A stretch of 64,000 bases of DNA, taken from NCBI RefSeq assembly GCF_009831575.1, contig NZ_WUUT01000001.1:333345-397344 (forward strand), in the 5' to 3' direction. The position numbers were made by a program, and so were the translations under genes. Shown here piece by piece: positions 1 to 64,000 of this stretch. How positions within the stretch are numbered: the first letter of the stretch is position 1; each line of letters starts with the position of its first letter. The DNA is from Halovenus carboxidivorans (GTDB taxonomy: Archaea > Halobacteriota > Halobacteria > Halobacteriales > Haloarculaceae). Under the pieces are notes generated by a model. The model searched no databases and had not been told where the DNA came from. It saw only the letters and a program-made list of their open reading frames with translations.

Positions 1-1167
1 CCGGATCACAGCGGACTGGACATCGTCCCGCTTTTGGAGACCGAGCGGGCGCTGTCGGGCGCCCGTCGGATCATGGGGACGCTGTTCGAGAACGAGGCGT
101 ACGAACAGGCGCTCGCGGCGCGGGGCAACACCCAGGAGATCATGCTCGGTTACTCCGACTCGAACAAGGAGAACGGCTTTCTCGCCGCGAACTGGTCGCT
201 GTACGAGAACCAGCGCCGTCTCGCGGAGATCACCGACGACTTCGACGTGACGCTGCGGCTGTTCCACGGCCGCGGCGGATCGATCTCCCGGGGCGGCGGT
301 CCGATGAACGACGCGCTGAAGGCGCTGCCGTCGAGTACGATCACCGGCGACGTGAAGTTCACCGAACAGGGCGAGGCTATCTCCGAGAAGTACGGCAACC
401 CGCGGATCGGCGAACGCGAACTCGAACAGATGCTCAACGCGCAACTGTCCGCGCGGAAGGCGGCCATCGAGAACCCCACCGACGACCTCGAACCGGAGTG
501 GGTCGACGCCATGGAGACGATGGCCGACGCCGCCCGCGAGGAGTACCGCTCGCTGCTGAACACCGACGGCTTCGTCACCTACTTCGGTCAGGCGACGCCC
601 ATCGACGTGATCGAAGACCTCAACCTCGGCTCCCGGCCCGCCTCCCGATCCGGCGACCGCTCGGTCGAGGATCTGCGGGCGATCCCGTGGGTCTTCTCCT
701 GGACGCAGTCCCGGTGTATCCTCCCCGGGTGGTACTCGCTTGCGACGGGGATCGACGCGTACCTCGACGACGGCGGCGAGATCGATACCCTCCGGGAGAT
801 GTACGACTCCTGGCCGTTCTTCCGGACGACGCTGGACAACGCGGCACAGGCGCTGGGCCGGACCGATCTGGATATCGCCCGCGAGTACGCCGCACTGGCC
901 GACGACGACCTGCGCGAACGGTTCTTCCCGCGCCTTGCGGCCGAGTACGAACGCGCCGTCGACCTCGTGACGGAGATCACCCGCCGCGACGAACCGATCG
1001 ACCGCGAGTGGCTCCGGGAGAGTCTCGACCGGCGCAACCCATACGTCGATCCGCTGAACCTCCTCCAGACCCACCTGCTCGACAGAGAGGGCCGCTCGAC
1101 GCTGGAAGAGCAGACCCTCCGCATCACGGTCAAGGGCATCGCGGCCGGGATGAAAAACACCGGCTAA
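1..1167 (+). CDS. ppc: Phosphoenolpyruvate carboxylase, C-terminal part (5' end outside window)
   Basis: Catalyses PEP + bicarbonate to oxaloacetate, an anaplerotic entry to the TCA cycle in the cytoplasm. The frame is open from base 1, so the gene starts upstream; about 388 residues are visible of a family usually near 900. Diagnostic bacterial-type PEPC motifs are present: GYSDSNKENG (about nt 157-186), the glycine-rich loop FHGRGGSISRGGGP (about nt 262-303), and the near-invariant C-terminal MKNTG just before the TAA. The stop overlaps the stop of the convergent MinD-like gene by two bases. The family call is secure; regulation cannot be judged without the 5' end. Confidence 0.97.
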   Translation, partial: PDHSGLDIVPLLETERALSGARRIMGTLFENEAYEQALAARGNTQEIMLGYSDSNKENGFLAANWSLYENQRRLAEITDDFDVTLRLFHGRGGSISRGGGPMNDALKALPSSTITGDVKFTEQGEAISEKYGNPRIGERELEQMLNAQLSARKAAIENPTDDLEPEWVDAMETMADAAREEYRSLLNTDGFVTYFGQATPIDVIEDLNLGSRPASRSGDRSVEDLRAIPWVFSWTQSRCILPGWYSLATGIDAYLDDGGEIDTLREMYDSWPFFRTTLDNAAQALGRTDLDIAREYAALADDDLRERFFPRLAAEYERAVDLVTEITRRDEPIDREWLRESLDRRNPYVDPLNLLQTHLLDREGRSTLEEQTLRITVKGIAAGMKNTG

Positions 1168-1844
1168 CCGAGGCTCCGCTCGACTGCCGCGGCCAGCGAT
1201 TCGAACTGTTCCGTTGCGGTCGCGGAGTCGTCGAGCGCCCGCACTGGCTGTCCGGACCGCTGTGCCTGCGCGACCGTCTCGGAGTCGGGAACCTTGTGAA
1301 CCGGCGCGCCGAGCGCGCCGGCGAGCCGTCGCTGTCGCTCGGTCTGCGTCCCGATCCGCTCTGGATCGACGCGGTTGAGCGCGACCCGGACCAGCGGCGT
1401 GTCGAGCACTCGTGCGAGTTCGCGGGCGCGGACGGCGTCGGCGACTGCCGGCCGGGTCGGCCGCGTGACCAACAGGCAGGCCTCCGCGGCGAGAAGCGGG
1501 AGCCCCGCGTCGCTTCGCATCCCGGCCGGCGTGTCGATTACGACACTCCCGTACCGCCGCGCGACCGCCTCGACGGTTTCGACCAGCGCCGTCGGTTCCG
1601 CCGCCCGCGCCCCGGCGAGCGAACGGCCGCAGGGGATCATCGAGACGGCTCCGACGTCCTGGACGGCCTCGAACGGGCTGGCCCGGTCGGCCAACACGTC
1701 GTGCAGATCCGGGCCGCGTCCGCTCGGGAGGTCGGCCATCCCCAGGTCGGCGTCCACCGCGACCGCGTCGAGTTCGGACGCGAGGTTGTACGCCACCGTC
1801 GACTTCCCGACCCCGCCCTTTCCCGCGGTGACTGCCAGGATCAT
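1164..1844 (-). CDS. MinD/ParA-like P-loop ATPase
   Basis: 226-residue cytoplasmic ATPase of the MinD/ParA (SIMIBI) class. It begins MILAVTAGKGGVGKST, the deviant Walker A motif with the signature lysine, followed by VDADLGMADL (switch I region) and VVIDTPAGM (Walker B). It lacks an obvious C-terminal amphipathic membrane-targeting helix of the MinD kind. Its ATG overlaps the stop of the preceding gene (ATGA at 1841-1844), so it is translationally coupled to the acidic protein upstream. Haloarchaea carry several MinD paralogues and this is one linked to haloarchaea-specific proteins rather than to division genes. Its cargo is unknown; a role in positioning its neighbours' products is an inference. 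Confidence 0.88.
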   Translation of the reverse strand: MILAVTAGKGGVGKSTVAYNLASELDAVAVDADLGMADLPSGRGPDLHDVLADRASPFEAVQDVGAVSMIPCGRSLAGARAAEPTALVETVEAVARRYGSVVIDTPAGMRSDAGLPLLAAEACLLVTRPTRPAVADAVRARELARVLDTPLVRVALNRVDPERIGTQTERQRRLAGALGAPVHKVPDSETVAQAQRSGQPVRALDDSATATEQFESLAAAVERSLG

Positions 1845-2578
1845 GCGACCCGTTCGAGGCGTTCGACGGGCACGTCGACCGCGTCGAGTCGCCCGGCGAG
1901 CCGTTCGGTTCGGCTCACCAGGTGGTCGAGATGCCGACGGTCGGCACGGAGCTGTCTGTCCAGCCCCTCGACCGCTCCCATCCCGCCGGCCGTCCGCACC
2001 GCCTCACGCGCACCGTCGACTGTCCCCGACTCGGTCAACTCCTCCGCGGCCGCAATCCGCCGCTCCAGCCCCTCGAAATACGCCTCGATCGCCGGCGGAA
2101 CGCCGGTTGCCGCCGCGCTCGGGCCGGGGCCGACGCTCCCCCGCTGTGTCGCGCTCGGGTCGGGATCGGCCTCCTGTCGCGCCGACTCCCGTTCGGGAGT
2201 ATCCGTCTGAACCGCCGATTCCGCAGACGTTCCGCCGGTCGGGACGGCATCCCGGGGCGGCGTCCCGTCACCGAGCGCCCGGATCACGTCCGCCGGATCG
2301 ACCTCCTCCTCCTCCGGCGGTCGGGTCGTCACCTCCGCCGGGGGGTCGACCCGCTCTGCCGGTGACGCGTACCCGACGACGAGGCGCTCGTCCTCATCTA
2401 CCTCTGCCTCGAATACCGGCCCGTCCCACCCGGCGGCGGGTCGACCCTGCCGCCGCGGCGGCCACACCGGTCGCAGGGTGCTCTCGACGCGGACCCGCGT
2501 CGCCCGCTCGCTCGTGACCGTGAGTTCGACCAGCGTCACCCCGTCGATACGCTCACACGTCCACTCGAGTGTCGCCAT
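1841..2578 (-). CDS. Haloarchaeal conserved protein with acidic linker and helical C-terminus (DUF7857-like)
   Basis: About 245 residues starting MATLEWTCERIDGV at the ATG at 2578; the longer open frame upstream of it is the antisense of nothing but out of frame with the true upstream gene and has shadow composition. Residues 1-80 look like a beta-rich domain containing PVWPPRRQG; residues 90-165 are a Pro/Glu/Asp-rich linker; residues 170-245 are helical (IEAYFEGLERRIAAAEEL, then Arg/Leu-rich heptads). No signal peptide or membrane helix. It ends in an ATGA overlap with the MinD-like ATPase, suggesting the two act together. I recognise the arrangement as common in haloarchaea but know no assigned function; the DUF number is from memory. 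Confidence 0.8.
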   Translation of the reverse strand: MATLEWTCERIDGVTLVELTVTSERATRVRVESTLRPVWPPRRQGRPAAGWDGPVFEAEVDEDERLVVGYASPAERVDPPAEVTTRPPEEEEVDPADVIRALGDGTPPRDAVPTGGTSAESAVQTDTPERESARQEADPDPSATQRGSVGPGPSAAATGVPPAIEAYFEGLERRIAAAEELTESGTVDGAREAVRTAGGMGAVEGLDRQLRADRRHLDHLVSRTERLAGRLDAVDVPVERLERVA

Positions 2579-2603
2579 GGGGTGGCTGGTCGCGGTCTCG
2601 GAT

Positions 2604-3452
2604 TTAAAGTTTGAGGACCGGCCCGCCCAGCCACGCCCGCGCCGCCGCTGCCGACTCGAACTGCGAGGTTTCGAGGACAATCGGGGCGTCGTACTCCGCC
2701 AGACGGGCGACCGCCAGCCCCGCGAGGGCGGGTCGGCACTCGAACGGATCGTCGAGTTGCCTCTCCGATAGCTCTCGGACCGCCGCGGCGAACTCGCCTT
2801 CGAGTTGGTCGACCAGCGCCCGGCGGGCGTCCCGGCGGCGGTTTTCGAGTTCGTCTTCGAGCGCGAAGCGGCGTTCGCGCTGATCCCGTCGGCGTCGGGC
2901 CGCCGCCTGGTGCTGTTCGTGTCGCTGTGTCGCGGCGGTCGCCGTCGTTTCGAGTTCGGCCAACTCCTGAATCCGGCGCCGCAGTTCCGCTTCGAGGTCG
3001 TCGGTTTCGAGTCCGTGCTCCCGGGAGGCAGCCAGCCGACCCCGCGTCTCCGCGACGGCTTCTCGCGCCCGCTGTAGTTTCCTCCGCTCGTCCGCGAGCG
3101 CCTCGCGGTGGTCTTCGAGGTCGCTCTCCTCGACGGTAATCGACGACAGTTCCGCTTCGAGACGTTCGATCTCCTCGTCGTGCGGGGTGTCGAGTCCACG
3201 GGTTCGTCCCGCCACGGCGAGGGCGGTCCGCGCCCGCAGGCCCATCTCCGGCCGGATGTGGCCGACGTACTCGTGGACGGGGGTGGGATCCGCGCAGTCG
3301 ATCCGAACTGCCGGTTCCTCGCCGCAGTCGGACGGGTGTCCCCCGCCCGGACCGGAGCGAGTAATTGCCGCCCGGATCCGCTCGGCGTCGATCTGCTGTT
3401 CGACCGTCACCGCCTGCCCCGACCGCACGACCGACCCGATCCGGCAGATCAT
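2604..3452 (-). CDS. Haloarchaeal coiled-coil protein (DUF7856-like)
   Basis: 282 residues, ATG at 3452 overlapping the stop of the small protein upstream (ATGA). Residues about 1-85 form a small domain (MICRIGSVVRSGQ..., HEYVGHIRPEMGLR); residues about 95-225 are a long charged coiled coil rich in Glu, Arg and Leu heptads (IERLEAELSSITVEE through RRDARRALVDQLEGEF); the tail (VLETSQFESAAAARAWLGG) looks like a small folded module. No membrane segment. Only 25 bases separate it from the acidic gene downstream. A long coiled coil linked to a ParA/MinD ATPase would fit a scaffold or adaptor, but that is inference. Confidence 0.82.
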   Translation of the reverse strand: MICRIGSVVRSGQAVTVEQQIDAERIRAAITRSGPGGGHPSDCGEEPAVRIDCADPTPVHEYVGHIRPEMGLRARTALAVAGRTRGLDTPHDEEIERLEAELSSITVEESDLEDHREALADERRKLQRAREAVAETRGRLAASREHGLETDDLEAELRRRIQELAELETTATAATQRHEQHQAAARRRRDQRERRFALEDELENRRRDARRALVDQLEGEFAAAVRELSERQLDDPFECRPALAGLAVARLAEYDAPIVLETSQFESAAAARAWLGGPVLKL

Positions 3453-3796
3453 AGCTCCGTCTCTTTCATCTGCTCCGGCGAGGGGAACTCGCGTCCGGCG
3501 GCAAACGCCGTGTACGGCACCGCCGCCCGGTCGCGGTCTTCGTAGGCCCGCGCGGCCTCGCGGACGGGATCCGGCACCCGCTCGAACTCGTTGAACGGGT
3601 CTGTCTGCTCGACCTGGACGGCTTCGCCGTGCTTCTCCCTGAGTCGAATCACCTGAAACGCGGCGAACTCCGTCTCGCCCAACAGCGCGACGCGACCGAA
3701 CTGCCGGCGGACGATCTCCTCGTGGGTCCGGCAGATGTTCCGCAGCGACTGTCTCGCGTCTCGCGAGTAGGTGATGACCAGCAGCACACCCGACAC
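3449..3796 (-). CDS. Small haloarchaeal conserved protein (DUF7855-like)
   Basis: 115 residues starting from GTG at 3796 (VSGVLLVITYSRDARQ). A TATA-like element on the minus strand near 3825 lies about 28 bases upstream, so the transcript is probably leaderless and this is probably the first gene of the run 3449-1164. The protein is soluble and mixed alpha/beta, with a basic patch (CRTHEEIVRRQFGRV) and FREKHG-type features, and an acidic C-terminus. It overlaps the coiled-coil gene by an ATGA. I know no function; the tight coupling to the next genes is the main clue. Confidence 0.78.
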   Translation of the reverse strand: MSGVLLVITYSRDARQSLRNICRTHEEIVRRQFGRVALLGETEFAAFQVIRLREKHGEAVQVEQTDPFNEFERVPDPVREAARAYEDRDRAAVPYTAFAAGREFPSPEQMKETEL

Positions 3797-3841
3797 ATCC
3801 GTGATCGACTACCTAAATCTATCTATCGTCGGCGTGCTCGT

Positions 3842-4420
3842 TCAGGGCTCGGATTCCAGAAGCTCGCGGGTGTGTACGGTCGGCTCCCCGTCTCCGAGCG
3901 TGACCCGCGCGTCGAACAGCGACGCGATTGCCGCGACGTCTTGGTCGTCGTGCGCGTTCGGATCCATGTGAAAATGCGCCCGGGCGTCGGCCGCGTAGAT
4001 CTGTCCGGTGATCGCGTGCAGGAACTCGTAGGCCGTCTGCACGTCGACGTACTGGAGCATCGAGGTGAGCGAATCGAAACAGACCGACACGTGGTCGTCG
4101 AACTCCGAGAGGAACTGTCCGATACTGATCCCCAATCCCGTCAGATCACTCGGCGTCGATACCGACTCGGTGACGACCCCGCTGTCCTCGATTTCGGCCG
4201 AGGCGTCCCCGACGGTGATGACCCCGATGTTCCCGACGGACTCGTCGTCTACCTGTCCAACGCAGACGCTCGCCTGTCGGGTGAAGGTGACGAACAACAC
4301 GTTCGGCTCGGCGGCGCCGTCGACCAGCAGTGACGTACAGACCTCTCGCCCGCCCCCGATCGACGGCTCTTCGAGCAGGATGTTCGTCGCCCCGTCCAAC
4401 TGTGTGCGTAGTCCTGCCAT
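3842..4420 (-). CDS. DUF7504 family RecA-like protein
   Basis: 192 residues from ATG at 4420 (MAGLRTQLDGATNILLEEPS); an in-frame TTG at 4432 is a weaker alternative. It has the layout of a degenerate RecA/KaiC-type domain: a hydrophobic strand leading to EEPSIGGGREVC where a P-loop would sit, NVLFVTFTRQASV, NIGVITVGD, and DDHVSVCFDSLTSMLQY resembling a Walker B strand followed by a conserved Ser/Leu-rich helix. The canonical GxxxxGKS/T is absent, so ATP hydrolysis is doubtful. Haloarchaea often carry such KaiC-like DUF7504 proteins in signalling contexts. A TATA element (TTTATATC, about 4454-4461) and a GAGG just upstream of the start support this start. Confidence 0.82.
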   Translation of the reverse strand: MAGLRTQLDGATNILLEEPSIGGGREVCTSLLVDGAAEPNVLFVTFTRQASVCVGQVDDESVGNIGVITVGDASAEIEDSGVVTESVSTPSDLTGLGISIGQFLSEFDDHVSVCFDSLTSMLQYVDVQTAYEFLHAITGQIYAADARAHFHMDPNAHDDQDVAAIASLFDARVTLGDGEPTVHTRELLESEP

Positions 4421-4488
4421 TCCTCGACCCAATTGCAGTTACGTAGTCTGTCCTGATATAAACAGTTTTGTCTTTCCCCGCCGCGGCG

Positions 4489-5073
4489 TTAGAAATCGAC
4501 GTCCACTTCGGCCCCTTCGGTCGCGCCGTCGAGACCGTCTTCGTGGGTCTCCGCGGCGAGGTGATCGGAGAGTTCGGTGTCGGTCAGTCGCTCCTCGTAT
4601 GCGGTCCGGAAGCGCTGGCTCACCCGCCGCGAGCGCTCTCTCGTCTCCAGCACCGCCCGGCACCGCCGGATCTCCTCGGCCGTCGTGTCGAACTCCTCCG
4701 CGAGCCTCTCGGCCGATCGCTCGCTGCCGCGGATCGCTTCGACGGTCTCCTCGGGTAGCTGCGGCTCCCCATCCCGAAGCAGATGGAGCTCCATCCGCGC
4801 CTCGAACACCGTCTCGGCGTCGAGATCGAACCGCTCCGCCAGTTGCTCGTCGTCCGCGCCGTCGTAGAACGCCTCGATCAGCCGACACCGCGTCTCCTCG
4901 TCCATCGAGAGCTCGAATCCGAACTTCTCGCGGAGTTGTTCGACCACCTCGGTGAGGTCCCCGTCGGACCCTCCCAGCAAGGACCCCCGGTCCTCCGTCT
5001 GGGATTCGGTCACCGTCTCCTCCTCGGAGACCGAGAGGAAGATATCCCTGAGTTCTTCGGTCTTCTCTTCCAT
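4489..5073 (-). CDS. Conditioned-medium-induced protein 4-like (Cmi4 family)
   Basis: 194 residues. The first part (MEEKTEELRDIFLSVSEEET) is helical and acidic; the middle and C-terminal parts contain two repeated helix-rich units with HTH-like spacing, FYDGADDEQLAERFDLDAETV (residues about 69-89) and RSAERLAEEFDTTAEEIRRC (about 118-137), each resembling the homeodomain-like helix-turn-helix 'D..LA..FD...E.V'. This suggests nucleic-acid binding, though it is not shown. Matches my memory of the haloarchaeal Cmi4 family, named for induction by conditioned medium in Natronococcus/Natrialba relatives. TATA (TTTTTATAC at 5099-5107) and GAGGAGAG lie just upstream. Confidence 0.72.
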   Translation of the reverse strand: MEEKTEELRDIFLSVSEEETVTESQTEDRGSLLGGSDGDLTEVVEQLREKFGFELSMDEETRCRLIEAFYDGADDEQLAERFDLDAETVFEARMELHLLRDGEPQLPEETVEAIRGSERSAERLAEEFDTTAEEIRRCRAVLETRERSRRVSQRFRTAYEERLTDTELSDHLAAETHEDGLDGATEGAEVDVDF

Positions 5074-5098
5074 CGTTCTCTCCTCTCGTAGAGACTCG

Positions 5099-5107
5099 TA
5101 TAAAAAT
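5099..5107 (-). promoter_or_regulatory. TATA element of the Cmi4-like gene
   Basis: Minus-strand TTTTTATAC centred about 30 bases upstream of the ATG at 5073, followed by a purine-rich GAGAGGAGAG stretch. Spacing fits a haloarchaeal promoter with a very short leader. Confidence 0.6.
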
Positions 5108-5121
5108 GCTGGTGATCCTTT

Positions 5122-5781
5122 TTATTGCAGTACGGCGAGGTCGGACTCCTCGTCGTCCGGTTCCGAGACGAACTCGGTGATGATCTTGCTCTCGGCCCGG
5201 TGTAACGTCTCGCTCACCGTCGATTTCGCTCGGTCGACGCTCTCGGCTAACTCCGTCAGCGAGCAGGTCCGGGGCGTGTCGTAGTAGCCCTCGCTGATCG
5301 CCGTCTCGATGATCTGCTCCTGGGCGTCGGTGAGTAGCTGATCGTCACCCACCTCCTGTTGGATGTAATCGATACTGAAGGAGAGCCCGAGCGCCCGCAA
5401 CTGCGTCCCGAGTTCGGAGAGGCGGTCGCTGGGGGCAGTCACCTCCCAGGTGAGCGTCCCGTCTTCGAGTTCGACGGGCATCTCCAGGGGGACTCCGGAG
5501 TCCCGCGCCGCGAGCAACAACAGCGGTTGTTCGGTCTCGAACTGCACGAGCGCCCGGTCGCCGGGATCGTTGAGCACCTCGACCTCCCGGATATCCTCGG
5601 CCGCGCGCATGTCCGCGAGCAACGAGCTTATTTCGGCGCTGTAAATCTCCGCCAGTCCCACCCCCGAATCACCGTCGGAGAGGGCCGCGAGGATCCTGAA
5701 TCGCCCGTCGGGATACTGCCGGCTCAACTGGCCGATCCAGACCGCTTCGGGGAGCGTGATCTGGAGCCGTGCTTCTGGCAT
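5122..5781 (-). CDS. HTH_10 (Bat-type) transcriptional regulator
   Basis: 219 residues. The N-terminal about 150 residues form the sensor-like domain common in small Bat relatives (ARLQITLPEAVWIGQLSRQYP start, then alternating strands); the C-terminal HTH_10 is clear: LTDAQEQIIETAISEGYYDTP, LTELAESVDRAKSTVSETLHRAE (about residues 155-205). This class of DNA-binding protein is related to the bacterio-opsin activator; target genes are not predictable. The start ATG at 5781 is followed by typical MPEARLQITLP. A quasi-palindrome with an AATATATT core at 5817-5834 lies upstream. Downstream neighbour on the same strand is the Cmi4-like gene with its own promoter. Confidence 0.9.
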   Translation of the reverse strand: MPEARLQITLPEAVWIGQLSRQYPDGRFRILAALSDGDSGVGLAEIYSAEISSLLADMRAAEDIREVEVLNDPGDRALVQFETEQPLLLLAARDSGVPLEMPVELEDGTLTWEVTAPSDRLSELGTQLRALGLSFSIDYIQQEVGDDQLLTDAQEQIIETAISEGYYDTPRTCSLTELAESVDRAKSTVSETLHRAESKIITEFVSEPDDEESDLAVLQ

Positions 5782-5816
5782 ACGTGTGGGTATTCATCTC
5801 TGCACCCAACCTCTTC

Positions 5817-5834
5817 TCCCCGAATATATTGGGG
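5817..5834. promoter_or_regulatory. Quasi-palindromic AT core flanked by C/G runs (possible operator/promoter)
   Basis: CCCC, then GAATATATT, then GGGG lies 36-53 bases upstream of the HTH_10 gene start and beyond the 3' end of the HalOD1 gene. The AT core can serve as TATA; the symmetric flanks could bind a dimeric regulator. No experimental support. Confidence 0.4.
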
Positions 5835-5845
5835 GGTTTATTATA

Positions 5846-6112
5846 TCACCTCTCGACGGTGATCTCTCCGGTCGCGTCGATCGTCACCTCGTAACCTTCG
5901 ATTGTGACGGTTCGCTCGCCGTCCGCGGACCCATCGATGAGTTGTCGCAGTCGCTCGTGATCGATGTCGTAGTCGGTGTCCCGGAGGTCGGCTTCTTCGA
6001 GGTCGGTCGCCGCCGTGAGCGCCTCGGTGATGGCCTCGGTTATCGGCGTCGGGGCCACCCACTCCTCGTCGGTCGCCCGCATGACGTAAACCTCCCCACT
6101 CTCAGGGCTCAT
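5846..6112 (-). CDS. HalOD1 output-domain protein
   Basis: 88 residues from ATG at 6112 (MSPESGEVYVMRATDEEW). The frame stays open further upstream but that part has no haloarchaeal composition and lies beyond the TATA element. The body matches the HalOD1 domain: an ITEALTAATDLEEADL helix, then the DYDIDHERLRQLID segment and the paired strands TVTIEGYEVTIDATGEITV. Stand-alone HalOD1 proteins are thought to be output or adaptor modules of haloarchaeal two-component signalling; the partner is unknown. TTTATATA at 6133-6140 indicates a leaderless transcript. Confidence 0.87.
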   Translation of the reverse strand: MSPESGEVYVMRATDEEWVAPTPITEAITEALTAATDLEEADLRDTDYDIDHERLRQLIDGSADGERTVTIEGYEVTIDATGEITVER

Positions 6113-6132
6113 ACACCGTAATACACGCGAGC

Positions 6133-6140
6133 TATATAAA
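6133..6140 (-). promoter_or_regulatory. TATA box for HalOD1 gene
   Basis: Perfect TTTATATA on the minus strand, 21-28 bases upstream of the ATG at 6112, the spacing expected for a leaderless haloarchaeal transcript. Confidence 0.7.
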
Positions 6141-6366
6141 TAGCCCTCGGGTGCTTTCACAGCGAGAAGCCGCGCTGTCGGGTGGTGGCTTCGGGAAAAG
6201 GTGCCGGTTGGAGGGTCAGAACTGTCAGAGGCACGGTCCGGGTTACTCCTCCCCCAACCTCGGCAGGAGACAGTTGCGGCGGTGTACATATATGAATATT
6301 GCCGGTTATTTCATGCCGTTTATATATGGGTTGTATCACGCCGTGGTATTCCCGGACGGTGAGCGG

Positions 6367-6828
6367 TCACAGGTTCTCCCCCTGGTAGGAGCCGTCGTAC
6401 TGACCGACGTGGTCGGCCTCGGCGAGGACGAGTTGTGCGACCCGCGCGCCGGCTTCGAGTTCGATCTCGTGATGGACTTCCAACAGCCCCTCTCCACGGC
6501 CCTCGTAGCCGGCGTCCCAGACCGCGGTATCGAGCATACAGGAGTTGCGTAGCAGCGACGACCGCGGGTACAGAAAGCCGACGTGATCCTCGGGGATCCG
6601 GACTTGCTCGGCGTACCGGACGATGTAGCCCCCGGGCGAGAGCGTGTAGAATCCCTCCGTGGGGTCGAGTTCCCGACGTTCCCCGACGGTTTTCCCCTCG
6701 CGGCTGATCCGCCCCGACGTCGTCTGCTCGAAGACCGCACCCAGCGTGAGGTCGACGCCGTTGGGCTGGATCTGTGTGTCGCGCAGGTCCCCGAGTTGCT
6801 CGGCGACGAACGCGCCGCTTCTGAACAT
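6367..6828 (-). CDS. dUTPase / dCTP deaminase-family nucleotidohydrolase
   Basis: 153 residues from ATG at 6828 (MFRSGAFVAEQLGDL); the TTG at 6855 in the same frame lies at or before the expected transcription start. Family motifs: QIQPNGVDLTLG (substrate pocket), PRSSLLRNSCMLDTAVWDAGYEGRG (the core dCTP deaminase/dUTPase motif with PRSS and the WDAGYEG turn), and the C-terminal QYDGSYQGE. Enzymes of this fold remove dUTP or deaminate dCTP to limit uracil in DNA. The length (shorter than the roughly 190-200 residues of Dcd) and haloarchaeal naming favour dUTP hydrolysis, but bifunctional or dCTP activity cannot be excluded by reading. Confidence 0.88.
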   Translation of the reverse strand: MFRSGAFVAEQLGDLRDTQIQPNGVDLTLGAVFEQTTSGRISREGKTVGERRELDPTEGFYTLSPGGYIVRYAEQVRIPEDHVGFLYPRSSLLRNSCMLDTAVWDAGYEGRGEGLLEVHHEIELEAGARVAQLVLAEADHVGQYDGSYQGENL

Positions 6829-6983
6829 GTCCGTTCCGAGGTCGTCGCTACCCAAAAATACTGGCGGTTCGGAGCGCGACGCTGCCGTTCATTTCAGTTA
6901 CTCGTCCAATCACAGCGATATGTGCGGACAAATACGCGCGAACAACATGATTTATGCGTACGGATAGTCGAAGTGCAAACGCT

Positions 6984-8954
6984 ATGGGACAGACACTAAC
7001 GGAAAAGATCCTCGATGACCACCTCACGGAGGGCGAACTCGAACCCGGTGAGGAGATCGGCATCGAGATCGATCAGGTCCTGACACAGGACACGACCGGT
7101 ACGCTCGTTTGGCTGCAGTTCGAGGCGCTCGGCCTCGACGAGGTCCAGACCGAGCTTGCCGCACAGTACTGCGATCACCAGACCTATCAGTTCGACTTTA
7201 AGAATACGGACGATCACCGCTTCCTGCGATCTGCGGCCGGTACCTTCGGCGCGTACTTCTCGCGACCCGGTAACGGTATCTGTCACAACGTCCACCGGGA
7301 GAACTTCGCCGCGCCCGGCAAGACGCTGCTGGGCTCGGACTCCCACACGCCGACTCCGGGCGGGCTCGGTCAGCTCGCCATCGGATCGGGGGGACTCGAC
7401 GTCGCCGTCGCGATGGGTGGGGGCTCGTACTACATCGAGATGCCCGAGATCACCGAGGTTCGACTCGAAGGCGAACTGCCCGAGTGGGCGACCGCCAAGG
7501 ACGTCATCCTCGAGATGCTGCGTCGCCTCTCCGTCAAGGGCGGCGTCGGCAAGATCTTCGAGTACACCGGTCCGGGCGTCGAGACGCTGTCGGCGCCGGA
7601 GCGGATGACGATCACTAACATGGGTACCGAACTCGGTGCCACCTCGTCGATCTTCCCGACCGACGAGCGCACCGAGGAGTACCTCGAGAAGGTCGGCCGT
7701 GCCGACGAGTACAGAGAGCTGCAGCCCGACGACGACGCCGAGTACCACGACTCGATCACCATCGACCTCAGCGACCTCGAACCGCTGATCGCGCAGCCGT
7801 CGATGCCGGACAACGTCGTTCCGGTCAGTGAGGCCGCGGGCACGGACGTCGAGCAGGTCATCGTCGGTTCCTGTACCAACGGTGGCTACGTCGACATCCT
7901 CCCGGCCGCGAAGATGCTCGAAGGCCGCTCCGTCGACCTCTCGACGGAGATGATCGTCGCGCCCGGTTCCAAGAAGTCCAGCGAGATGCTGGCCCGACAG
8001 GGCTGGACCGCCGAGATGATGGCCGCCGGTGTCAACTTCTCCGAGGCGACGTGTGGTGCCTGTATCGGCATCGGCCACGTCCCCGGTTCGGACTCGGTCT
8101 CGCTGCGTACCTTCAACCGGAACTTCGAGGGTCGCTCGGGAATCGAGGACGACAACGTCTACCTCTGCTCGCCGGAAGTGGCGACCGCGGCCGCGATCAA
8201 GGGCGAAATCGTCGATCCGCGCGACCTCGCGGACGAACTCGGCGACCTCGAAGCGCCCGGGCTGGAACTGCCCGAGGCCTACGAGGGCGCGGAGAACGAC
8301 ATCATCGAGCCCGACGAGGCCGTCGACGACGAACTCATCAAGGGGCCGAACATCGGCGACGTGCCGCTGAAAGACCCCCTCGACGCCCACCTCGAAGGCG
8401 AGACGCTGCTGAAGATGGACGACAACATCACGACCGACCACATCATCCCTGCGACCCAGGACATCCTGATGTACCGGTCGAACATCCCGAAACTCTCCGA
8501 GTTCACGCTCTCGCGAGTGGACGACACCTTCGCGGAGCGTGCCCTCGAGAGCGACGGCGGCTTCCTCGTCGCCGGCGAGAACTACGGCCAGGGCTCCTCG
8601 CGTGAGCACGCGGCGCTCTGTCCGATGTATCTCGGCGTCGAGGGCGTCCTCGCACAGAGCTTCGCACGGATCCACCGCGCGAACCTCTTCAACTTCGGGC
8701 TCCTGCCACTGGAGATCGACGAGGACACCTACGAGCAGATCGAGCAGGGCGACAACATCGAGATCGTCGACGACGTCGCCGAGGCCGTCCGCTCGGGCCA
8801 GGAGGAGTTCACCATCCGCGTCAACGACGACTGGGAGGCGACGGGCATCCTCGAAGCCTCCGACCGTGAGCGAGACATCCTCGCCGCCGGTGGGAAACTC
8901 TCCTACGTCAAACAGCAGCACGACGACGGCGCCTCGGCGCCCGCAGACGACTAA
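6984..8954 (+). CDS. acn: Aconitate hydratase (aconitase)
   Basis: 656-residue TCA-cycle enzyme interconverting citrate and isocitrate with a [4Fe-4S] cluster. The large domain shows SDSHTPTPGGLG (about residue 118) and the three cluster cysteines in VGSCTNGG (Cys297) and ATCGACIG (Cys357, Cys360); the C-terminal swivel domain shows GENYGQGSSREHAA with the catalytic Ser/Arg loop. Start chosen at ATG 6984 (MGQTLTEKILDDHL) rather than the upstream ATG 6954, which would sit inside the TATA-like region (GATTTATGCG about 6948). A T6 run follows the stop. The long open frame on the opposite strand is a codon-bias shadow. Confidence 0.97.
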   Translation: MGQTLTEKILDDHLTEGELEPGEEIGIEIDQVLTQDTTGTLVWLQFEALGLDEVQTELAAQYCDHQTYQFDFKNTDDHRFLRSAAGTFGAYFSRPGNGICHNVHRENFAAPGKTLLGSDSHTPTPGGLGQLAIGSGGLDVAVAMGGGSYYIEMPEITEVRLEGELPEWATAKDVILEMLRRLSVKGGVGKIFEYTGPGVETLSAPERMTITNMGTELGATSSIFPTDERTEEYLEKVGRADEYRELQPDDDAEYHDSITIDLSDLEPLIAQPSMPDNVVPVSEAAGTDVEQVIVGSCTNGGYVDILPAAKMLEGRSVDLSTEMIVAPGSKKSSEMLARQGWTAEMMAAGVNFSEATCGACIGIGHVPGSDSVSLRTFNRNFEGRSGIEDDNVYLCSPEVATAAAIKGEIVDPRDLADELGDLEAPGLELPEAYEGAENDIIEPDEAVDDELIKGPNIGDVPLKDPLDAHLEGETLLKMDDNITTDHIIPATQDILMYRSNIPKLSEFTLSRVDDTFAERALESDGGFLVAGENYGQGSSREHAALCPMYLGVEGVLAQSFARIHRANLFNFGLLPLEIDEDTYEQIEQGDNIEIVDDVAEAVRSGQEEFTIRVNDDWEATGILEASDRERDILAAGGKLSYVKQQHDDGASAPADD

Positions 8955-8973
8955 CTCGCTACCGGATTCGCTC

Positions 8974-8979
8974 TTTTTT
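8974..8979 (+). terminator. T-run terminator after aconitase
   Basis: Six consecutive T residues 20 bases after the aconitase stop, in an otherwise GC-rich setting; archaeal transcription commonly ends at such tracts. Confidence 0.55.
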
Positions 8980-9004
8980 GCCCGTACTGGTTCGCCGGTG
9001 AGGC

Positions 9005-9790
9005 TCAACTCCGCATCGAACCGCCGTCGACCGGCACGGCGGCACCGGTGACGTAGCTCGCACGCTCGCTAGAGAGGAAGGCGACCACGTCGCCGAGTTC
9101 GCCCGGTTCGCCGATCCGGTCCAGCGGCACGTCCGCGGCCCAGTCCTCGTAGCCGGCCTCGTAGTCCTCGAACTCGCCGCGTTCGACCGCCGCCTCGATC
9201 AGGTTCTCGATCCGGCTGGTCTCGTGTGCGCCCGGCAGGACGGCGTTGACCCGCACCTCGGGTGCGAACTCCCGCGAGAGCGTCTTGACGAGGCCGATCA
9301 CCGCCCGCCGGACGGAGTTCGAGAGCACGAGGCCGTCGATGACCTCCCGCACCGACCGCGAGGTGATCGCGACGGCCGTGCCCGCGTCACTTTCTTCGAG
9401 ATACGGACGGCTCTCCCGGAGCGTCCAGACGGCGCTCATCACGAGCAGGTCGTAGGCGTCGTACCAGTCGTCGTCGTCCATCGAGGAGAACGGCCCGCTC
9501 GGCGGACCGCCGGCACTGGTGACGACGTGATCGATCCCGCCGAGTTCCTCGGCAGTCTCTTCGACGAACGCGCTGACGTGATCCGGGTCGGTGATGTCCG
9601 CCTCGACGGCGAGTACGTCGCCGTCACCCGCTTCCCGGAGTTGCCGTTCGGCAGTTTCGAGGTTGGCCGTCGTTCGACCGCAGACCGCCACATCCGCTCC
9701 TTCGGCCGCCAGCGCCGTCGCGCTCGCGAGGCCGAGACCGCTGCTTGCTGCCGTGCACAGTGCCGTGTTACCGTCGATCCCGAGATCCAT
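9005..9790 (-). CDS. SDR family oxidoreductase lacking the canonical catalytic tyrosine
   Basis: 261 residues with a Rossmann fold: TAASSGLGLA replaces the usual TGxxxGxG nucleotide loop, VCGRT follows strand 2, and the C-terminal YVTGAAVPVDGG is typical. At the active site the usual YxxxK is replaced by LVLSNSVRRAVIGLVKTL, so the Tyr is missing and an Asn/Arg pair sits there. This variant group of SDRs (often annotated as 3-oxoacyl-ACP reductase-like) is known; catalytic activity is uncertain. Divergent from the nucleotidyltransferase with a 103-base gap. Convergent to aconitase. Confidence 0.88.
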   Translation of the reverse strand: MDLGIDGNTALCTAASSGLGLASATALAAEGADVAVCGRTTANLETAERQLREAGDGDVLAVEADITDPDHVSAFVEETAEELGGIDHVVTSAGGPPSGPFSSMDDDDWYDAYDLLVMSAVWTLRESRPYLEESDAGTAVAITSRSVREVIDGLVLSNSVRRAVIGLVKTLSREFAPEVRVNAVLPGAHETSRIENLIEAAVERGEFEDYEAGYEDWAADVPLDRIGEPGELGDVVAFLSSERASYVTGAAVPVDGGSMRS

Positions 9791-9893
9791 ATCCGGAGTG
9801 TCGGCCGACGGCCACTAAGCCCTGTCTCTCCCGGCGACAAGTTCGGCTCCCCGAACAGAAACGCATATACGCGCCGGATAGCAGGATGAGAGT

Positions 9894-10853
9894 ATGGAGG
9901 CAGTCGTGCTTGCCGGCGGGTACGCGACGCGATTGTGGCCGATCACCCGCCACCGCCCGAAGATGTTGCTCCCTGTCGGTGAGCGGACGGTCATCGATCG
10001 CATTCTCGCGGAACTGGAAGACGACGACCGGATCGAGACCGTCTATCTCAGCACAAACGAGCGGTTCGCGGACACCTTCGCGGACCACCTCGCGGACTCC
10101 CCCTTCGAGAAACCTCAACTCAGCGTCGAGGAGACCACCGAAGAAGACGAGAAGTTCGGCGTTATCGGTGCACTCGCCCAGCTCGTCGACCGCGAGGGCA
10201 TCGCCGGAGAGGATCTCCTGGTCGTCGCGGGCGACAATCTCATCAGTTTCGATATCTCCGCGTTTCTCGATTTCTTCGCCGAGGAGCGAACGCCGACGCT
10301 GGCGGCCTACGATGTCGGGACGCCCGCCGACGCCAGCGAGTACGGCGTGATCGACCTCGACGGCGACCGGGTCCAGTCCTTCGAGGAGAAACCCGACGAG
10401 CCGCCCAGTTCGCTCGTCTCGATCGCCTGTTACGCGTTCCCGGGCGAGGACGTTCGCTTCGAGGAGTACCTGGCGGGAGACAACAACCCCGACGAACCGG
10501 GCTGGTTCATCCAGTGGCTCCAGAGCCGTCGGCCGGTTCGGGCGTTCACCTTCGACGGCGCGTGGTTCGACATCGGCACGCCGGAGGGGTATCTCGACGC
10601 CGTCGCGTGGGCGCTGGACGGCGAGAACGTCATCGACCCCGGCGCGACCGTCGAAAACACCGAACTCGGGACGAACGTCCACATCATGGACGGCGCACGG
10701 GTCTCCGACTCCTCGCTCGATCGGACGCTCGTCTTCCCGGACGCAGTCATCTCCGAATCGGCGTTCCGGGAGTCGATCATCGACTGCGAGGCGGAGGTCA
10801 ACGGCCTGGACCTCGCCGGTGCGTTGATCGGCGCCCACAGCGAACTGCCCTGA
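9894..10853 (+). CDS. Sugar-phosphate nucleotidyltransferase
   Basis: 319 residues. The N-terminus MEAVVLAGGYATRLWPITRHRPKM carries the GGxxTRLxP...PKxxLP signature of glucose-1-phosphate thymidylyl/uridylyl- or mannose-1-phosphate guanylyltransferases; DLLVVAGDNLISFDI contains the metal-binding Asp, and FEEKP is the conserved product-binding motif. The C-terminal about 60 residues (ENVIDPGATVENTELGTNVHIMDGARV) begin a left-handed beta-helix-like tail, short. It acts in the cytoplasm to make NDP-sugars for glycoconjugates. Which NTP and sugar are used cannot be read off. Start ATG 9894 follows AACGCATATACGCG (TATA-like about 9863-9875). Confidence 0.9.
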   Translation: MEAVVLAGGYATRLWPITRHRPKMLLPVGERTVIDRILAELEDDDRIETVYLSTNERFADTFADHLADSPFEKPQLSVEETTEEDEKFGVIGALAQLVDREGIAGEDLLVVAGDNLISFDISAFLDFFAEERTPTLAAYDVGTPADASEYGVIDLDGDRVQSFEEKPDEPPSSLVSIACYAFPGEDVRFEEYLAGDNNPDEPGWFIQWLQSRRPVRAFTFDGAWFDIGTPEGYLDAVAWALDGENVIDPGATVENTELGTNVHIMDGARVSDSSLDRTLVFPDAVISESAFRESIIDCEAEVNGLDLAGALIGAHSELP

Positions 10854-10898
10854 AACGCAGTGCTTTACTCGCTCGGCGCTGTCTACAGCATCACCGCG

Positions 10899-11135
10899 AT
10901 GGATCTCAATCAGGACATCTTCGTTCGACTGCTGCTCGGCGCGTTCGGATTGACGCTGTTGGCGTTTTTCATCCGCGGGCTGAGCCTCGCCTTCGCCGGT
11001 GCCAACACTGCCGCAACGCTGTCGACGCCCGTGTTCATTCTCGCGATCCTGTGCGCCTTCGCCGGATTCGTCCTCGCGGTGGTCGTCAAGGCGCAGTCAC
11101 TGATCGGCGGGGAGTCCACTCAGTCGACCAGATAA
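10899..11135 (+). CDS. Small two-helix membrane protein
   Basis: 78 residues from ATG 10899 ([17 protein letters not shown]). Two predicted transmembrane helices: about residues 8-32 ([20 protein letters not shown]) and about 40-65 ([19 protein letters not shown]). A GTG at 10860 would lengthen it but lies upstream of a TATA-like TTTACTC. I do not recognise the family. Its 3' end overlaps the convergent tsr3 gene by 16 bases. Confidence 0.6.
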
Positions 11136-11611
11136 TCGTCCTGCACGTCGAGCACCTCCGCCGAGTCCGCACAGTCGGCGTACCGCCGCAGCGGTTCGGC
11201 GTTGAGATCGAGAAACGTCTCGCCCCACCGAAACTTCGAGAGGATCTCCTCCGCCTGCGCGGATTCGCCGAGAATCCACAGCGCGCCCGCGAAGGCCTCG
11301 ACAGTGTTCAACTGGAAGGGCGTGCCGTAGTTGACCGGGTTCCCCGCCACGAGGAAGGGCAGCGACCGCTGCGGGCCGTCGAGATCGAACGCCTCCTCCT
11401 GTGCCGTCTCCCAGGAGCAGTCCAGCGCGATCAGCCGCTCGGCGTCCGCGTCGGCCGGCGACAGCGCCCGCTCGGCGAAGGGGTTGAGGACGATCCCCGG
11501 CGGCGTCGCCGGCGTCGACCGATGCAGTTCCGCGAGACCGAAGCGGGCGAGCTTTCGGGCCGTACACTTCTCGGGGTCGTCGTCGCCCTCGTATCGGACG
11601 TGTAACTCCAC
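11120..11611 (-). CDS. tsr3: Tsr3 / DUF367 rRNA aminocarboxypropyltransferase
   Basis: 163 residues from a GTG at 11611 ([21 protein letters not shown]). Tsr3 transfers an aminocarboxypropyl group from S-adenosylmethionine to the small-subunit rRNA (the acp modification near the P site). Family hallmarks seen: [16 protein letters not shown] at the N-terminus, [10 protein letters not shown] in the RLI-like core, [15 protein letters not shown], and [15 protein letters not shown]. Alternative GTG at 11659 would add 16 residues and overlap the upstream membrane-protein gene, so I prefer 11611. No ribosome-binding site is evident. Family identification is firm; the exact start is not. Confidence 0.88.
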
Positions 11612-11655
11612 ACGCTCGTTACCGACTGCCCGGGCAAAAACCGCTCGCTCGACGG

Positions 11656-11970
11656 TCACTCGCCGTTCTCCGACTCGACCCGGTCTAACAGATACAGATC
11701 GAGCAGCGACAGCAGCATGATCGAGCCGGGAAACGCCACGTTCATCGCCGAGAGCTCGCCGTTGAGCACGCTCGTCACGAACGGTTCGGAGGCGCTGACC
11801 GTGTACGTACTCAAAACGAGCGTGCAGACGAACAGCACCACCCACGCCAGTCCCCGACGGAACCGACGCCTGTAGAGGTGGCCGAACCCGGCCACTAGGA
11901 GCGTCAACCCCACAGCCACCGCCATGTGGAACTCGGTAACCGGGAGTCCCGTCTCTCTCTGTGTTTCCAT
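11656..11970 (-). CDS. Small integral membrane protein
   Basis: 104 residues with three or four hydrophobic helices: about 12-30 ([18 protein letters not shown]), 38-58 ([19 protein letters not shown]) and 78-97 ([18 protein letters not shown]). The [14 protein letters not shown] loop resembles TM2-like small membrane proteins. ATG at 11970 lies about 40 bases after a CTTAAATA element (12009-12016). Function unknown. It ends just upstream of tsr3 on the same strand. Confidence 0.68.
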
Positions 11971-12040
11971 ATCCGCGAAAGTTGTGCGTATGTTTGATTG
12001 CGCTCCGTATTTAAGTTCTTGGGCTCATTCTGTCGGTTGT

Positions 12041-12062
12041 CTGTCAGACCGGGGTCTGACAG
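12041..12062 (-). terminator. Perfect 10-bp hairpin after the peroxiredoxin/NTF2 operon
   Basis: Arms 12041-12050 (CTGTCAGACC) and 12053-12062 (GGTCTGACAG) are fully complementary with a two-base centre. It lies 15 bases beyond the NTF2-like stop codon on the minus strand and before the next promoter, so terminator or RNA-stabilising role is likely; a protein-binding palindrome is the alternative. Confidence 0.6.
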
Positions 12063-12076
12063 CCGGTGCCGGCCGT

Positions 12077-12427
12077 TCAGTCGGTGTAGGTTTCGATCCG
12101 TTCGATCCGTTCGTCTGACAGAGTGAACAGATCGACGAACCCGGTGATCGTCTCCCCGTCGGCGACGAGTCGTCCCCTCACCGCGAGGTCGCTCCCGTCT
12201 GTCGCCCGATAGATCCGCTCGATTGGATGGGTGGTCTCCGTCATCGGGCGACCGTCGCGCATGAACGACAGGAACTCGTCCCTCCCGGTCAGCGTCATCT
12301 CCGGTCGCTCGTGGACGAACTCCTCCGATAAGATCCCCGCCAACTGGTCGTAGTTCTGACTGTCCAGGCTCTCGTAGTAGGTCCGTACGAGTGCCTCGCC
12401 GTCGGTCGTCTGTGGGTGCTCAGTCAT
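12077..12427 (-). CDS. NTF2-like (SnoaL-type) protein
   Basis: 116 residues of the cone-shaped NTF2/SnoaL fold: an N-terminal helix with VRTYYESLDSQNYDQLAGIL, then EEFVHERPEMTLTGRDEFLSFM, and C-terminal strands SDLAVRGRLVADGETITGFVDLFTLSDERIERIETY. Such proteins may be enzymes or ligand-binding partners; no catalytic set is recognisable. The ATG (12427) overlaps the stop of the peroxiredoxin gene (ATGA), so the pair is translationally coupled and a redox-related role is a guess from context. Confidence 0.82.
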   Translation of the reverse strand: MTEHPQTTDGEALVRTYYESLDSQNYDQLAGILSEEFVHERPEMTLTGRDEFLSFMRDGRPMTETTHPIERIYRATDGSDLAVRGRLVADGETITGFVDLFTLSDERIERIETYTD

Positions 12428-13701
12428 AGTGAATCCGGAACTCCGTGGTCTCCGGTGTCGTCGCTCTGTTGTTCGTCCTCCTGATCCTCCGCTGTCGGGT
12501 CTGTCAGTTCGAGATCGACGTCGTCATCGGCATCCCCGGTCGCGGTGCCCGCTTCGGGTTCGTCCGGGATCTCCTGCTCCGGCTCGGGGTCGGACAGGTC
12601 CGCCGCTTCGGTCTGTTCTTCGAGTTCGGCCGTGATCTCTTCGAGTTCCTCGTCGTCGATCTCTGCGCCGGCCCCCTCGTCCTGCCGGTCGCCGGCAGCC
12701 CCCCCGTCGACGGTCTCCTCCCGGCTATCTGTGCCGAGTCGGTCGTCGATGTCGGCGTCGAGCGTCGCCGCCGGTCCGTCAGTCTCGGCCAGGTGGACGG
12801 GGCGCTCGTCGTCCTGTTCGGCGGGGTCGTCTTCGGGCGGCATCTCGTCGGGATCCGGCGGCTCGTGGAGGTCTCGCGCCGTTTCGAGCGGGGCTTCCGC
12901 GTCGCCGCGGAGGGAGTCTCCCCTCGCGCCCTCTCCGCTGGCGAACGCGCTCGCGGAATCAGCGAGCCAGTCGGCGGCCCGCCACAGGGCCTCGGCTTTC
13001 TCCTCCGCGCGCTCGAAATACGTCCGTGTCTCCGCGCTCCCGGCGAACCGGACCGCCGTATTGAACTCCTCGCCCGCCTCGTCGAACTCCTCTGCGGCCT
13101 GTGTGAAATCCGTCTGGGCCATCATCCACTCGTGGTCCTCGTAGGCGTTCATGGCGCTGGTAAACGCCCGCCGACCCTCCATGTAGTGGGCGTGTCCGAC
13201 CCGGTACCGCGACTGGGCGGTTTCACTGTCGCCGATGTCCTCGACGGCCTCTCGTAGTTTCTCGGCCGCCGGCACGTCTTCCGGGTGCGCCCCGGCCCAG
13301 GTGTACTGGACCGTCCCGGCGTGATCGACGACGATCACCGCTCGGGTCGCGAGATAGCCCGCCCGGTCGTCTTCGACCGCGACGCCGTAGGCGTCCGCGA
13401 CAGTCCCGCGACTGTCCGACAGAAGCGGCATGTGGAGGTCGTACTCCTCGGCGAAGGCCCGGTGGCTGTAGACGCTGTCACCGGATATGGCGAGCACCTG
13501 CACGTCTTTCTGCATCGTGAACAGATCGAGCGCGTCGAGTCCGGTCTCGCCCCCCGAGCAGGCGGGGTTGAAATCGCCGGGGTAAAACGCCAGGATGACG
13601 ACCTTCTCGCCGAGGATCCCGTCGAGATCGAGATCGACGATCTCGCCGTCTCTGACCCCCGGTAACGTAAACGACGGCGCCTCGTCGCCCGATTCGATCA
13701 T
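12424..13701 (-). CDS. Peroxiredoxin-domain protein with long acidic C-terminal extension
   Basis: 425 residues, more than twice a normal peroxiredoxin. Residues about 1-150 are an AhpC/TSA thioredoxin fold (APSFTLPG, ILAFYPGDFNPACSGGETG with the candidate peroxidatic Cys in the NPACSG loop, VLAISGDSVYSH, LLSDSRGTVADAYGV). Residues about 160-255 are helical with HYMEGRRAFTSAMNAYEDHE and alanine/glutamate repeats, and residues about 265-425 are extremely acidic and probably disordered. Its own promoter (TATTAAG at 13727-13733) is about 28 bases from the ATG. The extension is unusual and of unknown use; fusion or lineage expansion is possible. Confidence 0.87.
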   Translation of the reverse strand: MIESGDEAPSFTLPGVRDGEIVDLDLDGILGEKVVILAFYPGDFNPACSGGETGLDALDLFTMQKDVQVLAISGDSVYSHRAFAEEYDLHMPLLSDSRGTVADAYGVAVEDDRAGYLATRAVIVVDHAGTVQYTWAGAHPEDVPAAEKLREAVEDIGDSETAQSRYRVGHAHYMEGRRAFTSAMNAYEDHEWMMAQTDFTQAAEEFDEAGEEFNTAVRFAGSAETRTYFERAEEKAEALWRAADWLADSASAFASGEGARGDSLRGDAEAPLETARDLHEPPDPDEMPPEDDPAEQDDERPVHLAETDGPAATLDADIDDRLGTDSREETVDGGAAGDRQDEGAGAEIDDEELEEITAELEEQTEAADLSDPEPEQEIPDEPEAGTATGDADDDVDLELTDPTAEDQEDEQQSDDTGDHGVPDSL

Positions 13702-13726
13702 TACCTCTCTCTTTCCCGGTATTCGT

Positions 13727-13733
13727 ACTTAAT
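13727..13733 (-). promoter_or_regulatory. TATA-like element of the peroxiredoxin operon
   Basis: Minus-strand TATTAAG about 28 bases upstream of the ATG at 13701; consistent with a leaderless or near-leaderless transcript. It lies immediately after the distal arm (13737-13746) of the inverted repeat described for the candidate RNA. Confidence 0.55.
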
Positions 13734-13773
13734 ACTGTGCCCGCGGCTACCGAGTGTGAAAACGGAAAGGAAA

Positions 13774-13856
13774 GCGCCCGCGGGAAAAAACCGCGGGCAC
13801 TTGCCGCCCTGAATTGGTCCCCGCTGACGCTTCGGCCCTCCAGACGAAGCGTCATG
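13774..13856 (-). ncRNA. Candidate structured small RNA upstream of the peroxiredoxin operon
   Basis: On the minus strand a TATA-like TTTAATA (13877-13883) is followed about 26 bases later by a perfect 10-bp hairpin (arms 13845-13854 and 13825-13834, 10-base loop), a 24-base linker, then a GC hairpin (arms 13791-13798 and 13776-13783 with a T6 loop) and a pyrimidine-rich tail. No open reading frame explains it, and the peroxiredoxin has its own promoter downstream. The promoter distance, the two strong hairpins and the tail together look like a small RNA gene of roughly 80 nt. It could instead be the 3' untranslated region of the 48-residue gene upstream. No Rfam family is recognised. Confidence 0.45.
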
Positions 13857-13908
13857 TGAAACAATCAGAGGCAGAGTATTAAATGTAATGGCTGCGGGTC
13901 GCTTTGCG

Positions 13909-14055
13909 TCACATGTGCTCCTCTTCGAGCACCCAGCCGATTGCCCGCTTGTAGTAGGTGAACATCTGTCTCACACCTTCGTGGTCCATGTCTTCGGATT
14001 CGAGCTGCTCGGTGAGAAACTCGTACTGCTCGCGGATTTCCTCTTCGTCACGCAT
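13909..14055 (-). CDS. Very small conserved-looking haloarchaeal protein
   Basis: 48 residues from ATG 14055 (MRDEEEIREQYEFLTEQL) to VLEEEHM. Acidic, helical, soluble. It is short, but its composition is haloarchaeal, it ends in a sensible place and small proteins like this (with REQYEFL.. and a YYKRAIGWVL motif) recur in haloarchaeal genomes to my memory. The frame continues upstream but that part is not of coding composition. Function unknown. Confidence 0.6.
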   Translation of the reverse strand: MRDEEEIREQYEFLTEQLESEDMDHEGVRQMFTYYKRAIGWVLEEEHM

Positions 14056-14158
14056 ACCCGTATGTACGACCGGACACATCAAAACGTTTCGTTCAACGGA
14101 TGTGTTGGCCCCGCGCCAGGACGGCCGGATATATGCGTCCGGACCCGCAAGCGTGGGT

Positions 14159-14869
14159 ATGAACATCCGCGGCAACCGCAAGTGTACGGCCTGTGGGGCC
14201 CGGTGGTCGTACTACGAGACCGGCGACATCGCCTGTCCGGAGTGTGGGAGCCTCAAAAGCGTCGGGACCGACGAGCGACAGCTACACACCGCCGGGACGG
14301 CCGACCTCGACCTGACGGGAGTCGTCGCAGACATCGATACCGTTTCGACCCGAGAACTCGCAGACAGCGCGGGCGAGGAGGTCGCAAGCTACATCCGGAC
14401 CGTCGGCTTCATCGACGCCGGAACGCTCCAGCCGCTGTCGGAGACCTACGTCGGTGCCTGTGAACTCCGCCGTGTCAGCACGACCCTCGGCCGACTGCTC
14501 GAAATCAGTACGGACGAGGAACTGTACTTTCTCTCCCTGCTCCGTGGTGTCGCCGACGGCGAGCGACCGCCTCCGAGCGAGGTTCCAGAGACGTTCCGCC
14601 CCGAGCGCGGCCTCGCCGCGACGGCCGCCGTCGACGCCTACCTGACCGACCTTCGACGCGTCTACGACGACCGCGAACAGCCAGTCGACCAGGCGCTGTC
14701 CTGGGTCAGCACGCAGAAAAAGCGGATCGAAGCCCTCGACGGCGATGTCGACCCGACGGAGGCCGACCGCCTCGTCAGAACGGTCCAGGATATCGGCCGG
14801 TATCTCCGGACGGAGGACGAATCCGCACTCGCTCGCGCCCTGGACAGCGTCGACACGGAAATTCGTTGA
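14159..14869 (+). CDS. Zinc-ribbon haloarchaeal protein (DUF7117-like)
   Basis: 236 residues from ATG 14159 (MNIRGNRKCTACGARWSYYET). N-terminal zinc ribbon with two CxxC pairs, KCTACGARW and ACPECGSL (residues about 8-31), as in TFIIB- or rpoP-type ribbons. The rest is alpha-helical (residues 50-235) with a Leu/Arg-rich core (LRRVSTTLGRLLEIS, VSTQKKRIEALDGDV). The frame is open further 5' but the TATATG element (about 14129) sits 30 bases before this ATG. Possibly a transcription- or RNA-related adaptor; not demonstrated. Confidence 0.82.
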   Translation: MNIRGNRKCTACGARWSYYETGDIACPECGSLKSVGTDERQLHTAGTADLDLTGVVADIDTVSTRELADSAGEEVASYIRTVGFIDAGTLQPLSETYVGACELRRVSTTLGRLLEISTDEELYFLSLLRGVADGERPPPSEVPETFRPERGLAATAAVDAYLTDLRRVYDDREQPVDQALSWVSTQKKRIEALDGDVDPTEADRLVRTVQDIGRYLRTEDESALARALDSVDTEIR

Positions 14870-14930
14870 TCCGGGGGGCGTGCGCCGTCTCTGTTCTGGC
14901 CGAATGATTAAACACGCTGCCGTTAGAGGT

Positions 14931-15017
14931 ATGAGACAGGGTGACGTTCGCGGATCCGCTCAGCGGCGAGCGGACGAGCGCGGCCGACCAGGCGCGCAGG
15001 AGAGGGGACTGGTATGA
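14931..15017 (+). CDS. Short upstream reading frame overlapping the histidine kinase start
   Basis: A 28-codon frame (ATG 14931, TGA 15015-15017) begins about 20-25 bases after a TTAAAC TATA-like element (about 14908) and ends in an ATGA overlap with the histidine kinase ATG at 15014; a GGAGAGG motif (14998-15004) stands in front of the kinase start. If transcription starts at the usual distance this would be a leaderless upstream reading frame coupled to the kinase. The peptide is basic (MRQGDVRGSAQRR) and unlike haloarchaeal proteins, so it may act only as a leader, or not be translated. Confidence 0.35.
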   Translation: MRQGDVRGSAQRRADERGRPGAQERGLV

Positions 15018-17377
15018 CAACAGGACAACGACGAACTGAGACGCTATACGAGATTTCGCTGGCTATCCGGCAGCGCGGCTCGCTCGCGGAGACTGCCCGA
15101 GCGGCCCTGTCGGCGTACGTCGATCACCTCGACTGCTCGGCGGGGGCCGTCCTCGAACGCACGACCGGGCCGTCCTACGACCTCGTCGCCGCCGTTCCGT
15201 CGGACGCGACGGACTTGGAGGCGTACGAACAGGCCCACCGGCGACTACAGCGACGGAGGGACCGAACGGACCGGGAGCGGTTTCCACTGTCGGCTCGCTC
15301 CTCGGACGAGACTCGGTACTGGCTGTTCGAGCTTCCGGGATTCGGTGTGGTTTTCCTCGCCGGCGACGCGCTCGACCGGCAGACGGCACACGCCCTAGAT
15401 GCGGTCAACGAGCAGTTCGCGGCCGCCTGTCGCAACGCCCGCGAGACGGAACAGCTCCGGGCCGAGCGCGACCGGTTCGAGGCCATCTTCGACGCGATTC
15501 AGGAGCCAATCGTCACCGCCGTCTACAAGGACAACGAGCCGATCATCCGGCGGGTCAACGATACCTTTCTCGACGTGTTCGGCTACGACGAGGCCGAGGT
15601 CATCGGGATGAGCGTCAACGATCTCATCGTCCCCGACGACCAGACTCAGCGGACCGAGGCCAGGGGCATCGACGAACAGCTCGCCAGCGGCGAACCGGTC
15701 ACCCGCGAGATTCGTCGCCAGACGACCGACGGGATGCGGGATTTCCTCCTCCGTGCCGTCCCCGTCGACGCCGACGACAGCAACGAGTACGTCGGCATCT
15801 ACGTCGACATCACCACGAAGGGCCGCCAGCGCCGCTTCGAGTGGCTCTACAACGAGACCCGAGAGATCCTGGCGAGCAAGGACACCGAGACGATCTGTGA
15901 ACACACCATCGCTACCAGCCGCGAACTGATCGACTTCTCGCGCGCGGCAGTGTATCTCTACGACCGGGACGAGGAGGCGCTCGTCCCCGCGGCCACGACC
16001 GGCGGCAGCCACGAGTGGGAACAGTACACCGACGACGGAAGCGTCGCCTGGGATGTCTACCGGAGCGGCCCGCGGTGGTTCGAGGATCTCTCGAACTGCG
16101 AGCGGACCGTCCCCTGCGGGGAGAAACACGGCAGCGCGCTGTTCGTGCCGCTGGGCGAGCACGGCGTGTTGATGATGTCGACCGACGAGCCCGGGAGCTT
16201 CGAGGAGACCGACTTCCAGGTGGCGAAACTGCTCGCGGTCATCGTCGAGACGGCGCTGGACCGGGCGCTGCGCGAACAGGGGCTCGAAGAGATCCAGTCG
16301 ATCACCCGCCGGATTCTCGACGCCGAGGACCACGAAGACGCCGCCCGGGGCGTCCTCGATCAACTGCCGAACGTCCTCGACATGCCGATCTCCTCGATCT
16401 GGCGGTACGACGGCGCCGACGACGCCCTCGAACCGATCGCGATGAGCGACGGGGCGCTCGAACTCGTCGACGAGGTCCCGACGTTCTCCGGCGACGAGAG
16501 CATCGCCTGGCGCGCGTTCAACGACGGCGAGACGAAACTCGTCTCGGACGTTCCCTCCCACGGGGCCGTCTACAACGAGGAGACGCCGCTGCACTCGGAG
16601 ATTATCATGCCGCTGGGTGATTTCGGCGTACTCGTTACCGCGTCGACCCGCCGCGGGAGTTTCTCCGAAGGCGAGCGTCGGTTGCTGGAGACGCTCGCGG
16701 CCAACGTCGAGACGGCGATGCGGCTCGTCAGCCGGCGTCACGAGCGGGATCTGCTCGACCAGGTGATCGCGCGGGTCCTGCGGCACAACCTCCGCAACGA
16801 CCTCAACGTGATCCAGGGCCACGCCACGGCGCTGACCGACCACGAGGAGAGCCGGGCCCACGCCGAGGCGATCATCGAACACTGTGAGAACCTCCAGAAG
16901 ACCGCCCAGAACGCCCGGCGGATGCGCGAAATCGTCGAGTCGAGCGGCGAGACGACGACGCTGTCGCTCCCGGAAGCGGTCGATCACGCGCTGCGCCGCA
17001 TCACCGACCACTTCCCCGATACAGACCTCACCGTCGAAGTCGAGTCGACGCCGCGGATCGTCGCCCACCCCGCGCTCCCGACCGCGATCGAGCAGTTACT
17101 CGAAAACAGCATCGAACACGGTCGAAGCTCCGACGCGGCCGTCGGCATCCGCGTCTTCGAGGAGGGGGATACGGCCGTCGTCGAGATCACCGACGACGGC
17201 CCCGGCATCCCGCAGGAGGAACTCGATATCCTCGATCAGCACGGCGAGTCCGCGCTCGAACACGGGAGCGGGGCGGGGCTGTGGATGGTCGACCGCGTCG
17301 TCGAGTACTCGAACGCGACTATCGAGTTCAACACCGACGACGGGACGACCGTTCGGCTCCGCTTCGACGCCGCCTGA
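15014..17377 (+). CDS. PAS/GAF sensor histidine kinase (haloarchaeal type)
   Basis: 787 residues, no transmembrane helix, so a cytoplasmic sensor. Domain order by reading: GAF-like about 10-140; PAS about 150-265 (FEAIFDAIQEPIVTAV, VFGYDEAEVIGM); GAF about 280-420 and second GAF about 425-570; dimerisation/H-box about 580-640 with LRHNLRNDLNVIQGHA (phosphoacceptor His in RHNLRN); HATPase about 690-787 with LLENSIEHG (N box), DDGPGIP (G1) and GAGLWMVDRVV (G2). The lack of a receiver domain in the chain means an unlinked response partner. Start ATG 15014 follows GGAGAGG. Confidence 0.93.
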   Translation: MTTGQRRTETLYEISLAIRQRGSLAETARAALSAYVDHLDCSAGAVLERTTGPSYDLVAAVPSDATDLEAYEQAHRRLQRRRDRTDRERFPLSARSSDETRYWLFELPGFGVVFLAGDALDRQTAHALDAVNEQFAAACRNARETEQLRAERDRFEAIFDAIQEPIVTAVYKDNEPIIRRVNDTFLDVFGYDEAEVIGMSVNDLIVPDDQTQRTEARGIDEQLASGEPVTREIRRQTTDGMRDFLLRAVPVDADDSNEYVGIYVDITTKGRQRRFEWLYNETREILASKDTETICEHTIATSRELIDFSRAAVYLYDRDEEALVPAATTGGSHEWEQYTDDGSVAWDVYRSGPRWFEDLSNCERTVPCGEKHGSALFVPLGEHGVLMMSTDEPGSFEETDFQVAKLLAVIVETALDRALREQGLEEIQSITRRILDAEDHEDAARGVLDQLPNVLDMPISSIWRYDGADDALEPIAMSDGALELVDEVPTFSGDESIAWRAFNDGETKLVSDVPSHGAVYNEETPLHSEIIMPLGDFGVLVTASTRRGSFSEGERRLLETLAANVETAMRLVSRRHERDLLDQVIARVLRHNLRNDLNVIQGHATALTDHEESRAHAEAIIEHCENLQKTAQNARRMREIVESSGETTTLSLPEAVDHALRRITDHFPDTDLTVEVESTPRIVAHPALPTAIEQLLENSIEHGRSSDAAVGIRVFEEGDTAVVEITDDGPGIPQEELDILDQHGESALEHGSGAGLWMVDRVVEYSNATIEFNTDDGTTVRLRFDAA

Positions 17378-17415
17378 CCCCCGGTTTTCATTACAGATAC
17401 TGATGCAGATACAAT

Positions 17416-18081
17416 GTGACGGCGATCGCAGAGTTCACACTCGCGCCGACAGCCTTCCCGCTGGGCCGAGTTTTCGAGGAGTATCCCTCGGTCCAGCTCA
17501 CACTCGACTGTGTCGTCCCGACCGGAGACACGATGCTGCCGTATTTCTGGATCAGCGCCCCCGAAGAGGAGCTGTCGGAGATTCTGTCGCTGCTGGAGAC
17601 GGTCACAGAGGTTCGTTCGGTCGAGCTTCTGGACACGGTCGACGGAGAGGGGCTGTTCGAGATCGACTGGCGTCCCGACCATCTCGGGCTGTTGGAGGCG
17701 CTCGCCAGGTGTGGCATCACCGTCCTCTCCGCGGACGGGTCGGCCCACGGCTGGCTGTTCGAGCTTCGCAGCACCGACCGAGCGGAGTTCGCCTCCTTCC
17801 AGCGACACTGCCAGCGCCTCGGTGTCCCGGTCTCACTGGTCCACATCTCCGATCTGTCCGAGCTAAACGTGGGCACTGTCAACTGTCTCACGCCGCCCCA
17901 GCGCGAGGCGCTCGAACTCGCGTACAGAGAGGGTTACTACGACGACCCGCGCGGAGCGACGCTCGCCGCGCTGGCGGAGGAACTCGATATCTCCCGGCAG
18001 GCCCTTTCGGATCGGCTCCGGCGCGGCTACCGCACGCTCATCAAACAGGGACTGCTCCACCACGACCCCCGAGATAGCTGA
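17416..18081 (+). CDS. HTH_10 (Bat-type) transcriptional regulator
   Basis: 221 residues from GTG 17416 (MTAIAEFTLAPTAFPLG); an overlapping ATG at 17414 is out of frame and stops at once. N-terminal sensor domain (residues about 1-155) in the style of small Bat proteins, then HTH_10: LTPPQREALELAYREGYYDDP and LAALAEELDISRQALSDRLRRGYRTL (about residues 160-210). It starts 39 bases after the histidine kinase stop on the same strand, so a kinase-regulator pair is suggested by position only. Confidence 0.9.
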   Translation: MTAIAEFTLAPTAFPLGRVFEEYPSVQLTLDCVVPTGDTMLPYFWISAPEEELSEILSLLETVTEVRSVELLDTVDGEGLFEIDWRPDHLGLLEALARCGITVLSADGSAHGWLFELRSTDRAEFASFQRHCQRLGVPVSLVHISDLSELNVGTVNCLTPPQREALELAYREGYYDDPRGATLAALAEELDISRQALSDRLRRGYRTLIKQGLLHHDPRDS

Positions 18082-18147
18082 CCGCACTTAATACGGTTAC
18101 TTATGCAAACCCGCAATTAAGCCGGCTGGATCCCATCGGTACGCACG

Positions 18148-18492
18148 ATGTCAGAGGACGATCCACACATCTCTGTGTCAGTTTCTGAATTGTCTGGAGA
18201 GCAGTCACCGAGTCAGCAGATCATCGAACTGGTCGGCGAACACTCCGATACGCCGCTCGTTCCCAACGGCGAGGCGGGGCCAGATCAGGTACTTCCGCCG
18301 CTGCACTCCGTCGTCGATACGGAGGCGCTCGATTCGCTGATCGACTCTGTTCTCGACGGGCCGACCGACGGACGCGTCGAATTCTCCTATCACGGCTACA
18401 CGGTGGTCGTTCGCATCGACGATCCGTCGTCGACAGTCCACGTACAGCCCACACAGCCCGCCGAGCCGTGTTCACCCAGCGCCGACGATTAG
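18148..18492 (+). CDS. HalOD1 domain protein
   Basis: 114 residues. An N-terminal Ser/Glu-rich segment (MSEDDPHISVSVSEL) precedes a HalOD1 domain: QIIELVGEHSDTPL, then LPPLHSVVDTEALDSLIDSVL and the strand pair RVEFSYHGYTVVVRI. TATA-like CTTAATACGG lies about 60 bases upstream. Third signalling component in a row after the kinase and the HTH_10 gene. Its stop overlaps the convergent folD stop by two bases. Confidence 0.86.
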   Translation: MSEDDPHISVSVSELSGEQSPSQQIIELVGEHSDTPLVPNGEAGPDQVLPPLHSVVDTEALDSLIDSVLDGPTDGRVEFSYHGYTVVVRIDDPSSTVHVQPTQPAEPCSPSADD

Positions 18493-19382
18493 GGTAACGC
18501 GACGTCGATTCCTTCCTGGAGACCTGTCGCCTTGACCGTGTTGTACAGAAGCATCGCCCGGGTCATCGGCCCGACACCGCCCGGGACGGGCGTGATCGCG
18601 CTCGCTTTCTCGCTGGCGCTGTCGAACTCGACGTCACCGACGAGTTCGTACCCCTTGTCGGTGTCGGCGTCGACGCGGTTGATTCCGACATCGATCACGA
18701 CGACGCCCTCCGAGAGCATCGACCCGTCGATGAACTCCGGGATCCCGGTCGCGGCGACGAGGATGTCCGCGTCCCGCGTCTTCTCGGCCAGGTCGTCGGT
18801 CCGGGAGTGACAGATCGTCGTCGTCGCGTTGCCGCCGGGGGCCTTCTGGATGAACAGGTTGGCCATCGGCTTTCCGACGATCCGCGAGCGACCGACCACG
18901 ACGGCGTCTTTGCCTTCGGTCTCGATTCCCTCCGCTTCGAGCAGTTTCTGGATCCCGTGGGGGGTACAGGGCTTGTACCGGGGGTAACCGGCGACGAGGC
19001 GGCCGACGTTCTCGGGATGGAAGCCGTCGACATCCTTCATCGGGTCGATCCGTTCGAGCACCTCGCGGTAATCGACGTGCTCGGGCACCGGCGACTGGAC
19101 GAGGATCCCGTCGACATCGTCGTCGTCGTTCAGTTCGTCGATGACGTCGAACAGCTCCGAGGCGGGCTCGTCCACGTCGAGTTCGATGTCCCGGGCGTCG
19201 ATACCGAGTTCCTCGCAGTCGTTTTGCTTCATCGCGACGTAGGTCTCGCTCGCCGGATCGGGACTCATCAGTACGGTCGCCAGCGTCGGCCGGTGGCCGC
19301 TGTCAGCCAGAGAGTCCACCGCCGCCTGTAGCTCCGAGCGCAGATCCGCGGCGATTTCTTCTCCGTCGATCAGCTCTGTCAT
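18489..19382 (-). CDS. folD: Bifunctional methylenetetrahydrofolate dehydrogenase/cyclohydrolase
   Basis: 297 residues. FolD interconverts 5,10-methylene-THF and 10-formyl-THF through two activities, in one-carbon metabolism with GlyA (also in this window). Motifs: LVQSPVPEHVD (the family signature around GILVQxPLP, here QSPVPEHVD), ATTTICHSRTDD before the NADP pocket, VVVGRSRIVGKPMA (nucleotide-binding), and C-terminal TPVPGGVGPMTRAML. The catalytic Lys lies in YVAMKQNDCEE. Start ATG 19382 (MTELIDGEEIAADLR); the longer frame to 19427 lacks homology-like sequence. Confidence 0.96.
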   Translation of the reverse strand: MTELIDGEEIAADLRSELQAAVDSLADSGHRPTLATVLMSPDPASETYVAMKQNDCEELGIDARDIELDVDEPASELFDVIDELNDDDDVDGILVQSPVPEHVDYREVLERIDPMKDVDGFHPENVGRLVAGYPRYKPCTPHGIQKLLEAEGIETEGKDAVVVGRSRIVGKPMANLFIQKAPGGNATTTICHSRTDDLAEKTRDADILVAATGIPEFIDGSMLSEGVVVIDVGINRVDADTDKGYELVGDVEFDSASEKASAITPVPGGVGPMTRAMLLYNTVKATGLQEGIDVALP

Positions 19383-19487
19383 ATCAAATACAGCGGGACC
19401 GCGAGTCTTGAACGTCCCGGATTCCATTGCGTGGTGATAATTACAACTTTATGTAGTTGCAGGGCATAGTGTTAGTTCAGTAATACT

Positions 19488-19505
19488 GTTCACTTCTGAG
19501 TGAAC
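19488..19505. promoter_or_regulatory. Inverted repeat before the Bat-type regulator gene
   Basis: Perfect 7-bp arms GTTCACT (19488-19494) and AGTGAAC (19499-19505) with a four-base centre, 19-36 bases upstream of the ATG 19524 and overlapping the expected start region. Another weaker repeat CAACT...AGTTG lies about 30 bases upstream. Possible operator, perhaps for autoregulation. Confidence 0.45.
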
Positions 19506-19523
19506 GGAAGGGGTGTCCACCGA

Positions 19524-22500
19524 ATGCACGCATCGATTGGGGCTGCGACAGTCGCATACGTCACAGCGGCGCAATCGGAGATCGAACTCGACCTGGAGGC
19601 GACGACGGTCTCGCTGCCGGCCGAACCGGAGGATGTCGGCCGGCAGCTCTCGGCGGAGGTGTCCTGCGTGCTGGTCGCGGCGGATATCCCTCCCGAACAG
19701 GCGCTGGCCACGGTCCGTGCGATCAGACGTGACAACCCCTCCCTGCCCGTGATCGCGTTCGCGGGCGACCGCGACAACCCGTTTACCGACCGGCTCTTCC
19801 AGGCCGGAGTGAGCGATGTCTTGCAGTCGACGGCCGAACAGACGCCGACGACACTGCTCCGGCGACGGATCGAGGCCGCGACACAGGAGGGGGCCTTCGA
19901 GACCGAGCGGCGCTCGCTTCTCGAACGGTACGAGACGCTTCTGGACACGGCCGGTGACGCGATCTACCAGGTCGACCTCGACGGCTACATCGTCGAGGCC
20001 AACGAGGCCTCGGCCGATCTGCTCGGCTACGACCGCGAGGAGATCACCGGGACACACATCTCGGAGTTTCTCGACGAGGAATCGCTCCGGCGGGGCCAGG
20101 AACTCGGCCGGCAGCAGTTGGCCGGTGAGATCGACGACGTGACGACGGTCGATCTCACGTTCGACCCGCGGGAGGGGGATCCCATCCCCTGTCGGGCGCG
20201 CATCTCGGCGATCCGCGAGAACGATTCGGTCGTCGGCTGGGTCGGCGTCTCGCGGGACGTCCGGGAGCAACGCCGCCGGGAGGCGGAACTCGAACGGACC
20301 CGCGAGCTACTCGCCAACGCCGAACGTCTCGGTGATGTCGGGGTCTGGGAACTCGGTCCCGACGACGACCGGCTGTTCTGGTCGGAGGGTGCCCGCCGTA
20401 TCCGCGGCGCGAGCGACGACCTCAACCCGACCCGGGAGAACGTGCTGGAGTTCTACCACCCCGAGGACCGCGACCGGATCTCGGAGCTCGTCCAGCACTG
20501 CGAGGAGACCGGCGAGGAGTTCAGCACGGAGGCGCGAATCATCACGTCCGACGGCGAGCAACGCTGGGTCCACCTCCAGGCCGAGGGGATCGAGACCGGC
20601 GGCGACGCCTACAACGTCCGCGGCTACATTCAGGATATCACCGAACGAATCGAACGCGAACAGGCCTTACAGGCCGAGCGCGATTTGATCGAACAGATCC
20701 TCGAGATCAGCCCTATCGGCATCGTCTCCGTCGACACGGACGGCCGCATCGTCCGAGCGAACGAGCAGGCCTCGGAGATTTTCGGCACGCCCGAACGCTC
20801 GCTCGAAGGCGCGTTCTACACCAGCGAGGACCTCCGCGTGTTCACTCCCGACGGGACTGAACTCGAACCCGGGGAGTATCCGATCACCCGCATCCTCGAA
20901 GACGGCGAGGAGGTGCTCGACGAGCGGCTGGTCGTCGAACGGCCCGACGGCGAACGCCGCACCATCGCCCTCGACGGCGTCCCGCTCCGCGAGGACGGCG
21001 AGATCCGACAGGCGATTCTCACCGTCGACGACGTCACCGAAGACGTCGAGCGGGAGACGCGGCTGACCGAACAGCGCAACGAACTCGCACAGCTCGATCA
21101 CATCAACCGGATCATCCGCGGCGTCGACCAGGCGCTTCTCGGCGCCGAGAGCCGCGAGGAGATCGTTCAGGCGGTCTGTGATCACCTCTCCTCCTCGAAC
21201 CGCTACCGGTTCGCTATCGCGGTCGATCTGGTCGACGGTCGCCTGGAGCCGGAAGCGTGGGCCGGTCCCGCCGAGGAGTACATCGAGACCATCTCGCCCA
21301 CCGATCCGGGCAGCGTCGAGACCTGGCCGGCGACGAAAGCCATCGAGGACCAGACCGTCCACGCGATGCAGAACATCGCCGACCCGGTCGAGTTCGCCGA
21401 GGCCGACTGGCAGGACGCGGCGCTGGACGCGGGCGTCCGGTCGGTCGTCGCCATCCCGATCGTCTACGAGGACCAGTCCTACGGCGCGATCACCGTCTAC
21501 GCGCCCTTCGAGAACTCCTTCACCGAGCGGGAACTGGACGTGCTCGGAGAACTCGGTGACACCGTCGGCTACGCCATCGCGGCGGTCAAACGCCGGGAGC
21601 GCGAGGAGATCCTCACGTCGCTGTACGAGACGACGCAGGACCTGTTGGCCGCCGAAACCGAACAGGAGGTGACCGACGCCGTCGTCGACGCCGCGAGCGA
21701 GGTGCTGGAGCCTCCGGGGATCGGTATCTTCCTGTTCGACGACGACCGCAACGTCCTCGCGCCGGCCTCGACCACCGAGGAACTGATGAGTTACTACGGC
21801 GAGGCGACGGAGTTCGGGCCGGGGCGTCCGGACGCGGTCACCTGGCACGCCTACGCCACCGGCGAGACGCAGTTCTATCACGATATTCGTGAGTCCGACC
21901 ACATCGCCTACCCGGAGACGGACGCCCGCAGCACGCTGTTGATCCCGCTCGGGGAACACGGCGTGTTCGTCGTCTCCTCGCCCGAGCGAGGCGTCTTCAG
22001 CGAGGAGAAACGCCGACTGATCGGCCTGCTCGCGACGACGACGGAAGCGGCGCTGGATCGGGTCGCCGGCCGCGCGGACATCCGCGAGCGCGACCGCGAA
22101 CTCGCGGCCCGCGCCGAACGCGTCGACCGACTCGAGCACTCGCTGGGCCTGCTCCGGGGGACGGTCGATCTCCTCGGACAGACGAGCACCCGGGCCGAAC
22201 TCGAACGCCGGACCTGCGAGCAGATCGCAGCCGCCGAGGAGTACGTCTTCGCGTGGATCGGCAGCGTCCCGCCGGACGAGGAGGCCGTCGACCCGTCGAC
22301 GTGGGCCGGCGACACGGACGGCTACCTCGACAACGTCTCCCTCGAGTTCGGCAGCAACGAGCCGGCCGTTCGGGCGGCACAGACGGACGACCCCGTCGTC
22401 GTCTCCGACGCGACCGACCAACTCCAGACCCGCGAGTGGGCGCGCCAGGCCGTCGATCGCGGCGTCCAGTCCGTCGCCGCCGTGCCGCTGGTCCACGGCG

Positions 22501-23300
22501 AGACGACATACGGCGTCCTCGCCGTCTACGCGAGCGAGCCGGACGCCTTCGACGAGCCGGTTCGATCCGTGCTCACACAGCTCGCCCGGACGGTCGCCTA
22601 CGGGATCAACGCAATCGAGACCAGCCAGGGCGTGCTCGCCGAACAGCTCACAGAGCTAGAGCTGTCGATCGAGACGCCGGGAACCTTCCTGAACGCGGTC
22701 GCCAGGGTCGCGGGCCAGCCGGTGACGTACCGCGAGATCACCCCGGAACCCGGCGGCAGCGCCCGCGTGCTGTTCGCACTCGACGACCCGCCGGTCGAGG
22801 AGATCCTGGCCCTGGAGTCGGAGTTCGTCACCGTCGACTTGCTGACCCACATCGAACGCGGCGGCGAACAGCTGTTTCGCGCGACGCTGTCCGGACAGAC
22901 CGTCGCTGCGGTCCTGCTGGACTGCGGTGCGATCCCCCGACGCGTCGTCGCCGAAGCCACCGAGACCCGGGCGGTGCTCCGGCTCTCCCGTGAGATCGAC
23001 GTGCGAGTCTTCCTCGACCGCGTCCGACAGCAGTATCCCGACACGGAACTGCTCTCCCGGAAAGATGTCGAGCGAACGCAGGCCGAGGAGACTGCCATGG
23101 CCGCCGCTATCGAGGAGAAACTCACCGACCGCCAGCGCGAGGTGCTGGTGACGGCCTACGAGAGCGGCTTCTTCGAGTCGCCCCGGGAGACCACCGGCGA
23201 ACAGCTCGCCGAACTACTGGACCTCTCACAGCCGACGGTCACTCACCATCTCCGCGAAGCACAGCGTCGACTCTACGCGACGATGCTCGACGACGAATGA
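19524..23300 (+). CDS. Large Bat-type sensor-regulator (receiver-like, 3xPAS, 3xGAF, Bat, HTH_10)
   Basis: 1258 residues, one of the biggest of this family. Order: degenerate receiver-like domain about 1-120 (CVLVAADIPPEQALATV, LPVIAFAGDRDNPFTDRLF; a clear phospho-acceptor Asp is not obvious); PAS domains about 135-255 (LLDTAGDAIYQVDLDGYIV), 258-380 and 385-505; GAF domains about 515-680, 690-840 and 870-1020; Bat region about 1035-1190; HTH_10 about 1200-1255 (LTDRQREVLVTAYESGFFESP, then QLAELLDLSQPTVTHHLREAQRRL). Likely integrates several cytoplasmic cues and binds DNA. ATG 19524 is used; GTG 19500 sits in the inverted repeat and before the expected transcription start. Confidence 0.92.
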   Translation: MHASIGAATVAYVTAAQSEIELDLEATTVSLPAEPEDVGRQLSAEVSCVLVAADIPPEQALATVRAIRRDNPSLPVIAFAGDRDNPFTDRLFQAGVSDVLQSTAEQTPTTLLRRRIEAATQEGAFETERRSLLERYETLLDTAGDAIYQVDLDGYIVEANEASADLLGYDREEITGTHISEFLDEESLRRGQELGRQQLAGEIDDVTTVDLTFDPREGDPIPCRARISAIRENDSVVGWVGVSRDVREQRRREAELERTRELLANAERLGDVGVWELGPDDDRLFWSEGARRIRGASDDLNPTRENVLEFYHPEDRDRISELVQHCEETGEEFSTEARIITSDGEQRWVHLQAEGIETGGDAYNVRGYIQDITERIEREQALQAERDLIEQILEISPIGIVSVDTDGRIVRANEQASEIFGTPERSLEGAFYTSEDLRVFTPDGTELEPGEYPITRILEDGEEVLDERLVVERPDGERRTIALDGVPLREDGEIRQAILTVDDVTEDVERETRLTEQRNELAQLDHINRIIRGVDQALLGAESREEIVQAVCDHLSSSNRYRFAIAVDLVDGRLEPEAWAGPAEEYIETISPTDPGSVETWPATKAIEDQTVHAMQNIADPVEFAEADWQDAALDAGVRSVVAIPIVYEDQSYGAITVYAPFENSFTERELDVLGELGDTVGYAIAAVKRREREEILTSLYETTQDLLAAETEQEVTDAVVDAASEVLEPPGIGIFLFDDDRNVLAPASTTEELMSYYGEATEFGPGRPDAVTWHAYATGETQFYHDIRESDHIAYPETDARSTLLIPLGEHGVFVVSSPERGVFSEEKRRLIGLLATTTEAALDRVAGRADIRERDRELAARAERVDRLEHSLGLLRGTVDLLGQTSTRAELERRTCEQIAAAEEYVFAWIGSVPPDEEAVDPSTWAGDTDGYLDNVSLEFGSNEPAVRAAQTDDPVVVSDATDQLQTREWARQAVDRGVQSVAAVPLVHGETTYGVLAVYASEPDAFDEPVRSVLTQLARTVAYGINAIETSQGVLAEQLTELELSIETPGTFLNAVARVAGQPVTYREITPEPGGSARVLFALDDPPVEEILALESEFVTVDLLTHIERGGEQLFRATLSGQTVAAVLLDCGAIPRRVVAEATETRAVLRLSREIDVRVFLDRVRQQYPDTELLSRKDVERTQAEETAMAAAIEEKLTDRQREVLVTAYESGFFESPRETTGEQLAELLDLSQPTVTHHLREAQRRLYATMLDDE

Positions 23301-23819
23301 GGCCGAACAGCCCGTTTCGACCGCGAACACGGGAAGGTTTCTAGATGTTTAGCCCCCTCTCGCGACCCTCTCTTACATCTTAGCAAACATTTCTATAGTT
23401 ACTACACACATACGATGAGATGGCGGTGGTGGTGACGGCCGGTCGATATCCAACCCCCCGGATCACGGCCAAGCCAACCCAGAGGTGCACACCAACTCCC
23501 GTGTGGCGGGAGAACTCATGTGGATACCCCCCATTCCCCCCTTCCCCCCACACACACCCCGCCTGCGGGAGTTGTCCGGCGCGGGCATCATCCCCCCGGT
23601 GCCTGCCCGGAACTGTCCGCCTCTGCCCCACCGTTAACGGATCCCCACCCCCCTCTCCCCCCACATCTTGGTTTTCTCCCTCTTCCCCCCACTTTTCACA
23701 CGCTCGCTAGCCCGGCTGACGCTCTTCGCCGGGCGCCCTCGAATCACTCTCCGACACCAGCGGCTACTGGCCCCTCTGACGCTCTGTCCTGAATACCGCG
23801 ATACGGAAAAAGGCGCTTC
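23301..23819. other. Convergent intergenic region with long C/T-rich tract, no convincing gene
   Basis: Between the convergent 3' ends of the Bat gene and glyA. It contains a TTTCTAG/TTTAG and AT-rich stretch (23338-23410), a small hairpin with arms CTCCCG (23496-23501) and CGGGAG (23507-23512), and from 23528 to about 23700 extraordinary runs of C (up to six to seven) broken by T and A. No frame on either strand gives haloarchaeal composition. The C runs are G runs on the minus strand. Reading shows nothing beyond this. Confidence 0.6.
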
Positions 23820-25067
23820 TCAGTCGTACAGCGTGAACTCGTCGGTGAGTTCGTCGACGCGCTCGCTGACCTCGCTTTTGACCGCCTCGTCGTCGTAGTT
23901 GTCGACGACGCGGTAGATCAGATCCGCCACCTCGCGACAGGCGTCCTCGTCGAACCCACGGGTGGTCAGCGCCGGCGTACCGACGCGGATGCCCGAGGGG
24001 TTGAACGCGGATCGGGTCTCACCGGGCACCGTGTTCGCGTTGAGCACGATTCCGACCTCCTCGAGGGCTTCTTCGGCGTCCTTGCCGGTGGTGTCGGGGT
24101 GTGACTCGCGCAGATCCACCAGCACGAGGTGGTTGTCCGTGCCGCCGGAGACCAGCGAGAAGCCGTGTTCCTGCAGACGGTCGCCCAGCGCCTTCGCGTT
24201 GGCGACGGTCTGTTCGGCGTACTCCTGGAACTCGGGTTCGAGCGCCTCCTTGAAGCCGACGGCCTTGCCGGCGATGTTGTGCATCAGGGGTCCACCCTGG
24301 CCGCCGGGGAACACCGCGGGGTCGATGTCCTCGGCGTGTTCCTCGGTGGTCATGATGATCCCGCCGCGGCCGGCGCGGATCGTCTTGTGCGTGCTGCCGG
24401 TGACGAAATCCGCCACGCCGACGGGCGAGGAGTGCACGCCCGCCGCGACCAGTCCCGTGGTGTGGGCGATGTCGGCGAGGTGGTAGGCGTCGACGCTGTC
24501 GGCGACGCGCTGGATCTCCTCGAACTCGATGTCTCGCGGGTACGCGGAGTAGCCCGAGACGATGATGTCGGGATCGAACTCCTCGGCGGTCTCTTCGAGT
24601 CCCTCGTAGTCGATGTAGCCCGTCTCGGCGTCGACCTGGTACTGTTCGACTTCGTAGGTCTGACCGGTGAAATTCGCCGGGTGGCCGTGGCTGAGGTGGC
24701 CGCCGTGTTCGAGTTCCATCGAGAGAATCTTGTCTCCCGGTTCGAGTACGGCGAGGTAGACGCCCATGTTCGCCTGCGTCCCGGAGTGTGGCTGGACGTT
24801 GACGTGGTCGGCGCCCCACAGTTCCTTGGCGCGTTCGATCGCCAGTTCCTCGACGGTGTCGGCGTGCTCACAGCCCGCGTAGTACCGCTCGCCCGGATAC
24901 CCTTCCGCGTACTTGTTGGTCAGCTCCGAACTCTGCGCTTCCATCACTGCCTCGCTGACGTGGTTCTCGCTCGCGATCATCGCCAGCGTGTCCTCCTGTC
25001 GCTCGCGCTCTGCGGTCAGTGCATCGGCAACGGCCGGGTCCACGTCCCGTACCGTATCGTAGCTCAT
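23820..25067 (-). CDS. glyA: Serine hydroxymethyltransferase
   Basis: 415 residues. PLP enzyme converting serine and tetrahydrofolate to glycine and 5,10-methylene-THF, feeding FolD. Motifs: VNVQPHSGTQANMGVYL, GHLSHGHPANFTG, DIAHTTGLVAAGVHSSPVG, and VTGSTHKTIRAGRGGII containing the Schiff-base Lys (THKT); VLVNLRE-type strand appears as LVLVDLRESHP; C-terminal FNPSGIRVGTPALTTRGF is typical. Start ATG 25067. Divergent to the lipoprotein gene. Confidence 0.97.
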   Translation of the reverse strand: MSYDTVRDVDPAVADALTAERERQEDTLAMIASENHVSEAVMEAQSSELTNKYAEGYPGERYYAGCEHADTVEELAIERAKELWGADHVNVQPHSGTQANMGVYLAVLEPGDKILSMELEHGGHLSHGHPANFTGQTYEVEQYQVDAETGYIDYEGLEETAEEFDPDIIVSGYSAYPRDIEFEEIQRVADSVDAYHLADIAHTTGLVAAGVHSSPVGVADFVTGSTHKTIRAGRGGIIMTTEEHAEDIDPAVFPGGQGGPLMHNIAGKAVGFKEALEPEFQEYAEQTVANAKALGDRLQEHGFSLVSGGTDNHLVLVDLRESHPDTTGKDAEEALEEVGIVLNANTVPGETRSAFNPSGIRVGTPALTTRGFDEDACREVADLIYRVVDNYDDEAVKSEVSERVDELTDEFTLYD

Positions 25068-25176
25068 ACTCCCATTCAGGAACCGACAGGTAATAATCTA
25101 CCTTTTCGACGGGGGTGTGCCAACGAACGCCACGACGACCCGTAAGATATGTGCTTGCGAACTCCCCAGCGTATCT

Positions 25177-25716
25177 GTGAACAGACGATTACTCGTCGTC
25201 GGCGTCGTCGCCGTCCTCGCGCTGGCCGGGTGTGCCGGCCTCGGGGGCGAGTCCGAACCGGCCAACGAGCAGCCATCCGAAGACGCCGGCTCCTCGGTCG
25301 TCGAGACAGGAGTGCGGGCCGCGAACGCCACGGCGGGAGCGACCAACGTCACATACGCGGTCGGTATCGAAGTCACCGAGGCGGCGGCCGGCGAGGACCT
25401 CTCCAACGTCGGCGCGACTCTCCCGCAGGGAGCGTTCACCGTCGACCCGATCCGCAACGACGAGATTCTCATCGGGATCGACACCGACGGCGACGGGACG
25501 ATCGACCGCGGCTTTCAGGAGAGCGCCGTCGACAGCGTCGACAACACCGACAACTCCTTCGACGTGCGGATGTCCTCGGAGTACACGCTCCAGGCCGGTG
25601 ACGTGGTGTTAGTTCAGCACCCCGACATCGACAATCCCGGCCAGCCGGGCGAGTACACCGTCGAGACGCGGCTGAACGGTCAGCAGACGGACGAGGACAC
25701 CGTCCTGATCGAGTGA
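25177..25716 (+). CDS. Lipoprotein with DUF-like beta domain
   Basis: 179 residues from GTG 25177. The N-terminus NRRLLVVGVVAVLALAGCAGL is a signal peptide with a lipobox (LAGC), so it is exported and lipid-anchored, with a Gly/Glu/Pro linker (residues about 25-50) before a beta-rich extracellular part (AANATAGATNVTYAVGIEV, EILIGIDTDGDGTIDRGFQESA, TLQAGDVVLVQHPDIDNPGQPGEYTV). TDGDGTIDRG resembles a calcium-binding loop. TATA-like TAAGATATG (25143-25151) lies about 29 bases upstream, supporting the GTG. Function unknown. Confidence 0.82.
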   Translation: MNRRLLVVGVVAVLALAGCAGLGGESEPANEQPSEDAGSSVVETGVRAANATAGATNVTYAVGIEVTEAAAGEDLSNVGATLPQGAFTVDPIRNDEILIGIDTDGDGTIDRGFQESAVDSVDNTDNSFDVRMSSEYTLQAGDVVLVQHPDIDNPGQPGEYTVETRLNGQQTDEDTVLIE

Positions 25717-25723
25717 CTTTCCG

Positions 25724-27106
25724 TCACTCCTTCTCGCCCGCACCGACCGCGGACTCACCGACGGGCTCGTGGCCCTCGATGACCGCTTGGCCGCCCATGT
25801 ACGGCCGGAGCGCCTCGGGGACCGTGACGGTGCCGTCGTCGTTCTGGTAGTACTCCAACAGCGCGACCATCACCCGCGGCAGGGCGAGTCCGGAGGCGTT
25901 CAGCGTGTGCAGGTACTCCGCGGACTCGTGTCGCTCGGGCCGGTAGCGCAGGCCGATCCGCCGGGCCTGGAACTCCTCGAAGTTCGAGGCGCTTGAGACT
26001 TCGAGCCAGCGACCGCCCCGGTCGGGGCCGTGCTCCATGTCGTCGGCGGGCGCCCAGACCTCGATGTCGTACGTGCGCGCGGAAGCGAAGGTCAGATCGC
26101 CGCCACAGAGCAGGACGACCCGATACGGCAGGCCGAGTCGCTTGAGGACCTCCTCCGCCTCCGTGACGAGTTCTTCGAGGCGGTCGTCGCTGTCCTCGGG
26201 TTCGACGAAGTTGACGAGTTCGACCTTGTTGAACTGGTGAACCCGGGCCAGCCCGCGGGTTTCGGTGCCGTGTTCGCCGGCTTCTCGGCGGAAGTTCGGG
26301 GTGTACGCCTGGTGTTTGATCGGCAGGTCGTCGGCGAGCATGATCTCGTCGCGGTACATGTTCGTCACGGGGACCTCCGCGGTCGGGCAGAGCCAGAGGT
26401 CGTCGTCGTCGTAGGCCTCCTCGTTGCGCCCGCCGATCCGGTAGGCGTCCTCGGAGAACTTCGGGAGTTGGCTCGTCCCGGTCATCGACTCGCTGCTGAC
26501 CGGGATCGGCGGGAAGACCTCGGTGTAGCCCTGTTCGCGGTGGATGTCCCGCATGAACTGGATCAGCGCGTGCTCCAGACGCGCGGCGTCACCCTTCAGG
26601 AAGTAGAAGCCGCCGCCGGTGACTTTCGCGCCGCGCTCGAAGTCGAGAATGTTGAGATCCTCCCCCAGATCGTAGTGCGGCCTGATCTCATCGGGTAGCT
26701 CGCGTAGCTCCTCGAAGCCGTGTCGCCGGACTTCCTCGTTGTCGCTCTCGTCTTCGCCCTCGGGAATATCTTCCTGGGGCACGTTCGGGAGTTCGAGCAG
26801 GCGCTGTTCGAGTTCCGTTTCGAGTTCGGCGGCCTCGTCTTCGATCTCCGCCAGTTGCTCTTTGAGTTCCTGTGAGCGCTCGATTGCCTCCTCGGCCTCC
26901 TCGTCGTTGCCCGCCTGCTTGAGCTCGCCGATCTTGTTGCTGACCTGATTGCGCTCGTGGCGCAGGTCGTCACCGCGGGACTTCAGCTCCCGCCACTGTT
27001 CGTCGATTTCGAGAATCTCCTCCAGTTGTGTCTCGTCCTGACCCCGCAGTCGAAGCCCCTCTCGGACCTGCTCGGGGTTCTCGCGGACGAACTGCCTGCT
27101 CAACAT
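25724..27106 (-). CDS. serS: Seryl-tRNA synthetase
   Basis: 460 residues from ATG 27106 (MLSRQFVRENPEQVREGLR). The N-terminal coiled-coil tRNA-binding arm spans about residues 30-120; class II core motifs are present: motif 1 region in PPIPVSSESMTGTSQLPKF, motif 2 NFRREAGEHGTETRGLARVHQFNKVELV, and motif 3 NASGLALPRVMVALLEYYQN with the catalytic Arg. It charges tRNA-Ser (and tRNA-Sec where present) in the cytoplasm. The upstream extension to 27229 is not used: it has no family match. Bacterial-like SerRS form as usual for haloarchaea. Confidence 0.97.
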   Translation of the reverse strand: MLSRQFVRENPEQVREGLRLRGQDETQLEEILEIDEQWRELKSRGDDLRHERNQVSNKIGELKQAGNDEEAEEAIERSQELKEQLAEIEDEAAELETELEQRLLELPNVPQEDIPEGEDESDNEEVRRHGFEELRELPDEIRPHYDLGEDLNILDFERGAKVTGGGFYFLKGDAARLEHALIQFMRDIHREQGYTEVFPPIPVSSESMTGTSQLPKFSEDAYRIGGRNEEAYDDDDLWLCPTAEVPVTNMYRDEIMLADDLPIKHQAYTPNFRREAGEHGTETRGLARVHQFNKVELVNFVEPEDSDDRLEELVTEAEEVLKRLGLPYRVVLLCGGDLTFASARTYDIEVWAPADDMEHGPDRGGRWLEVSSASNFEEFQARRIGLRYRPERHESAEYLHTLNASGLALPRVMVALLEYYQNDDGTVTVPEALRPYMGGQAVIEGHEPVGESAVGAGEKE

Positions 27107-27261
27107 ATACGTTCGTTCGCCGTGCCGTCGCAAAACCGTTACCGTTCTGTCCCGTCTCCCGCCCACGACGCACTCTCCGCTTGACGCACAAACGGCCGGT
27201 CTGTCCCGATCTATCATCTCAAATAACACTTTTGTCCGCCGGGGCCCAATAATTATCTACA

Positions 27262-27597
27262 ATGCGAGTTAGTAATTACAGACTCACCGATTCGGTCGCG
27301 GGATTCGAGGAAGGCGACGTGTTAGACGTGACGGCGCGGTTCGGCGACTGGCACGCGTACAGTCTCAAACTCGAACAGTCCCCGTCTTCGCCCACCTCCC
27401 GGACGGTCGTCGTCACGGACAGCGAGGCCGGGTTCAGCGAGAGCGACGTTCTCGACGAGACGGCTCGAATCGGCGACTGGCACGAGTACGATCTGAAGTT
27501 CGACCCGGAGAGCCGACACGAGTCCCACTCCGGACGCGTCGTGCTCTCGATGGACGAACTGAAAACGGTCGCCGAACCGGTCGACACGAGCGCCTGA
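27262..27597 (+). CDS. Small haloarchaeal protein with an internal tandem repeat
   Basis: 111 residues. Two copies of about 32 residues are visible: residues about 9-40 (TDSVAGFEEGDVLDVTARFGDWHAYSL) and about 53-84 (TDSEAGFSESDVLDETARIGDWHEYDL); each carries GDWHxYxLK. Soluble, beta-rich, acidic. Function unknown. Preceded by AATAATTATC (27249-27258) as a plausible TATA, immediately upstream of ATG 27262, so a promoter further 5' (AAATAAC about 27222-27228) is more likely. Confidence 0.72.
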   Translation: MRVSNYRLTDSVAGFEEGDVLDVTARFGDWHAYSLKLEQSPSSPTSRTVVVTDSEAGFSESDVLDETARIGDWHEYDLKFDPESRHESHSGRVVLSMDELKTVAEPVDTSA

Positions 27598-27602
27598 CCC
27601 GG

Positions 27603-28040
27603 TCAGTCCTCGAACCGCAGTGACGACGTGGCGAAACCGGCCTCGTGAAGCGTCACGACGGTGGCCGAGGAGCCCTCATCGGGGATCGGGATCTCGGTTT
27701 CCTCGTCGAGTTCCGTCTCGCCGTCGACGGTGACGGTAAGGGACATCGTTCCGGGCGTCGTCACCCGCGATACCCCCCAGATCTCGCCCGGTTTGATCCG
27801 CCACGGCCCGTGTTCCATGCCGTCGCCGTCTACCTCGTACTCGACGGCGACGTTCTGTGGCTGGTCGCGCTCGTTTCGGAGTTCGATCAGATGGTCGGGA
27901 TCCGGACCGATCAGCGGCAGCCGTCTGAGCAGTCCGAGTTTCAGCGCGACCAGTGCCGCCGTGATCGCCACGCCGACAGCGCCGACGACCCCTGCGACGA
28001 GATACCGCCGGTCGACAGCGGCGAGATACCGTCGAACCAT
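27603..28040 (-). CDS. Membrane-anchored protein with extracytoplasmic beta domain
   Basis: 145 residues. One N-terminal transmembrane helix (residues about 12-36: RYLVAGVVGAVGVAITAALVALKLG), preceded by positive charges (MVRRYLAAVDRR) and followed by a beta-sandwich-like extracytoplasmic part (HLIELRNERDQPQNVAVEYEV, PGTMSLTVTVDGETELDEETE). Not a lipoprotein. Function unknown. Divergent from the APC transporter gene. Confidence 0.7.
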   Translation of the reverse strand: MVRRYLAAVDRRYLVAGVVGAVGVAITAALVALKLGLLRRLPLIGPDPDHLIELRNERDQPQNVAVEYEVDGDGMEHGPWRIKPGEIWGVSRVTTPGTMSLTVTVDGETELDEETEIPIPDEGSSATVVTLHEAGFATSSLRFED

Positions 28041-28151
28041 GCGTTCCCATACTCGGATCTGGCATATGTGCGTTTGGACCCCGGTAGTCTATTTCTCCTG
28101 ATGTATCGGGATCTGCACAAGGCCCAAGGAGCCCCCGCGTGACGGTCAGCC

Positions 28152-29577
28152 ATGGGATCAGCAGACGCCGGGGAGAACGTCGCCGGAGAGACTCCGGATC
28201 TCTCCGAGACTATCGAAACTGACGAGGTGACAGTTACCGAGACGGGCGAACTCGAACGGACGCTCGGGCTGTCGGGTGGACTCGCGATCGGCATCGGGAC
28301 GATGATCGGGGCCGGTATCTTCGTCTTCCCCGGTCTGGCCGGGGCCGAGGTCGGGACGGCCGCCACCGCCTCCTTCGCGGTCGGGGGCGTGATCGCGCTG
28401 CTCGTCGCCCTTCCGACGTCGGAACTCGCCACCGCGATGCCGAAAAGCGGCGGGGGCTATTACTTCGTCTCGCGCGGACTCGGGACACTTGCTGGCACTA
28501 TCGTCGGACTCTCGCTGTGGCTCGGACTCGTCTTCGCGACCGCGTTCTACCTCGTCGGACTGGGGTTTTACGCGCTGGACGGACTGGCCGAGGCGGGCGT
28601 CGCTATCGCCGTCAGCGAAGGGCTGCTCGTCTCCGTGCTCGCGGTCATCGCCGGGATCGGATTCACCGTCCTGAACGTCACTGGGACGGAAAATGCTGCG
28701 AAACTCCAGAACGGGATCGTCGCGCTGTTGCTCTCGATGCTGGTCGCCTTCCTCGCGTTCGGTCTCGCGGAGTCGTTCGGTTTCGTCGACACTGGGACGC
28801 CGGCGGCCGAGGCGCGAGACACCTGGGAGGTCGTCCCGATCATGTCAGTCGCCGCGCTCGTGTTCACCTCGTATCTCGGCTTCGCACAGGTGGCGACCGT
28901 CGCCGGCGAGATGAAACGGCCGGGCCGGAACCTCCCGCTGGCGATGATCGGATCGGTGCTGATCGTCACGACGATGTACGTGTTGACAATTTTCGTCGCG
29001 ACGAGTGTCTTCGACCGGGCGGCGCTCGCGGCCGCGGGCGAGACGGCGATGGTCGAAATCGGCCGCCAACTGCTCGGGACCGCCGGTGCGCTCGTCATCA
29101 TCGCCGGCGGGTTGCTGGCGACGATGTCGAGTGCGAACGCGTCGATTCTGAGTACATCGCGGGCTATCTACGGGGTCTCGAAGGACGCCCTGTTGCCGTC
29201 GTGGGCCGCTCGGATCAACCTGAAATACGGCACACCTCACGTCGCACTTGGGATGGCCGGGGGTCCGGTAATCGTGCTGGCGGCGACCCCGTCAGGTCGC
29301 CCTGCTCGCGGAGGTCGCTTCCTTTCTCCACCTGATCATGTACGGGCTGATCTGTGTCGCACTGATCGCGATCCGTCGCGACGAACCGGAGTGGTACGAT
29401 CCCGATTTCCGGGTTCCGGGCGGCCCGATTATCCCCGCAGTCGGGGGGCTGGCTAGCTTCGGGCTGATCGGGTTCATGAACCCGCTGTCGATTGGCGTCG
29501 GCGCGGCCGTCATCGCCGTGACGGCCGGATGGTACTTCTATTACGCCGGTGACGTACAACTCAAGGGGGCACTGTAA
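28152..29577 (+). pseudogene. APC-family amino acid permease with a frameshift
   Basis: Amino acid-polyamine-organocation (APC) transporter in the cytoplasmic membrane, with about 12 predicted helices (starting [22 protein letters not shown]). The frame is intact to about nt 29285, then continues in the +1 frame ([17 protein letters not shown] onward) to a normal C-terminus ending at 29577. The junction is the CCCC run at 29287-29290; reading it as CCC would restore one frame. Either an error, a fresh disabling mutation, or programmed shift. Downstream UspA overlaps the stop by one base (TAATG), as is common for transporter-UspA pairs. Confidence 0.9.
29287..29290 (+). other. Probable frameshift site in the APC permease gene
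   Basis: Run of four C. Deleting one C joins the upstream frame (...VIVLAAT) to the downstream frame ([14 protein letters not shown]) without stops. A sequencing or assembly error in a C homopolymer is the simplest explanation. Confidence 0.7.
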
Positions 29578-30272
29578 TGACTCGCGTACTCGTACCCGTG
29601 GCGGTGCTCGACGGAGAGACGGTCTCGGCCGGATTGATGGAGCTACTCTCGACGATGGACGTGACGGTGCTGGGGTATCACGTGCTGCCGGAGCAGACGC
29701 CGCCGGACCAGGCGCGTTCGCAGTTCGGCGACCGAGCAACAGCGGCGCTCGACGACCTCAGCGAGGAGTTCCGCAACGCCGGCGGCGCGGCCGACCATCG
29801 GTTAGTGTTCACGCAGAATCGTGACCAGTCGATCGACCGGGTTGCTGAGGAGGTCGGCGCGTCGGCGCTCGGCATCAGCGGCACCACCGGCGATGTCGAG
29901 CAGTTGCTCGTCTCGCTGACCGGGGATGTCGATGTCGGACAGATCGCAGCGTTCACCGTCGATCTCATTGGGGATAGAGAGATCGCCGTAACGCTGTTTG
30001 CAGCCGGCGACGACGCCGGGGACGGACGGCTCGGAACCGCCGCAGAGACCCTCGACGCGGCCGGTATCGAGACGGAGACGAGACTCGGTGACGGACCGGC
30101 GTTCGACGCGTTGATCGACGCCGTCTCCGACCACGACGGAATCGTGATGGGCGAGCCCGCGGCGTCGCTGTCCTCGTTTCTGTTCGGGTCGGAGGCCGAG
30201 CGGGTGGCGTCGGCGTCGGTGGGGCCCGTGTTAGTGGTCCGCGAGGACGACCAGGGGGAGTCCTCGGAATAG
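29577..30272 (+). CDS. UspA-domain protein
   Basis: 231 residues. Universal stress protein architecture without a complete ATP-binding GxxGxxxxxGS(S/T) run in the first half; repeated hydrophobic strands (VLVPVAVLDGE, VTVLGYHVLPEQ, RVAEEVGASALGISGTTG) and the second half strands (REIAVTLFAAGDDAG, DHDGIVMGEPAASLSSFLFGSEAERVASASVGPVLVVRE) match tandem UspA domains as found in APC-transporter operons. Overlaps the permease stop by one base. The last ten codons are part of a 53-bp tandem repeat. Confidence 0.83.
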   Translation: MTRVLVPVAVLDGETVSAGLMELLSTMDVTVLGYHVLPEQTPPDQARSQFGDRATAALDDLSEEFRNAGGAADHRLVFTQNRDQSIDRVAEEVGASALGISGTTGDVEQLLVSLTGDVDVGQIAAFTVDLIGDREIAVTLFAAGDDAGDGRLGTAAETLDAAGIETETRLGDGPAFDALIDAVSDHDGIVMGEPAASLSSFLFGSEAERVASASVGPVLVVREDDQGESSE

Positions 30273-30376
30273 GCGAGCGGTGACGGAGGAGCCGCGAGGA
30301 CGACCAGAGGGAGTCCTCGGAATAGGCGAGCGGTGACGGAGGAGCCGCGAGGACGACCAAGGGGAGTCCTCGGAAT
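30241..30376 (+). repeat. 53-bp tandem repeat, about 2.6 copies, at the uspA 3' end
   Basis: Units begin at 30241, 30294 and 30347 (partial). Copies one and two match except for a few bases. The first copy contains the last UspA codons and stop; the other copies lie in the intergenic part. Each unit has a GAGGAC...GTCCTC inverted repeat, so each could form a small hairpin terminator. Confidence 0.85.
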
Positions 30377-30411
30377 CGGTAGCGACACAGCGAGTCCCAG
30401 CCCGAGCTACG

Positions 30412-31974
30412 TCAGTCCGTCGAAGCCTCGTCGACGCGGTCGGTCGCGGCCGCGACGCTGTCGTCCTCGCGGTCGATCCGGCTCTTCGCGGTGAGTTCGT
30501 TCAGGTGATCGACCATGTCGTCGATCGCGTCGCGCTGTTCGGCGGTCTCCTCGGTAATCTCGCCGATGCGGTCCTCGATGTCGTCGGCCCAGCCAGCCAC
30601 CTGCTCGGAGGTGCTCGTGATCTCCTCGACAGAGGCCGCCTGGTCGTCGTTCGCGTCCGACACTTCGGCGATTCCCTCGGCGGCCTCCTGGGAGGCGACG
30701 ACAACCTCGTCGAGCGCGTCGAGCAGGTCCGTGATCTCGCTGCTCGCGCTGCGGACCTGCTCGGTGGTCGTTTCTGTGGTCTCGACGGTTTCGCTCGTCT
30801 GTTCCTGTAGCTCGGCGACGAGGTTGGAGATCTCCTCGGCGTTCGTCTTCGTCTCCTCGGCGAGAGATTTGACCTCGTCGGCGACGACCGCGAAGCCCTC
30901 GCCGGCCTCGCCCGCCCGGGCGGCCTCGATGTTGGCGTTCAGCGCGAGCATGTTCGTCTGGTCCGCGACCTCGGCAATCACCTCGATCACCTCGTCGATG
31001 GCGCTCATCCGCTGTTCGAGCTGTTCGACAGTCGTGACGAGTTCGTCCGTCACCTCGACGACGGCGTCCATCTCCTCTTGGGCGCGTTCGCCGGATTCCT
31101 TGCCCGCCTCGGCGACGCGTTCGACCCGGGCGGCGGCGGAGTCGACCTGATCGGAGGTGGCCGCGACCTCCTCCATCGTCGCGCTGAGGTTCTGCATCTC
31201 CTCGTTGACAGACCGGATCGAGTCGTTCTGCTCGGTGACTTTCTCGTCGATCATGATCGCTTCCTCTGCGATGTCACCGGCGGCGTCGGACAGCTCTTCG
31301 ACTTCGTCGACGAGTCCGCCGACCATCGTCTGTGTCGACTCGGCGATGGCGTTGATCGCGTCGGTCAGCGCGAGTACGTCCTCGTCGAGCAGATCCCGAC
31401 TGTCAGTGTACTCGACGCGAGCGTCGAGACTGCCGTCTTCCAGCGCCTGCGCCGTGTCGGCGGCCTCCTCGACGAGATCACCCATGGCCTCGCGACGCCG
31501 GATGATTTCGGTGTTGTCCTGGACGAGTTGGATGACCCCCTGCGGTGATCCACTCTGATAGATCGGCGTCGCGACCGAGTGGACGTACAACAGGTCGCCG
31601 TCCTGATTTTCCATCTCCTGTTCGACCTCGTAGGCGCGCTGGTCCCGGCCGGAGCGGTCCGCGCCGAACTCCTCGTCCGCGCTGTCTGGATGGTCGACGA
31701 CGGCGTTTGCGAGCGTCCGTGTCCGTTCGTCTCTGAAGAACTTCGCCGTGTCGTCGTCTCCGAGCACCTCGCCGCGGTCGATTCCCGTCAGCACCTCCAT
31801 CTCCCGGTTCCAGCCGATCACCCGGTGTTGCGTGTCGATGATGAACGCCGGCTGTGGGAGCGTGTCCAGTAACGCGTCGGTTGCGATGTCGATGTCCTCC
31901 GATGCTGAATCACGCCCGCCGAGTGTGTCCTCGGTCCCTTCGGCCTCTGCGACCCCCTCGTCTGATTCGCTCAT
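30412..31974 (-). CDS. Soluble Htr-type methyl-accepting taxis transducer with PAS domain
   Basis: 520 residues, no membrane helix, so a cytoplasmic receptor. N-terminal PAS about residues 30-165 (LLDTLPQPAFIIDTQHRVIGW, VTGIDRGEVLG), HAMP-like helical region about 190-240, then the long methyl-accepting signalling coiled coil. The hairpin tip is ADQTNMLALNANIEAARAGEAGEGFAVVADEVKSLAEE (about residues 345-380), the contact for CheA/CheW. Divergent from rio1. A paralogue is at 34663-35973. Confidence 0.93.
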   Translation of the reverse strand: MSESDEGVAEAEGTEDTLGGRDSASEDIDIATDALLDTLPQPAFIIDTQHRVIGWNREMEVLTGIDRGEVLGDDDTAKFFRDERTRTLANAVVDHPDSADEEFGADRSGRDQRAYEVEQEMENQDGDLLYVHSVATPIYQSGSPQGVIQLVQDNTEIIRRREAMGDLVEEAADTAQALEDGSLDARVEYTDSRDLLDEDVLALTDAINAIAESTQTMVGGLVDEVEELSDAAGDIAEEAIMIDEKVTEQNDSIRSVNEEMQNLSATMEEVAATSDQVDSAAARVERVAEAGKESGERAQEEMDAVVEVTDELVTTVEQLEQRMSAIDEVIEVIAEVADQTNMLALNANIEAARAGEAGEGFAVVADEVKSLAEETKTNAEEISNLVAELQEQTSETVETTETTTEQVRSASSEITDLLDALDEVVVASQEAAEGIAEVSDANDDQAASVEEITSTSEQVAGWADDIEDRIGEITEETAEQRDAIDDMVDHLNELTAKSRIDREDDSVAAATDRVDEASTD

Positions 31975-32083
31975 ACCGGCTCGTCGCGCTCGGTCTGCTT
32001 GAATCGAACGCGCCGAGTATCAGCGCTGATAGCGCCCGGGCCGGGGACATGTTTTAACGGTTGGCTCCGTTAGCGGCGGGTAG

Positions 32084-32944
32084 ATGGATCAGGAGTACGG
32101 CCTACTCGACACCGACGAGGCGGACGCTCCGGGCGACGAGTGGGAGGAGATCGACTACTCGGACACGGAAGCGGATCGCATCGCTCGCAAGCGCGACCGG
32201 GAGTTCAGCCAGTTCCGCGAACGGATCAAAGACGCCGACCAGTTCAAGGTCACCGAGTCGGTCTTCGACGAGGCGACCTACGGTGCGCTGTACAAACTCG
32301 TCCAGGACGGTCACATCGACGCCTTCGGGGGTCCGATCTCGACGGGGAAGGAAGCGAACGTCTACACGGCGCTGCGCGGGGACGAAGAGGTTGCGGTGAA
32401 GATCTACCGGATCAACGCCTCGGACTTCCGGGAGATGGGTGAGTATCTGGAGGGCGATCCCAGATTCGAGGAAGTCGCCGGCAACAAGAAGGCCGTCGTC
32501 GTCGGCTGGGTTCGCAAGGAGTTCGCGAATCTCGAACGCGCGCGTGCGGCGGGCGTCCGGGTTCCGGAACCGATTGCCGTCGAACGGAACGTCCTCGTCA
32601 TGGAGTATCTCGGCGCGGAGGACGGCCGCGCGAAACGGCTCGCCGAAGTCAGCATCGAGAACCCCGAAACGGCCTACGAGGTCGTCCGAGAGTACATGTA
32701 CCGACTGTACGACGCGGGAATCGTCCACGGTGATCTCTCGGAGTACAACATCGTCGTCCAGGACTCACAGCTATACGTCATCGACGTCGGCCAGGCGGTG
32801 ACGATCCACCACCCCAACAGCGAGGACTTCCTCGAACGCGACTGTGAGAACGTCGCGGCGTTTTTCAACCGCCAGGGGGTCGACACCGACGGTGACCAGT
32901 TGCTCGCGTACATCCACGAACACGCCGACCCCCGCGAGGAGTAG
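32084..32944 (+). CDS. rio1: RIO1-type serine protein kinase
   Basis: 286 residues of the RIO1 atypical kinase family, which acts on small-subunit ribosome maturation. Motifs: ISTGKEANVYTAL (the Rio-specific P-loop STGKEA), KIYRINASDFREM with the conserved Lys, LVMEYLG (hinge), VHGDLSEYNIVV (catalytic loop with catalytic Asp) and VIDVGQAVTIHHP (metal-binding loop with Asp-Val-Gly instead of DFG). Leaderless: TTTTAACG at 32051-32058 is about 28 bases upstream of ATG 32084. Confidence 0.96.
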   Translation: MDQEYGLLDTDEADAPGDEWEEIDYSDTEADRIARKRDREFSQFRERIKDADQFKVTESVFDEATYGALYKLVQDGHIDAFGGPISTGKEANVYTALRGDEEVAVKIYRINASDFREMGEYLEGDPRFEEVAGNKKAVVVGWVRKEFANLERARAAGVRVPEPIAVERNVLVMEYLGAEDGRAKRLAEVSIENPETAYEVVREYMYRLYDAGIVHGDLSEYNIVVQDSQLYVIDVGQAVTIHHPNSEDFLERDCENVAAFFNRQGVDTDGDQLLAYIHEHADPREE

Positions 32945-33033
32945 CCGCCGTCGATCCTGCGCGTGACTGAACGGCGCGCCGCGTGTTGCGGTACTCTCGA
33001 AAAGGGTTTTTATCAGGGCACAGAAGGGTCTGT

Positions 33034-33573
33034 ATGCTCCGTCTCATCGGGCTGTTACTGCTGATCCCGTTGCTCGATGCCATCCTGCTGGTCGTCTTCG
33101 GGTGGTATTTCAACTGGGTGCTGGTCGTGCTGGTGGTCGTTCTCTCCGCACTGATCGGGCTCCTGCTCGCGCGCGCCGAGGGCAGACACACGATCCGGAA
33201 GATCCAGCGCCGGGCGGCGAAGGGGGAACCGCCGACGAACGAACTGATCGACGGTGCCCTGCTGCTCGTCGCCGGGGCTTTCCTCCTCACTCCGGGGCTG
33301 ATTACCGACGCCATCGGGCTGTTGCTGGTCATCCCGGTCACCCGATACCCCTTCCGGGTGCTGCTGAAGAAGTACGTCATCGTCCCGTACGCCGATAAAA
33401 AGACTGGTGGCTTCGTTACCGGCAACGTCTATCTCGGTGGCTTTCCCGGCGGCGACGACAGACAGGCCGGGCCGGGGGTCGGCGGTTCCGACGGCCCGGA
33501 CTCCGGCGACGGCGGTGGCTTCGACGACGCGACTGACGTGGATTTCGAGGAAGTCGACGGCCGCGATCGGTGA
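33034..33573 (+). CDS. FxsA-family membrane protein
   Basis: 179 residues from ATG 33034 (MLRLIGLLLLIPLLD). Four hydrophobic segments about residues 2-24, 27-48, 74-97 and 104-120, with the FxsA-type RAEGRHTIRKIQRR loop between. The Gly/Asp-rich tail (residues about 140-179) is cytoplasmic. FxsA is the Escherichia suppressor of F exclusion of phage T7; the archaeal role is unknown. Longer frame from 32983 is ignored because TTTTTATC (33007-33014) lies 25 bases before this ATG. Confidence 0.87.
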   Translation: MLRLIGLLLLIPLLDAILLVVFGWYFNWVLVVLVVVLSALIGLLLARAEGRHTIRKIQRRAAKGEPPTNELIDGALLLVAGAFLLTPGLITDAIGLLLVIPVTRYPFRVLLKKYVIVPYADKKTGGFVTGNVYLGGFPGGDDRQAGPGVGGSDGPDSGDGGGFDDATDVDFEEVDGRDR

Positions 33574-33646
33574 CGGGAACCGGGGACGGCTCCGACCGAA
33601 AAGAAACGCTTAACAGTGCTCCTCGGATACACCCTGATGCAGGCGA

Positions 33647-33720
33647 GGGCCAATAGCTCAGTTAGGTTGAGCGCTCGGCTGATAACCGGGAGGTCCGCGG
33701 TTCAAATCCGCGTTGGCCCA
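33647..33720 (+). tRNA. tRNA-Ile (anticodon GAT)
   Basis: 74-nt cloverleaf. Acceptor GGGCCAA pairs with TTGGCCC at the 3' end, discriminator A at 33720. D arm: TAGCTCAGTTAGGTTGAGC. Anticodon stem/loop CTCGGCTGATAACCGGG with GAT; T arm GCGGTTCAAATCCGC. No intron. No CCA is encoded. CTTAAC about 27 bases upstream (33609-33614) may be its promoter. Confidence 0.97.
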
Positions 33721-33913
33721 CTATCTTTGCGGACGGTTTTTAGCCGAACAGACTCCCGTCTATGGCTAGAGAACGGCCTTTCGTGATTCGGCTTCTGAGA
33801 GTCGGATCTGGTCATAAACAGACGGCCGCTGAGCACGACAGCGGTACCGGCATTTACTCAGGCATTCACCCACCTGATTGTTTCACGATTAAAAAATACT
33901 GGCTGCTAAAGTA

Positions 33914-34405
33914 CTACGACGATGAGTCGGAATAAATAATCTCCGAGTTTTGATCAGCAGGGTTCCACACGATCTCAATTTCCCACTCTTCAATCGGTGT
34001 AGACCCGCTACCGTCAACAGCTCCACTAGTGGTTACGGTCTGTCCGTTGATCGTTGCGTCTGTTGTATTTATCCGAATTGTGTCGCCTGCGGTCACCTCA
34101 TCCAGATTAGCACGACCAGCATCCAAGTCGAATTCCACCTCAGACCCCCCAACTGTGCCTTGAATCGTCGCGACGCTCGCATCAAAATCGTCGCCTCCTG
34201 TCACATCAAGGGTCAGATTATTATTTTCGATGCTGGCATCAATTGTCGGCGTCGGCGCGGGGTCATTGCTACTGTCACCAAGCCCGAGCACGAACGACGC
34301 GATCACGGCCGCGAGAATCACGGTAATCGCGACCATCAGAATCACGCCGATCACTGGGCTCACTGCACTGCTGTCGTCCTGCAACATGCTCTTTATTCGC
34401 TGCAT
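33914..34405 (-). CDS. Type IV pilin (archaeal PilA/DUF1628 type)
   Basis: 163 residues from ATG 34405; a TTG at 34417 in frame is less likely. Class III signal-like start: MQRIKSMLQDDSSAVSPVIGVILMVA with the hydrophobic helix (AITVILAAVIASFVLGLG) of archaeal pilins; the SxAVSPVIGV motif is the hallmark. The mature extracellular part is Thr/Ser/Asp-rich with repeated strand-like segments. Haloarchaeal pilins of this type form adhesion pili. Low GC and AT-rich codons distinguish it from its neighbours. Leaderless: GTTTATTAC at about 34432-34440. Confidence 0.88.
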   Translation of the reverse strand: MQRIKSMLQDDSSAVSPVIGVILMVAITVILAAVIASFVLGLGDSSNDPAPTPTIDASIENNNLTLDVTGGDDFDASVATIQGTVGGSEVEFDLDAGRANLDEVTAGDTIRINTTDATINGQTVTTSGAVDGSGSTPIEEWEIEIVWNPADQNSEIIYSDSSS

Positions 34406-34662
34406 GAACAAATCCAAACTCAGATCGATATGTAATAAACCCCGGTGTCCGATTATACAACGTGAGACGTGAATCCAAAATTGAAATACTATTTCGGCTG
34501 GATAAGTGCGTTTTCACTCAGAGAAAATGTCTCTCTATCCGTCGATTTTCGACTGCCAAGTACCTTTGTGATAGCTGTCACGACAGATTGATCCGCCCGC
34601 TAAGAATCACGTCAGAAAATCCCGGATGATACTCGCGTTACGCCGCGGTCGCCGGAGTCGGC
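34406..34662. other. Intergenic, low-GC, pilin promoter side; no gene seen
   Basis: Between the pilin and the second transducer gene, both on the minus strand. The part next to the pilin contains GTTTATTAC (TATA). The rest (AAATTGAAATAC, AAAATGTCTC) is AT-rich but has no frame of coding composition. Confidence 0.5.
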
Positions 34663-35973
34663 TCAGGACAGTTCCTGCATTTCGCTGTTGACCCGTTCCA
34701 GACTCTCTTCGATATCAGCGATCCAGTCGACCTGTTCGTCGTTGGCTTCTGCGATCTCCTCGGCCGCTCCGGCCACGTCAGTCGCGACCTCGGTAATCTC
34801 GTCGATCATGCTCGCGATCTCCTCGGCCGAGGCCGCCTGATCGTCCGTCGACGTTGCGATCTCTCCGATCCCGCGGTCGGTCTCTTCGATGGCATCGAGG
34901 ATAGCCCGCTGGTTTTCGACCATCCGCGTCAGGTTCTCCGCCACCTCCTGAATCTCGGCGTTGGTCTGCTCGACGCTGTCGGCCGTCTCGACGGTCATCT
35001 CGCGGACTTCGCTGACGATCTCGTCGATCTCGTCCGCCCGGCGTTTGGACTCGCTGGCCAGGTCTTTGATCTCGTCGGCGACGACGGCGAAGCCGTCTCC
35101 GCTCTTGTCGGCCCGCGCCGCCTCGATGTTGGCGTTCAGCGCGAGCATGTTCGTCTGGTCGGCGATATCGTTGATCATCGCCACGATCTCGTCGATCTCG
35201 TCGACTCGATTCCGCAACACGTTGGCGTCTTCGGTGACACTTTCGGCGGAGTCGGCGACGGTTTCGACTCGATCGATCGACTCCTCGGCCGTGTCGACGG
35301 ACTCCGCGGCCAACTGCTTGGCCTCTGTACTCCGGCTGCTGACCTCCTCCGCGCTGGAGGCGATCTCTTCGACGGTCGCGCTGAAGCCCGAGACCTCCGA
35401 TTGGACCTCGTCGAGATTCTCGGCCTGTTCGTCGGTGAACTCGCTGATCTCGCGGGAACTGTCGGCAACGTCGCTGGCGCTCTCGCGCAGTTCGGCGACC
35501 CCGCTTTTGAGTTCGCCGGAGAGCTGTTCCTGAAGCTCTTCGAGACGTCTGCGCTGCTCGACGATGTCAGTCACCTCGTTGAGCATCTCGATGACGCCGA
35601 TCACGTCATCCGAGGGGCCGGTAATCGGGATGGCGACGACCCGTGAGTGTGAGACCGTCCCGTCGGCGGTCTCCGCCGAGCGGATCTGGTCCTCTCGGAC
35701 CGCCTCGCCGGTGCGGGCGACAGTCTCGGCGAGGGTCTCGTCTTCACCTTCTGTCCCGAACACATCGTAGGCGTTCCGTCCGAGAACCTCCTCACGGGGG
35801 AATCCCATCAGATCCTCGATGGCGTCGTTCCAGTAGATCACCCGCCCGTCGGCGTCGATCCCGAACGTCGCCTCCGGGAGGTCGCCGATCAGACTCTCGA
35901 AGGCGTGACGCCAGAACTCTCCTGGTGCTTCACCCTCCGCCGGTTCCAGTCGTGTGTCCGTTGCTGTCGCCAT
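34663..35973 (-). CDS. Soluble Htr-type taxis transducer with PAS domain
   Basis: 436 residues, cytoplasmic. N-terminal PAS about 20-135 (IGDLPEATFGIDADGRVIYW, LMGFPREEVLG), then helical signalling domain with hairpin tip DQTNMLALNANIEAARADKSGDGFAVVADEIKDL (about residues 270-305). Shorter than the paralogue at 30412-31974 and lacking the intermediate HAMP-like segment. The stop is within 3 bases of nothing else; divergent partner is the hypothetical gene at 36096. Confidence 0.93.
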   Translation of the reverse strand: MATATDTRLEPAEGEAPGEFWRHAFESLIGDLPEATFGIDADGRVIYWNDAIEDLMGFPREEVLGRNAYDVFGTEGEDETLAETVARTGEAVREDQIRSAETADGTVSHSRVVAIPITGPSDDVIGVIEMLNEVTDIVEQRRRLEELQEQLSGELKSGVAELRESASDVADSSREISEFTDEQAENLDEVQSEVSGFSATVEEIASSAEEVSSRSTEAKQLAAESVDTAEESIDRVETVADSAESVTEDANVLRNRVDEIDEIVAMINDIADQTNMLALNANIEAARADKSGDGFAVVADEIKDLASESKRRADEIDEIVSEVREMTVETADSVEQTNAEIQEVAENLTRMVENQRAILDAIEETDRGIGEIATSTDDQAASAEEIASMIDEITEVATDVAGAAEEIAEANDEQVDWIADIEESLERVNSEMQELS

Positions 35974-36095
35974 TTTCGCTCACTTTTTCCACTCTCCTAT
36001 TAAAATCCAACTCCCGAAAATCAATTTTTGGTAACGACGGCCTCACACCTCCGTGCGAGCGGAGTCTACTTGTCGCTTCAGTCCTCCCATGAAAC

Positions 36096-36554
36096 ATGGA
36101 TCTCGATCGGTTCAGCGAGACGACACCGGCGGACGACGCCCCGCCGGACGCCCGAGTCTGTGCGGTCGCGACACAGCAGGAGACGTTCCAGCGGTGCCGG
36201 GAGGGCTTCTATCCGGCACCGCGCTCGTACGACCGCACCCGCGAGCCCTTCGAGTACATGGCCTTTTACCGGACTACACCGGTCTCAGCAATCACGCACT
36301 ATGCGCGGGTCGAGCGCCGCACCGAACAGCGCCGCGGCGAGGACGGGCCGATGACGGAGGCTGACTGGGCGGCGACGATCGACCCCTTCTCGGACGAACA
36401 GGTGGTCGTCGTCTTCGAGCTTGCGGAGTTAGTCCCGCTCGACTCGCCCGTCGAGAACGACCAGACCGGGCTGCGCGGGGCGTGGTACTGCACCGTCGGT
36501 GATCTGCGCAGCGCGGAGACACTCGGCGAACTGACCGACGTGGCGGAGCAGTGA
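36096..36554 (+). CDS. Conserved haloarchaeal hypothetical protein
   Basis: 152 residues, soluble, acidic. Mixed alpha/beta with a basic patch RCREGFYPAPRSYDRTREP and strands ARVCAVATQQETF, VVVVFELAELVPLD, GAWYCTVGDLRSAE. No catalytic motif recognised. Divergent from the transducer, with CAATTTTTGG and AAAATC upstream as possible promoter. Function unknown. Confidence 0.62.
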   Translation: MDLDRFSETTPADDAPPDARVCAVATQQETFQRCREGFYPAPRSYDRTREPFEYMAFYRTTPVSAITHYARVERRTEQRRGEDGPMTEADWAATIDPFSDEQVVVVFELAELVPLDSPVENDQTGLRGAWYCTVGDLRSAETLGELTDVAEQ

Positions 36555-36599
36555 CACCGACAGCACAACGACTTTCTCCGCCGCCGCGTATCGTCCGCT

Positions 36600-36863
36600 G
36601 TGGTCGACGACGTACCGACAGACGTGCAGACGGTACTTAGCCAACTCCTCACCGCGAGCAGGAAAGCACTCGACAGCGGAGATACCGAGACCTGCAGACG
36701 GACTATCAGCAGTGTCCAGTCGGTCGCGACGAACAAACTCCCCGAAAGCGAACGTAGAGCCCGCCTCCGACACGGCTGTGAGCGTGTCCAGGATCTTATA
36801 GGGGGAGACGAGGCTGCGGCGGCACGCGCGTACGTGGTTGCGATGGAGTCACAGATGGAGTGA
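36600..36863 (+). CDS. Small helical haloarchaeal protein
   Basis: 87 residues from GTG 36600 (MVDDVPTDVQTVLSQLL). Almost entirely helical with Leu/Arg heptads (LSQLLTASRKALDSGDTETC, RRARLRHGCERVQDLIGG), no membrane helix. Function unknown. Confidence 0.6.
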   Translation: MVDDVPTDVQTVLSQLLTASRKALDSGDTETCRRTISSVQSVATNKLPESERRARLRHGCERVQDLIGGDEAAAARAYVVAMESQME

Positions 36864-37221
36864 TTCGGGGGGAGAGACACATTCTTTTTCCCGGGAGACT
36901 TGGAGGGTACCACGGCTCAGCCACGGTACGATCGGCTCGACAGCGCCGTTCTCTCGTCTTCAGGATCCACAGTGAATCAGCGCCCTCAGTCGAACTGGGT
37001 GTCCGGTAGCACTCACCCCCACAGCGGGAGAACTCCCACGGCACCCACTCTCGTCGTCTGGCTGTAGAACCGCTTCCTATTGTGAATAATGGATAAATAT
37101 TTTATACTAATCGTGTCGAAACCCAACAATATAATTGTATTCCACAGTTAATCGATACAACCGAGTTGATCTCCGTCTAACCCGCCGTAGACGAACTCAC
37201 TCTGCAGGTCGTCACGAACTG
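36864..37221. other. Intergenic region before the pgs-like pair; AT-rich promoter area
   Basis: 358 bases. It has a small hairpin GGGAG-AA-CTCCC (37026-37037) and, toward the end, the AT-rich run 37089-37139 with AAATATTTTATAC (37095-37107) and ATATAATTG (37129-37137), promoter candidates for the gene at 37222. No protein gene is convincing on either strand. Confidence 0.55.
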
Positions 37222-38385
37222 ATGCGCATCGCAACTGTCATCATGCTGCTGGGGCTGCTCGCGGGAATCGCCGGTTCTCAACTCGCGGGACTCAGGCTCG
37301 GAGGTGTCATGATCGTGCCGCTCGTTACGGTGTACTTTTTCCTGAGCTTCGCGACGTTCCCAGTGTTCGTCCTGAGCGTGATCGCGGCGTACGTTTCGCT
37401 GTGGATCATCAAGCGTCGACTGCTGCTGTACGGTCGCTATCTGTTCATCGTGAGCGTCCTCGTCGGTGCTCTCGTTCCCGTACTCGTCTTCGACCAACTC
37501 GTGATCATCGCGGGAATCGACGCCGAACTCACCCAGATCGAATTCGTCGGAAGCGTCCTCCCAGGTATCGCCGCGTACAACTACCACCGGATCGACGACG
37601 AACGCCGCGTCCTCGACATGGTCGCGAGCCTCGCAGTCGTCCTGTTTCTGACTGTCGTCGGTATCGGGCTGGTCATCTTGGTGGGACTCACGCCGCTGGC
37701 GACGGTGACGCCCCCGCTGCTGTTGAGCCCCGAATCCGACATTGCGGCCGCGTTCGATCTCACCGTCACGCGCTCGATGGTGCCAGTCATCGCATCGGAT
37801 GGTGTGGTCGCCGCTCTCCTCATCGGCGGAACCGCGCTCTCGGAGGGGGTGCGGTCGCGGTACGGCCTGCGGATCGCGGGTGTGGTCGTCGTCCCGCTGA
37901 TCGTGCTGGCGATGTTTCGCAACAGTTGGATGCTCGGGCTCTGGATCGGATCGACGGCGCTGGCGTACCTCAGTATTCGCGCGCTCCACTGGTGGACACT
38001 GCTGTACGGTCGCGTCCTGCTCGCGTTCGCGTTTATTATCGGGCTCATCGTCTCGATTTCGGCGACGGTCGCGATTCCGGTTCGCCACGGGCTCTTACCG
38101 TTTTTCGTCGGCCTGTTCGCCGGCGTGACGGCGTACAACTTCTATCTCGTTCCCCCAGCAGAGCGTCGTGCGGCGGTGCTGGTCACCGGCGGAGCGGTCG
38201 TCCTGCTGGCGGCCGTCGCACGGCTACTCGTCTCGCCCCCACCTCGGGGTCTGCTCCATACCGTCTCGCAACTTGATCTGCTCGTCGGCGCCGCGGTACT
38301 GGTCGCCGCCGGCTACGAACTGTCTCAGCTCGAACGCCTTCGCCCCCACCAGTCCATCGACGTTCAGTTCGTCGATACGAAGTAA
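37222..38385 (+). CDS. PgsC/CapC-like membrane protein, internally duplicated
   Basis: 387 residues from ATG 37222, polytopic with roughly 12 helices. Poly-gamma-glutamate synthase C subunits are normally about 150 residues with one unit. Here two units are visible: about 1-160 and about 190-340, each with ...GGVMIVPLV / AGVVVVPLI, then YVSLWIIKRRLLLYGRY / YLSIRALHWWTLLYGRV, then SVLPGIAAYNYHRID / GLFAGVTAYNFYLVP followed by a helix. The matched LLYGR and AYN(Y/F) positions make this duplication certain by eye. It is followed 2 bases later by a PgsB-like ligase. Haloarchaea are known to make extracellular poly-gamma-glutamate in some lineages; PgsA is not seen here. Confidence 0.87.
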   Translation: MRIATVIMLLGLLAGIAGSQLAGLRLGGVMIVPLVTVYFFLSFATFPVFVLSVIAAYVSLWIIKRRLLLYGRYLFIVSVLVGALVPVLVFDQLVIIAGIDAELTQIEFVGSVLPGIAAYNYHRIDDERRVLDMVASLAVVLFLTVVGIGLVILVGLTPLATVTPPLLLSPESDIAAAFDLTVTRSMVPVIASDGVVAALLIGGTALSEGVRSRYGLRIAGVVVVPLIVLAMFRNSWMLGLWIGSTALAYLSIRALHWWTLLYGRVLLAFAFIIGLIVSISATVAIPVRHGLLPFFVGLFAGVTAYNFYLVPPAERRAAVLVTGGAVVLLAAVARLLVSPPPRGLLHTVSQLDLLVGAAVLVAAGYELSQLERLRPHQSIDVQFVDTK

Positions 38386-38387
38386 CC

Positions 38388-39581
38388 ATGTCCGGCTGGC
38401 TCCAGGACGACGGTGCCGCGATTCGTGACGCGGTTTCGACGGCGTTCAGCGATATCGTCAACGCGCTCGGTGCCGGTCCCACACACCGACACAGGGTCTC
38501 CAATATCGACATTCGGATCGTCGTGACCGGGACACGCGGGAAATCGACCGCGACGGAGTGGCTCCACGATATCTTCCACCGTCGCGGCTACGACACCTTC
38601 GCCAAAGTGACCGGGACGAGACCAGTCTCGCTGTACAACGGTCAGTCCCACGACATCGATCGATCGGACCAGGTCCGCCTCTACGAAAACGAGCGAGAGC
38701 TCAGACGATTCGGCGATGTCGACGTAGCAATCGCGGAAAATCAGGGGATTCGGCAGTATACGACCCGGCTGGTCAACGAGTCGTACTTCGACCCACACGT
38801 CGTGTTCCTCACCAACATCCGCGAGGACCACCTCGATACTCTGGGACACGACCGCGTCCAGATCGCCAGATCGCTCGCCCGGGCTGTTCCCTCCGGTGCC
38901 GTCGTCGTCAACGGCGAATCCGATCCCGCCCTGCGGTCCTACCTGGAGGCCGAACTCCGTCGCCGTGATGCGCCCGTCAGACACGTCTCCGTTCCATCCG
39001 CTTCGGAGTGGATTCCCGGTGCCGAACTCGTCTACGGCGTCGACGAGGTCTTGCGCGCGACCGACACGGATCCCCTCGACCCGGAATCGATCCGTCGCCG
39101 CCTCGACGACCTCGTCCCGCACTGGCGCGTCTTGCCCGGTGGACGCGCCTACAACGCCGCCGACGTCAACGACGTCCAGAGCACCGAGATCGTTCGCCGC
39201 GCTCTCGTCGGTGACGGGGGCCAGCCGATCGAGCCGCTGTTGTTCCTGCGCCCAGACCGCCGCGGCCGGACGGCCTCGTTTTTCCGCTATCTCACTCGAC
39301 TCGTCGAGGCGGATCTCGCCGAACGCGTTTTCGTCGGCGGCGGCGGGAGCGACGCGTTTGCAGAGAAGGCCGACTTCCCAGTCGAGACCTACGATGTCGG
39401 CTCGGACCCGCCGGAAGCGGTACTGGACCGTGCGCTGGAGGCGGACCGACCCCTCGTCGTCATGGGTAACACCGTCCACGAGTTTATGCGCGACCTCGAT
39501 ACCTGTATTACGGAACGGACGATGACGAGGCGGCCACCGGCGTCGCGGTCCGAGCGACAGCTAATCGAGGAGGGTCTGTAA
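38388..39581 (+). CDS. PgsB/CapB-like Mur ligase
   Basis: 397 residues, cytoplasmic or membrane-associated. Mur-ligase P-loop IVVTGTRGKSTATEW (residues about 44-58, the CapB-type GTRGKS), VAIAENQG, and FLTNIREDHLDTLG with the conserved Asp/His for metal/ATP as in CapB. Middle ATPase domain continues to about residue 290. Predicted to add glutamate to the growing poly-gamma-glutamate chain with PgsC. Start ATG 38388, two bases after the pgsC stop, hence one operon. A folylpolyglutamate-type substrate is less likely because of the partner. Confidence 0.88.
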   Translation: MSGWLQDDGAAIRDAVSTAFSDIVNALGAGPTHRHRVSNIDIRIVVTGTRGKSTATEWLHDIFHRRGYDTFAKVTGTRPVSLYNGQSHDIDRSDQVRLYENERELRRFGDVDVAIAENQGIRQYTTRLVNESYFDPHVVFLTNIREDHLDTLGHDRVQIARSLARAVPSGAVVVNGESDPALRSYLEAELRRRDAPVRHVSVPSASEWIPGAELVYGVDEVLRATDTDPLDPESIRRRLDDLVPHWRVLPGGRAYNAADVNDVQSTEIVRRALVGDGGQPIEPLLFLRPDRRGRTASFFRYLTRLVEADLAERVFVGGGGSDAFAEKADFPVETYDVGSDPPEAVLDRALEADRPLVVMGNTVHEFMRDLDTCITERTMTRRPPASRSERQLIEEGL

Positions 39582-39662
39582 CGCCGCGATGAGCCGCCGC
39601 AGCGACTCGCCGGTGCCCTCCGGAGGCACAATCATTATAATCGCGCCCTCCGACGCCGGAAT

Positions 39663-40445
39663 ATGGATTTCGGACTCAGCGACCGAACCGCAGTGGTCAC
39701 AGGCGGCGGCGGACGAATCGGAGGGGAAGACTGTCGAGTGCTCGCCGGCGAGGGGGCCGAAGTCGTCGTCCTCGATGTCAACCTCGATGCCGCAGAGACC
39801 GTCGCCGAGGAGATCAACGACGGGGACTACGCCGGGGAGGCTCACGCCATCGAGTGTGACCTCACCGACCGCGAGGACGTGAGCGAGACCGTCGACGCGC
39901 TGGAGGAGGAGACAGGGGGGATCGACATCCTCGTCAACAACGCCGGGATGGTCGACGCCCGCGACCGCGTCGAGTCCTTCGACGACGAGATCTGGGACCG
40001 TGACATCGCGGTGAACCTCACCGGCGCGTACAACATCACGACCGAAGTCTTCCCGCATATGAAAGAGCGCGAGTGGGGGCGGATCATCAACATGTCCTCG
40101 ATGGCCGGCTGGCAGGGCGGGTTCGGACAGCTCTCGTACTCGGCGACGAAGGCGGCGCTGATCGGCTTCGGAAAGACGCTCGCGCTGGAAGGCGCACAGC
40201 ACGGCATCACCTCCAATATCATCGCGCCGAGCATCGTCGTCGGCCAACTCGCGGAGATGCCCATCGAGCAGCTCGAAGAGGTCGACGAGCATTTCGCCCG
40301 CATCGCGAAAGCGACGCCGATGCGGAAGCTCGGCAAAGAGGAAGACGTGGCGAATCTCGTCGCGTATCTCTCCGCAGAACAGTCGAACTACATCACCGGA
40401 CAGGTCATCGGCGTGACCGGTGGTATCGATCTCTTCTCGTTCTGA
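39663..40445 (+). CDS. SDR family oxidoreductase
   Basis: 260 residues, complete canonical SDR: TGGGGRIGG (nucleotide loop), NNAGMVD, catalytic Ser in INMSSMAG, catalytic YSATKAA, and YITGQVIGVTGG at the C-terminus. The family often reduces 3-oxoacyl thioesters or oxidises hydroxyacyl-CoAs; substrate unknown. TATA-like CATTATAATC at about 39630-39639 is about 28 bases before ATG 39663 (leaderless). Confidence 0.93.
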   Translation: MDFGLSDRTAVVTGGGGRIGGEDCRVLAGEGAEVVVLDVNLDAAETVAEEINDGDYAGEAHAIECDLTDREDVSETVDALEEETGGIDILVNNAGMVDARDRVESFDDEIWDRDIAVNLTGAYNITTEVFPHMKEREWGRIINMSSMAGWQGGFGQLSYSATKAALIGFGKTLALEGAQHGITSNIIAPSIVVGQLAEMPIEQLEEVDEHFARIAKATPMRKLGKEEDVANLVAYLSAEQSNYITGQVIGVTGGIDLFSF

Positions 40446-40461
40446 CGCCGCTCGCGGACCG

Positions 40462-40914
40462 TTATCCGCCCCAGAAGTTGTCCCGACTGCCCAACTGCGG
40501 TTCGTCCTCTTCGTCCTCCGTGTCCTCCCCGCTATCCTCGTCGGCCGAGTCGGCGGGTTCCGCTTCCTCGTCTGCTTCCTCCTCGGGAAGCCGTTCGATC
40601 TCCTCGCCGCGAGCGTGGTTCGACATGACGTTCGTGACCCTCACGCGGGCGCGGGCCGGCGGCAACAGCCCGTCGACCATGATGATGAACCCGTCCTCCG
40701 TCCGGCCGACGCCGGCCCCGCTTTCGTGGATGTCCTCGACCTCGATGACGACCTCCTCACCGGGTTTGACCGGCTGGGATTTGAGATCCTCGATGGGCTG
40801 GTTGTAGTGGTTGCACCACTCGGCTCCCCCCCGGTCGCCGTAGTGTTGACATCCCATCCCCTCGATTCGCTCGCTGAAACTGGGGCAGTCGTCCGCGAGT
40901 GGACAGTCAGACAT
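40462..40914 (-). CDS. TRAM-domain protein with N-terminal zinc-binding-like motif
   Basis: 150 residues from ATG 40914. N-terminus MSDCPLADDCPSF with CxxxxxC and CQHYGDRGGAEWC (residues about 22-34) could bind metal. A TRAM/OB-fold RNA-binding domain follows (residues about 45-105): VKPGEEVVIEVEDIHESGAGVGR, then MVDGLLPPARARVRVTNVM. The C-terminal tail is highly acidic. TRAM proteins bind tRNA or act as archaeal RNA chaperones. Divergent from mcm (108 bases). Confidence 0.87.
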   Translation of the reverse strand: MSDCPLADDCPSFSERIEGMGCQHYGDRGGAEWCNHYNQPIEDLKSQPVKPGEEVVIEVEDIHESGAGVGRTEDGFIIMVDGLLPPARARVRVTNVMSNHARGEEIERLPEEEADEEAEPADSADEDSGEDTEDEEDEPQLGSRDNFWGG

Positions 40915-41022
40915 GCCTTCGGCTACTCCGCCGCCGAAGTAAACGCTTACGCACCCACACGCCCGGTCGGGGCTGTCGGTGGGAAAGTTCTTCAACGAGT
41001 AGGGCCAATCTCGGCTCAGCAA

Positions 41023-43119
41023 ATGGCCCGTGCGGACGACACCGACCTGATCGACAGTTTCGAGGAGTTCTACAGGAGTTACTACCGCAACGAAATCGCC
41101 GAACTCGCACAGAAATACCCCAGCGAGCAGAAATCGCTGTACATCGACTGGCAGGATCTGTACCGCTTCGACTCCGATCTCGCCGACGACCTTCGCAACA
41201 AGCCGGATCAACTCCGCGAATACGCCGAGGAGGCCCTCCGTCTCTACGACCTCCCCGTCGACGTTTCGCTCGGACAGGCGCACGTCCGCGTCCGCAACCT
41301 CCCCGAGACGACCGACATCCGCGGCATCCGCTCCGACCACCGCGGCATGCTCATCTCCGTCCAGGGTATCATCCGGAAGGCGACGGACGTGCGTCCGAAG
41401 ATCACGACCGCCGCCTTCGAGTGTCAGCGCTGCGGGACGCTGACCCGGATTCCCCAGGAAGGCGGCGACTTCCAGGAACCCCACGAGTGCCAGGGCTGTG
41501 AACGGCAGGGGCCGTTCCGGATCAACTACGACCAATCGGAGTTCATCGACGCCCAGAAGCTCCGCGTCCAGGAATCGCCCGAGGGGCTGCGCGGCGGCGA
41601 GACGCCACAGAACATCGACGTGAACATCGAGGACGACATCACCGGCGAGGTCACGCCGGGCGATCACGTCACTGCGACGGGTATCCTCAAACTCGAACAG
41701 CAGGGCAACGACCGCGAGAAATCCGCCATGTTCGACGTTTACATGGAGGGGTTGACCATCGATATCGAGGACGAGCAGTTCGAGGAGATGGAGATCACCG
41801 ACGAGGACAAAAAGGAGATCGTCGAACTCTCGAACCAGGAGAACATCTACGAGGAGATGGTCGGCGCCATCGCGCCCTCTATCTACGGCTACGAGAAGGA
41901 GAAACAGGCGATGATCTTCCAGCTCTTTTCCGGCGTGACGAAGTTCCTGCCCGACGGCTCCCGGACCCGGGGCGACCTGCACATTCTCCTGGTCGGTGAC
42001 CCCGGAACGGGAAAGTCGGCCCTCCTACAGTACATCAAAGACATCGCGCCGCGGTCGGTGTACACCTCCGGGAAAGGCTCGTCGTCGGCGGGACTGACGG
42101 CCGCGGCGGTCCGCGACGACTTCGGCGAGGGCCAGCAGTGGACGCTGGAGGCGGGTGCGCTCGTGCTGGCGGATCAGGGGATTGCGGCCGTCGACGAACT
42201 GGACAAGATGCGTAGCGAGGACCAAAGCGCAATGCACGAAGCATTGGAACAACAAAGCATTTCGGTTAGCAAAGCCGGTATTAATGCTACATTAAAGTCA
42301 AGATGTTCGCTCCTCGGCGCAGCAAACCCAACGTACGGTCGATTCGACGAGTTCGAGCCGATCGGCGAGCAGATCGACCTCGCGCCGCCGCTGATCAGCC
42401 GATTCGACCTGATCTTCACCGTCACCGACCAGCCGGACGAGGAGAAGGACACTGAACTCGCCGAGCACATCCTCCAGACCAACTACGCCGGCGAACTGAA
42501 CACCCACCGGACGGAGACGAGCACCTCCAACTACACCGAGGAGGAGGTCGAACGCGTCACCGAGGACGTCGCGCCGACCATCGACGCGGAGTTCCTCCGG
42601 AAGTACGTCGCCTACGCGCAACGCAACTGCTACCCGACGATGACCGAGGAGGCGAAATCAGCCATTCAGGACTTCTACGTCGAGTTGCGAATGCAGGGGT
42701 CGGACGAAGACGCCCCCGTTCCCGTGACCGCCCGAAAACTGGAGGCGATGGTTCGGTTGGCCGAGGCAAGCGCTCGCGTGCGCCTCTCGGATACTGTCAC
42801 CGAGGAGGACGCACAGCGAGCGATCGACATCGCGCGGTACTCCCTAGAGGATATCGGCCTCGATCCGGAGACCGGCGAACTCGACGCCGACATGATCGAG
42901 ACCGGCACGTCGAAGACCCAGCGCGACCGGATCAAAAACGTCTTGCAGTTGATCGAATCCATCGAGGACGAGTACGACGAGGGCGCGCCGGTCGACGTCG
43001 TGATCGAGCGCGCCGAGGAGGAGGGGATGGACACGAGCAAGGCCGAACACGAGATCGACAAACTCAAACAGAAAGGCGAGGTCTACGAACCACGGAACAA
43101 CCACCTCCGGACGACCTGA
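41023..43119 (+). CDS. mcm: Minichromosome maintenance helicase (MCM)
   Basis: 698 residues from ATG 41023. N-terminal domain with zinc motif CQRCGTLTRI... and CQGCER (residues about 132-165); AAA+ core: Walker A LLVGDPGTGKSALLQ (about 322-336), Walker B VDELDKM (about 389-395), sensor 1 region GAANPTYGRFDEF (about 429-441), arginine finger region, C-terminal wHTH about 615-695. It is the replicative DNA helicase. Start is well placed (ARADDTDLIDSFEEFY); the frame is open upstream but shadowed by the TRAM gene. A 3' gene follows immediately. A low-GC, rare-codon patch lies at 42208-42335. Confidence 0.97.
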   Translation: MARADDTDLIDSFEEFYRSYYRNEIAELAQKYPSEQKSLYIDWQDLYRFDSDLADDLRNKPDQLREYAEEALRLYDLPVDVSLGQAHVRVRNLPETTDIRGIRSDHRGMLISVQGIIRKATDVRPKITTAAFECQRCGTLTRIPQEGGDFQEPHECQGCERQGPFRINYDQSEFIDAQKLRVQESPEGLRGGETPQNIDVNIEDDITGEVTPGDHVTATGILKLEQQGNDREKSAMFDVYMEGLTIDIEDEQFEEMEITDEDKKEIVELSNQENIYEEMVGAIAPSIYGYEKEKQAMIFQLFSGVTKFLPDGSRTRGDLHILLVGDPGTGKSALLQYIKDIAPRSVYTSGKGSSSAGLTAAAVRDDFGEGQQWTLEAGALVLADQGIAAVDELDKMRSEDQSAMHEALEQQSISVSKAGINATLKSRCSLLGAANPTYGRFDEFEPIGEQIDLAPPLISRFDLIFTVTDQPDEEKDTELAEHILQTNYAGELNTHRTETSTSNYTEEEVERVTEDVAPTIDAEFLRKYVAYAQRNCYPTMTEEAKSAIQDFYVELRMQGSDEDAPVPVTARKLEAMVRLAEASARVRLSDTVTEEDAQRAIDIARYSLEDIGLDPETGELDADMIETGTSKTQRDRIKNVLQLIESIEDEYDEGAPVDVVIERAEEEGMDTSKAEHEIDKLKQKGEVYEPRNNHLRTT
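42208..42335 (+). other. Low-GC rare-codon patch within mcm
   Basis: About 128 bases between Walker B and sensor 1, encoding residues about 396-438. Counted GC in 42221-42310 is 38 of 90 (about 42%), against clearly higher values on both sides. Codons unusual for this genome cluster here: CAA, GAA, GCA, TTG, ATT, AAT, ACA, TTA, TCA, AGA. The protein sequence is intact and highly conserved. Intein-linked gene conversion is one hypothesis. Confidence 0.8.
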
Positions 43120-43120
43120 G

Positions 43121-43399
43121 ATGGACCGAATCACCGCACTCCGAACGATCGAAGACGCGCTGACGGCCTACGAGCAGGACGAACTGGCGCTCCCGGAACT
43201 CGAACGGGAGGTGCGGGGGATCCTCCGGACCTACGCCTCGGAGTTCGACGAGGAGACGGCGACCTACCGGGCCAGCGGCGACCCGAGCGCCGACGGGCTG
43301 GTCGTGATCGCGTCGTCCCCGACGGACGCCCGCGAGCGGATCGAGGGGCTGTTGCCCGACCCCGAGACGACCCGGTTCGAGGTCGAGCGCGTCGAGTGA
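43121..43399 (+). CDS. Small haloarchaeal protein downstream of mcm
   Basis: 92 residues, ATG 43121 one base after the mcm stop, hence co-transcribed with it. Soluble, acidic, alpha-beta; helical N-terminus (TALRTIEDALTAYEQDELAL), then VVIASSPTDARERIEGLLPD. Conserved next to mcm in haloarchaea to my memory, but no function is known. Confidence 0.72.
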   Translation: MDRITALRTIEDALTAYEQDELALPELEREVRGILRTYASEFDEETATYRASGDPSADGLVVIASSPTDARERIEGLLPDPETTRFEVERVE

Positions 43400-43441
43400 G
43401 CCCGCGGTAGCTTTTTATCCCAACCCGCGACCAGAGTCCCC

Positions 43442-44095
43442 ATGCACGCCTTTCGGGACATCGAGGCCGCGGCGTACTGCCCACGGAAACTCTACTACCG
43501 CAAGCGCGATCCGGACGAGGAGGTTCCGGAGATTGTCGGTCAGCGCCGCCAACTCGCCTTCGAGTACGGCACCCTGCTCGACGACGAGACGGCCCTGCGG
43601 CAGGCCCCGATCGAGGTGACGCCGACGCAGTTTCGCTCCACCCTCGGCTGTGCCCGGGCGCGGCTGGATCGGTGGGCGGAGCTTCTCGACCCCGCCGACC
43701 GCGAGGCCTTTCTCAGCGGCCGGGAGTGTCGCGGTATCGTCCACAAACGCCTGACTGACCCGCCCTCGCTGTCGCTCGTCTTTGCCGGCAAGCCGCCCGA
43801 AAACGGTATCTGGCGGCCACAGAGCGCGCGACTCGTCGCCGGAGCGAAGGCGCTGTCGTGGGAGGAAGAGACGGCCGTCGAGTCGGCGTACGCCGAGTAT
43901 CCGGCCTACGGCGTGATCCGGAAGGTGGACATCGACGCCCGGCGGACCGCGGCGTATCGAGAGGCGGTCCGGATCGCCGACTCGGTAGACGGCCCGCCGG
44001 CCCGCATCGGAAACGACGCGAAGTGCGAGTCCTGCGAGTACCGGGGCGAGTGCGGAGCGAAGACCCGCTCGCTGCGGAGCCTCCTCAGGAACTAG
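43442..44095 (+). CDS. Solo Cas4-like/RecB-type nuclease
   Basis: 217 residues with the Cas4/DUF83 layout: N-terminal FRDIEAAAYCPRKLYYRKR containing the first Cys, and a C-terminal three-Cys cluster KCESCEYRGECG (about residues 198-209), giving the four Cys for an Fe-S cluster. The central PD-(D/E)xK core is weakly visible (YGVIRKVDIDARR). No CRISPR repeats or other cas genes are in the window, so it is probably a stand-alone repair or DNA-processing exonuclease. Leaderless: CTTTTTATC (43410-43418) is about 27 bases upstream. Its stop overlaps the convergent Sua5 gene by 4 bases. Confidence 0.78.
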   Translation: MHAFRDIEAAAYCPRKLYYRKRDPDEEVPEIVGQRRQLAFEYGTLLDDETALRQAPIEVTPTQFRSTLGCARARLDRWAELLDPADREAFLSGRECRGIVHKRLTDPPSLSLVFAGKPPENGIWRPQSARLVAGAKALSWEEETAVESAYAEYPAYGVIRKVDIDARRTAAYREAVRIADSVDGPPARIGNDAKCESCEYRGECGAKTRSLRSLLRN

Positions 44096-44679
44096 TGTTC
44101 GGAGAGCCACCGCTCGACGGCGTCGGCTTCCTCGCCGCGGCGGTGTATCTCGCCGGCCTCGACGTCGACGACGGTCGATCCGCCGCCCGGTGTCGTGCCG
44201 CCGTCGAGGACGACTGCCGCGCGTTCGCGGACGCGCTCGCCGAGATTCGACGGTGCTCTGACGCTTCCGGTTCCGCTCACGTTCGCGCTGGTCGCGGTCA
44301 GCGGCCCCGTCTGTCCGAGGAGTTCGAGCACGCCCTCGTGATCCGGAACGCGGATTCCGACGCGGTCCCGGCCCGCCGTGAGTACGTCGGGAACGTCGCC
44401 GGTCCGTTCGAGGACGACGGTGACCGGACCCGGGAGAAACGCCTGCATGAACGCCCGCTCGCGCCCGGTCGGGACGGTGTACTTCTCGGCAGTCTCGACG
44501 TCCGGCACGGCCATCGAGACGGGCTTGGAGCGGTCCCGGTCTTTCGCCTCGAAGACGCCCTCGACCGCGTCGCTGTCGAGGGCGTCCGCGCCGAGGCCGT
44601 AGACGGTCTCCGTCGGGTAGACGATGAGGTCGCCGTCTCTCACCGCCGCTGCCGCGCGCTCGATCTCGTCGCCGTCCAT
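44092..44679 (-). CDS. L-threonylcarbamoyladenylate synthase (Sua5/YrdC family)
   Basis: 195 residues. Makes threonylcarbamoyl-AMP for the t6A modification of ANN-decoding tRNAs. Hallmarks: IVYPTETVYGLGADA (substrate/ATP pocket), KDRDRSKPVSM, PGPVTVVLERTG, GIRVPDHEGVLELL and LTATSANVSGTGS. Only the YrdC domain is present (no Sua5 C-terminal domain). One base separates it from the preceding redoxin stop, so they form an operon. Gene symbol left open because both sua5 and tsaC names are used. Confidence 0.93.
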   Translation of the reverse strand: MDGDEIERAAAAVRDGDLIVYPTETVYGLGADALDSDAVEGVFEAKDRDRSKPVSMAVPDVETAEKYTVPTGRERAFMQAFLPGPVTVVLERTGDVPDVLTAGRDRVGIRVPDHEGVLELLGQTGPLTATSANVSGTGSVRAPSNLGERVRERAAVVLDGGTTPGGGSTVVDVEAGEIHRRGEEADAVERWLSEH

Positions 44680-44680
44680 G

Positions 44681-45202
44681 CTACAGGGCGTCGACGGCGG
44701 CTTCGAGTTCGTCGTAGTCGGGGAACGCGGGGTGTTCCTCCGCCGCCCAGGCGTACTGGACGGTCTGGTCCTCGTCGATGACGAAAGTCGCCGGCCGCGG
44801 CTCGGAGATCCCGGTCATCCCGTCGAGGTCGTTGACGATCCCGTACCGCTCGGCGACCTCGTTCGACGGATCGGAGAACAGCCGGAATCCCGTGTCCTCG
44901 ATCTCTCGTTCCTCCAGCAGGGTCTTGTGCTCGTAGGGGGTCGAGATCGAGAGGCCGACGACCGACACGTCGCGGTCCGCGAAGCCGCGGTCGCGGATCT
45001 CGTTCCAGATGTACGTCGCGGGGAAGGCCCCGTCCATCGGGTGGAAGATGAGCACGACCGGTCCCTCCTCGGTCAACCCCGACAGCGAGGTGTCCTCCCA
45101 GTACTCGTCGTTGACCAGCGGGCGCTCGAAGTCCGGCGCGCGCTCGCCTTCGGTCGGGTGATCCGGCTCTTCGAGTTCGACGACGTCGAAATCCAGCTCC
45201 AT
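44681..45202 (-). CDS. Redoxin-fold protein without cysteines
   Basis: 173 residues with peroxiredoxin-like order: APDFERPLVND, VVLIFHPMDGAFPATY in the place of the usual FYPxxxxxxC, VVGLSISTPYEHK, FRLFSDPSNEVAERYGI and ATFVIDEDQTVQYAWAA. No Cys occurs anywhere, so peroxidase activity through a peroxidatic Cys is excluded. Possibly a regulatory, chaperone or degenerate member. Downstream of the glutaredoxin gene with one base between, upstream of Sua5. Confidence 0.83.
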   Translation of the reverse strand: MELDFDVVELEEPDHPTEGERAPDFERPLVNDEYWEDTSLSGLTEEGPVVLIFHPMDGAFPATYIWNEIRDRGFADRDVSVVGLSISTPYEHKTLLEEREIEDTGFRLFSDPSNEVAERYGIVNDLDGMTGISEPRPATFVIDEDQTVQYAWAAEEHPAFPDYDELEAAVDAL

Positions 45203-45203
45203 G

Positions 45204-45500
45204 TTATACCCCCTCTGCTGACTCGGCGGCCGCTGTCGACTGTGCTGTCTGATCGCCGTAGGTCTTGTCCAGATACTCTACGATGTTCGCGCTCTCGGCG
45301 GTGGTGAGTCCGGTGTTCTCGTCGACGATGACCGGGACCGTCCGAACGCCGCTTTCGCGTTTGACCACGTCGCGGTCGGAGTGCATCGGCTCGACGAACC
45401 GGGAGTCGTAGTCGAGGCCGTACTCGTTGAGTTTGCGGACGACTCGTTCGCAGAACGGACACGCCTGCAGTCGGTACAGCGTGATCTGTGAATCTGTCAT
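45204..45500 (-). CDS. Glutaredoxin / GST N-terminal thioredoxin-fold protein
   Basis: 98 residues. LYRLQACPFCERVVRKL carries the CPFC active site of glutaredoxin-like or GST-N-terminal domain proteins; cis-proline in GVRTVPVIVDEN; helical end TAESANIVEYLDKTY. A dithiol oxidoreductase role is plausible, with gamma-glutamylcysteine as the likely haloarchaeal thiol (general knowledge). First gene of the minus-strand set 45500-44092, divergent from the CNNM gene. Confidence 0.9.
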   Translation of the reverse strand: MTDSQITLYRLQACPFCERVVRKLNEYGLDYDSRFVEPMHSDRDVVKRESGVRTVPVIVDENTGLTTAESANIVEYLDKTYGDQTAQSTAAAESAEGV

Positions 45501-45596
45501 AGATGTGGGTAGGGGCGAGAGCGGTGTAAGCGTTTGCCTCGACGCCGGGGGAAGTACAAAAACGCTTAATCCGGGAGGGAGTGAAATTGGGGCGTG

Positions 45597-46967
45597 ATGT
45601 TTGGTCTCGTCGGCGACACGCGTCAGGCCACGGCTCTCACCATCGAGATTGTCGGGGTCCCGATCTCACCGGAAGCGTTTGCTCTGGTAGGTGCAATCGC
45701 AATCGTCGTCCTGCTCGGGCTGTCGGCGTTTTTCTCCTCCTCGGAAATCGCGCTGTTCTCGCTGCCGAACCACCGGGTCGACCGGATCGCCGAAGAGGGC
45801 CATCCCGGCGCGAGGACTCTCCAGCGACTCAAATCCGATCCCCACCGACTGCTCGTGACGATCCTCGTCGGAAACAATCTCGTCAACGTCGCGATGTCCT
45901 CCATCGCGACCGGTCTGCTCGCGTTTTATATCGGCAACCAGGGGGTCGCCGTCGCGGTCGCGACGCTCGGCATCACGGCGCTCGTGTTGCTGTTCGGGGA
46001 GAGTGCGCCCAAATCCTACGCCGTCGACCACACCGAGTCGTGGTCGCTACGCGTCGCTCGGCCGATCCGCTTTGCCGAGATTATCCTGATGCCGCTGGTC
46101 TGGCTGTTCGATCACCTCACCCGGATCGTCAACAAGGTCACCGGCGGCCGCGGTGCCATCGAGGAGACGTATATCACCCGCCAGGAGATCAGGGATATCA
46201 TCGAGACCGGCGAGCGCGAGGGCGTCCTCGAGGAGGACGAGCGGGAGATGATCCAGCGCACCCTCCGCTTCAACCGGACGATCGCCAAGGAGGTGATGAC
46301 CCCGCGGCTGGATATGACCGCGGTCTCGAAGGACAGCTCTATCGACGAGGCAATCGAGACCTGCGTCCAGAGCGGACACAACCGCCTGCCGGTCTACGAC
46401 GGCGAACTCGACAACGTCATCGGAATCGTCGAGGTGACCGACATGGTTCGGGACCGCCACTACAGCGCCGACGGGGATGTCGACCTGGAGGATCTGATCG
46501 AGCCGACGCTTCACGTCCCCGAGTCGAAAAACGTCGACGCGCTGCTGACCGAGATGCGCGAAAAGCGGCTGAACATGGTGATCGTCATCGACGAGTTCGG
46601 GACCACCGAGGGGCTGGTGACGATGGAGGACCTCGTCGAGGAGATCGTCGGCGAGATTCTCGAAGGCGGCGAGACCGAACCCATCGAGTTCGAGTCCGAC
46701 GACGCGGCTATCGTCAAAGGCGAGGTCAACATCGACGAGGTCAACGAGGCTCTCGGCGTCGAACTGCCGGAGGGCGAGGAGTTCGAGACCATCGCCGGGT
46801 TCATCTTCAACCGGGCCGGTCGCCTCGTCGAGCAGGGCGAACAGATCCAGTACGACGGGCTGGACATCCGGGTCGAACAGGTCGAGAACACCCGGATCAT
46901 GCGCGCCCGGATCGCCGGCCTCGAAGCCTACCAGGCCGACCGCGCGGAGGTCGAAGAGACCGAGTAG
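45597..46967 (+). CDS. CNNM/CorC (HlyC/CorC) family membrane protein with CBS pair
   Basis: 456 residues from ATG 45597 (GTG 45594 would add one residue). N-terminal CNNM domain with three to four helices (LVGAIAIVVLLGLSAFFSSSEIALF; SSSEIALFSLPNHRV is diagnostic), CBS pair about 205-330 (VMTPRLDMTAVSKD, LTEMREKRLNMVIVIDEFG with TTEGLVTMEDLVEEIVGEI), and C-terminal CorC_HlyC transporter-associated domain about 355-440. Putative Mg2+/Co2+ efflux in the cytoplasmic membrane. TATA-like CTTAAT (45565-45570) suits a leaderless start. Confidence 0.93.
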   Translation: MFGLVGDTRQATALTIEIVGVPISPEAFALVGAIAIVVLLGLSAFFSSSEIALFSLPNHRVDRIAEEGHPGARTLQRLKSDPHRLLVTILVGNNLVNVAMSSIATGLLAFYIGNQGVAVAVATLGITALVLLFGESAPKSYAVDHTESWSLRVARPIRFAEIILMPLVWLFDHLTRIVNKVTGGRGAIEETYITRQEIRDIIETGEREGVLEEDEREMIQRTLRFNRTIAKEVMTPRLDMTAVSKDSSIDEAIETCVQSGHNRLPVYDGELDNVIGIVEVTDMVRDRHYSADGDVDLEDLIEPTLHVPESKNVDALLTEMREKRLNMVIVIDEFGTTEGLVTMEDLVEEIVGEILEGGETEPIEFESDDAAIVKGEVNIDEVNEALGVELPEGEEFETIAGFIFNRAGRLVEQGEQIQYDGLDIRVEQVENTRIMRARIAGLEAYQADRAEVEETE

Positions 46968-46968
46968 C

Positions 46969-48156
46969 TCACAGCACTCTCGTGACGAGCGTGAAGAGCC
47001 CGAAACTGAGCACGAAGGCACCGACGAGCGACCCCGCCCACGCCAACACCGTGTAAGCCATCTTGCCGCCGCTGATCTCGCCGCCGTCCTCGCCGCTCGC
47101 CGCGTAGCCGCTGCCGAGAATTGCCGAGACGATAATCTCGTTGAAGGAGACCGGAATTCCGAAAAAGACCGCCGTCTGCGCAATCGCGAAGGAGGGGATC
47201 AGCGCCGCGATCGACCGGTTCGGCCCCAGCGCCGAGTAGTCCTGTGAGATCGCCTTGATCATCCGCGGCGCGCCGGTCCAGGAGCCGATCAACAGCCCGA
47301 ACCCGCCGAAGACCAGAACGAGGACGATCGGCACCTGAAAGTCACCGAGCAGCGGGATCAGCGGGCCGAGCGCGAGGCCGACCTGGCTGCCGCCGGCCGA
47401 GAAGGCGACGAGTCCGCCCAGCGCGAGCAGAAACCGCCGCTGTGCGCTCGCGGCGTCGGCGACCGTCTGCCGCCAGAGAACCAGCGCGACGGCCGCGGCG
47501 AGCGCGAGCGAGACCCCGGCGTAGGTCACGAGACCGCCGCCGAGAGCCTCGACCGACGCGCTCGCGAGCGAGCCCTGCTGTTCGCCCGGGGCGAAGAAGA
47601 CGAACTGTACGTTGGCCAAAATCAGTCCGATCACGCCGCCCAGAAGCGGCACCGTCCGCCGGGACGGGATGCTCTCGGCTCGGAGCAGTCGCGCGATTGC
47701 GTACGCCAGCCCGCCGCCGACGAAGGGCGTCAGAACCCACAGCGTCGCGATCTCGCGGTATTTCGCCCACGCCGGATCGCCGCCCATCGCCAGTCCGACC
47801 CCGACCACTGCGCCGGTGACGGTGAAGGCGGTCGCGATGGGATAGCCGGTGAAGATGCCGATTGCGACGAGAACGGCGGCGATCATCAACGCGAGGATCG
47901 CGGCGGTCGCGGACAGTTGCGTCCCGATCACCAGTTCCTCGCCGACCGCCGAAGTGACGTTCGCGCCCTGTAACACCGCGCCGAGAAAGCCGAGAATCCC
48001 GACCAGAAAGCCCGCGCGCATGATCGAAATCGCGTTGGCCCCCACGGCGGGAGCGAACGGTGTCGAACCGGAGGAGCCAGCCCCGATTGCCCACGCCATG
48101 AAAAGACTGGCGAGGCCAGCGACCAGAAGCGTCGCGACGAGCGTCGCAGTGACCAT
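46969..48156 (-). CDS. Inorganic phosphate permease (PiT family)
   Basis: 395 residues, around 10-12 transmembrane helices. Inverted-repeat PiT motifs: GANAISIMRAGFLVGILGFLGA (N-terminal) and FGIPVSFNEIIVSAILGSGYA (C-terminal), with GTQLSATAAILALMIAAV and IATAFTVTGAVVGVGLAMGG. Low-affinity Pi uptake in the cytoplasmic membrane, driven by H+ or Na+. It ends one base after the convergent CNNM stop. No Pho-type regulator is near. Confidence 0.93.
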   Translation of the reverse strand: MVTATLVATLLVAGLASLFMAWAIGAGSSGSTPFAPAVGANAISIMRAGFLVGILGFLGAVLQGANVTSAVGEELVIGTQLSATAAILALMIAAVLVAIGIFTGYPIATAFTVTGAVVGVGLAMGGDPAWAKYREIATLWVLTPFVGGGLAYAIARLLRAESIPSRRTVPLLGGVIGLILANVQFVFFAPGEQQGSLASASVEALGGGLVTYAGVSLALAAAVALVLWRQTVADAASAQRRFLLALGGLVAFSAGGSQVGLALGPLIPLLGDFQVPIVLVLVFGGFGLLIGSWTGAPRMIKAISQDYSALGPNRSIAALIPSFAIAQTAVFFGIPVSFNEIIVSAILGSGYAASGEDGGEISGGKMAYTVLAWAGSLVGAFVLSFGLFTLVTRVL

Positions 48157-48214
48157 CTGGACGTTCGGTACACGACGGACCCGTATGAGACTGCCGATTG
48201 CGCCGGGCGGCGGC

Positions 48215-48412
48215 TCAGTCCCCGACCACTTGCCGAAGATAGAAACTGAGAATTCCGAACACCAGCCCGCCGACGGCTCCGGGGACGAGACCGTCGACGA
48301 TACTCTCGCCGCGCACCACCGACGCGACAGTCCAGATTGCGACCCAGATGAGGACGCTCGCGGCGACGTACCCTGGCAGATTCCCGATCAGGCGCTCGAA
48401 TTGGTCGGCCAT
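48215..48412 (-). CDS. Small two-helix membrane protein
   Basis: 65 residues. Hydrophobic helices at about residues 13-33 (GYVAASVLIWVAIWTVASVV) and 40-60 (GLVPGAVGGLVFGILSFYL). Family not recognised. It precedes the PiT permease on the same strand, 58 bases upstream, so it may be co-transcribed. Confidence 0.65.
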   Translation of the reverse strand: MADQFERLIGNLPGYVAASVLIWVAIWTVASVVRGESIVDGLVPGAVGGLVFGILSFYLRQVVGD

Positions 48413-48517
48413 ATCTGTGTAGACGACTCTCCGTGTGCTAAAGTTACGGCAGCGTTTCGTATCGAGAGACCCTGGCTGTCACACAATTTTGATGGCCGTC
48501 GGCCCGAACTGACAGGT

Positions 48518-49030
48518 ATGTACGCGGTCGTCGGCTGTGGGGAGTGTCAGATGCTGTGGATCGTCGAGGGACGACCCGAGCGAAGCGAGTGTCCCCGGTG
48601 TGGGACGACACGTAAACACGAGCGCCGCCGGGAGTTCGTCACCACCGACGACGAGGACCACGCCAGGGAGGTCCGGTCCTCGATGCTCGCCGCCCGGCAG
48701 GACCAGAGCGACGCCTTCGCCGAACTGGACTCGTTTGCCGAACTCGACGAGCAGGTCGAGCGCGCCGGTATCGACGACGAGACCTATCTCGCGGAGTCGG
48801 GGATCGATCCCGACGCGGTCGCCGAGGCGGGCCGCGACGAGTCGACGACACAGAGCCGCGAGGAAGTCGTCCGGGAGGCGATCCGCGAACAGGACCGGCC
48901 CGGCGAGGCGGAGGTTCGCAGTTACGCCAGCGAACGCGGCGTTCCGGAGGAGTACACCGAGCGCGCGCTCGAAAAGCTTCTGCGAAGCGGCGAGGTCAGC
49001 GAGAGCGGCGGCGGCTACCGACTGCTGTGA
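48518..49030 (+). CDS. DUF5817-like protein: zinc ribbon plus winged helix
   Basis: 170 residues from ATG 48518 (MYAVVGCGECQMLWIVEGR). Zinc ribbon with CGEC and CPRC (residues about 7-28), a middle acidic helix region about 45-120, and a C-terminal wHTH-like stretch about 120-170 (VVREAIREQDRPGEAEVRSYASERGVP). Such two-domain proteins occur widely in haloarchaea; likely nucleic acid related. Upstream frame extension is antisense to the PiT gene and rejected. Confidence 0.8.
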   Translation: MYAVVGCGECQMLWIVEGRPERSECPRCGTTRKHERRREFVTTDDEDHAREVRSSMLAARQDQSDAFAELDSFAELDEQVERAGIDDETYLAESGIDPDAVAEAGRDESTTQSREEVVREAIREQDRPGEAEVRSYASERGVPEEYTERALEKLLRSGEVSESGGGYRLL

Positions 49031-49076
49031 GTCCCGGGAGCGGTGGATATTTTTTCGTCGGGGGTGAGATGCAGAC

Positions 49077-50369
49077 GTGCGTCTCGTCCAGATCACGATC
49101 CCCTCGGGGAAACGGGAGACCCTGCTCTCGACGCTCGACGGCGAGGACATCGATTACGTCGTCGCAGACGAGACCAGCGGCCGGGAGTACGCCGGTATCG
49201 TCTACATTCCGCTGCCGACGAACGCCGTCGAGCCGGTACTCGAATCACTCCGGGATGCCGGACTGGACGACAGCTCCTATACCGTCGTCATGGAGGCCAA
49301 CACGGTCGTCTCCCGGAAGTTCGACCAACTCGAAGAGCGGTACTCCGAGGAGCCGGACGAGGATCAGATCGCCCGTGACGAACTCGTCTCGGCGGCAGCC
49401 AGCCTCGCGCCGTCGACGCGGACGTACGCGATCATGACTATCGTCAGCGCGCTGATCGCGACGGCAGGGCTGTTGCTGAACTCGCCGGCCGTCGTCGTCG
49501 GGTCGATGGTGATCGCGCCGCTGGTCGGTCCGGCGATGGCCGCGAGCGTCGGGACGGTCGTCGACGATCAGGAGATGTTCGCCCGCGGCGTGCGGCTACA
49601 GGTTGCGGGTATCCTGCTCGCAATCGCGACCGCGTTCGCCTTCGCGTTCGTCGTTCGCCAGGTCAATCTCGTCCCGCCGCTGGCCGACGTGACGACGATT
49701 CCGGAGGTCCGCGAGCGCGTCGCGCCGGATTTCCTCTCGTTGATCATCGCCATCGGGGCCGGGATCGCCGGCATCGTCAGCCTCACCACCGGCGTCTCGG
49801 CGGCGCTGGTCGGCGTGATGATCTCCGTCGCGCTCATCCCGCCCGCGGCGACGGTCGGCATCGGACTGGCGTGGGGCCAGCCGATGGTCAGTCTCAGTTC
49901 CGCGGTGCTGGTGTCGGTGAACGTGCTCTCGATCAACCTCGCGGCGCTGGTCGTGTTGTGGTACAGCGGCTACCGACCGGACCACTGGTTTCGGCGCTCG
50001 GACGCCAAGCGGGCGACGGCCGTCCGTGTCGGCGCGCTCGCCGTCGCAATCGCCGTCCTGTCGGTCTTTCTCATCGGTGTCACCGTCGACTCGTTTCAGC
50101 GCGCGACGACCGAAGAACGGATTCAGGAGGAGACGAGCGCGGCGATCGAGCAGTTGGAGAACGACCAGCAGATCGAGCAGTTGAGCGTCGAGGTCGAGTA
50201 CCCTTCCGCGGTGCCGTTCGAGGAGCCCGAACGAGCGATCATCACGGTCGGCGTCCCGCCGGGGGAGACAGCGACCGGACTGGCGAGCGAGATCAAACGC
50301 CGCGTCGAAGCGGAGACGGGGACGACTATCGAAATCGAGGTCCGGTACGTCAGCATCGAACGGGAGTGA
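49077..50369 (+). CDS. TIGR00341/DUF389 family membrane protein
   Basis: 430 residues from GTG 49077. N-terminal soluble alpha/beta domain (RLVQITIPSGKRETLLSTL), then DUF389-type polytopic region about residues 115-345 with helices such as TYAIMTIVSALIATAGLLLNSPAVVVGSMVIAPLVGPAMA (the NSPAVVVGSMVIAPLVGP motif is diagnostic), and a C-terminal extracytoplasmic or cytoplasmic soluble domain about 350-430. Transport substrate unknown. Just upstream of malate synthase on the same strand, but with a gap and own promoter likely. Confidence 0.9.
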   Translation: MRLVQITIPSGKRETLLSTLDGEDIDYVVADETSGREYAGIVYIPLPTNAVEPVLESLRDAGLDDSSYTVVMEANTVVSRKFDQLEERYSEEPDEDQIARDELVSAAASLAPSTRTYAIMTIVSALIATAGLLLNSPAVVVGSMVIAPLVGPAMAASVGTVVDDQEMFARGVRLQVAGILLAIATAFAFAFVVRQVNLVPPLADVTTIPEVRERVAPDFLSLIIAIGAGIAGIVSLTTGVSAALVGVMISVALIPPAATVGIGLAWGQPMVSLSSAVLVSVNVLSINLAALVVLWYSGYRPDHWFRRSDAKRATAVRVGALAVAIAVLSVFLIGVTVDSFQRATTEERIQEETSAAIEQLENDQQIEQLSVEVEYPSAVPFEEPERAIITVGVPPGETATGLASEIKRRVEAETGTTIEIEVRYVSIERE

Positions 50370-50452
50370 TCGGCCCCCGGCCTCCGACCCGGTATATAAC
50401 GGGGGACAGACCGAAACCTAAAACAGTCATACACCCGAGAATCAGAGTGAAC

Positions 50453-51760
50453 ATGAGTGTTGACAAGCGACTCCACGACCGGAAGTTCGTGCGGACGTTT
50501 TTCACGACGCCGACGGCGGACAGCGAGAAAGATGACACCGCGGCGATGCTGAAGAAGTCGATCCAGCTCCGCGGGATGGAAGCGCCGGACGTGTGGGTTC
50601 CGGACAACGAGGACGCCACCGCGCCGAACATGCGCGACGAGGGGGCGGAGAACATCGCGGAAGTCGTCGCCGAGCACGGCGACGAGTTCCCCGGCGAGAT
50701 CCACCCCCGCGTCGTCTGGCACCGCGACAGCCCCGAGACACGCTACAAGGGCTTCCAGCACATGCTCGAGATTGCCGACCCCGAGAACGGCGCTGTCGAG
50801 AACATCGACGGCTTCGTCATTCCGGAAGTCGGCGACCTCGACGACTGGAAGAAAGCCGACGAGTTCATCACTATCGTCGAAAACGAGCACGGCCTCGAAG
50901 AGGGGAGCCTCGCGATGTCGGTGATCATCGAGAGCGGCACCGCCGAACTGGAGATGGGCCGTCTCCGCGACGAGATTGGCAAGCCCTCGAACAACCTCGA
51001 ACGGCTCTTCCTGCTGGTCGACGGCGAGGTCGACTACACGAAGGACATGCGCGCGATCACGCCGACCGGCGAACTGCCGGAGTGGCACGAACTGCGCCAC
51101 AACACCTCCCGAGCGGCGAGCGCGGCCGGCCTGATCGCCGTCGACGGTCCGTTCGACGACATCCGCGACGTTGCGGGCTACCGCGAGCGAATGACCGCGA
51201 ACCAGGCGGTCGGCCAGATCGGTATCTGGTCGCTGACCCCCGGCCAGGTCGTCGAGGCCAACAAGGCCCCGCTCCCGCCGAAGGAGGGCTACTGGCTCAT
51301 CGACGAGGACGGCGAGGAGGTCGAACTCGAAGACGAGGGCGACGTGCAGGCGTACACCGGCGACAAGCTTTCGCTGGAGGAGGACGGCGACGAGTACGTC
51401 CTCACCGTCGGTAGCGACGAACACGTCCTCAGCCACGAGGAACTACAGGAGAAACTGGTCGACCTGACCGCCTACGTCCCGAGCCTCGACGACATCGTCG
51501 ACTCCATGGAGGAGTTCGAGGCCGCCAAGGAGGCCGGCCAGGGCGCAATCGCCATGACCCGCGCGACGACCGTCAGCATCGACGGCGTCGAGGTCGAGAT
51601 TAGCTCCGACCGAATGTGGGACGAAGCGACCTACCAGGCCCTGCAGACGCCGATCACGCTGTTCCAGGACGTCTACGAGAACCGTCCCGACCAGCACGAC
51701 GACCTCGCCGACATCTACGGCGAAGACGTCGTCGAGCGAGCGATGGAAGTCGGCAACTAA
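50453..51760 (+). CDS. aceB: Malate synthase, haloarchaeal class H
   Basis: 435 residues from ATG 50453. Condenses glyoxylate and acetyl-CoA to malate in the glyoxylate cycle. Haloarchaeal AceB belongs to the HpcH/HpaI-like family rather than classes A or G: PDVWVPDNEDATAPNMRDEG, PGEIHPRVVWHRDSPETRY, DGFVIPEVGDLDDWKKADEF, IIESGTAELEMG, LLVDGEVDYTKDMRAITP. The C-terminal about 170 residues are helical and acidic. No isocitrate lyase gene is nearby in the window. Its product would be needed to use acetone-derived acetyl-CoA. Confidence 0.95.
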   Translation: MSVDKRLHDRKFVRTFFTTPTADSEKDDTAAMLKKSIQLRGMEAPDVWVPDNEDATAPNMRDEGAENIAEVVAEHGDEFPGEIHPRVVWHRDSPETRYKGFQHMLEIADPENGAVENIDGFVIPEVGDLDDWKKADEFITIVENEHGLEEGSLAMSVIIESGTAELEMGRLRDEIGKPSNNLERLFLLVDGEVDYTKDMRAITPTGELPEWHELRHNTSRAASAAGLIAVDGPFDDIRDVAGYRERMTANQAVGQIGIWSLTPGQVVEANKAPLPPKEGYWLIDEDGEEVELEDEGDVQAYTGDKLSLEEDGDEYVLTVGSDEHVLSHEELQEKLVDLTAYVPSLDDIVDSMEEFEAAKEAGQGAIAMTRATTVSIDGVEVEISSDRMWDEATYQALQTPITLFQDVYENRPDQHDDLADIYGEDVVERAMEVGN

Positions 51761-51778
51761 CGCGACACCACCTTCGTC

Positions 51779-51784
51779 TTTTTT
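51779..51784 (+). terminator. T6 terminator after malate synthase
   Basis: Six T in a row 19 bases after the stop codon (TAA ends at 51760), in GC-rich sequence. Confidence 0.55.
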
Positions 51785-51901
51785 CGCACGCTATCCACAG
51801 AGCCACTGCCGTGACCCTTCTCGTCTCCCGTACGGCCTGACCGACTCCTACGTGTCGATCCCGAACCGAAATATCACCGGCCAGCAAAGCAAAGTGCCAC
51901 A

Positions 51902-51917
51902 CCGGCGGAGCCGCCGG
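51902..51917 (+). repeat. Perfect 7-bp palindrome hairpin upstream of the glutaredoxin gene
   Basis: CCGGCGG (51902-51908) and CCGCCGG (51911-51917) with a two-base centre AG. It lies 44-59 bases before the ATG at 51961; could be a regulatory hairpin or a binding site. Confidence 0.4.
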
Positions 51918-51960
51918 CGCCAACGCCAACGTTTTGCGCTCCGAGCTATCAGTGTAGAGT

Positions 51961-52380
51961 ATGACGTTCGATCCAACGGAGCCAGACCTGAGTCCCGACG
52001 AAGTCGAGGATCTCGTCGACGAGAGAATCGCGTCCGAGGACGTCGTCCTGTTCATGAAAGGCGACGCCCGGATGCCGCAGTGTGGCTACTCGAAGAAGGC
52101 AGTCGCACTCCTGCAGCAGTATCTCGGGCCCGACGGCGTGGAGACCGTCGACACCCTCCAGAACCTGGAGGCGTTCCGCGAGGCGCTGAACGAGCACAGC
52201 GGCTGGGAGACGATCCCACAGACCTTCGTCGACGGGGAGTTCATCGGCGGCAGCGACATCCTCGAAGAGCTTCACGAGCGCGGCGAACTGGCCGAGAAAC
52301 TCGGCGTCGACCCCGACTCGGTGGAGTTCGGCGGCGACGCCAGCGGCGGCAGCAGCGGCGACGTCGAAGCACCCTTCTGA
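51961..52380 (+). CDS. Monothiol glutaredoxin-like protein
   Basis: 139 residues. Grx4-type motif KGDARMPQCGYSKKAVALL (CGYS active site; single catalytic Cys), TVPQTF-like cis-proline in ETIPQTFVDGEFIGG, and the GGSDI thiol-binding turn. A Gly/Ser-rich tail of about 35 residues follows. Monothiol glutaredoxins carry or sense Fe-S clusters; haloarchaea lack glutathione, so the cofactor thiol is open. ATG 51961. Confidence 0.9.
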   Translation: MTFDPTEPDLSPDEVEDLVDERIASEDVVLFMKGDARMPQCGYSKKAVALLQQYLGPDGVETVDTLQNLEAFREALNEHSGWETIPQTFVDGEFIGGSDILEELHERGELAEKLGVDPDSVEFGGDASGGSSGDVEAPF

Positions 52381-52449
52381 CACGTTGCCGGCCCCGACAG
52401 TCCGGCGTTCCCCACGGTCTTTTATGCGAGCGTCTCGGTAGAGTCGGAT

Positions 52450-53349
52450 ATGGACCTGTCCGTCGTCGTCCCGACGCTCAACGCTCGTGACGAGCTGACG
52501 GGCTGTCTCGACGCGCTCGCCGAACACGCCCCCGACGCGGAAGTGCTCGTCGTCAACGGGCCCTCGGCCGACGGCACGACCGGGATGATCCGCGAACGCG
52601 ACGACGTGGACGTGCTGATCGAACTGGCCGACCGGACGGTCAACGCCGCCCGGAACGCCGGAATCGACCGCGCACACGGCGAGACGATCGCACTGGTCAA
52701 CCACACCCTGTCGATCACCGAGGGCTGGCGTGCGGCCGTCCGGGAGGGACTGCAACGCGCCGATGTCGTGAGCGGCCCGACCCGGACGCTGCCGGACGGC
52801 GCCGTCGTCCGGGGGGCGGAGAACCGCCAGATCGCCGGCCGGGCGATCACCTTCCTGAACGCGGGCAATATGGCCTTTCAGCGGGAGGTGAGCGAGACGC
52901 TCGACGGCTTCGACGAGTATCTGCAGATCGGCGGTGCCCGCGACTTCGCCCACCGCCTCGCCGGCAACGAGTTCACCACGACGTGGACCGAGGAGATGAG
53001 CGTCACGCGCGGCGTCGAGGCCGATGGCGGTGAACTCGAAGTCGACCGCGGGTGGAAGTACCGCTCGCTCGCCTACCGCCTCGTGAAAAACTACAACCTC
53101 CGGCCTACGGTGCTCCGTCGACTGCTCGGCCACGCGGCGGGCGACGCGGGCTCCGAACTCCGGGCCGTCTTCCGCGGCGAGAGTCGCCCCTCGCAGTGGT
53201 TCGGCGCCGGCCGCGACGTGGTGACGAACCTCGCTCGCGGCGCGAAAGACGGGCTCGCTGCCCGCAGACGGGACGGCGGGCCGCGCCGGAACCCGAACGG
53301 CCGCTCGACACGGACCGACCGCGCCGTCACGGTCTACGACTGGCGGTGA
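52450..53349 (+). CDS. Glycosyltransferase family 2-like protein
   Basis: 299 residues. DLSVVVPTLNARDELTGCLDAL and NAARNAGIDRAHGETIALVNHTLS correspond to the GT2 N-terminal nucleotide-sugar fold; the usual DxD is not clear in the LVNHTL position (N-H instead). FLNAGNMAFQREV and GFDEYLQIGGARDFAHRLAG fit the catalytic region. The C-terminus is basic. Sugar transfer to glycoconjugates is likely, the acceptor unknown. It overlaps the convergent uracil-DNA glycosylase gene by 16 bases. Confidence 0.84.
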   Translation: MDLSVVVPTLNARDELTGCLDALAEHAPDAEVLVVNGPSADGTTGMIRERDDVDVLIELADRTVNAARNAGIDRAHGETIALVNHTLSITEGWRAAVREGLQRADVVSGPTRTLPDGAVVRGAENRQIAGRAITFLNAGNMAFQREVSETLDGFDEYLQIGGARDFAHRLAGNEFTTTWTEEMSVTRGVEADGGELEVDRGWKYRSLAYRLVKNYNLRPTVLRRLLGHAAGDAGSELRAVFRGESRPSQWFGAGRDVVTNLARGAKDGLAARRRDGGPRRNPNGRSTRTDRAVTVYDWR

Positions 53350-53978
53350 CCCCCCACGAGGCCGTCGATCTGTTCTCCGATCGCCTCGCGATAGGACTGC
53401 TCCGTGTGGCCGATCTGTGGAATCCAGACGTCCTGATAGGAGGGATGCAACAGCGGCAGTGCAGTCGTTCCGAGAGTAGGGCAGGAGACGGGTTCCAGCA
53501 CCGCGTCGAGAAAACTGTCGAGTTCGATCCCGTCGAGTGCGAAGACCGACCGGGTCGCGTGCTTTCCCGTGGGCACGACCACCGCGGGTTCGACCTCCTC
53601 GATCTCGGCGCGGAGGTACGGTCGGCAGTTCGCCCGCTCGTCGGCAGTCGGTTCCCGGTTCGAGTCTTCGCTGTCTGCCGGAAAACACTTGACCGCGTTC
53701 GTGAAGTAGCAGTCCCCGCCGTATCCGGCCTCGGCCAGTAGGTCGCGGACGCGCCGACCTGAGTGCCGGGAGGTGTAGGCCAGTCCCGTCCAGTTGCCGC
53801 CGCGCCACTGGTCGGCGTCGGGAGCGCCCGCGCCGGGGGCTTCGCCGACGACCACCACCGTCGCGTCGAGGGGGCCGTTTCCCCACGAGATACACTCGCG
53901 GCTCTCGACGAGGTCGGGACAGCGCCGACAGTCCGCGGCGAGTTCGTTTCGGTCCTCCGGATCCGGATAGCTCGCCAT
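53334..53978 (-). CDS. Uracil-DNA glycosylase family protein (Fe-S type, family 4/5 like)
   Basis: 214 residues from ATG 53978 (MASYPDPEDRNELAADC). Features: Cys residues in CRRCPDLVESRECISWGNGP (Fe-S ligands in the N-terminal half), VVVVGEAPGAGAPDADQWRGGNWTG (motif A GEAPG), and the C-terminal LLHPSYQDVW (HPS motif). Removes uracil from DNA to limit deamination mutations. Longer starts exist (54023, 54041), but MASYPDPE matches what I expect of family members. It overlaps the convergent glycosyltransferase end. Confidence 0.86.
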   Translation of the reverse strand: MASYPDPEDRNELAADCRRCPDLVESRECISWGNGPLDATVVVVGEAPGAGAPDADQWRGGNWTGLAYTSRHSGRRVRDLLAEAGYGGDCYFTNAVKCFPADSEDSNREPTADERANCRPYLRAEIEEVEPAVVVPTGKHATRSVFALDGIELDSFLDAVLEPVSCPTLGTTALPLLHPSYQDVWIPQIGHTEQSYREAIGEQIDGLVGGHRQS

Positions 53979-54065
53979 CGGTGTTCGTTCGGTGTCGCGG
54001 CTCTCGACTGTTCCGGTCGACATCGGCGCAGACAGATACATACGAATTCGGGCCTAACTACGTGT

Positions 54066-54596
54066 ATGTCCGAGAAAGCGACGTTCGGCGGCGGTTGTTT
54101 CTGGTGTGTCGAAGCGGCCTTCAAGGAACTGGAGGGCGTCTCCGCGGCAGTCTCGGGGTACGCCGGCGGCCACACGGAGGACCCGAGTTACCGCGAGGTC
54201 TGCTCCGGTAACACCGGCCACGCCGAGGTCGTCCAGGTGGAGTACGACCCCGAGGTGATCGCGTACGACGAACTGCTGGAGGTCTTTTTCGCGGTCCACG
54301 ATCCGACCCAGTTGAACCGTCAGGGGCCGGACGTGGGGACGCAGTACCGCTCGATCGTCCTCTATCACGGCGAGGACCAGCGCGAGCAGGCCGAAGCGTA
54401 CATCGAGGCCCTCGACGAGGAGTACGACGACGACGTCGTCACCGAACTCGAACGGCTGGACACCTTCTACCGGGCCGAGGAGAAACACCAGGACTACTTC
54501 GAGAAAAACCCCAACGACGCCTACTGTCAGATGCACGCACAGCCGAAAGTCGAGAAAGTCCGCGAGAAGTTCGAGGCCAAACTGCAGGAAGCCTGA
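54066..54596 (+). CDS. msrA: Peptide methionine sulfoxide reductase A
   Basis: 176 residues. FGGGCFWCVEAAFKELEGV contains the GCFWC active site; typical motifs GYAGGHTEDPSYREVCSGNTGHAEVVQVEYDP, HDPTQLNRQGPDVGTQYRS and AEEKHQDYFEKNP follow. Repairs methionine-S-sulfoxide. Start ATG 54066 follows CTAACTACG; divergent from the uracil-DNA glycosylase gene. No MsrB next to it. Confidence 0.97.
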   Translation: MSEKATFGGGCFWCVEAAFKELEGVSAAVSGYAGGHTEDPSYREVCSGNTGHAEVVQVEYDPEVIAYDELLEVFFAVHDPTQLNRQGPDVGTQYRSIVLYHGEDQREQAEAYIEALDEEYDDDVVTELERLDTFYRAEEKHQDYFEKNPNDAYCQMHAQPKVEKVREKFEAKLQEA

Positions 54597-54667
54597 TTCG
54601 CGGCCGGATCGTGTAACAAAATAGATGATTGCTGAGCTATAAGTTGGCGTTTTCCTAAGAGGGGGGT

Positions 54668-54889
54668 ATGAGCACGACTGACAACCCGGAGGAGCGAATC
54701 GACGAGACGACCACCTGGCCGGAACTGGCGATCAGCCTCTACGACCGGCTGACCGGCCGCGGTGCCGAGATCACCTACGAGTTCACCGACATGGAGATCG
54801 ACGTGCCGAGCAAGGCCGGTGAGGACGCCGAACACGCCCGTTGGCGGGTCGACGGTCAACTCCGGATCACGACCGAAGAACAGGACTGA
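54668..54889 (+). CDS. amphi-Trp domain protein
   Basis: 73 residues. The amphi-Trp pattern is clear: TTWPELAISLYDRLTGRGAEITYEFTDMEIDVPS then HARWRVDGQLRI. Function of the domain unknown. Its TGA overlaps the ATG of the next gene (TGATG at 54887-54891). Confidence 0.85.
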   Translation: MSTTDNPEERIDETTTWPELAISLYDRLTGRGAEITYEFTDMEIDVPSKAGEDAEHARWRVDGQLRITTEEQD

Positions 54890-55257
54890 TGGCGGTCGAC
54901 GCCGCCGACGCGCTCGGGGAGCTACCGCGAACGAGCGACCGACTCGACGTCGAGGCGAACCTCGGCGTCGAAATCGACGGACGGAGCTTCGCGGTCAGTT
55001 CGGAGGGGGATCGGGTCGTCGTTCACGCGCCGTCGGTGAGCGCGTGTCTCGTCGCCGCCGACCAGCGGACTCTGCTACCTGCCCTCGCAGAGACCGCCGC
55101 GCAGGCAGGCATCACCGTCGAACTCCGGACCGGCGACGCCGTCCTCGCGGTGGTCGGAGCCGCGGCAGCGCCGGATCGACCGACCGCGGCGCTGTTCGGG
55201 GAGGCCGTGGAACTCCGTCCGGCGGGTGTGCTGGCCGGGCTGGTCCGGCTCCGGTAG
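54889..55257 (+). CDS. Small haloarchaeal protein of unknown function
   Basis: 122 residues from ATG 54889, overlapping the amphi-Trp stop, so translationally coupled. Predominantly Ala/Val/Leu/Glu; strands VEANLGVEIDGRSFAVS and VTVELRTGDAVLAVVGAAAAPD. No membrane helix. Unrecognised. Confidence 0.7.
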   Translation: MAVDAADALGELPRTSDRLDVEANLGVEIDGRSFAVSSEGDRVVVHAPSVSACLVAADQRTLLPALAETAAQAGITVELRTGDAVLAVVGAAAAPDRPTAALFGEAVELRPAGVLAGLVRLR

Positions 55258-55395
55258 CCGGCCGCCCGCTGCTCTGGCCTCCTAGAACAGACGCACGGGT
55301 AGGTAGCCGATAGACTCCCTCGCTGATTTCCCCCGACGGCCCCGCTCGTGGCAAACGTTAACAATCTGGGCTGTGACCGGTTTCTAGTGGACTGT

Positions 55396-56949
55396 ATGGA
55401 GGGGGGAGAGGACAGCGAACTGCTCACGCTCGACAGGCTGTTCGAGTGTACGTTCGCACGGTACGGGGACCGACCGGCGATTCGACACGCCGGGGAGACG
55501 CTCAGTTACGCGGAACTCGACGAGCGCTCGCGTCGTTTCGCGGACGTCTACGCCGCGCTCGGCCTGACGGTCGACGACCGGGTGGGGATTCTCATGGACA
55601 ACAGACCGGAGTTCATCACCGCACACACCGGCGCGGTCCGCGCCGGGGTGCCGGTGGTCCCGCTGAACAAGAAACTTGACGACACGCAGGTGCGCGAGCT
55701 AGCACAGACCGGGACGATCGACGTACTGGTCGTCGGCGAGCGCTTCTTCGAGACGATCGAGGCGATACAACGCGAACGAAACGAGTTTCAGCACGTCATC
55801 GCACAGGCCGACGAGGAGCCGATCCCGGTCGGATTTCACGACCTCGAAGAGCTACTCGCGAGCGCGGACCCGGTGTTGCCGGAGCCGTCTCCATCCCCGG
55901 AGGATACGGCCGCCGTCTACTACACGAGCGGTACGACCGGCGACCCGAAAGGCGTCGTCCACACCCACCGGTCGCTGGCGCTGAACTGCTACGCGCACAC
56001 ACACGAGATGGAGATCAACCGCGGCGAGCAGATGCTGTTGACGACGCCGCTGTCACACTCGGCGGAACCGTTCGCGCGCGCTGGACTGACACAGGGCGCG
56101 ACGGTGGTCCTCCAGCAGGAGTTCGACAGCGAAACAGTTCTGGAGACGATCGAGCGCGAGGAGATCACGTGGACGTTCATGGTGCCGACGATGATCGCGG
56201 CCGTCGTCGAGGACGAACGCCTCTCCGAGACCGACACGGACTCCCTGGAGACGATCGCCTACGGCGCTGCGCCGATCCCGGACCCCATCCTCAAGCGCGG
56301 AGTCGAGCAGTTCGGACGGATCTTCCTCCAGTTCTACGGGCTCACCGAAGTTCCAAATCTCATCACGGTGTTGCCCAAAAGCGACCACGACCCCGAACAG
56401 GGGGCGCTCGAATCGGCCGGCTATCCGACGCAGTTGGTCGAGATCCGGCTGCTCGATATCGACGCGGAGTGGGCGACCGATGTCGGCGAAATCGCCGTCC
56501 GATCGCCGTACGCCCTCGCGGGCTACGTCGGCGAGCAGAGCGCGTACACCGACGACGGCTGGCTCAGAACCGGCGACGTCGGCCGGATCGAGGACGGCCG
56601 CGTCCACGTCCTCGACCGGATTCAGGACGTGATCGTCGTCGACGGCGAGCCGGTCTTCTCGACGACCGTCGAGAACGCGATCCAGCGCCACCCCGACGTG
56701 CGGCGGGTCGCGGTGATCGGCGTGCCCGAAAACGGGGCGGATACGCGGCGTTCGGAGGCGGTCGAACAGATCGTCAAGGCCGTCGTCGTTCCGGCGGACG
56801 ACGCCGAGATCACGCCCGAGAGTCTGCGGGATGTCTGCAGCGACTCCCTCGCGGACAGCCCGCTGCACTCTATCGACGTCGTCGGACAGTTGCCCGAGAC
56901 GCCGTACGGGAAAGTCGACAAGCAGGCGCTGCGAGATCCATACTGGTAG
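55396..56949 (+). CDS. AMP-forming acyl-CoA synthetase (ANL family)
   Basis: 517 residues from ATG 55396 (MEGGEDSELLTLDRLF); the GTG 55348 would add 16. Adenylation core motif VYYTSGTTGDPKGVVHTHRSLALN (A3), TFMVPTMIAAV and YGAAPIPDPILKRG (A4/A5 region), FLQFYGLTEVPNL, and GWLRTGDVGRIEDGRVHVLDR with the A7 Asp. C-terminal hinge/lysine region DVIVVDGEPVFSTTVE is degenerate; the usual catalytic Lys appears at GKVDKQ (C-terminal). In the same cluster as acetone carboxylase; acetoacetate could be its substrate, inferred. It is paralogous to the ligase at 62697. Confidence 0.92.
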   Translation: MEGGEDSELLTLDRLFECTFARYGDRPAIRHAGETLSYAELDERSRRFADVYAALGLTVDDRVGILMDNRPEFITAHTGAVRAGVPVVPLNKKLDDTQVRELAQTGTIDVLVVGERFFETIEAIQRERNEFQHVIAQADEEPIPVGFHDLEELLASADPVLPEPSPSPEDTAAVYYTSGTTGDPKGVVHTHRSLALNCYAHTHEMEINRGEQMLLTTPLSHSAEPFARAGLTQGATVVLQQEFDSETVLETIEREEITWTFMVPTMIAAVVEDERLSETDTDSLETIAYGAAPIPDPILKRGVEQFGRIFLQFYGLTEVPNLITVLPKSDHDPEQGALESAGYPTQLVEIRLLDIDAEWATDVGEIAVRSPYALAGYVGEQSAYTDDGWLRTGDVGRIEDGRVHVLDRIQDVIVVDGEPVFSTTVENAIQRHPDVRRVAVIGVPENGADTRRSEAVEQIVKAVVVPADDAEITPESLRDVCSDSLADSPLHSIDVVGQLPETPYGKVDKQALRDPYW

Positions 56950-56954
56950 CTGAC

Positions 56955-57647
56955 ATGCTCCGGATCACCTTCGAGACCGAACCCGGGGATCTGCTCGGGC
57001 GTCTCCACGACTCCCTCGACGGGGGTTCGACGATCCTCGACTCGGTGTTACAGACCGACCGGACGGAGTGGCTGGCGTATCTGACTGTCAGCGACCTCGA
57101 CAGCCCGCCGGTCGAACGCGTCCGGGAGCTTTCTGATCTCGAACTCGTCTACAGCGACTCCTACTCGGCGGCCTCCGACACCGCGCTCCTGCTGGTTCGG
57201 GTCCACGACGAACCCTGTATCGCCCGGCTACTCGCCGAGCACCGGGCGATCCCGCACGCGATTCGACTGCACGATCATCACCTCAGCGGTACCGTCACCG
57301 TCGACGACTGGGACCACCTCCAGACGATTGCCGACGAGATCGAAACCGCCCGGGACACCTTCGAGCTAGTCAGCGTCAGACAGGTCGACAGCGTCGAGCC
57401 GATTCTCGGCAGTGACCGCCTCAAACAGACTGCGAAGGGCGCGGTCCCGACCGAACACCTCCGGACGCTCGAAGTCGCCTACCGGACCGGCTACTTCGAC
57501 GTTCCACAGACCGCCTCCGCCGAGGAGGTGGCGGACGAACTGGGGGTGAGTCAGTCGACGTTCAGCAAACGGCTCCGCCGCTCGGCCGCCGCGCTCCTGG
57601 CGCTTCTGTTCGGCGAACAGCACCCGGGTGTCGCCGGGACGGACTGA
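56955..57647 (+). CDS. HTH_10 (Bat-type) regulator of the acetone carboxylase locus
   Basis: 230 residues from ATG 56955, six bases after the ligase stop. N-terminal sensor domain about residues 1-165 (LRITFETEPGDLLGRLHDSL, with DHHLSGTVTVDDW in the centre), C-terminal HTH_10: AVPTEHLRTLEVAYRTGYFDVPQ then EEVADELGVSQSTFSKRLRR (about residues 165-220). By position it is the likely regulator of the acx genes, replacing the sigma54 activator AcxR of proteobacteria. Activator or repressor is not known. It has no own clear promoter and likely shares the ligase transcript. Confidence 0.9.
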   Translation: MLRITFETEPGDLLGRLHDSLDGGSTILDSVLQTDRTEWLAYLTVSDLDSPPVERVRELSDLELVYSDSYSAASDTALLLVRVHDEPCIARLLAEHRAIPHAIRLHDHHLSGTVTVDDWDHLQTIADEIETARDTFELVSVRQVDSVEPILGSDRLKQTAKGAVPTEHLRTLEVAYRTGYFDVPQTASAEEVADELGVSQSTFSKRLRRSAAALLALLFGEQHPGVAGTD

Positions 57648-57734
57648 GTGCTGACGCGCTCGTTCCGTGGCGAGACAGCCGCTGTGTGACCGGGGTATTT
57701 CAATGAGAATATATATCGGCGGCTATCAGCGCAG

Positions 57735-57757
57735 TTGTCCATTATTATTAAGGACAA
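57735..57757. promoter_or_regulatory. Inverted repeat framing the acx TATA element
   Basis: TTGTCC (57735-57740), AT-only spacer ATTATTATTAA (57741-57751), GGACAA (57752-57757). The spacer holds a TATA-like TTATTAA about 39-46 bases before the start codon at 57790, so the repeat arms would flank the TATA. Transcription would start near 57775. Looks like an operator/activator site combined with the core promoter. A second candidate TATA (AATATATATC, 57709-57718) lies further upstream. Confidence 0.5.
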
Positions 57758-57789
57758 ATCGGCGGTGGGTTGGGACGTGAGGTGGTACC

Positions 57790-59943
57790 TTGTCATCAAC
57801 ACCCACATTCGATCCTGAGCTGTTGGCGCTGGACACAGGGGGGACAATGACGGACACGTTCGTCGTCGACGAGAACGGTGAGTACACCGTCGGAAAGGCA
57901 CAGACGACCCCGGAGTACGAGGCGGAAGGCGTCGTGAACTCCTTCCAGAACGCGCTGGGGTACTGGGATACGACCTTAGAGGAGTCGACCGACACCATCC
58001 GGGGGACGGTCTACTCCGGCACCGCGATGCTGAACCGCTTGCTCGAACGCGAGGGCGAGGGGGATATCGGCCTCATCACCAACAGAGGCTTCGAGGACAC
58101 CCACAGATTCGGTCGCGGTATCGAGTCGTGGGTCGACCTGCCTTACTCCGGGCGGCTTCACGCCCGCGAGCACGAACACCCCGAGCCGATCGTTCCGCGG
58201 GAGAACATCCGCGGCGTCCGCTCGCGGATCGACCATCTCGGCCAGGAGATGATTCCGCTGTACGAGGGGGAGGTCGAGGAGGCCGTCCACGACCTGCTGG
58301 ACCGGGACGTGCGGGTGATCTGCGTCTCGCTCGTCTACTCCTACCAGAATCCCGAACACGAGCAGCGCGTCCGGGAGATTGCGGAGGAGATCATCGACGA
58401 GCGCGGTGCGGACGTGCCGATCTGGCTGTCCAGCGAGCAGAATCCCGTCCGGGGGGAGCTACCGCGGGTGAACAGCCTCATCCTGGAGGCGTACGCGGTC
58501 GAACCGTCCCGCGAGCAACTGTACGGCATCCGCGACGAACTCGAAGCGGAGGGCGCCGACGCGCCGTTTCGGGTGCTCTCCTCCTCGGGCGGGACCGTCT
58601 CGCCGGACCACGACTGGCTGGTCGAGACGATGATCTCCGGACCGATCGGCGGCATCTTCGGCGGGGAGTTTCTCGCCGACAAACTGGGCATCGACAACCT
58701 CGTCTGCTCGGACGTCGGAGGGACCTCCTTCGATGTCGGGCTGATAACCGAGGGACACTACCCGACCCGCTGGGACCAGAGCCTCGCGCAGTTCATGGTC
58801 AACATCCCGATGACCGCGATGGACACCATCGGCTCCGGGACGGGCAGTTTCGTCCGGGTCGACCGCGCCTCCAATCGGCTGGAGGTCGGCCCCGACTCGG
58901 CGGGGTATCTGGTCGGCGTCGCCAACGAGGAGTCGGGGCTGGACACGCCGACGGTCACCGACTGTACGGCGATGCTCGGCTATCTCAACCCCGAGTACTT
59001 CCTCGGCGGGAAGATCGACCTCGACGTCGACCGCGCCCGGGAGTACATCGAGGATCAGGTCGCCGACCCGCTCGATCAGGACCCACACGAGACCGCTCGG
59101 GGCGTGCTCGACATCGTCGAGCGCAACATGACCAACGAACTGAACGCGATGATCCTCGGGCTGGGCTACTCGCCGGAGAACTACCACCTGACCTCCTACG
59201 GGGGCGGTGGACCGCTGCACGCCGCCGGCTACACGCAGTCGCTGGATTTCAAGGACGTGCTCATCCCCGACTGGGCGGCGGCGTTCTCGGCGTTTGGCTG
59301 TGCGACCGCCGACTACGCCTACCGGTACGACCGCTCGCTGGATCTGGTGCTCCAGCCGGATCTGAGCAACGCCGAACAGGTCGCGGCGGCGCTGACCGAC
59401 GCGCTGACCGACCTGCGCGAGCAGGCGGTCGCGGCCTTCGAGCGCGACGGCATCGACGCCGAGGAGATGGACTTCGTCCCCGCCCTGCGGATGCAGTACA
59501 CCGGGATGCTCGACGACCTCGAAGTGACTCTGCCCGGTGACATCTGGAACGGCGAGTTGGCGGCAGACGACCTCCCGGACGTCATCGACGTCTACGAGCG
59601 GGAGTTCGCTCGCGTCTTCCAGCGGGCGGCCCAGAGCCCCGAGCAGGGCTACACGATCACGATGGGCGTCGGCACCGGTATCGCGCCCTCGCCGAGTCCG
59701 GCGCTGCCGGAGGAAGAGCCCGGGGACGAGACGCCGCCGGAGGCCGCCGGCCGCGGCCACCGGGACATCTACTGGGACGGCGCGTGGCACGAGGCCGCGC
59801 TGTGGGAGATGAACGATCTGGAGGCCGGCAACGTCGTCGAGGGTCCCGCGGTCGTCGAGGCACCCGCGACGACGATGCTCGTCCCGCCGGGCTTCGAGGC
59901 ACCGCTCGACGAACACCGCATTTTCCACCTGGGTGAAACATGA
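57790..59943 (+). CDS. acxA: Acetone carboxylase beta subunit (HyuA-type)
   Basis: 717 residues from TTG 57790, with GAGGTGG as ribosome-binding site; the length matches that of known AcxA proteins. Hydantoinase A/oxoprolinase fold: N-terminal LALDTGGTMTDTFVVDENG (ATP-binding), SGTAMLNRLLEREGEGDIG, NRGFEDTHRFGRG, ISGPIGGIFGG, SDVGGTSFDVGL, GTGSFVRVDR, PDSAGYLVGV, YGGGGPLHAAGYTQSLDF, WAAAFSAFGCATADYAYRYD. The set GYLNPEYFLGG and HRIFHL at the C-terminus fits acetone carboxylase better than generic HyuA. Carboxylates acetone to acetoacetate with ATP to AMP; subunits alpha and gamma follow. Confidence 0.95.
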   Translation: MSSTPTFDPELLALDTGGTMTDTFVVDENGEYTVGKAQTTPEYEAEGVVNSFQNALGYWDTTLEESTDTIRGTVYSGTAMLNRLLEREGEGDIGLITNRGFEDTHRFGRGIESWVDLPYSGRLHAREHEHPEPIVPRENIRGVRSRIDHLGQEMIPLYEGEVEEAVHDLLDRDVRVICVSLVYSYQNPEHEQRVREIAEEIIDERGADVPIWLSSEQNPVRGELPRVNSLILEAYAVEPSREQLYGIRDELEAEGADAPFRVLSSSGGTVSPDHDWLVETMISGPIGGIFGGEFLADKLGIDNLVCSDVGGTSFDVGLITEGHYPTRWDQSLAQFMVNIPMTAMDTIGSGTGSFVRVDRASNRLEVGPDSAGYLVGVANEESGLDTPTVTDCTAMLGYLNPEYFLGGKIDLDVDRAREYIEDQVADPLDQDPHETARGVLDIVERNMTNELNAMILGLGYSPENYHLTSYGGGGPLHAAGYTQSLDFKDVLIPDWAAAFSAFGCATADYAYRYDRSLDLVLQPDLSNAEQVAAALTDALTDLREQAVAAFERDGIDAEEMDFVPALRMQYTGMLDDLEVTLPGDIWNGELAADDLPDVIDVYEREFARVFQRAAQSPEQGYTITMGVGTGIAPSPSPALPEEEPGDETPPEAAGRGHRDIYWDGAWHEAALWEMNDLEAGNVVEGPAVVEAPATTMLVPPGFEAPLDEHRIFHLGET

Positions 59944-62186
59944 GCAAACCTGCAGACACGTCCGATCGCACCGAACGCAACTTCGAGCAGGTCGACCCGC
60001 CGATCGGCTGGGACGGCCAGACGCTGTACGAGATGCTCGAACAGAGCGAACGACAGACCGAGGAGACCGGCCGGTACTGCGGGCTGGACGAACTGGAGAT
60101 GAAAGCGGAGGAGCCGTTCGAGTACGAACAGCTGTTCTCACAGCTCCGGGGGGCGCTGGTCAGCGCCCGCGAGACCGCACTGCACGTCTCGGCCTCACCG
60201 ATCGTCCGCGAAATCGGTGAGCTGTGTTTCCAGGTCTACACGCCCGAAGGGGACTGCGTGGCGCTGTCGACGGGGATCATCGTCCACGTCCACACCGGCA
60301 GCCTCGCGATCAAGTACATGATCGAGGAGGACTACGAACACGACCGCGGCATCCAGCCGGGCGATATCTTCTGTAACAACGACAACGACCTCGGCAACGT
60401 CCATACGACGGACGTTCACACTATCGTCCCCATCTTCGAGGACGGCGAACTGATCGCGTGGGTCGACGGCGTCACCCACCAGGTCGACATCGGCGGGATG
60501 ACCCGCGGCCACGACCAGCTGGCGAGCACGACCCGCTTCGAGGACGGCCTGTACGCCACCTGCGAGAAGATCGGAGAGAACGACAAGATCTACCAGGACT
60601 GGCGTGACCGCTGCCAGCGGTCGGTCCGCACGCCGATGTACTGGGACCTCGACGAGAAGTGCCGGCTCGCGGGCTGTCACATGATCCGCGAGGCCATCAA
60701 GGAGATGGTCGACGACGTCGGGGCGGACCGGTTCAAACAGTTCATGCGCGAGGCCGTCGAGGAGGGCCGCCAGACGCTGCACTCCCGCGTCGAGGAACGG
60801 CTGTTCCCCGGCACCTACCGCGATAGTTCGTTCATGCCGGTCCCCTTCGAGGACGAAGCCTGGAAGCCGCAGGCGAAACAGGACATGCTGAACCACCTCC
60901 CCGTCGAGGTCGAAATCGACGCCGACGGCGGCATCGAGTTCGACATGGAGGGCGCGAGCCCACCCGGACCGCACGCCTACAACTGCGCCGAAGGCGCGAT
61001 GGAGGGCGGCCTGTGGGTGTCGCTCACGCAGTGTTTGCTCCACGACGGGAAGGTAAACGACGGCTCCTACCTCGCGGTCGATACCAACTACCCCGAGGGG
61101 AGCATCGTCAACCCGCAGGACCCGAGCCTCTCCTATCACACCTCCTGGGGGTCGCTGATGCCGACGTACAACGCCTTCTGGAAGAACGTCTCCCGCGGTT
61201 TCTTCGCGCGGGGCTTCCGGGAGGAGGTCGTCACGGGCTACTCCGAGACCGGCGACCCGCTGCAGGGCGGCGGGAAGTACGAGGTCACCGACGAGTACTT
61301 CCCCGTCTCGCCGTTCGAGCACTCCTGTCAGGGGCTGGGCGCGAGCGCCGTCCGGGACGGGCTGGATCACGGCTACGCGATGTGGAATCCCGAAAGCGAC
61401 ATGGGCGACGTCGAGGAGTGGGAACTCATCGAGTGGGGGTTGCCCTTCCTCGCTCGCCAGATGAAACCGGACACCGCCGGCCACGGCAAGTACCGCGGTG
61501 GCTCCGGCTGGGAAGGGATCCGGATGGTCAACAACAGCGCCGACGTTTCGCTGTACAAACACGTCGTGCCGGGCGTCGGCTTCACCACCTCCGGGATGTC
61601 CGGCGGCTACCCCAACGCGACGAACTACTCGCTGCGGGCCCACGATACCGACATCCAAGAGCGCTTCGAGAACCGCGACCCGTACCCGGTCGGGGACTCC
61701 CCGAGCGGCGAGTTCGACGAGCACATCGACGGCGACATCCGCCGCAGCGAGAAGGGGCTGTACTTCCCGGAGGAGTACGAGAACTACGACCTGGTCCACT
61801 ACCAGATGGGCGGCGGCCCCGGCTACGGGGACCCGCTGGACCGACCCGTCGAGAAGATCAAAGAAGACGTCGAGGAGGGTATCTACACCCCCGAGACGGT
61901 CGAGAGCGTCTACGGCGTCGTCGGCGAGTTCGACGAGGACGACCGCGAGTTCACGGTCGACGAGGACGCCACCGAGCGCGCCCGCGACCGACTCATGGAG
62001 GAGCGCCGCGAGGAGGCCGTCGACTACGAGGAGTTCTACGAGTCCGAGCGCGAGCGCGTCAGCGAGGGCGACGTGAGCGAACCCGCTCAGTGGATGTACG
62101 AGGGCGTGTTCGACATCTCCGAGGAGTGGGCCGAATCGTTCCGCGACTTCTGGGAACTGCCTGCCGAGTTCACCTTCGAGGAATAA
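59940..62186 (+). CDS. acxB: Acetone carboxylase alpha subunit (HyuB-type)
   Basis: 748 residues, ATG 59940 overlapping the acxA stop by 4 (ATGA), as expected for stoichiometric subunits. Sequence signatures: LYEMLEQSERQTEETGRYCGL, RGALVSARETALHVSASPIV, PEGDCVALSTGIIVHVHTGS, GDIFCNNDNDLGNVHTTDVHT (metal-binding Asp/His region), GVTHQVDIGGMT, CHMIREAI, GKYRGGSGWEG, GGYPNATNYS. The fold is the hydantoinase B metal-binding subunit (Mn/Fe in the bacterial enzyme). Slightly shorter than bacterial AcxB (about 770). Confidence 0.96.
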   Translation: MSKPADTSDRTERNFEQVDPPIGWDGQTLYEMLEQSERQTEETGRYCGLDELEMKAEEPFEYEQLFSQLRGALVSARETALHVSASPIVREIGELCFQVYTPEGDCVALSTGIIVHVHTGSLAIKYMIEEDYEHDRGIQPGDIFCNNDNDLGNVHTTDVHTIVPIFEDGELIAWVDGVTHQVDIGGMTRGHDQLASTTRFEDGLYATCEKIGENDKIYQDWRDRCQRSVRTPMYWDLDEKCRLAGCHMIREAIKEMVDDVGADRFKQFMREAVEEGRQTLHSRVEERLFPGTYRDSSFMPVPFEDEAWKPQAKQDMLNHLPVEVEIDADGGIEFDMEGASPPGPHAYNCAEGAMEGGLWVSLTQCLLHDGKVNDGSYLAVDTNYPEGSIVNPQDPSLSYHTSWGSLMPTYNAFWKNVSRGFFARGFREEVVTGYSETGDPLQGGGKYEVTDEYFPVSPFEHSCQGLGASAVRDGLDHGYAMWNPESDMGDVEEWELIEWGLPFLARQMKPDTAGHGKYRGGSGWEGIRMVNNSADVSLYKHVVPGVGFTTSGMSGGYPNATNYSLRAHDTDIQERFENRDPYPVGDSPSGEFDEHIDGDIRRSEKGLYFPEEYENYDLVHYQMGGGPGYGDPLDRPVEKIKEDVEEGIYTPETVESVYGVVGEFDEDDREFTVDEDATERARDRLMEERREEAVDYEEFYESERERVSEGDVSEPAQWMYEGVFDISEEWAESFRDFWELPAEFTFEE

Positions 62187-62188
62187 CT

Positions 62189-62689
62189 ATGTCGACAGAC
62201 ACCACACAGATCGAGAAACTCATCGACGGCGAACTGTCCTGGGAGGAGCTACGCAACGACGTTCTCCCGGACCCGAAGGATCCGGACCGCTTCGAGACGA
62301 CCAGACAGATCCTCCAGGAAAAAGTCGAGTTCGACGAGCCGATTCTCGTCCCGTTGAACGACCACCTCTTCGCGGTCGGCACAGAGGACGGCCGCGTCGT
62401 CAAAGGCGAGTGCGGCCACGAGTTCGGCCCGCTGGCGGACAACTGGAAGGAGTACTGCAAGGTCCGGGTCCGCGAGGACGAATCGGAGATGCGCGAGCTG
62501 TATCCGGAGAACATGACGCCCGAGCCGGACTGGCAGTTCCAGCTCCGGGAGTTCTTCTGCCCGGAGTGTTTCACGCTGATCGATGTCGACGCCGTTCCGG
62601 CGGGCTATCCAGTGCTGAAACCGTTCGACCCGGACATCGACGCCTTCTACGAGGAGTGGGAGGACAGGACGCCGCCGGACAGGGAGTAA
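62189..62689 (+). CDS. acxC: Acetone carboxylase gamma subunit
   Basis: 166 residues, close to the 168 of the bacterial gamma subunit. C-terminal region with LREFFCPECFTLIDVDAVPAGYP and FDPDIDAFYEEWED fits the family. Cys pair CPEC and ECGHEFG (N-terminal His-Glu) may bind metal. ATG 62189 is two bases after the acxB stop. Presence of all three subunits in the order beta-alpha-gamma equals the bacterial acxABC operon. Small structural subunit, function not well known. Confidence 0.95.
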   Translation: MSTDTTQIEKLIDGELSWEELRNDVLPDPKDPDRFETTRQILQEKVEFDEPILVPLNDHLFAVGTEDGRVVKGECGHEFGPLADNWKEYCKVRVREDESEMRELYPENMTPEPDWQFQLREFFCPECFTLIDVDAVPAGYPVLKPFDPDIDAFYEEWEDRTPPDRE

Positions 62690-62696
62690 CGCGACG

Positions 62697-64000
62697 ATGG
62701 CTTCGCACACACTCACGGCCGCAGACACGGCCGCGGACGCAGTGACGTTGCGAGCGCTCTTCGAGGCCGCCCTCGACAAGTACGCCGAACGTGACGCGAT
62801 CACGGTCGACGGCGAGACGGCCACCTACGCCGAACTCGACCGCCGCGCCAACGCCGTCGCCCACGGCCTCGTCGAGCGCGGTGTCGAGCGGGAGGACCGG
62901 GTCGCGTTGCTCATGTCCAACCGCCTGGAGTTCGTCATCGCCGACCTGGCGCTGTGCAAGGCCGGGGCGACCCGACTCCCGCTGAACGACATGCTCACCG
63001 CCGAGGAGTTCCGGTATATGCTCGACGACGCCGGGGCCGGAACGGTCGTCGCCGGCCCGCAGTTCGTCGAGACGGTCGCCGACCTCGCCGGAGAGCTTCC
63101 GGAACTGGAGACGGTAATCGGCGTCAGCGACGGCCCATCGCTCCCGGAGGGCGTCGAGGCCTTCGATGCGCTGGACGGCTCGGCGGTCGATCCGCCCCAG
63201 CGTCCGGTCGACGGCGACCACATTCAGGGCCACTACTACACCGGCGGCACGACTGGCAAGCCCAAAGGCGTCTTGCAGACCCACGAGTCGATGGCGCTGA
63301 ACCAGTACGCCCACATCGCGGAACTCGGCGTCTCGGGCGACGAGACGCTGCTGTTGCTGACGCCGCTGCCGCACTCGGCGGGGTTGTTCCTCTGGGCAGG
63401 ACTGCTGACCGGTGCCCACGCGATCATCGAGGAGGAGTTCGAGCCGGGAACCGCGTTGCACGCCATCGAGGACCACGGTGTGACGTGGACGTTCATGGTG
63501 CCGACGATGATCTATCGGCTGCTCGATCACGACGCGCTCGACTCGACGGACACCTCGTCGCTGTCGACGCTGGTCTACGGTGCCGCCCCGATGACGCCGG
63601 CCCGACTGCGCGAGGGGATCGACGCTTTCGGTCCGGTCTTTCTGCAGTTTTACGGCCAGACCGAGGTGCCAAATCTCATCACCACCTTCGGGAAGCAAGA
63701 ACACGCCCGGGCCGTCGAATCGGGGCCGGAGGAGCGGCTGAGTTCCGCCGGCACGGTCTGTCTCACCTCCGAGGTGAAAATCGTCGATATCCAGACCGGC
63801 GAGGAACTCCCGCCCGGCGAGGAGGGGGAGATCCTCGCGACGGCACCGTACGCGATGGAGGAGTACTTCCAGCGGCCGGAGAAGACCGCCGAGACGATCA
63901 CCGACGGCTGGGTCCACACCGGCGACGTCGGCAAGCGCGACGAGGACGGCTACGTCTACCTGCTCGACCGCGAGAGCGACGTGATTATCACCGGCGGAAT
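62697..64000 (+). CDS. AMP-forming acyl-CoA ligase (cut by the window end)
   Basis: About 434 codons visible from ATG 62697, 7 bases after acxC; the 3' end is outside the window. Motifs: HYYTGGTTGKPKGVLQTHESMALN (A3), TFMVPTMIYRL, YGAAPMTPARLREG, FLQFYGQTEVPNL, ILATAPYAMEEYF, TDGWVHTGDVGKRDEDGYVYLLDR (A7). Paralogous to the ligase at 55396 (same VPTMI and QFYGxTEVPNLIT motifs). By location it probably activates acetoacetate made by acetone carboxylase; medium-chain or other acids are alternatives. Confidence 0.93.
   Translation, partial: MASHTLTAADTAADAVTLRALFEAALDKYAERDAITVDGETATYAELDRRANAVAHGLVERGVEREDRVALLMSNRLEFVIADLALCKAGATRLPLNDMLTAEEFRYMLDDAGAGTVVAGPQFVETVADLAGELPELETVIGVSDGPSLPEGVEAFDALDGSAVDPPQRPVDGDHIQGHYYTGGTTGKPKGVLQTHESMALNQYAHIAELGVSGDETLLLLTPLPHSAGLFLWAGLLTGAHAIIEEEFEPGTALHAIEDHGVTWTFMVPTMIYRLLDHDALDSTDTSSLSTLVYGAAPMTPARLREGIDAFGPVFLQFYGQTEVPNLITTFGKQEHARAVESGPEERLSSAGTVCLTSEVKIVDIQTGEELPPGEEGEILATAPYAMEEYFQRPEKTAETITDGWVHTGDVGKRDEDGYVYLLDRESDVIITGG

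Follow-up and report, generated by a model that had tools for sequence, protein, structure and literature searches.

Two adjacent forward-strand genes of Halovenus carboxidivorans, located within the 64,000-nucleotide stretch of DNA analysed here (the window), probably encode an archaeal PgsBC-type synthase and exporter of poly-gamma-L-glutamate that functions in the absence of a dedicated PgsA. The slime of natto is likewise a glutamate polymer. The first gene (37222..38385) is an intact, capC-like open reading frame from ATG to stop and encodes a 387-aa protein with two CapC units in one chain; the second (38388..39581) encodes a pgsB-like, ATP-dependent amide ligase of 397 aa. By the ORF calls in the window, the capC stop and the pgsB start are separated by 2 bp. 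The next gene is an SDR gene at 39663, and no CapA-like gene lies between it and pgsB. The host genome assembly consists of 10 contigs and is 98.3% complete.

A preliminary description of this DNA, made from its letters and ORF translations, had proposed two full CapC units on the basis of paired LLYGR and AYN motifs, and both the units and the motifs were substantiated. PF14102 matched the protein twice (93.8 bits in total), and each half analysed alone scored above the cut-off of 27 bits: 68.1 bits for the first unit (residues 10-127; 37249..37602) and 41.4 bits for the second (residues 203-307; 37828..38142). Counting from the ATG, the complete units span residues 1-182 and 186-380. The halves are 32% identical over 149 columns, and their alignment score (z 12.9) was reached in 0 of 2000 shuffles; the second half, with a PF14102 match of its own, is thus related to CapC. 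YGR and AYN are conserved in each half. In the DNA, the sequences coding for the paired LLYGR motifs (residues 68-75, 37423..37446; residues 260-267, 37999..38022) form a direct repeat (D6) that is 83% identical at a spacing of 576 bp, or 192 codons. G71 and R72 of the first stretch are invariant in 41 proteins, as are Y262, G263, and R264 of the second.

The identification of the downstream gene as a CapB-type ligase was likewise correct. The protein is of the P-loop Mur/FolC type (PF08245, 40.2 bits), and in its GTRGKS P-loop (residues 48-53; 38529..38546) G48, R50, G51, and K52 are invariant among 37 aligned PgsB-like proteins. Its predicted model best matched FolC (1w78) and folylpolyglutamate synthases (E 1e-12). 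FolC shares with the window PgsB this predicted fold and gamma-glutamyl ligation with ATP, but is soluble and adds only a few glutamates to folate. A large group of other haloarchaeal PgsB-like proteins (L070:11038-12678 and similar) is longer at the N-terminus by about 130-150 aa, and this added part has a weak likeness to DUF1508 (19.8 bits against a cut-off of 22).

Scores against the bacterial equivalog models were below the curated cut-offs for both proteins (CapC, TIGR04011, 27.9 bits against 96.45; PgsB, TIGR04012, 84 bits against 222.7), which makes them distant relatives of the bacterial proteins. As in bacterial PgsBCA/CapBCA systems such as B. subtilis pgsBCA, a PF14102 CapC and a GTRGKS-bearing Mur/FolC-type PgsB are encoded side by side; unlike in those systems, CapC is doubled, capC precedes pgsB, capA is absent, and the NCBI equivalog cut-offs are missed. 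Because of these scores and the absence of PgsA, the pair should not be assigned to the bacterial PgsBCA family; it is a variant of the PgsBC kind. For the number of units in bacterial CapC we relied on a published account (five helices; PMC6029982) and on the 132-position TIGR04011 model.

An AlphaFold2 model of CapC, built with 41 doubled CapC proteins (pLDDT 88.8, pTM 0.88), contained 13 predicted helical segments. Six in the first half (2-22, 31-41, 45-67, 72-97, 105-123, 126-155) are matched by six in the second (193-214, 223-233, 236-259, 263-281, 292-309, 312-336), and one extra C-terminal helix (350-373) lies beyond the two repeats. Basic residues cluster in the same two loops of each half, the one that follows helix 1 and the one that joins helices 3 and 4. 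Charges and helix order thus suggest that each unit crosses the membrane six times and that the predicted repeats are parallel, with the same orientation, as they would be in a CapC dimer. A pseudo-dimer, as proposed earlier, is compatible with this predicted structure of two apparently same-oriented six-helix repeats. An inverted-repeat topology, expected with five crossings per unit, was considered and is not favoured, since the model has six helices in each unit and its basic loops occupy corresponding positions in the two, a judgement that rests on loop charges. Sequence and fold searches returned no convincing solved relative of CapC: the best Foldseek hit had an E of 0.17, and the best VIA match, to MtrC (Z 6.0), was no stronger than is expected between helical proteins in general. 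A putative CapC channel would therefore have no solved relative in its support, and we counted this against the reading of CapC as an export path.

The duplication had been presented as an unusual property of this locus, but doubling proved to be the haloarchaeal norm. CapC occurred in 56 of the 293 genomes sampled from the order. A single-sequence query of the genome contigs gave no match, and an alignment query was needed. In the 60 neighbourhoods examined (59 fetched plus the window), both units were in a single ORF in 55. The remaining five comprised two with a frameshift-split CapC, one remnant, one divergent protein in which only one unit scored, and a locus where no CapC was detected beside PgsB. 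A PgsB-like protein directly followed CapC in nearly all loci. When the halves were separated, all N-halves formed one clade and all C-halves the other (100/98, in 100% of bootstrap trees), with each half of the window protein inside its own clade; one ancient duplication, read from this tree, thus preceded the spread of the doubled-CapC family. Some Methanosarcinaceae (L119, L155, L156, L157; Methanohalophilus and relatives) also have doubled CapC/PgsB, and their halves nest among the haloarchaeal ones, a placement that suggests passage from haloarchaea to halophilic methanogens. A single-unit CapC also occurs in archaea: in genome G542, distantly related within the phylum, a protein of about 160 aa (L153:9894-10499) is followed by a PgsB-like gene (10397-11719). 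CapC was frameshift-split in three genomes (L054:9951-11144, L074:9531-10621, L140:5001-6281), by recent inactivation or assembly error, and a remnant of CapC that contains an in-frame TAG (L154:10395-10637; G577), from a genome in the Methanosarcinaceae group, is probably a pseudogene.

The pair was probably gained horizontally, to judge from gene order and the distribution of copies: the gene order of one same-genus genome (L166) follows that of the window from 39630 to the right, but directly left of that point it does not, and same-genus genomes have no close copy of capC-pgsB, which is absent at the same site in those relatives. A tRNA-Ile gene (33647-33721) lies 3.5 kb upstream of capC, and the low-GC stretch that comes after it contains a type IV pilin gene (33914-34417). 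The region after the tRNA gene is a possible insertion region. We rejected the tRNA-Ile as the integration site itself, no matching repeat having been found at the right edge.

The statement that no PgsA lies beside the pair was accurate for the locus, and the sole PF09587 protein of the genome is encoded elsewhere, on contig C6 (39532-40272). Across the 60 neighbourhoods, 35 had capC-pgsB alone, 13 had a linked capA, and 15 had a hydrolase directly downstream, three of these also with capA. Among the closest relatives of the window copy, whose CapC is about 47-65% identical, five have a capC-pgsB-capA row, Haloarcula argentinensis (L036/L097) being one of them. A pgsA-like gene is thus found adjacent to the pair in close relatives, and the absence of capA in the window is a local loss or variant and not a property of doubled CapC. 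Within this clade capA comes and goes, and five of the nine members keep it linked. The window copy might therefore have lost a needed part. Taken further, this would make the pair a decayed remnant of an operon that lost capA and no longer functions, as the retention of capA in those five members and the missing pair at the site in same-genus relatives could imply. We consider such decay improbable: neither ORF is interrupted and every invariant residue is present, three other members of the clade (L073, L076, L078) keep an intact pair with no linked capA, and CapC-bearing genomes without PF09587 are common (18/56).

PgsA might instead be supplied in trans, the C6 protein completing a PgsBCA system with split genes. 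That protein scores well (PF09587, 233 bits) and has a secreted, lipoprotein-like N-terminus; PF09587 occurs with CapC slightly more often than expected by chance (38/56 CapC-bearing against 117/237 other genomes, p 0.017); and one genome, G157, has an unlinked CapA that does fall in the synthase clade. The domain tree, however, separates copies linked to capC/pgsB from a solo group (100/100 branch), and the window genome's protein belongs to the latter, which is also found in genomes without CapC, one of them of the same genus. By this placement the C6 protein is probably not a dedicated PgsA, and a split PgsBCA is an unlikely explanation, if marginally less so than decay of the pair. The neighbours of the C6 gene (L004:9452-11917) look by eye like a PQQ-type beta-propeller and a DoxX/HTTM-like membrane protein. 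Doubling of CapC as compensation for a lost PgsA was also considered and was rejected, since loci with linked capA have doubled CapC too.

A natural system in which PgsBC would act alone is available for comparison. Natrialba aegyptia DSM 13077, which we take to be the strain used in the PGA-secretion papers, has two doubled CapC/PgsB loci (L109/L158 and L159), one with a PF05908 hydrolase downstream. Its loci resemble the window in the order doubled CapC then PgsB and in the lack of capA, and glutamate racemase (TIGR00067) has no match in either genome; they differ in CapC sequence (about 35% identical), in number, and in the one linked hydrolase. PF09587 had no match anywhere in the N. aegyptia genome, a draft in which a capA could have been missed. 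N. aegyptia is reported to secrete L-PGA of >1000 kDa (PMC3815933, PMC4187202) and to be without glutamate racemase activity (PMC4187202). The suggestion that the polymer is short or intracellular is accordingly less likely, the same gene pairs being present in a secretor of such large chains. Nor is it strictly the case, as had been assumed, that known synthases require PgsA: when pgsBC was expressed in the absence of pgsA, B. subtilis made 26 g/L of L-rich PGA, as compared to a D-rich polymer with pgsBCA (PMC6029982), although earlier work disagreed. Like the window pair, that strain is free of PgsA, and an L-rich polymer would be expected of both; unlike it, the strain has a single-unit PgsC and is an engineered over-expresser, not a natural system.

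N. aegyptia, the 18 of 56 CapC-bearing genomes without any PF09587, and B. subtilis pgsBC together point to PgsA being dispensable for an all-L polymer, rather than necessarily replaced by something else, as had been suggested as one possibility. Doubling as the reason for this dispensability is possible but not supported, since PgsA comes and goes whereas doubling stays constant, and since the single-unit PgsC of B. subtilis also works without PgsA. More tentatively, and with less confidence than we place in a PgsBC-type synthase as such, the haloarchaeal pairs may form a distinct synthase class, in which the fused CapC pseudo-dimer would be a complete export unit, PgsA would be naturally dispensable, and the long all-L polymer of Natrialba would be the product.

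The neighbouring hydrolases bear on the identity of the polymer. The enzyme encoded downstream of pgsB, first noticed by its motifs, belongs to PF05908 (of three representatives, two scored 28.6 and 41.3 bits and the third 19.9, against a cut-off of 22), and in the examples read its N-terminus carries a Tat-like (twin-arginine) signal. PF05908 was found in 22/56 CapC-bearing genomes as compared to 20/237 others (Fisher p 1e-7, a guide only, as related genomes are not independent). Enzymes of this family degrade L-containing polymer and not all-D polymer (PMC4497714); given that specificity, the linkage and enrichment lend independent support to a gamma-glutamyl polymer containing L-glutamate as the product. 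The window genome has one PF05908 gene, unlinked, on contig C5. A second, more distant PF05908-like hydrolase lies next to the Tat-type one or on its other side in ten loci (L040, L042, L044, L060, L064, L106, L107, L122, L125, L131), which thus carry two hydrolases.

The pair could also make the backbone of another gamma-glutamyl polymer rather than free poly-gamma-glutamate, for example the glutaminylglycan wall polymer of Natronococcus, a gamma-glutamyl backbone with oligosaccharides. Mur/FolC ligases use varied acceptors, and this is in keeping with such a product. An archaeal CapB has been suggested to take part in glutaminylglycan synthesis (PMC11915815). However, the linked PF05908 enzymes are polyglutamate hydrolases by family, N. 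aegyptia with the same gene pair secretes free L-PGA (PMC4187202), and no glycosyltransferase was found among the scanned neighbouring genes of the window. We consider a glutaminylglycan backbone unlikely, if slightly less so than the other two alternatives weighed above, and favour a free poly-gamma-L-glutamate.

The proposed operation of a PgsBC-type synthase is as follows: PgsB, FolC-like and at the cytosolic face, would join L-glutamate through its gamma-carboxyl using ATP, while CapC would anchor PgsB in the membrane and form, or help to form, the exit path for the anionic chain. With two same-oriented units and an extra C-terminal helix, one CapC chain would be composed like a dimer of CapC. 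We expect the polymer produced to be all-L and to lie outside the cell.

Neither the protein families nor the notion of a polyglutamate capsule in haloarchaea is new (PMC1544339, PMC11915815). In Haloquadratum walsbyi, which like the window genome has haloarchaeal capB/capC, these genes were proposed for a PGA capsule in a paper that reports CapBCA; the portion of that paper available to us does not mention a doubled CapC (PMC1544339), nor does any of the other literature found. That literature yielded no experiment on a haloarchaeal pgsBC gene, which counts against the proposed reading, and PgsC has been stated as not found in archaea (PMC4497714). The doubled CapC would be the archaeal counterpart so reported as missing. 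Named genes are now testable in N. aegyptia, a known producer of L-PGA without detected PgsA, and the disputed role of PgsA, whether in polymerisation, export, or the use of D-glutamate, becomes directly testable in a natural system. Given that no solved relative of CapC was found, the two-unit, single-chain protein would also be a convenient target for structure determination.

What the first reader, a model, noticed from the sequence alone, without database searches (positions are those of the whole stretch)
55396..64000. Complete archaeal acetone carboxylase module with a Bat-type regulator and two AMP ligases
The sequence shows acxA-acxB-acxC in the bacterial order with family-wide motifs, tight overlaps, and subunit lengths close to the bacterial ones (717, 748, 166). 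The bacterial operon is controlled by the sigma54 activator AcxR; here an HTH_10 regulator and an ANL ligase stand immediately upstream and another ligase follows. Established knowledge: acetone carboxylase makes acetoacetate at the expense of ATP to AMP. Inference: the ligases supply acetoacetyl-CoA, so the cluster is a self-contained acetone catabolic module in a haloarchaeon, with malate synthase elsewhere in the window closing the glyoxylate route.
Basis: partly seen in the sequence, partly recalled or inferred. Interest (0 to 1): 0.8.

Follow-up and report, generated by a model that had tools for sequence, protein, structure and literature searches.

The report
Second haloarchaeal ketone carboxylase gene module
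A salt-loving archaeon carries a complete gene set for an enzyme that fixes bicarbonate onto a small ketone, with its own regulator and CoA ligases, but it belongs to an uncharacterised sister branch of acetone carboxylase, and the same genome holds a closer acetone carboxylase relative elsewhere, so acetone as the substrate is plausible but unproven.

Summary
Intact, tightly packed ANL1–HTH_10–acxA–acxB–acxC–ANL2 genes lie at window 55396–64000; ANL2 runs on 295 bases past the window. All three subunits match Xanthobacter acetone carboxylase nearly full length and far better than acetophenone carboxylase or hydantoinase. The catalytic metal ligands are conserved.

The same genome has a second acxABC cluster about 150 kb upstream. 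That one, not the window copy, groups with characterised bacterial acetone carboxylase (100/100 and 100/99 in the two subunit trees). The window copy falls in a separate, uncharacterised archaeal clade; forcing it into either group is rejected (p about 1e-9). It has a swapped inter-subunit latch (αGlu85–βAsn578 becomes Arg–Asp, no mixed pair in 47) and lacks two of four tryptophans near the metal.

The ligases are not acetoacetyl-CoA synthetases by family model, but form one clade with the ligases beside other haloarchaeal acx clusters, apart from every other sampled ligase, which supports a dedicated role on the carboxylase product.

The module is patchy in haloarchaea. It is best read as a short-chain ketone carboxylation module: a new variant of a known kind, with the exact ketone open.

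The parts
55396..56949 (+). ANL1: AMP-dependent acyl-CoA ligase of the acx-associated clade, with altered hinge motif (DGEP in place of GGMN)
   Evidence: Pfam AMP-binding 248.9 bits; clade; motifs
56955..57647 (+). HTH_10/BAT transcriptional regulator, 230 aa, no other domain found
   Evidence: Pfam HTH_10 53.8 and BAT 36.6 bits, both over cut-off; an HTH_10 gene directly upstream of acxA in four other window-type loci
57708..57717 (.). AATATATATC, promoter/operator-like element upstream of acxA
   Evidence: Near-identical element in three other HTH_10-bearing window-type loci; 1 match in window, 0.20 expected. Function inferred; motif chosen after inspection
57735..57757 (.). Perfect inverted repeat TTGTCC-N11-GGACAA, possible operator or 5' leader structure
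   Evidence: 0.06 expected at up to 1 mismatch; not seen in the relatives' upstream regions printed
57790..59943 (+). acxA: ATP-binding (kinase-type) subunit, beta in XaAC naming, 717 aa
   Evidence: 690.8 bits to 5svb_B over residues 10-716; Phe404 = XaAC beta Phe405, Asp575 = beta Asn578
59940..62186 (+). acxB: metal-site subunit, alpha in XaAC naming, 748 aa
   Evidence: 620.4 bits to 5m45_A over 25-747; metal ligands His155, Asp158, His180, Glu94 conserved; Arg90 = XaAC Glu85; Tyr410 = W408; Pro440 = W438
62189..62689 (+). acxC: gamma subunit, 166 aa, three of four zinc cysteines
   Evidence: Pfam Acetone_carb_G 119.1 bits; 140.6 bits to 5m45_C; Cys74 position is Gly
62697..64000 (+). ANL2: AMP-dependent acyl-CoA ligase of the acx-associated clade, 532 aa; continues 295 bases past the window (L005:12041-13639)
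   Evidence: Pfam AMP-binding 271 bits; full gene; clade

Best explanation
The cluster encodes an ATP-dependent carboxylase for a short-chain aliphatic ketone, acetone or a close relative such as butanone. AcxA phosphorylates the ketone enol and bicarbonate with ATP; the activated intermediates pass to a divalent-metal site in AcxB (His155, Asp158, His180, Glu94), where the C-C bond forms and gives a beta-keto acid; AcxC completes the complex. ANL2, and possibly ANL1, turns the beta-keto acid into its CoA ester, which a thiolase would cleave to acetyl-CoA plus an acyl-CoA. The HTH_10 protein regulates the operon from a promoter just upstream of acxA. Shown here: subunits, order, conserved catalytic residues, phylogeny, dedicated ligase clade, conserved synteny, shared upstream elements. 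Inferred: the reaction, the substrate, the ligase step, the thiolase step and the regulation. The module belongs to a distinct archaeal clade beside, not inside, the clade of characterised acetone carboxylases.
For: Near full-length matches to acetone carboxylase; Acetone_carb_G subunit; metal ligands and the nucleotide-stacking Phe conserved in the window-type sequences; gene order of bacterial Acx operons; both trees place it in the Acx branch away from Apc and hydantoinase; acx-linked ligases form one exclusive clade; in G365 the ANL1-HTH_10 cassette stands before a type-A carboxylase, suggesting both types serve related chemistry; no PF01144 CoA-transferase in the genome; a CoA ligase in the Apc operon is a precedent (PMC5214803).
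Against: No member of the window-type clade has been characterised. The latch pair and two tryptophans near the metal differ from the characterised enzymes. The ligases do not match the acetoacetyl-CoA synthetase model and resemble fatty-acyl and feruloyl CoA ligases most among solved structures. Some window-type loci have no ligase beside them (L081, L013, L014).
Confidence: 0.75

Rival explanations
1. It is simply a second acetone carboxylase: same substrate and product as the bacterial enzyme, differing only in expression, metal or affinity.
For: Same subunits, order and catalytic ligands; sister ligases serve both cluster types; the ANL1-HTH_10 cassette occurs with both carboxylase types. 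Two characterised acetone carboxylases of 68% identity already differ in metal, Mn or Fe (PMC10865871).
Against: The genome already holds a closer orthologue of bacterial acetone carboxylase, and two enzymes for one substrate need a reason. Residues near the metal site differ.
Confidence: 0.42
2. It is a specialised paralogue for a ketone other than acetone (for example butanone, a longer methyl ketone or acetoin), while cluster 2 handles acetone.
For: Separate clade by both subunits; W408 to Tyr/Phe and W438 to small residues near the metal; two paralogous modules with separate regulators and different upstream elements in one genome; in G386 the module is preceded by 2-oxoacid-dehydrogenase-type E1 genes and a butanediol-dehydrogenase-like SDR.
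Against: No direct substrate evidence. The altered residues are shared with distant bacterial relatives and may be the ancestral state. The G386 neighbours are not conserved elsewhere. A known acetone carboxylase also takes butanone (title of the Aromatoleum study cited in PMC5214803), so specificity may be broad.
Confidence: 0.33
3. It is not a ketone carboxylase but a hydantoinase, oxoprolinase or lactamase-type enzyme, or an acetophenone carboxylase.
For: Same superfamily; NCBIfam acetophenone carboxylase and caprolactamase models match, all far below cut-off.
Against: An Acx-type gamma subunit is present; no second kinase-type subunit and no apcABCD order; the trees separate it with full support from Apc rows, and this genome's own hydantoinase is far away.
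Confidence: 0.06

Closest known systems
Acetone carboxylase AcxABC of Xanthobacter autotrophicus Py2 (PDB 5m45, 5svb, 5svc)
   Same: Three subunits, gene order, subunit sizes, metal ligands, nucleotide-stacking Phe; matches over nearly the full length of each subunit.
   Different: Window type lies in another clade; latch pair Glu-Asn replaced by Arg-Asp; W408 and W438 replaced; one zinc Cys lost; HTH_10 regulator instead of a sigma-54 activator; CoA ligases in the operon.
Haloarchaeal type-A acx clusters (own genome L006; Natronorubrum aibiense L093; Halococcus dombrowskii L094)
   Same: Haloarchaeal; acxABC with an HTH_10 gene and usually an ANL ligase of the same ligase clade.
   Different: Only about 46% identical per subunit; group with the bacterial enzyme; usually carry a second acxB; different upstream element; regulator downstream of acxC rather than upstream of acxA in most.
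Acetophenone carboxylase of Aromatoleum aromaticum (PDB 5l9w)
   Same: Same superfamily; ATP-dependent ketone carboxylation; its operon contains the CoA ligase for the product (PMC5214803).
   Different: Second kinase-type subunit, gene order apcABCD(E), much lower similarity (AcxB 160 against 620 bits).

Membership tests
Acetone carboxylase (Acx) | Three genes in the order acxA-acxB-acxC (criterion of PMC5214803) | tested here: met
   criterion
Acetone carboxylase (Acx) | Metal ligands alpha His150, Asp153, His175, Glu89 (PMC5543143) | tested here: met
   Identical in 12 of 12 window-type sequences
Acetone carboxylase (Acx) | Nucleotide-stacking beta Phe405 | tested here: met
   Phe in the window-type AcxA rows
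Acetone carboxylase (Acx) | Inter-subunit contact alpha Glu85 - beta Asn578 | tested here: not met
   Arg and Asp in the window type; 47 comparable pairs, none mixed
Acetone carboxylase (Acx) | Four zinc cysteines in gamma (Cys74, 76, 124, 127) | tested here: not met
   Cys74 is Gly, other three kept; also incomplete in bacterial Martelella and Cereibacter copies, so not strictly defining
Acetone carboxylase (Acx) | Groups with a characterised acetone carboxylase | tested here: not met
   Outside the clade of XaAC plus type A; joining rejected, p-AU 1.6e-9
Acetone carboxylase (Acx) | Acetone- and bicarbonate-dependent acetoacetate formation with ATP to AMP | not testable with these tools
   Needs enzyme assay
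Acetophenone carboxylase (Apc) | Second kinase-type subunit and order apcABCD(E), or grouping with Apc in trees | tested here: not met
   No extra subunit gene in the cluster; far from Apc rows in trees
Hydantoinase/oxoprolinase (HyuAB) | Two subunits only, no gamma subunit; grouping with hydantoinases | tested here: not met
   Gamma present; hydantoinase row far away
Acetoacetyl-CoA synthetase (TIGR01217), for the ligases | Score over the curated cut-off of 520.9 bits | tested here: not met
   No ORF of the genome reaches it; ANL1 region 26.4 bits
Bat-type regulator | HTH_10 and BAT domains | tested here: met
   53.8 and 36.6 bits, both over cut-off
Bat-type regulator | PAS/GAF sensor domains of full-length Bat (own knowledge) | tested here: not met
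   No other Pfam domain in 230 aa

The most novel reading that the evidence does not exclude
The window type is a distinct archaeal subfamily of ketone carboxylase with a charge-swapped inter-subunit latch and a remodelled metal vestibule. It acts on a ketone other than acetone and is wired with a dedicated pair of ligases, one of which (ANL1, altered CoA-binding hinge, always beside the HTH_10 gene) might sense the product rather than make its CoA ester.
Probability: 0.25. Interest if true: 0.6.

Novelty: new variant of a known kind. Interest (0 to 1): 0.45.

Why it matters
The open-access library searched gave no paper that couples acetone carboxylase with haloarchaea, although databases already annotate the gamma subunit in some of these genomes. 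In the genomes sampled, Acetone_carb_G genes occur in 37 of 391 haloarchaeal genomes, with two acx types plus an acetophenone-carboxylase-like type. That makes ketone carboxylation testable as an overlooked carbon route in hypersaline systems. The latch pair that differs consistently between the two enzyme clades gives a tractable handle on how this family couples its ATP site to a metal site about 40 angstroms away.

Tried and rejected
Placement with hydantoinase or acetophenone carboxylase: rejected by the trees. One clade of all haloarchaeal Acx, or window type plus bacterial Acx: rejected by AU tests, with the caveat that the groups were named after the tree was seen. Ligases as classical acetoacetyl-CoA synthetase: not met. 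CoA-transferase route as beside the Ancylobacter operon: no PF01144 match in this genome. A shared flanking gene that would reveal the substrate: flanks beyond the module differ among window-type loci, apart from a sulfur-transferase-like gene near the L009, L013, L014 and L081 copies. GACATATGTC as the window's upstream element: fits type A, not the window type. Both upstream motifs were spotted by eye before counting, so the counts are descriptive only. Several first calls failed on coordinates or limits and were repeated or dropped. Structure prediction was not run: sequence matches to solved complexes were already nearly full length, and coordinates would not have been available for comparing pockets.
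Full report
WHAT IS THERE. Between window 55396 and the window end lie six co-directional genes: ANL1 (55396-56949), an HTH_10 regulator (56955-57647), acxA (57790-59943), acxB (59940-62186), acxC (62189-62689) and ANL2 (62697 onward, finishing 295 bases past the window). The gaps are 5, 142, -4, 2 and 7 bases; the 142-base gap before acxA is the only one large enough for a promoter. There are no internal stops. GC (0.64-0.68) is that of the surroundings.

HOMOLOGY. All three subunits align over nearly their full length with Xanthobacter acetone carboxylase (XaAC): AcxA 691 bits, AcxB 620, AcxC 141. Acetophenone carboxylase scores 367, 160 and 29. AcxC passes the Pfam Acetone_carb_G cut-off. 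No NCBIfam model passes its cut-off for any of the three.

A SECOND CLUSTER IN THE SAME GENOME. Hydantoinase_B is found four times in the genome: an ordinary hydantoinase on contig C7, the window copy, and two copies on the window's own contig about 150 kb upstream of it. The latter lie in acxA-acxB-acxC-ANL-HTH_10-(132-aa gene)-acxB2. The two clusters are only about 46% identical in each carboxylase subunit.

PHYLOGENY. Trees of AcxB (36 rows) and AcxA (38 rows) agree. Bacterial acetone carboxylases and the haloarchaeal cluster-2 type ('type A') form one clade (bootstrap/SH-aLRT 100/100 and 100/99). The window type forms another (100/100 in both), with a non-haloarchaeal family of the same phylum as its sister (100/99 and 98/94). 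Chloroflexota and Planctomycetota sequences lie outside both. Forcing the window type together with type A, or with the bacterial enzymes, is rejected (AU p about 1.6e-9 each; groups named after seeing the tree, and long branches are present). Apc rows and hydantoinases are far away. So the window copy is an enzyme of the ketone-carboxylase branch, but not of the clade with known substrate. The only characterised acetone carboxylase in the trees is XaAC; the other plasmid-borne bacterial rows are its close relatives.

RESIDUES. In XaAC numbering (PMC5543143; PMC10865871), the metal ligands alpha His150, Asp153, His175 and Glu89 are identical in all 12 window-type sequences, and beta Phe405 is conserved. 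The contact alpha Glu85 - beta Asn578, whose loss on nucleotide binding opens access to the metal, is Glu-Asn in every bacterial and type-A pair and Arg-Asp or Arg-Glu in the others: 30 and 17 of 47 comparable pairs, none mixed. Because it follows one deep split it may be a single evolutionary event; it shows co-inheritance and a plausible retained interaction, not repeated co-evolution. Of four tryptophans described near the metal, W401 is kept in all 12 and W479 in 10 of 12, while W408 is Tyr or Phe and W438 is Pro, Thr, Ala or Ser. One zinc cysteine of gamma is lost in the window copy and several relatives; some bacterial enzymes lack more.

DISTRIBUTION AND SYNTENY. PF08882 occurs in 37 of 391 haloarchaeal genomes. 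Window-type AcxB (68% identity or more) occurs in 7 of 391 counting the window's own genome, one of them with two copies, and in named Halorientalis salina, H. regularis and halophilic-archaeon MAGs. None of five congeners in that sample has AcxC, and the nearest copy (84%) is in another family, which suggests horizontal transfer. The order ANL1-HTH_10-acxA-acxB-acxC-ANL2 recurs in G386, G251 and G287; J07HX64 keeps HTH_10-acxABC-ANL2 with interrupted acxA and ANL2 frames. Halorientalis has acxABC-ANL2 plus another ligase, behind an IclR gene. One subclade has acxABC without ligases.

LIGASES. Of 19 AMP-binding enzymes in this genome, the three acx-linked ones group with the core acx-linked ligases of other genomes in one clade of 19 rows (SH-aLRT 100, quick method) that excludes the other ligases sampled from this genome and its relatives. 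ANL2 and the type-A ligase keep the standard motifs. The ANL1 subgroup has GGMN changed to DGEP or similar in the hinge, and one member lacks the A10 lysine. No ORF in the genome passes the acetoacetyl-CoA synthetase cut-off. The closest solved structures are FadD8-type and feruloyl-CoA-type ligases. The inference that the ligases act on the carboxylase product rests on their exclusive association with acx, the absence of a PF01144 CoA-transferase, and the precedent of benzoylacetate-CoA ligase in the Apc operon (PMC5214803).

REGULATION. Four HTH_10-bearing window-type loci (window, L079, L080, L082) have a GATATATATC-like element shortly after a TATA-like stretch upstream of acxA: the only match of its quality in the locus in three, and one of two in the fourth. 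Most of 14 type-A loci have AACATATGTC in the equivalent place. The fifth HTH_10-bearing locus, L008, and the loci without an adjacent HTH_10 gene lack a good match. In G365 the ANL1-HTH_10 cassette stands before a type-A carboxylase. Separate regulators with separate operators is an inference. Bacterial operons retrieved here have a sigma-54 regulator upstream.

CENTRAL METABOLISM. Haloarchaeal malate synthase is at 50453-51760. Isocitrate-lyase/PEP-mutase family genes exist elsewhere in the genome, but none passes an isocitrate lyase equivalog cut-off. The glyoxylate link is possible, not shown. Thiolase was not searched for.

LITERATURE. Weidenweber et al. (PMC5214803) define Acx by the acxABC order and tree position, and warn that no consensus of the substrate site separates family members and that function of distant relatives should be assigned with caution. 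That caution applies here.

VERDICT. 'Acetone catabolic module' should be weakened to 'ATP-dependent short-chain ketone carboxylation module of a distinct archaeal clade'. Acetone is a little more likely than any other single ketone, but not established.

Noticed in passing
L006:9027-11549 and L006:15467-17980 (own genome, contig C1); also L085, L086, L087, L090, L094, L100, L114, L115: Type-A haloarchaeal acx clusters carry two acxB genes (about 81-84% identical) kept as separate lineages in many genomes: two possible metal-site subunits for one acxA and acxC.
   Followed up: partly
L006:15008-15406: A 132-aa protein with no Pfam match sits between the HTH_10 gene and acxB2 in many type-A clusters.
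   Followed up: partly
L093:9108-9530 (Natronorubrum aibiense); also L084, L087, L090, L115: A methylmalonyl-CoA-epimerase-like VOC gene (TIGR03081 93.9 bits, below the 114.95 cut-off) follows the ligase in type-A clusters, which would fit butanone giving propionyl-CoA.
   Followed up: partly
L079:16122-18931 (G386): Co-directional E1-alpha, E1-beta (2-oxoacid or acetoin dehydrogenase type) and a butanediol-dehydrogenase-like SDR gene lie directly upstream of the window-type module in this genome only.
   Followed up: partly
L091 (G017), L092 (G254), L070-L073: Some haloarchaea carry acetophenone-carboxylase-like clusters: two kinase-type subunits, a short gamma subunit and a beta subunit.
   Followed up: partly
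L094:5136-6188 (Halococcus dombrowskii plasmid): An NAD(P)-dependent alcohol dehydrogenase gene lies just upstream of the type-A acx cluster, as a zinc alcohol dehydrogenase follows acxC in Martelella; this fits an isopropanol-to-acetone step.
   Followed up: no
window 57735-57757: Perfect inverted repeat TTGTCC-N11-GGACAA between the regulator and acxA, not evident in relatives.
   Followed up: partly
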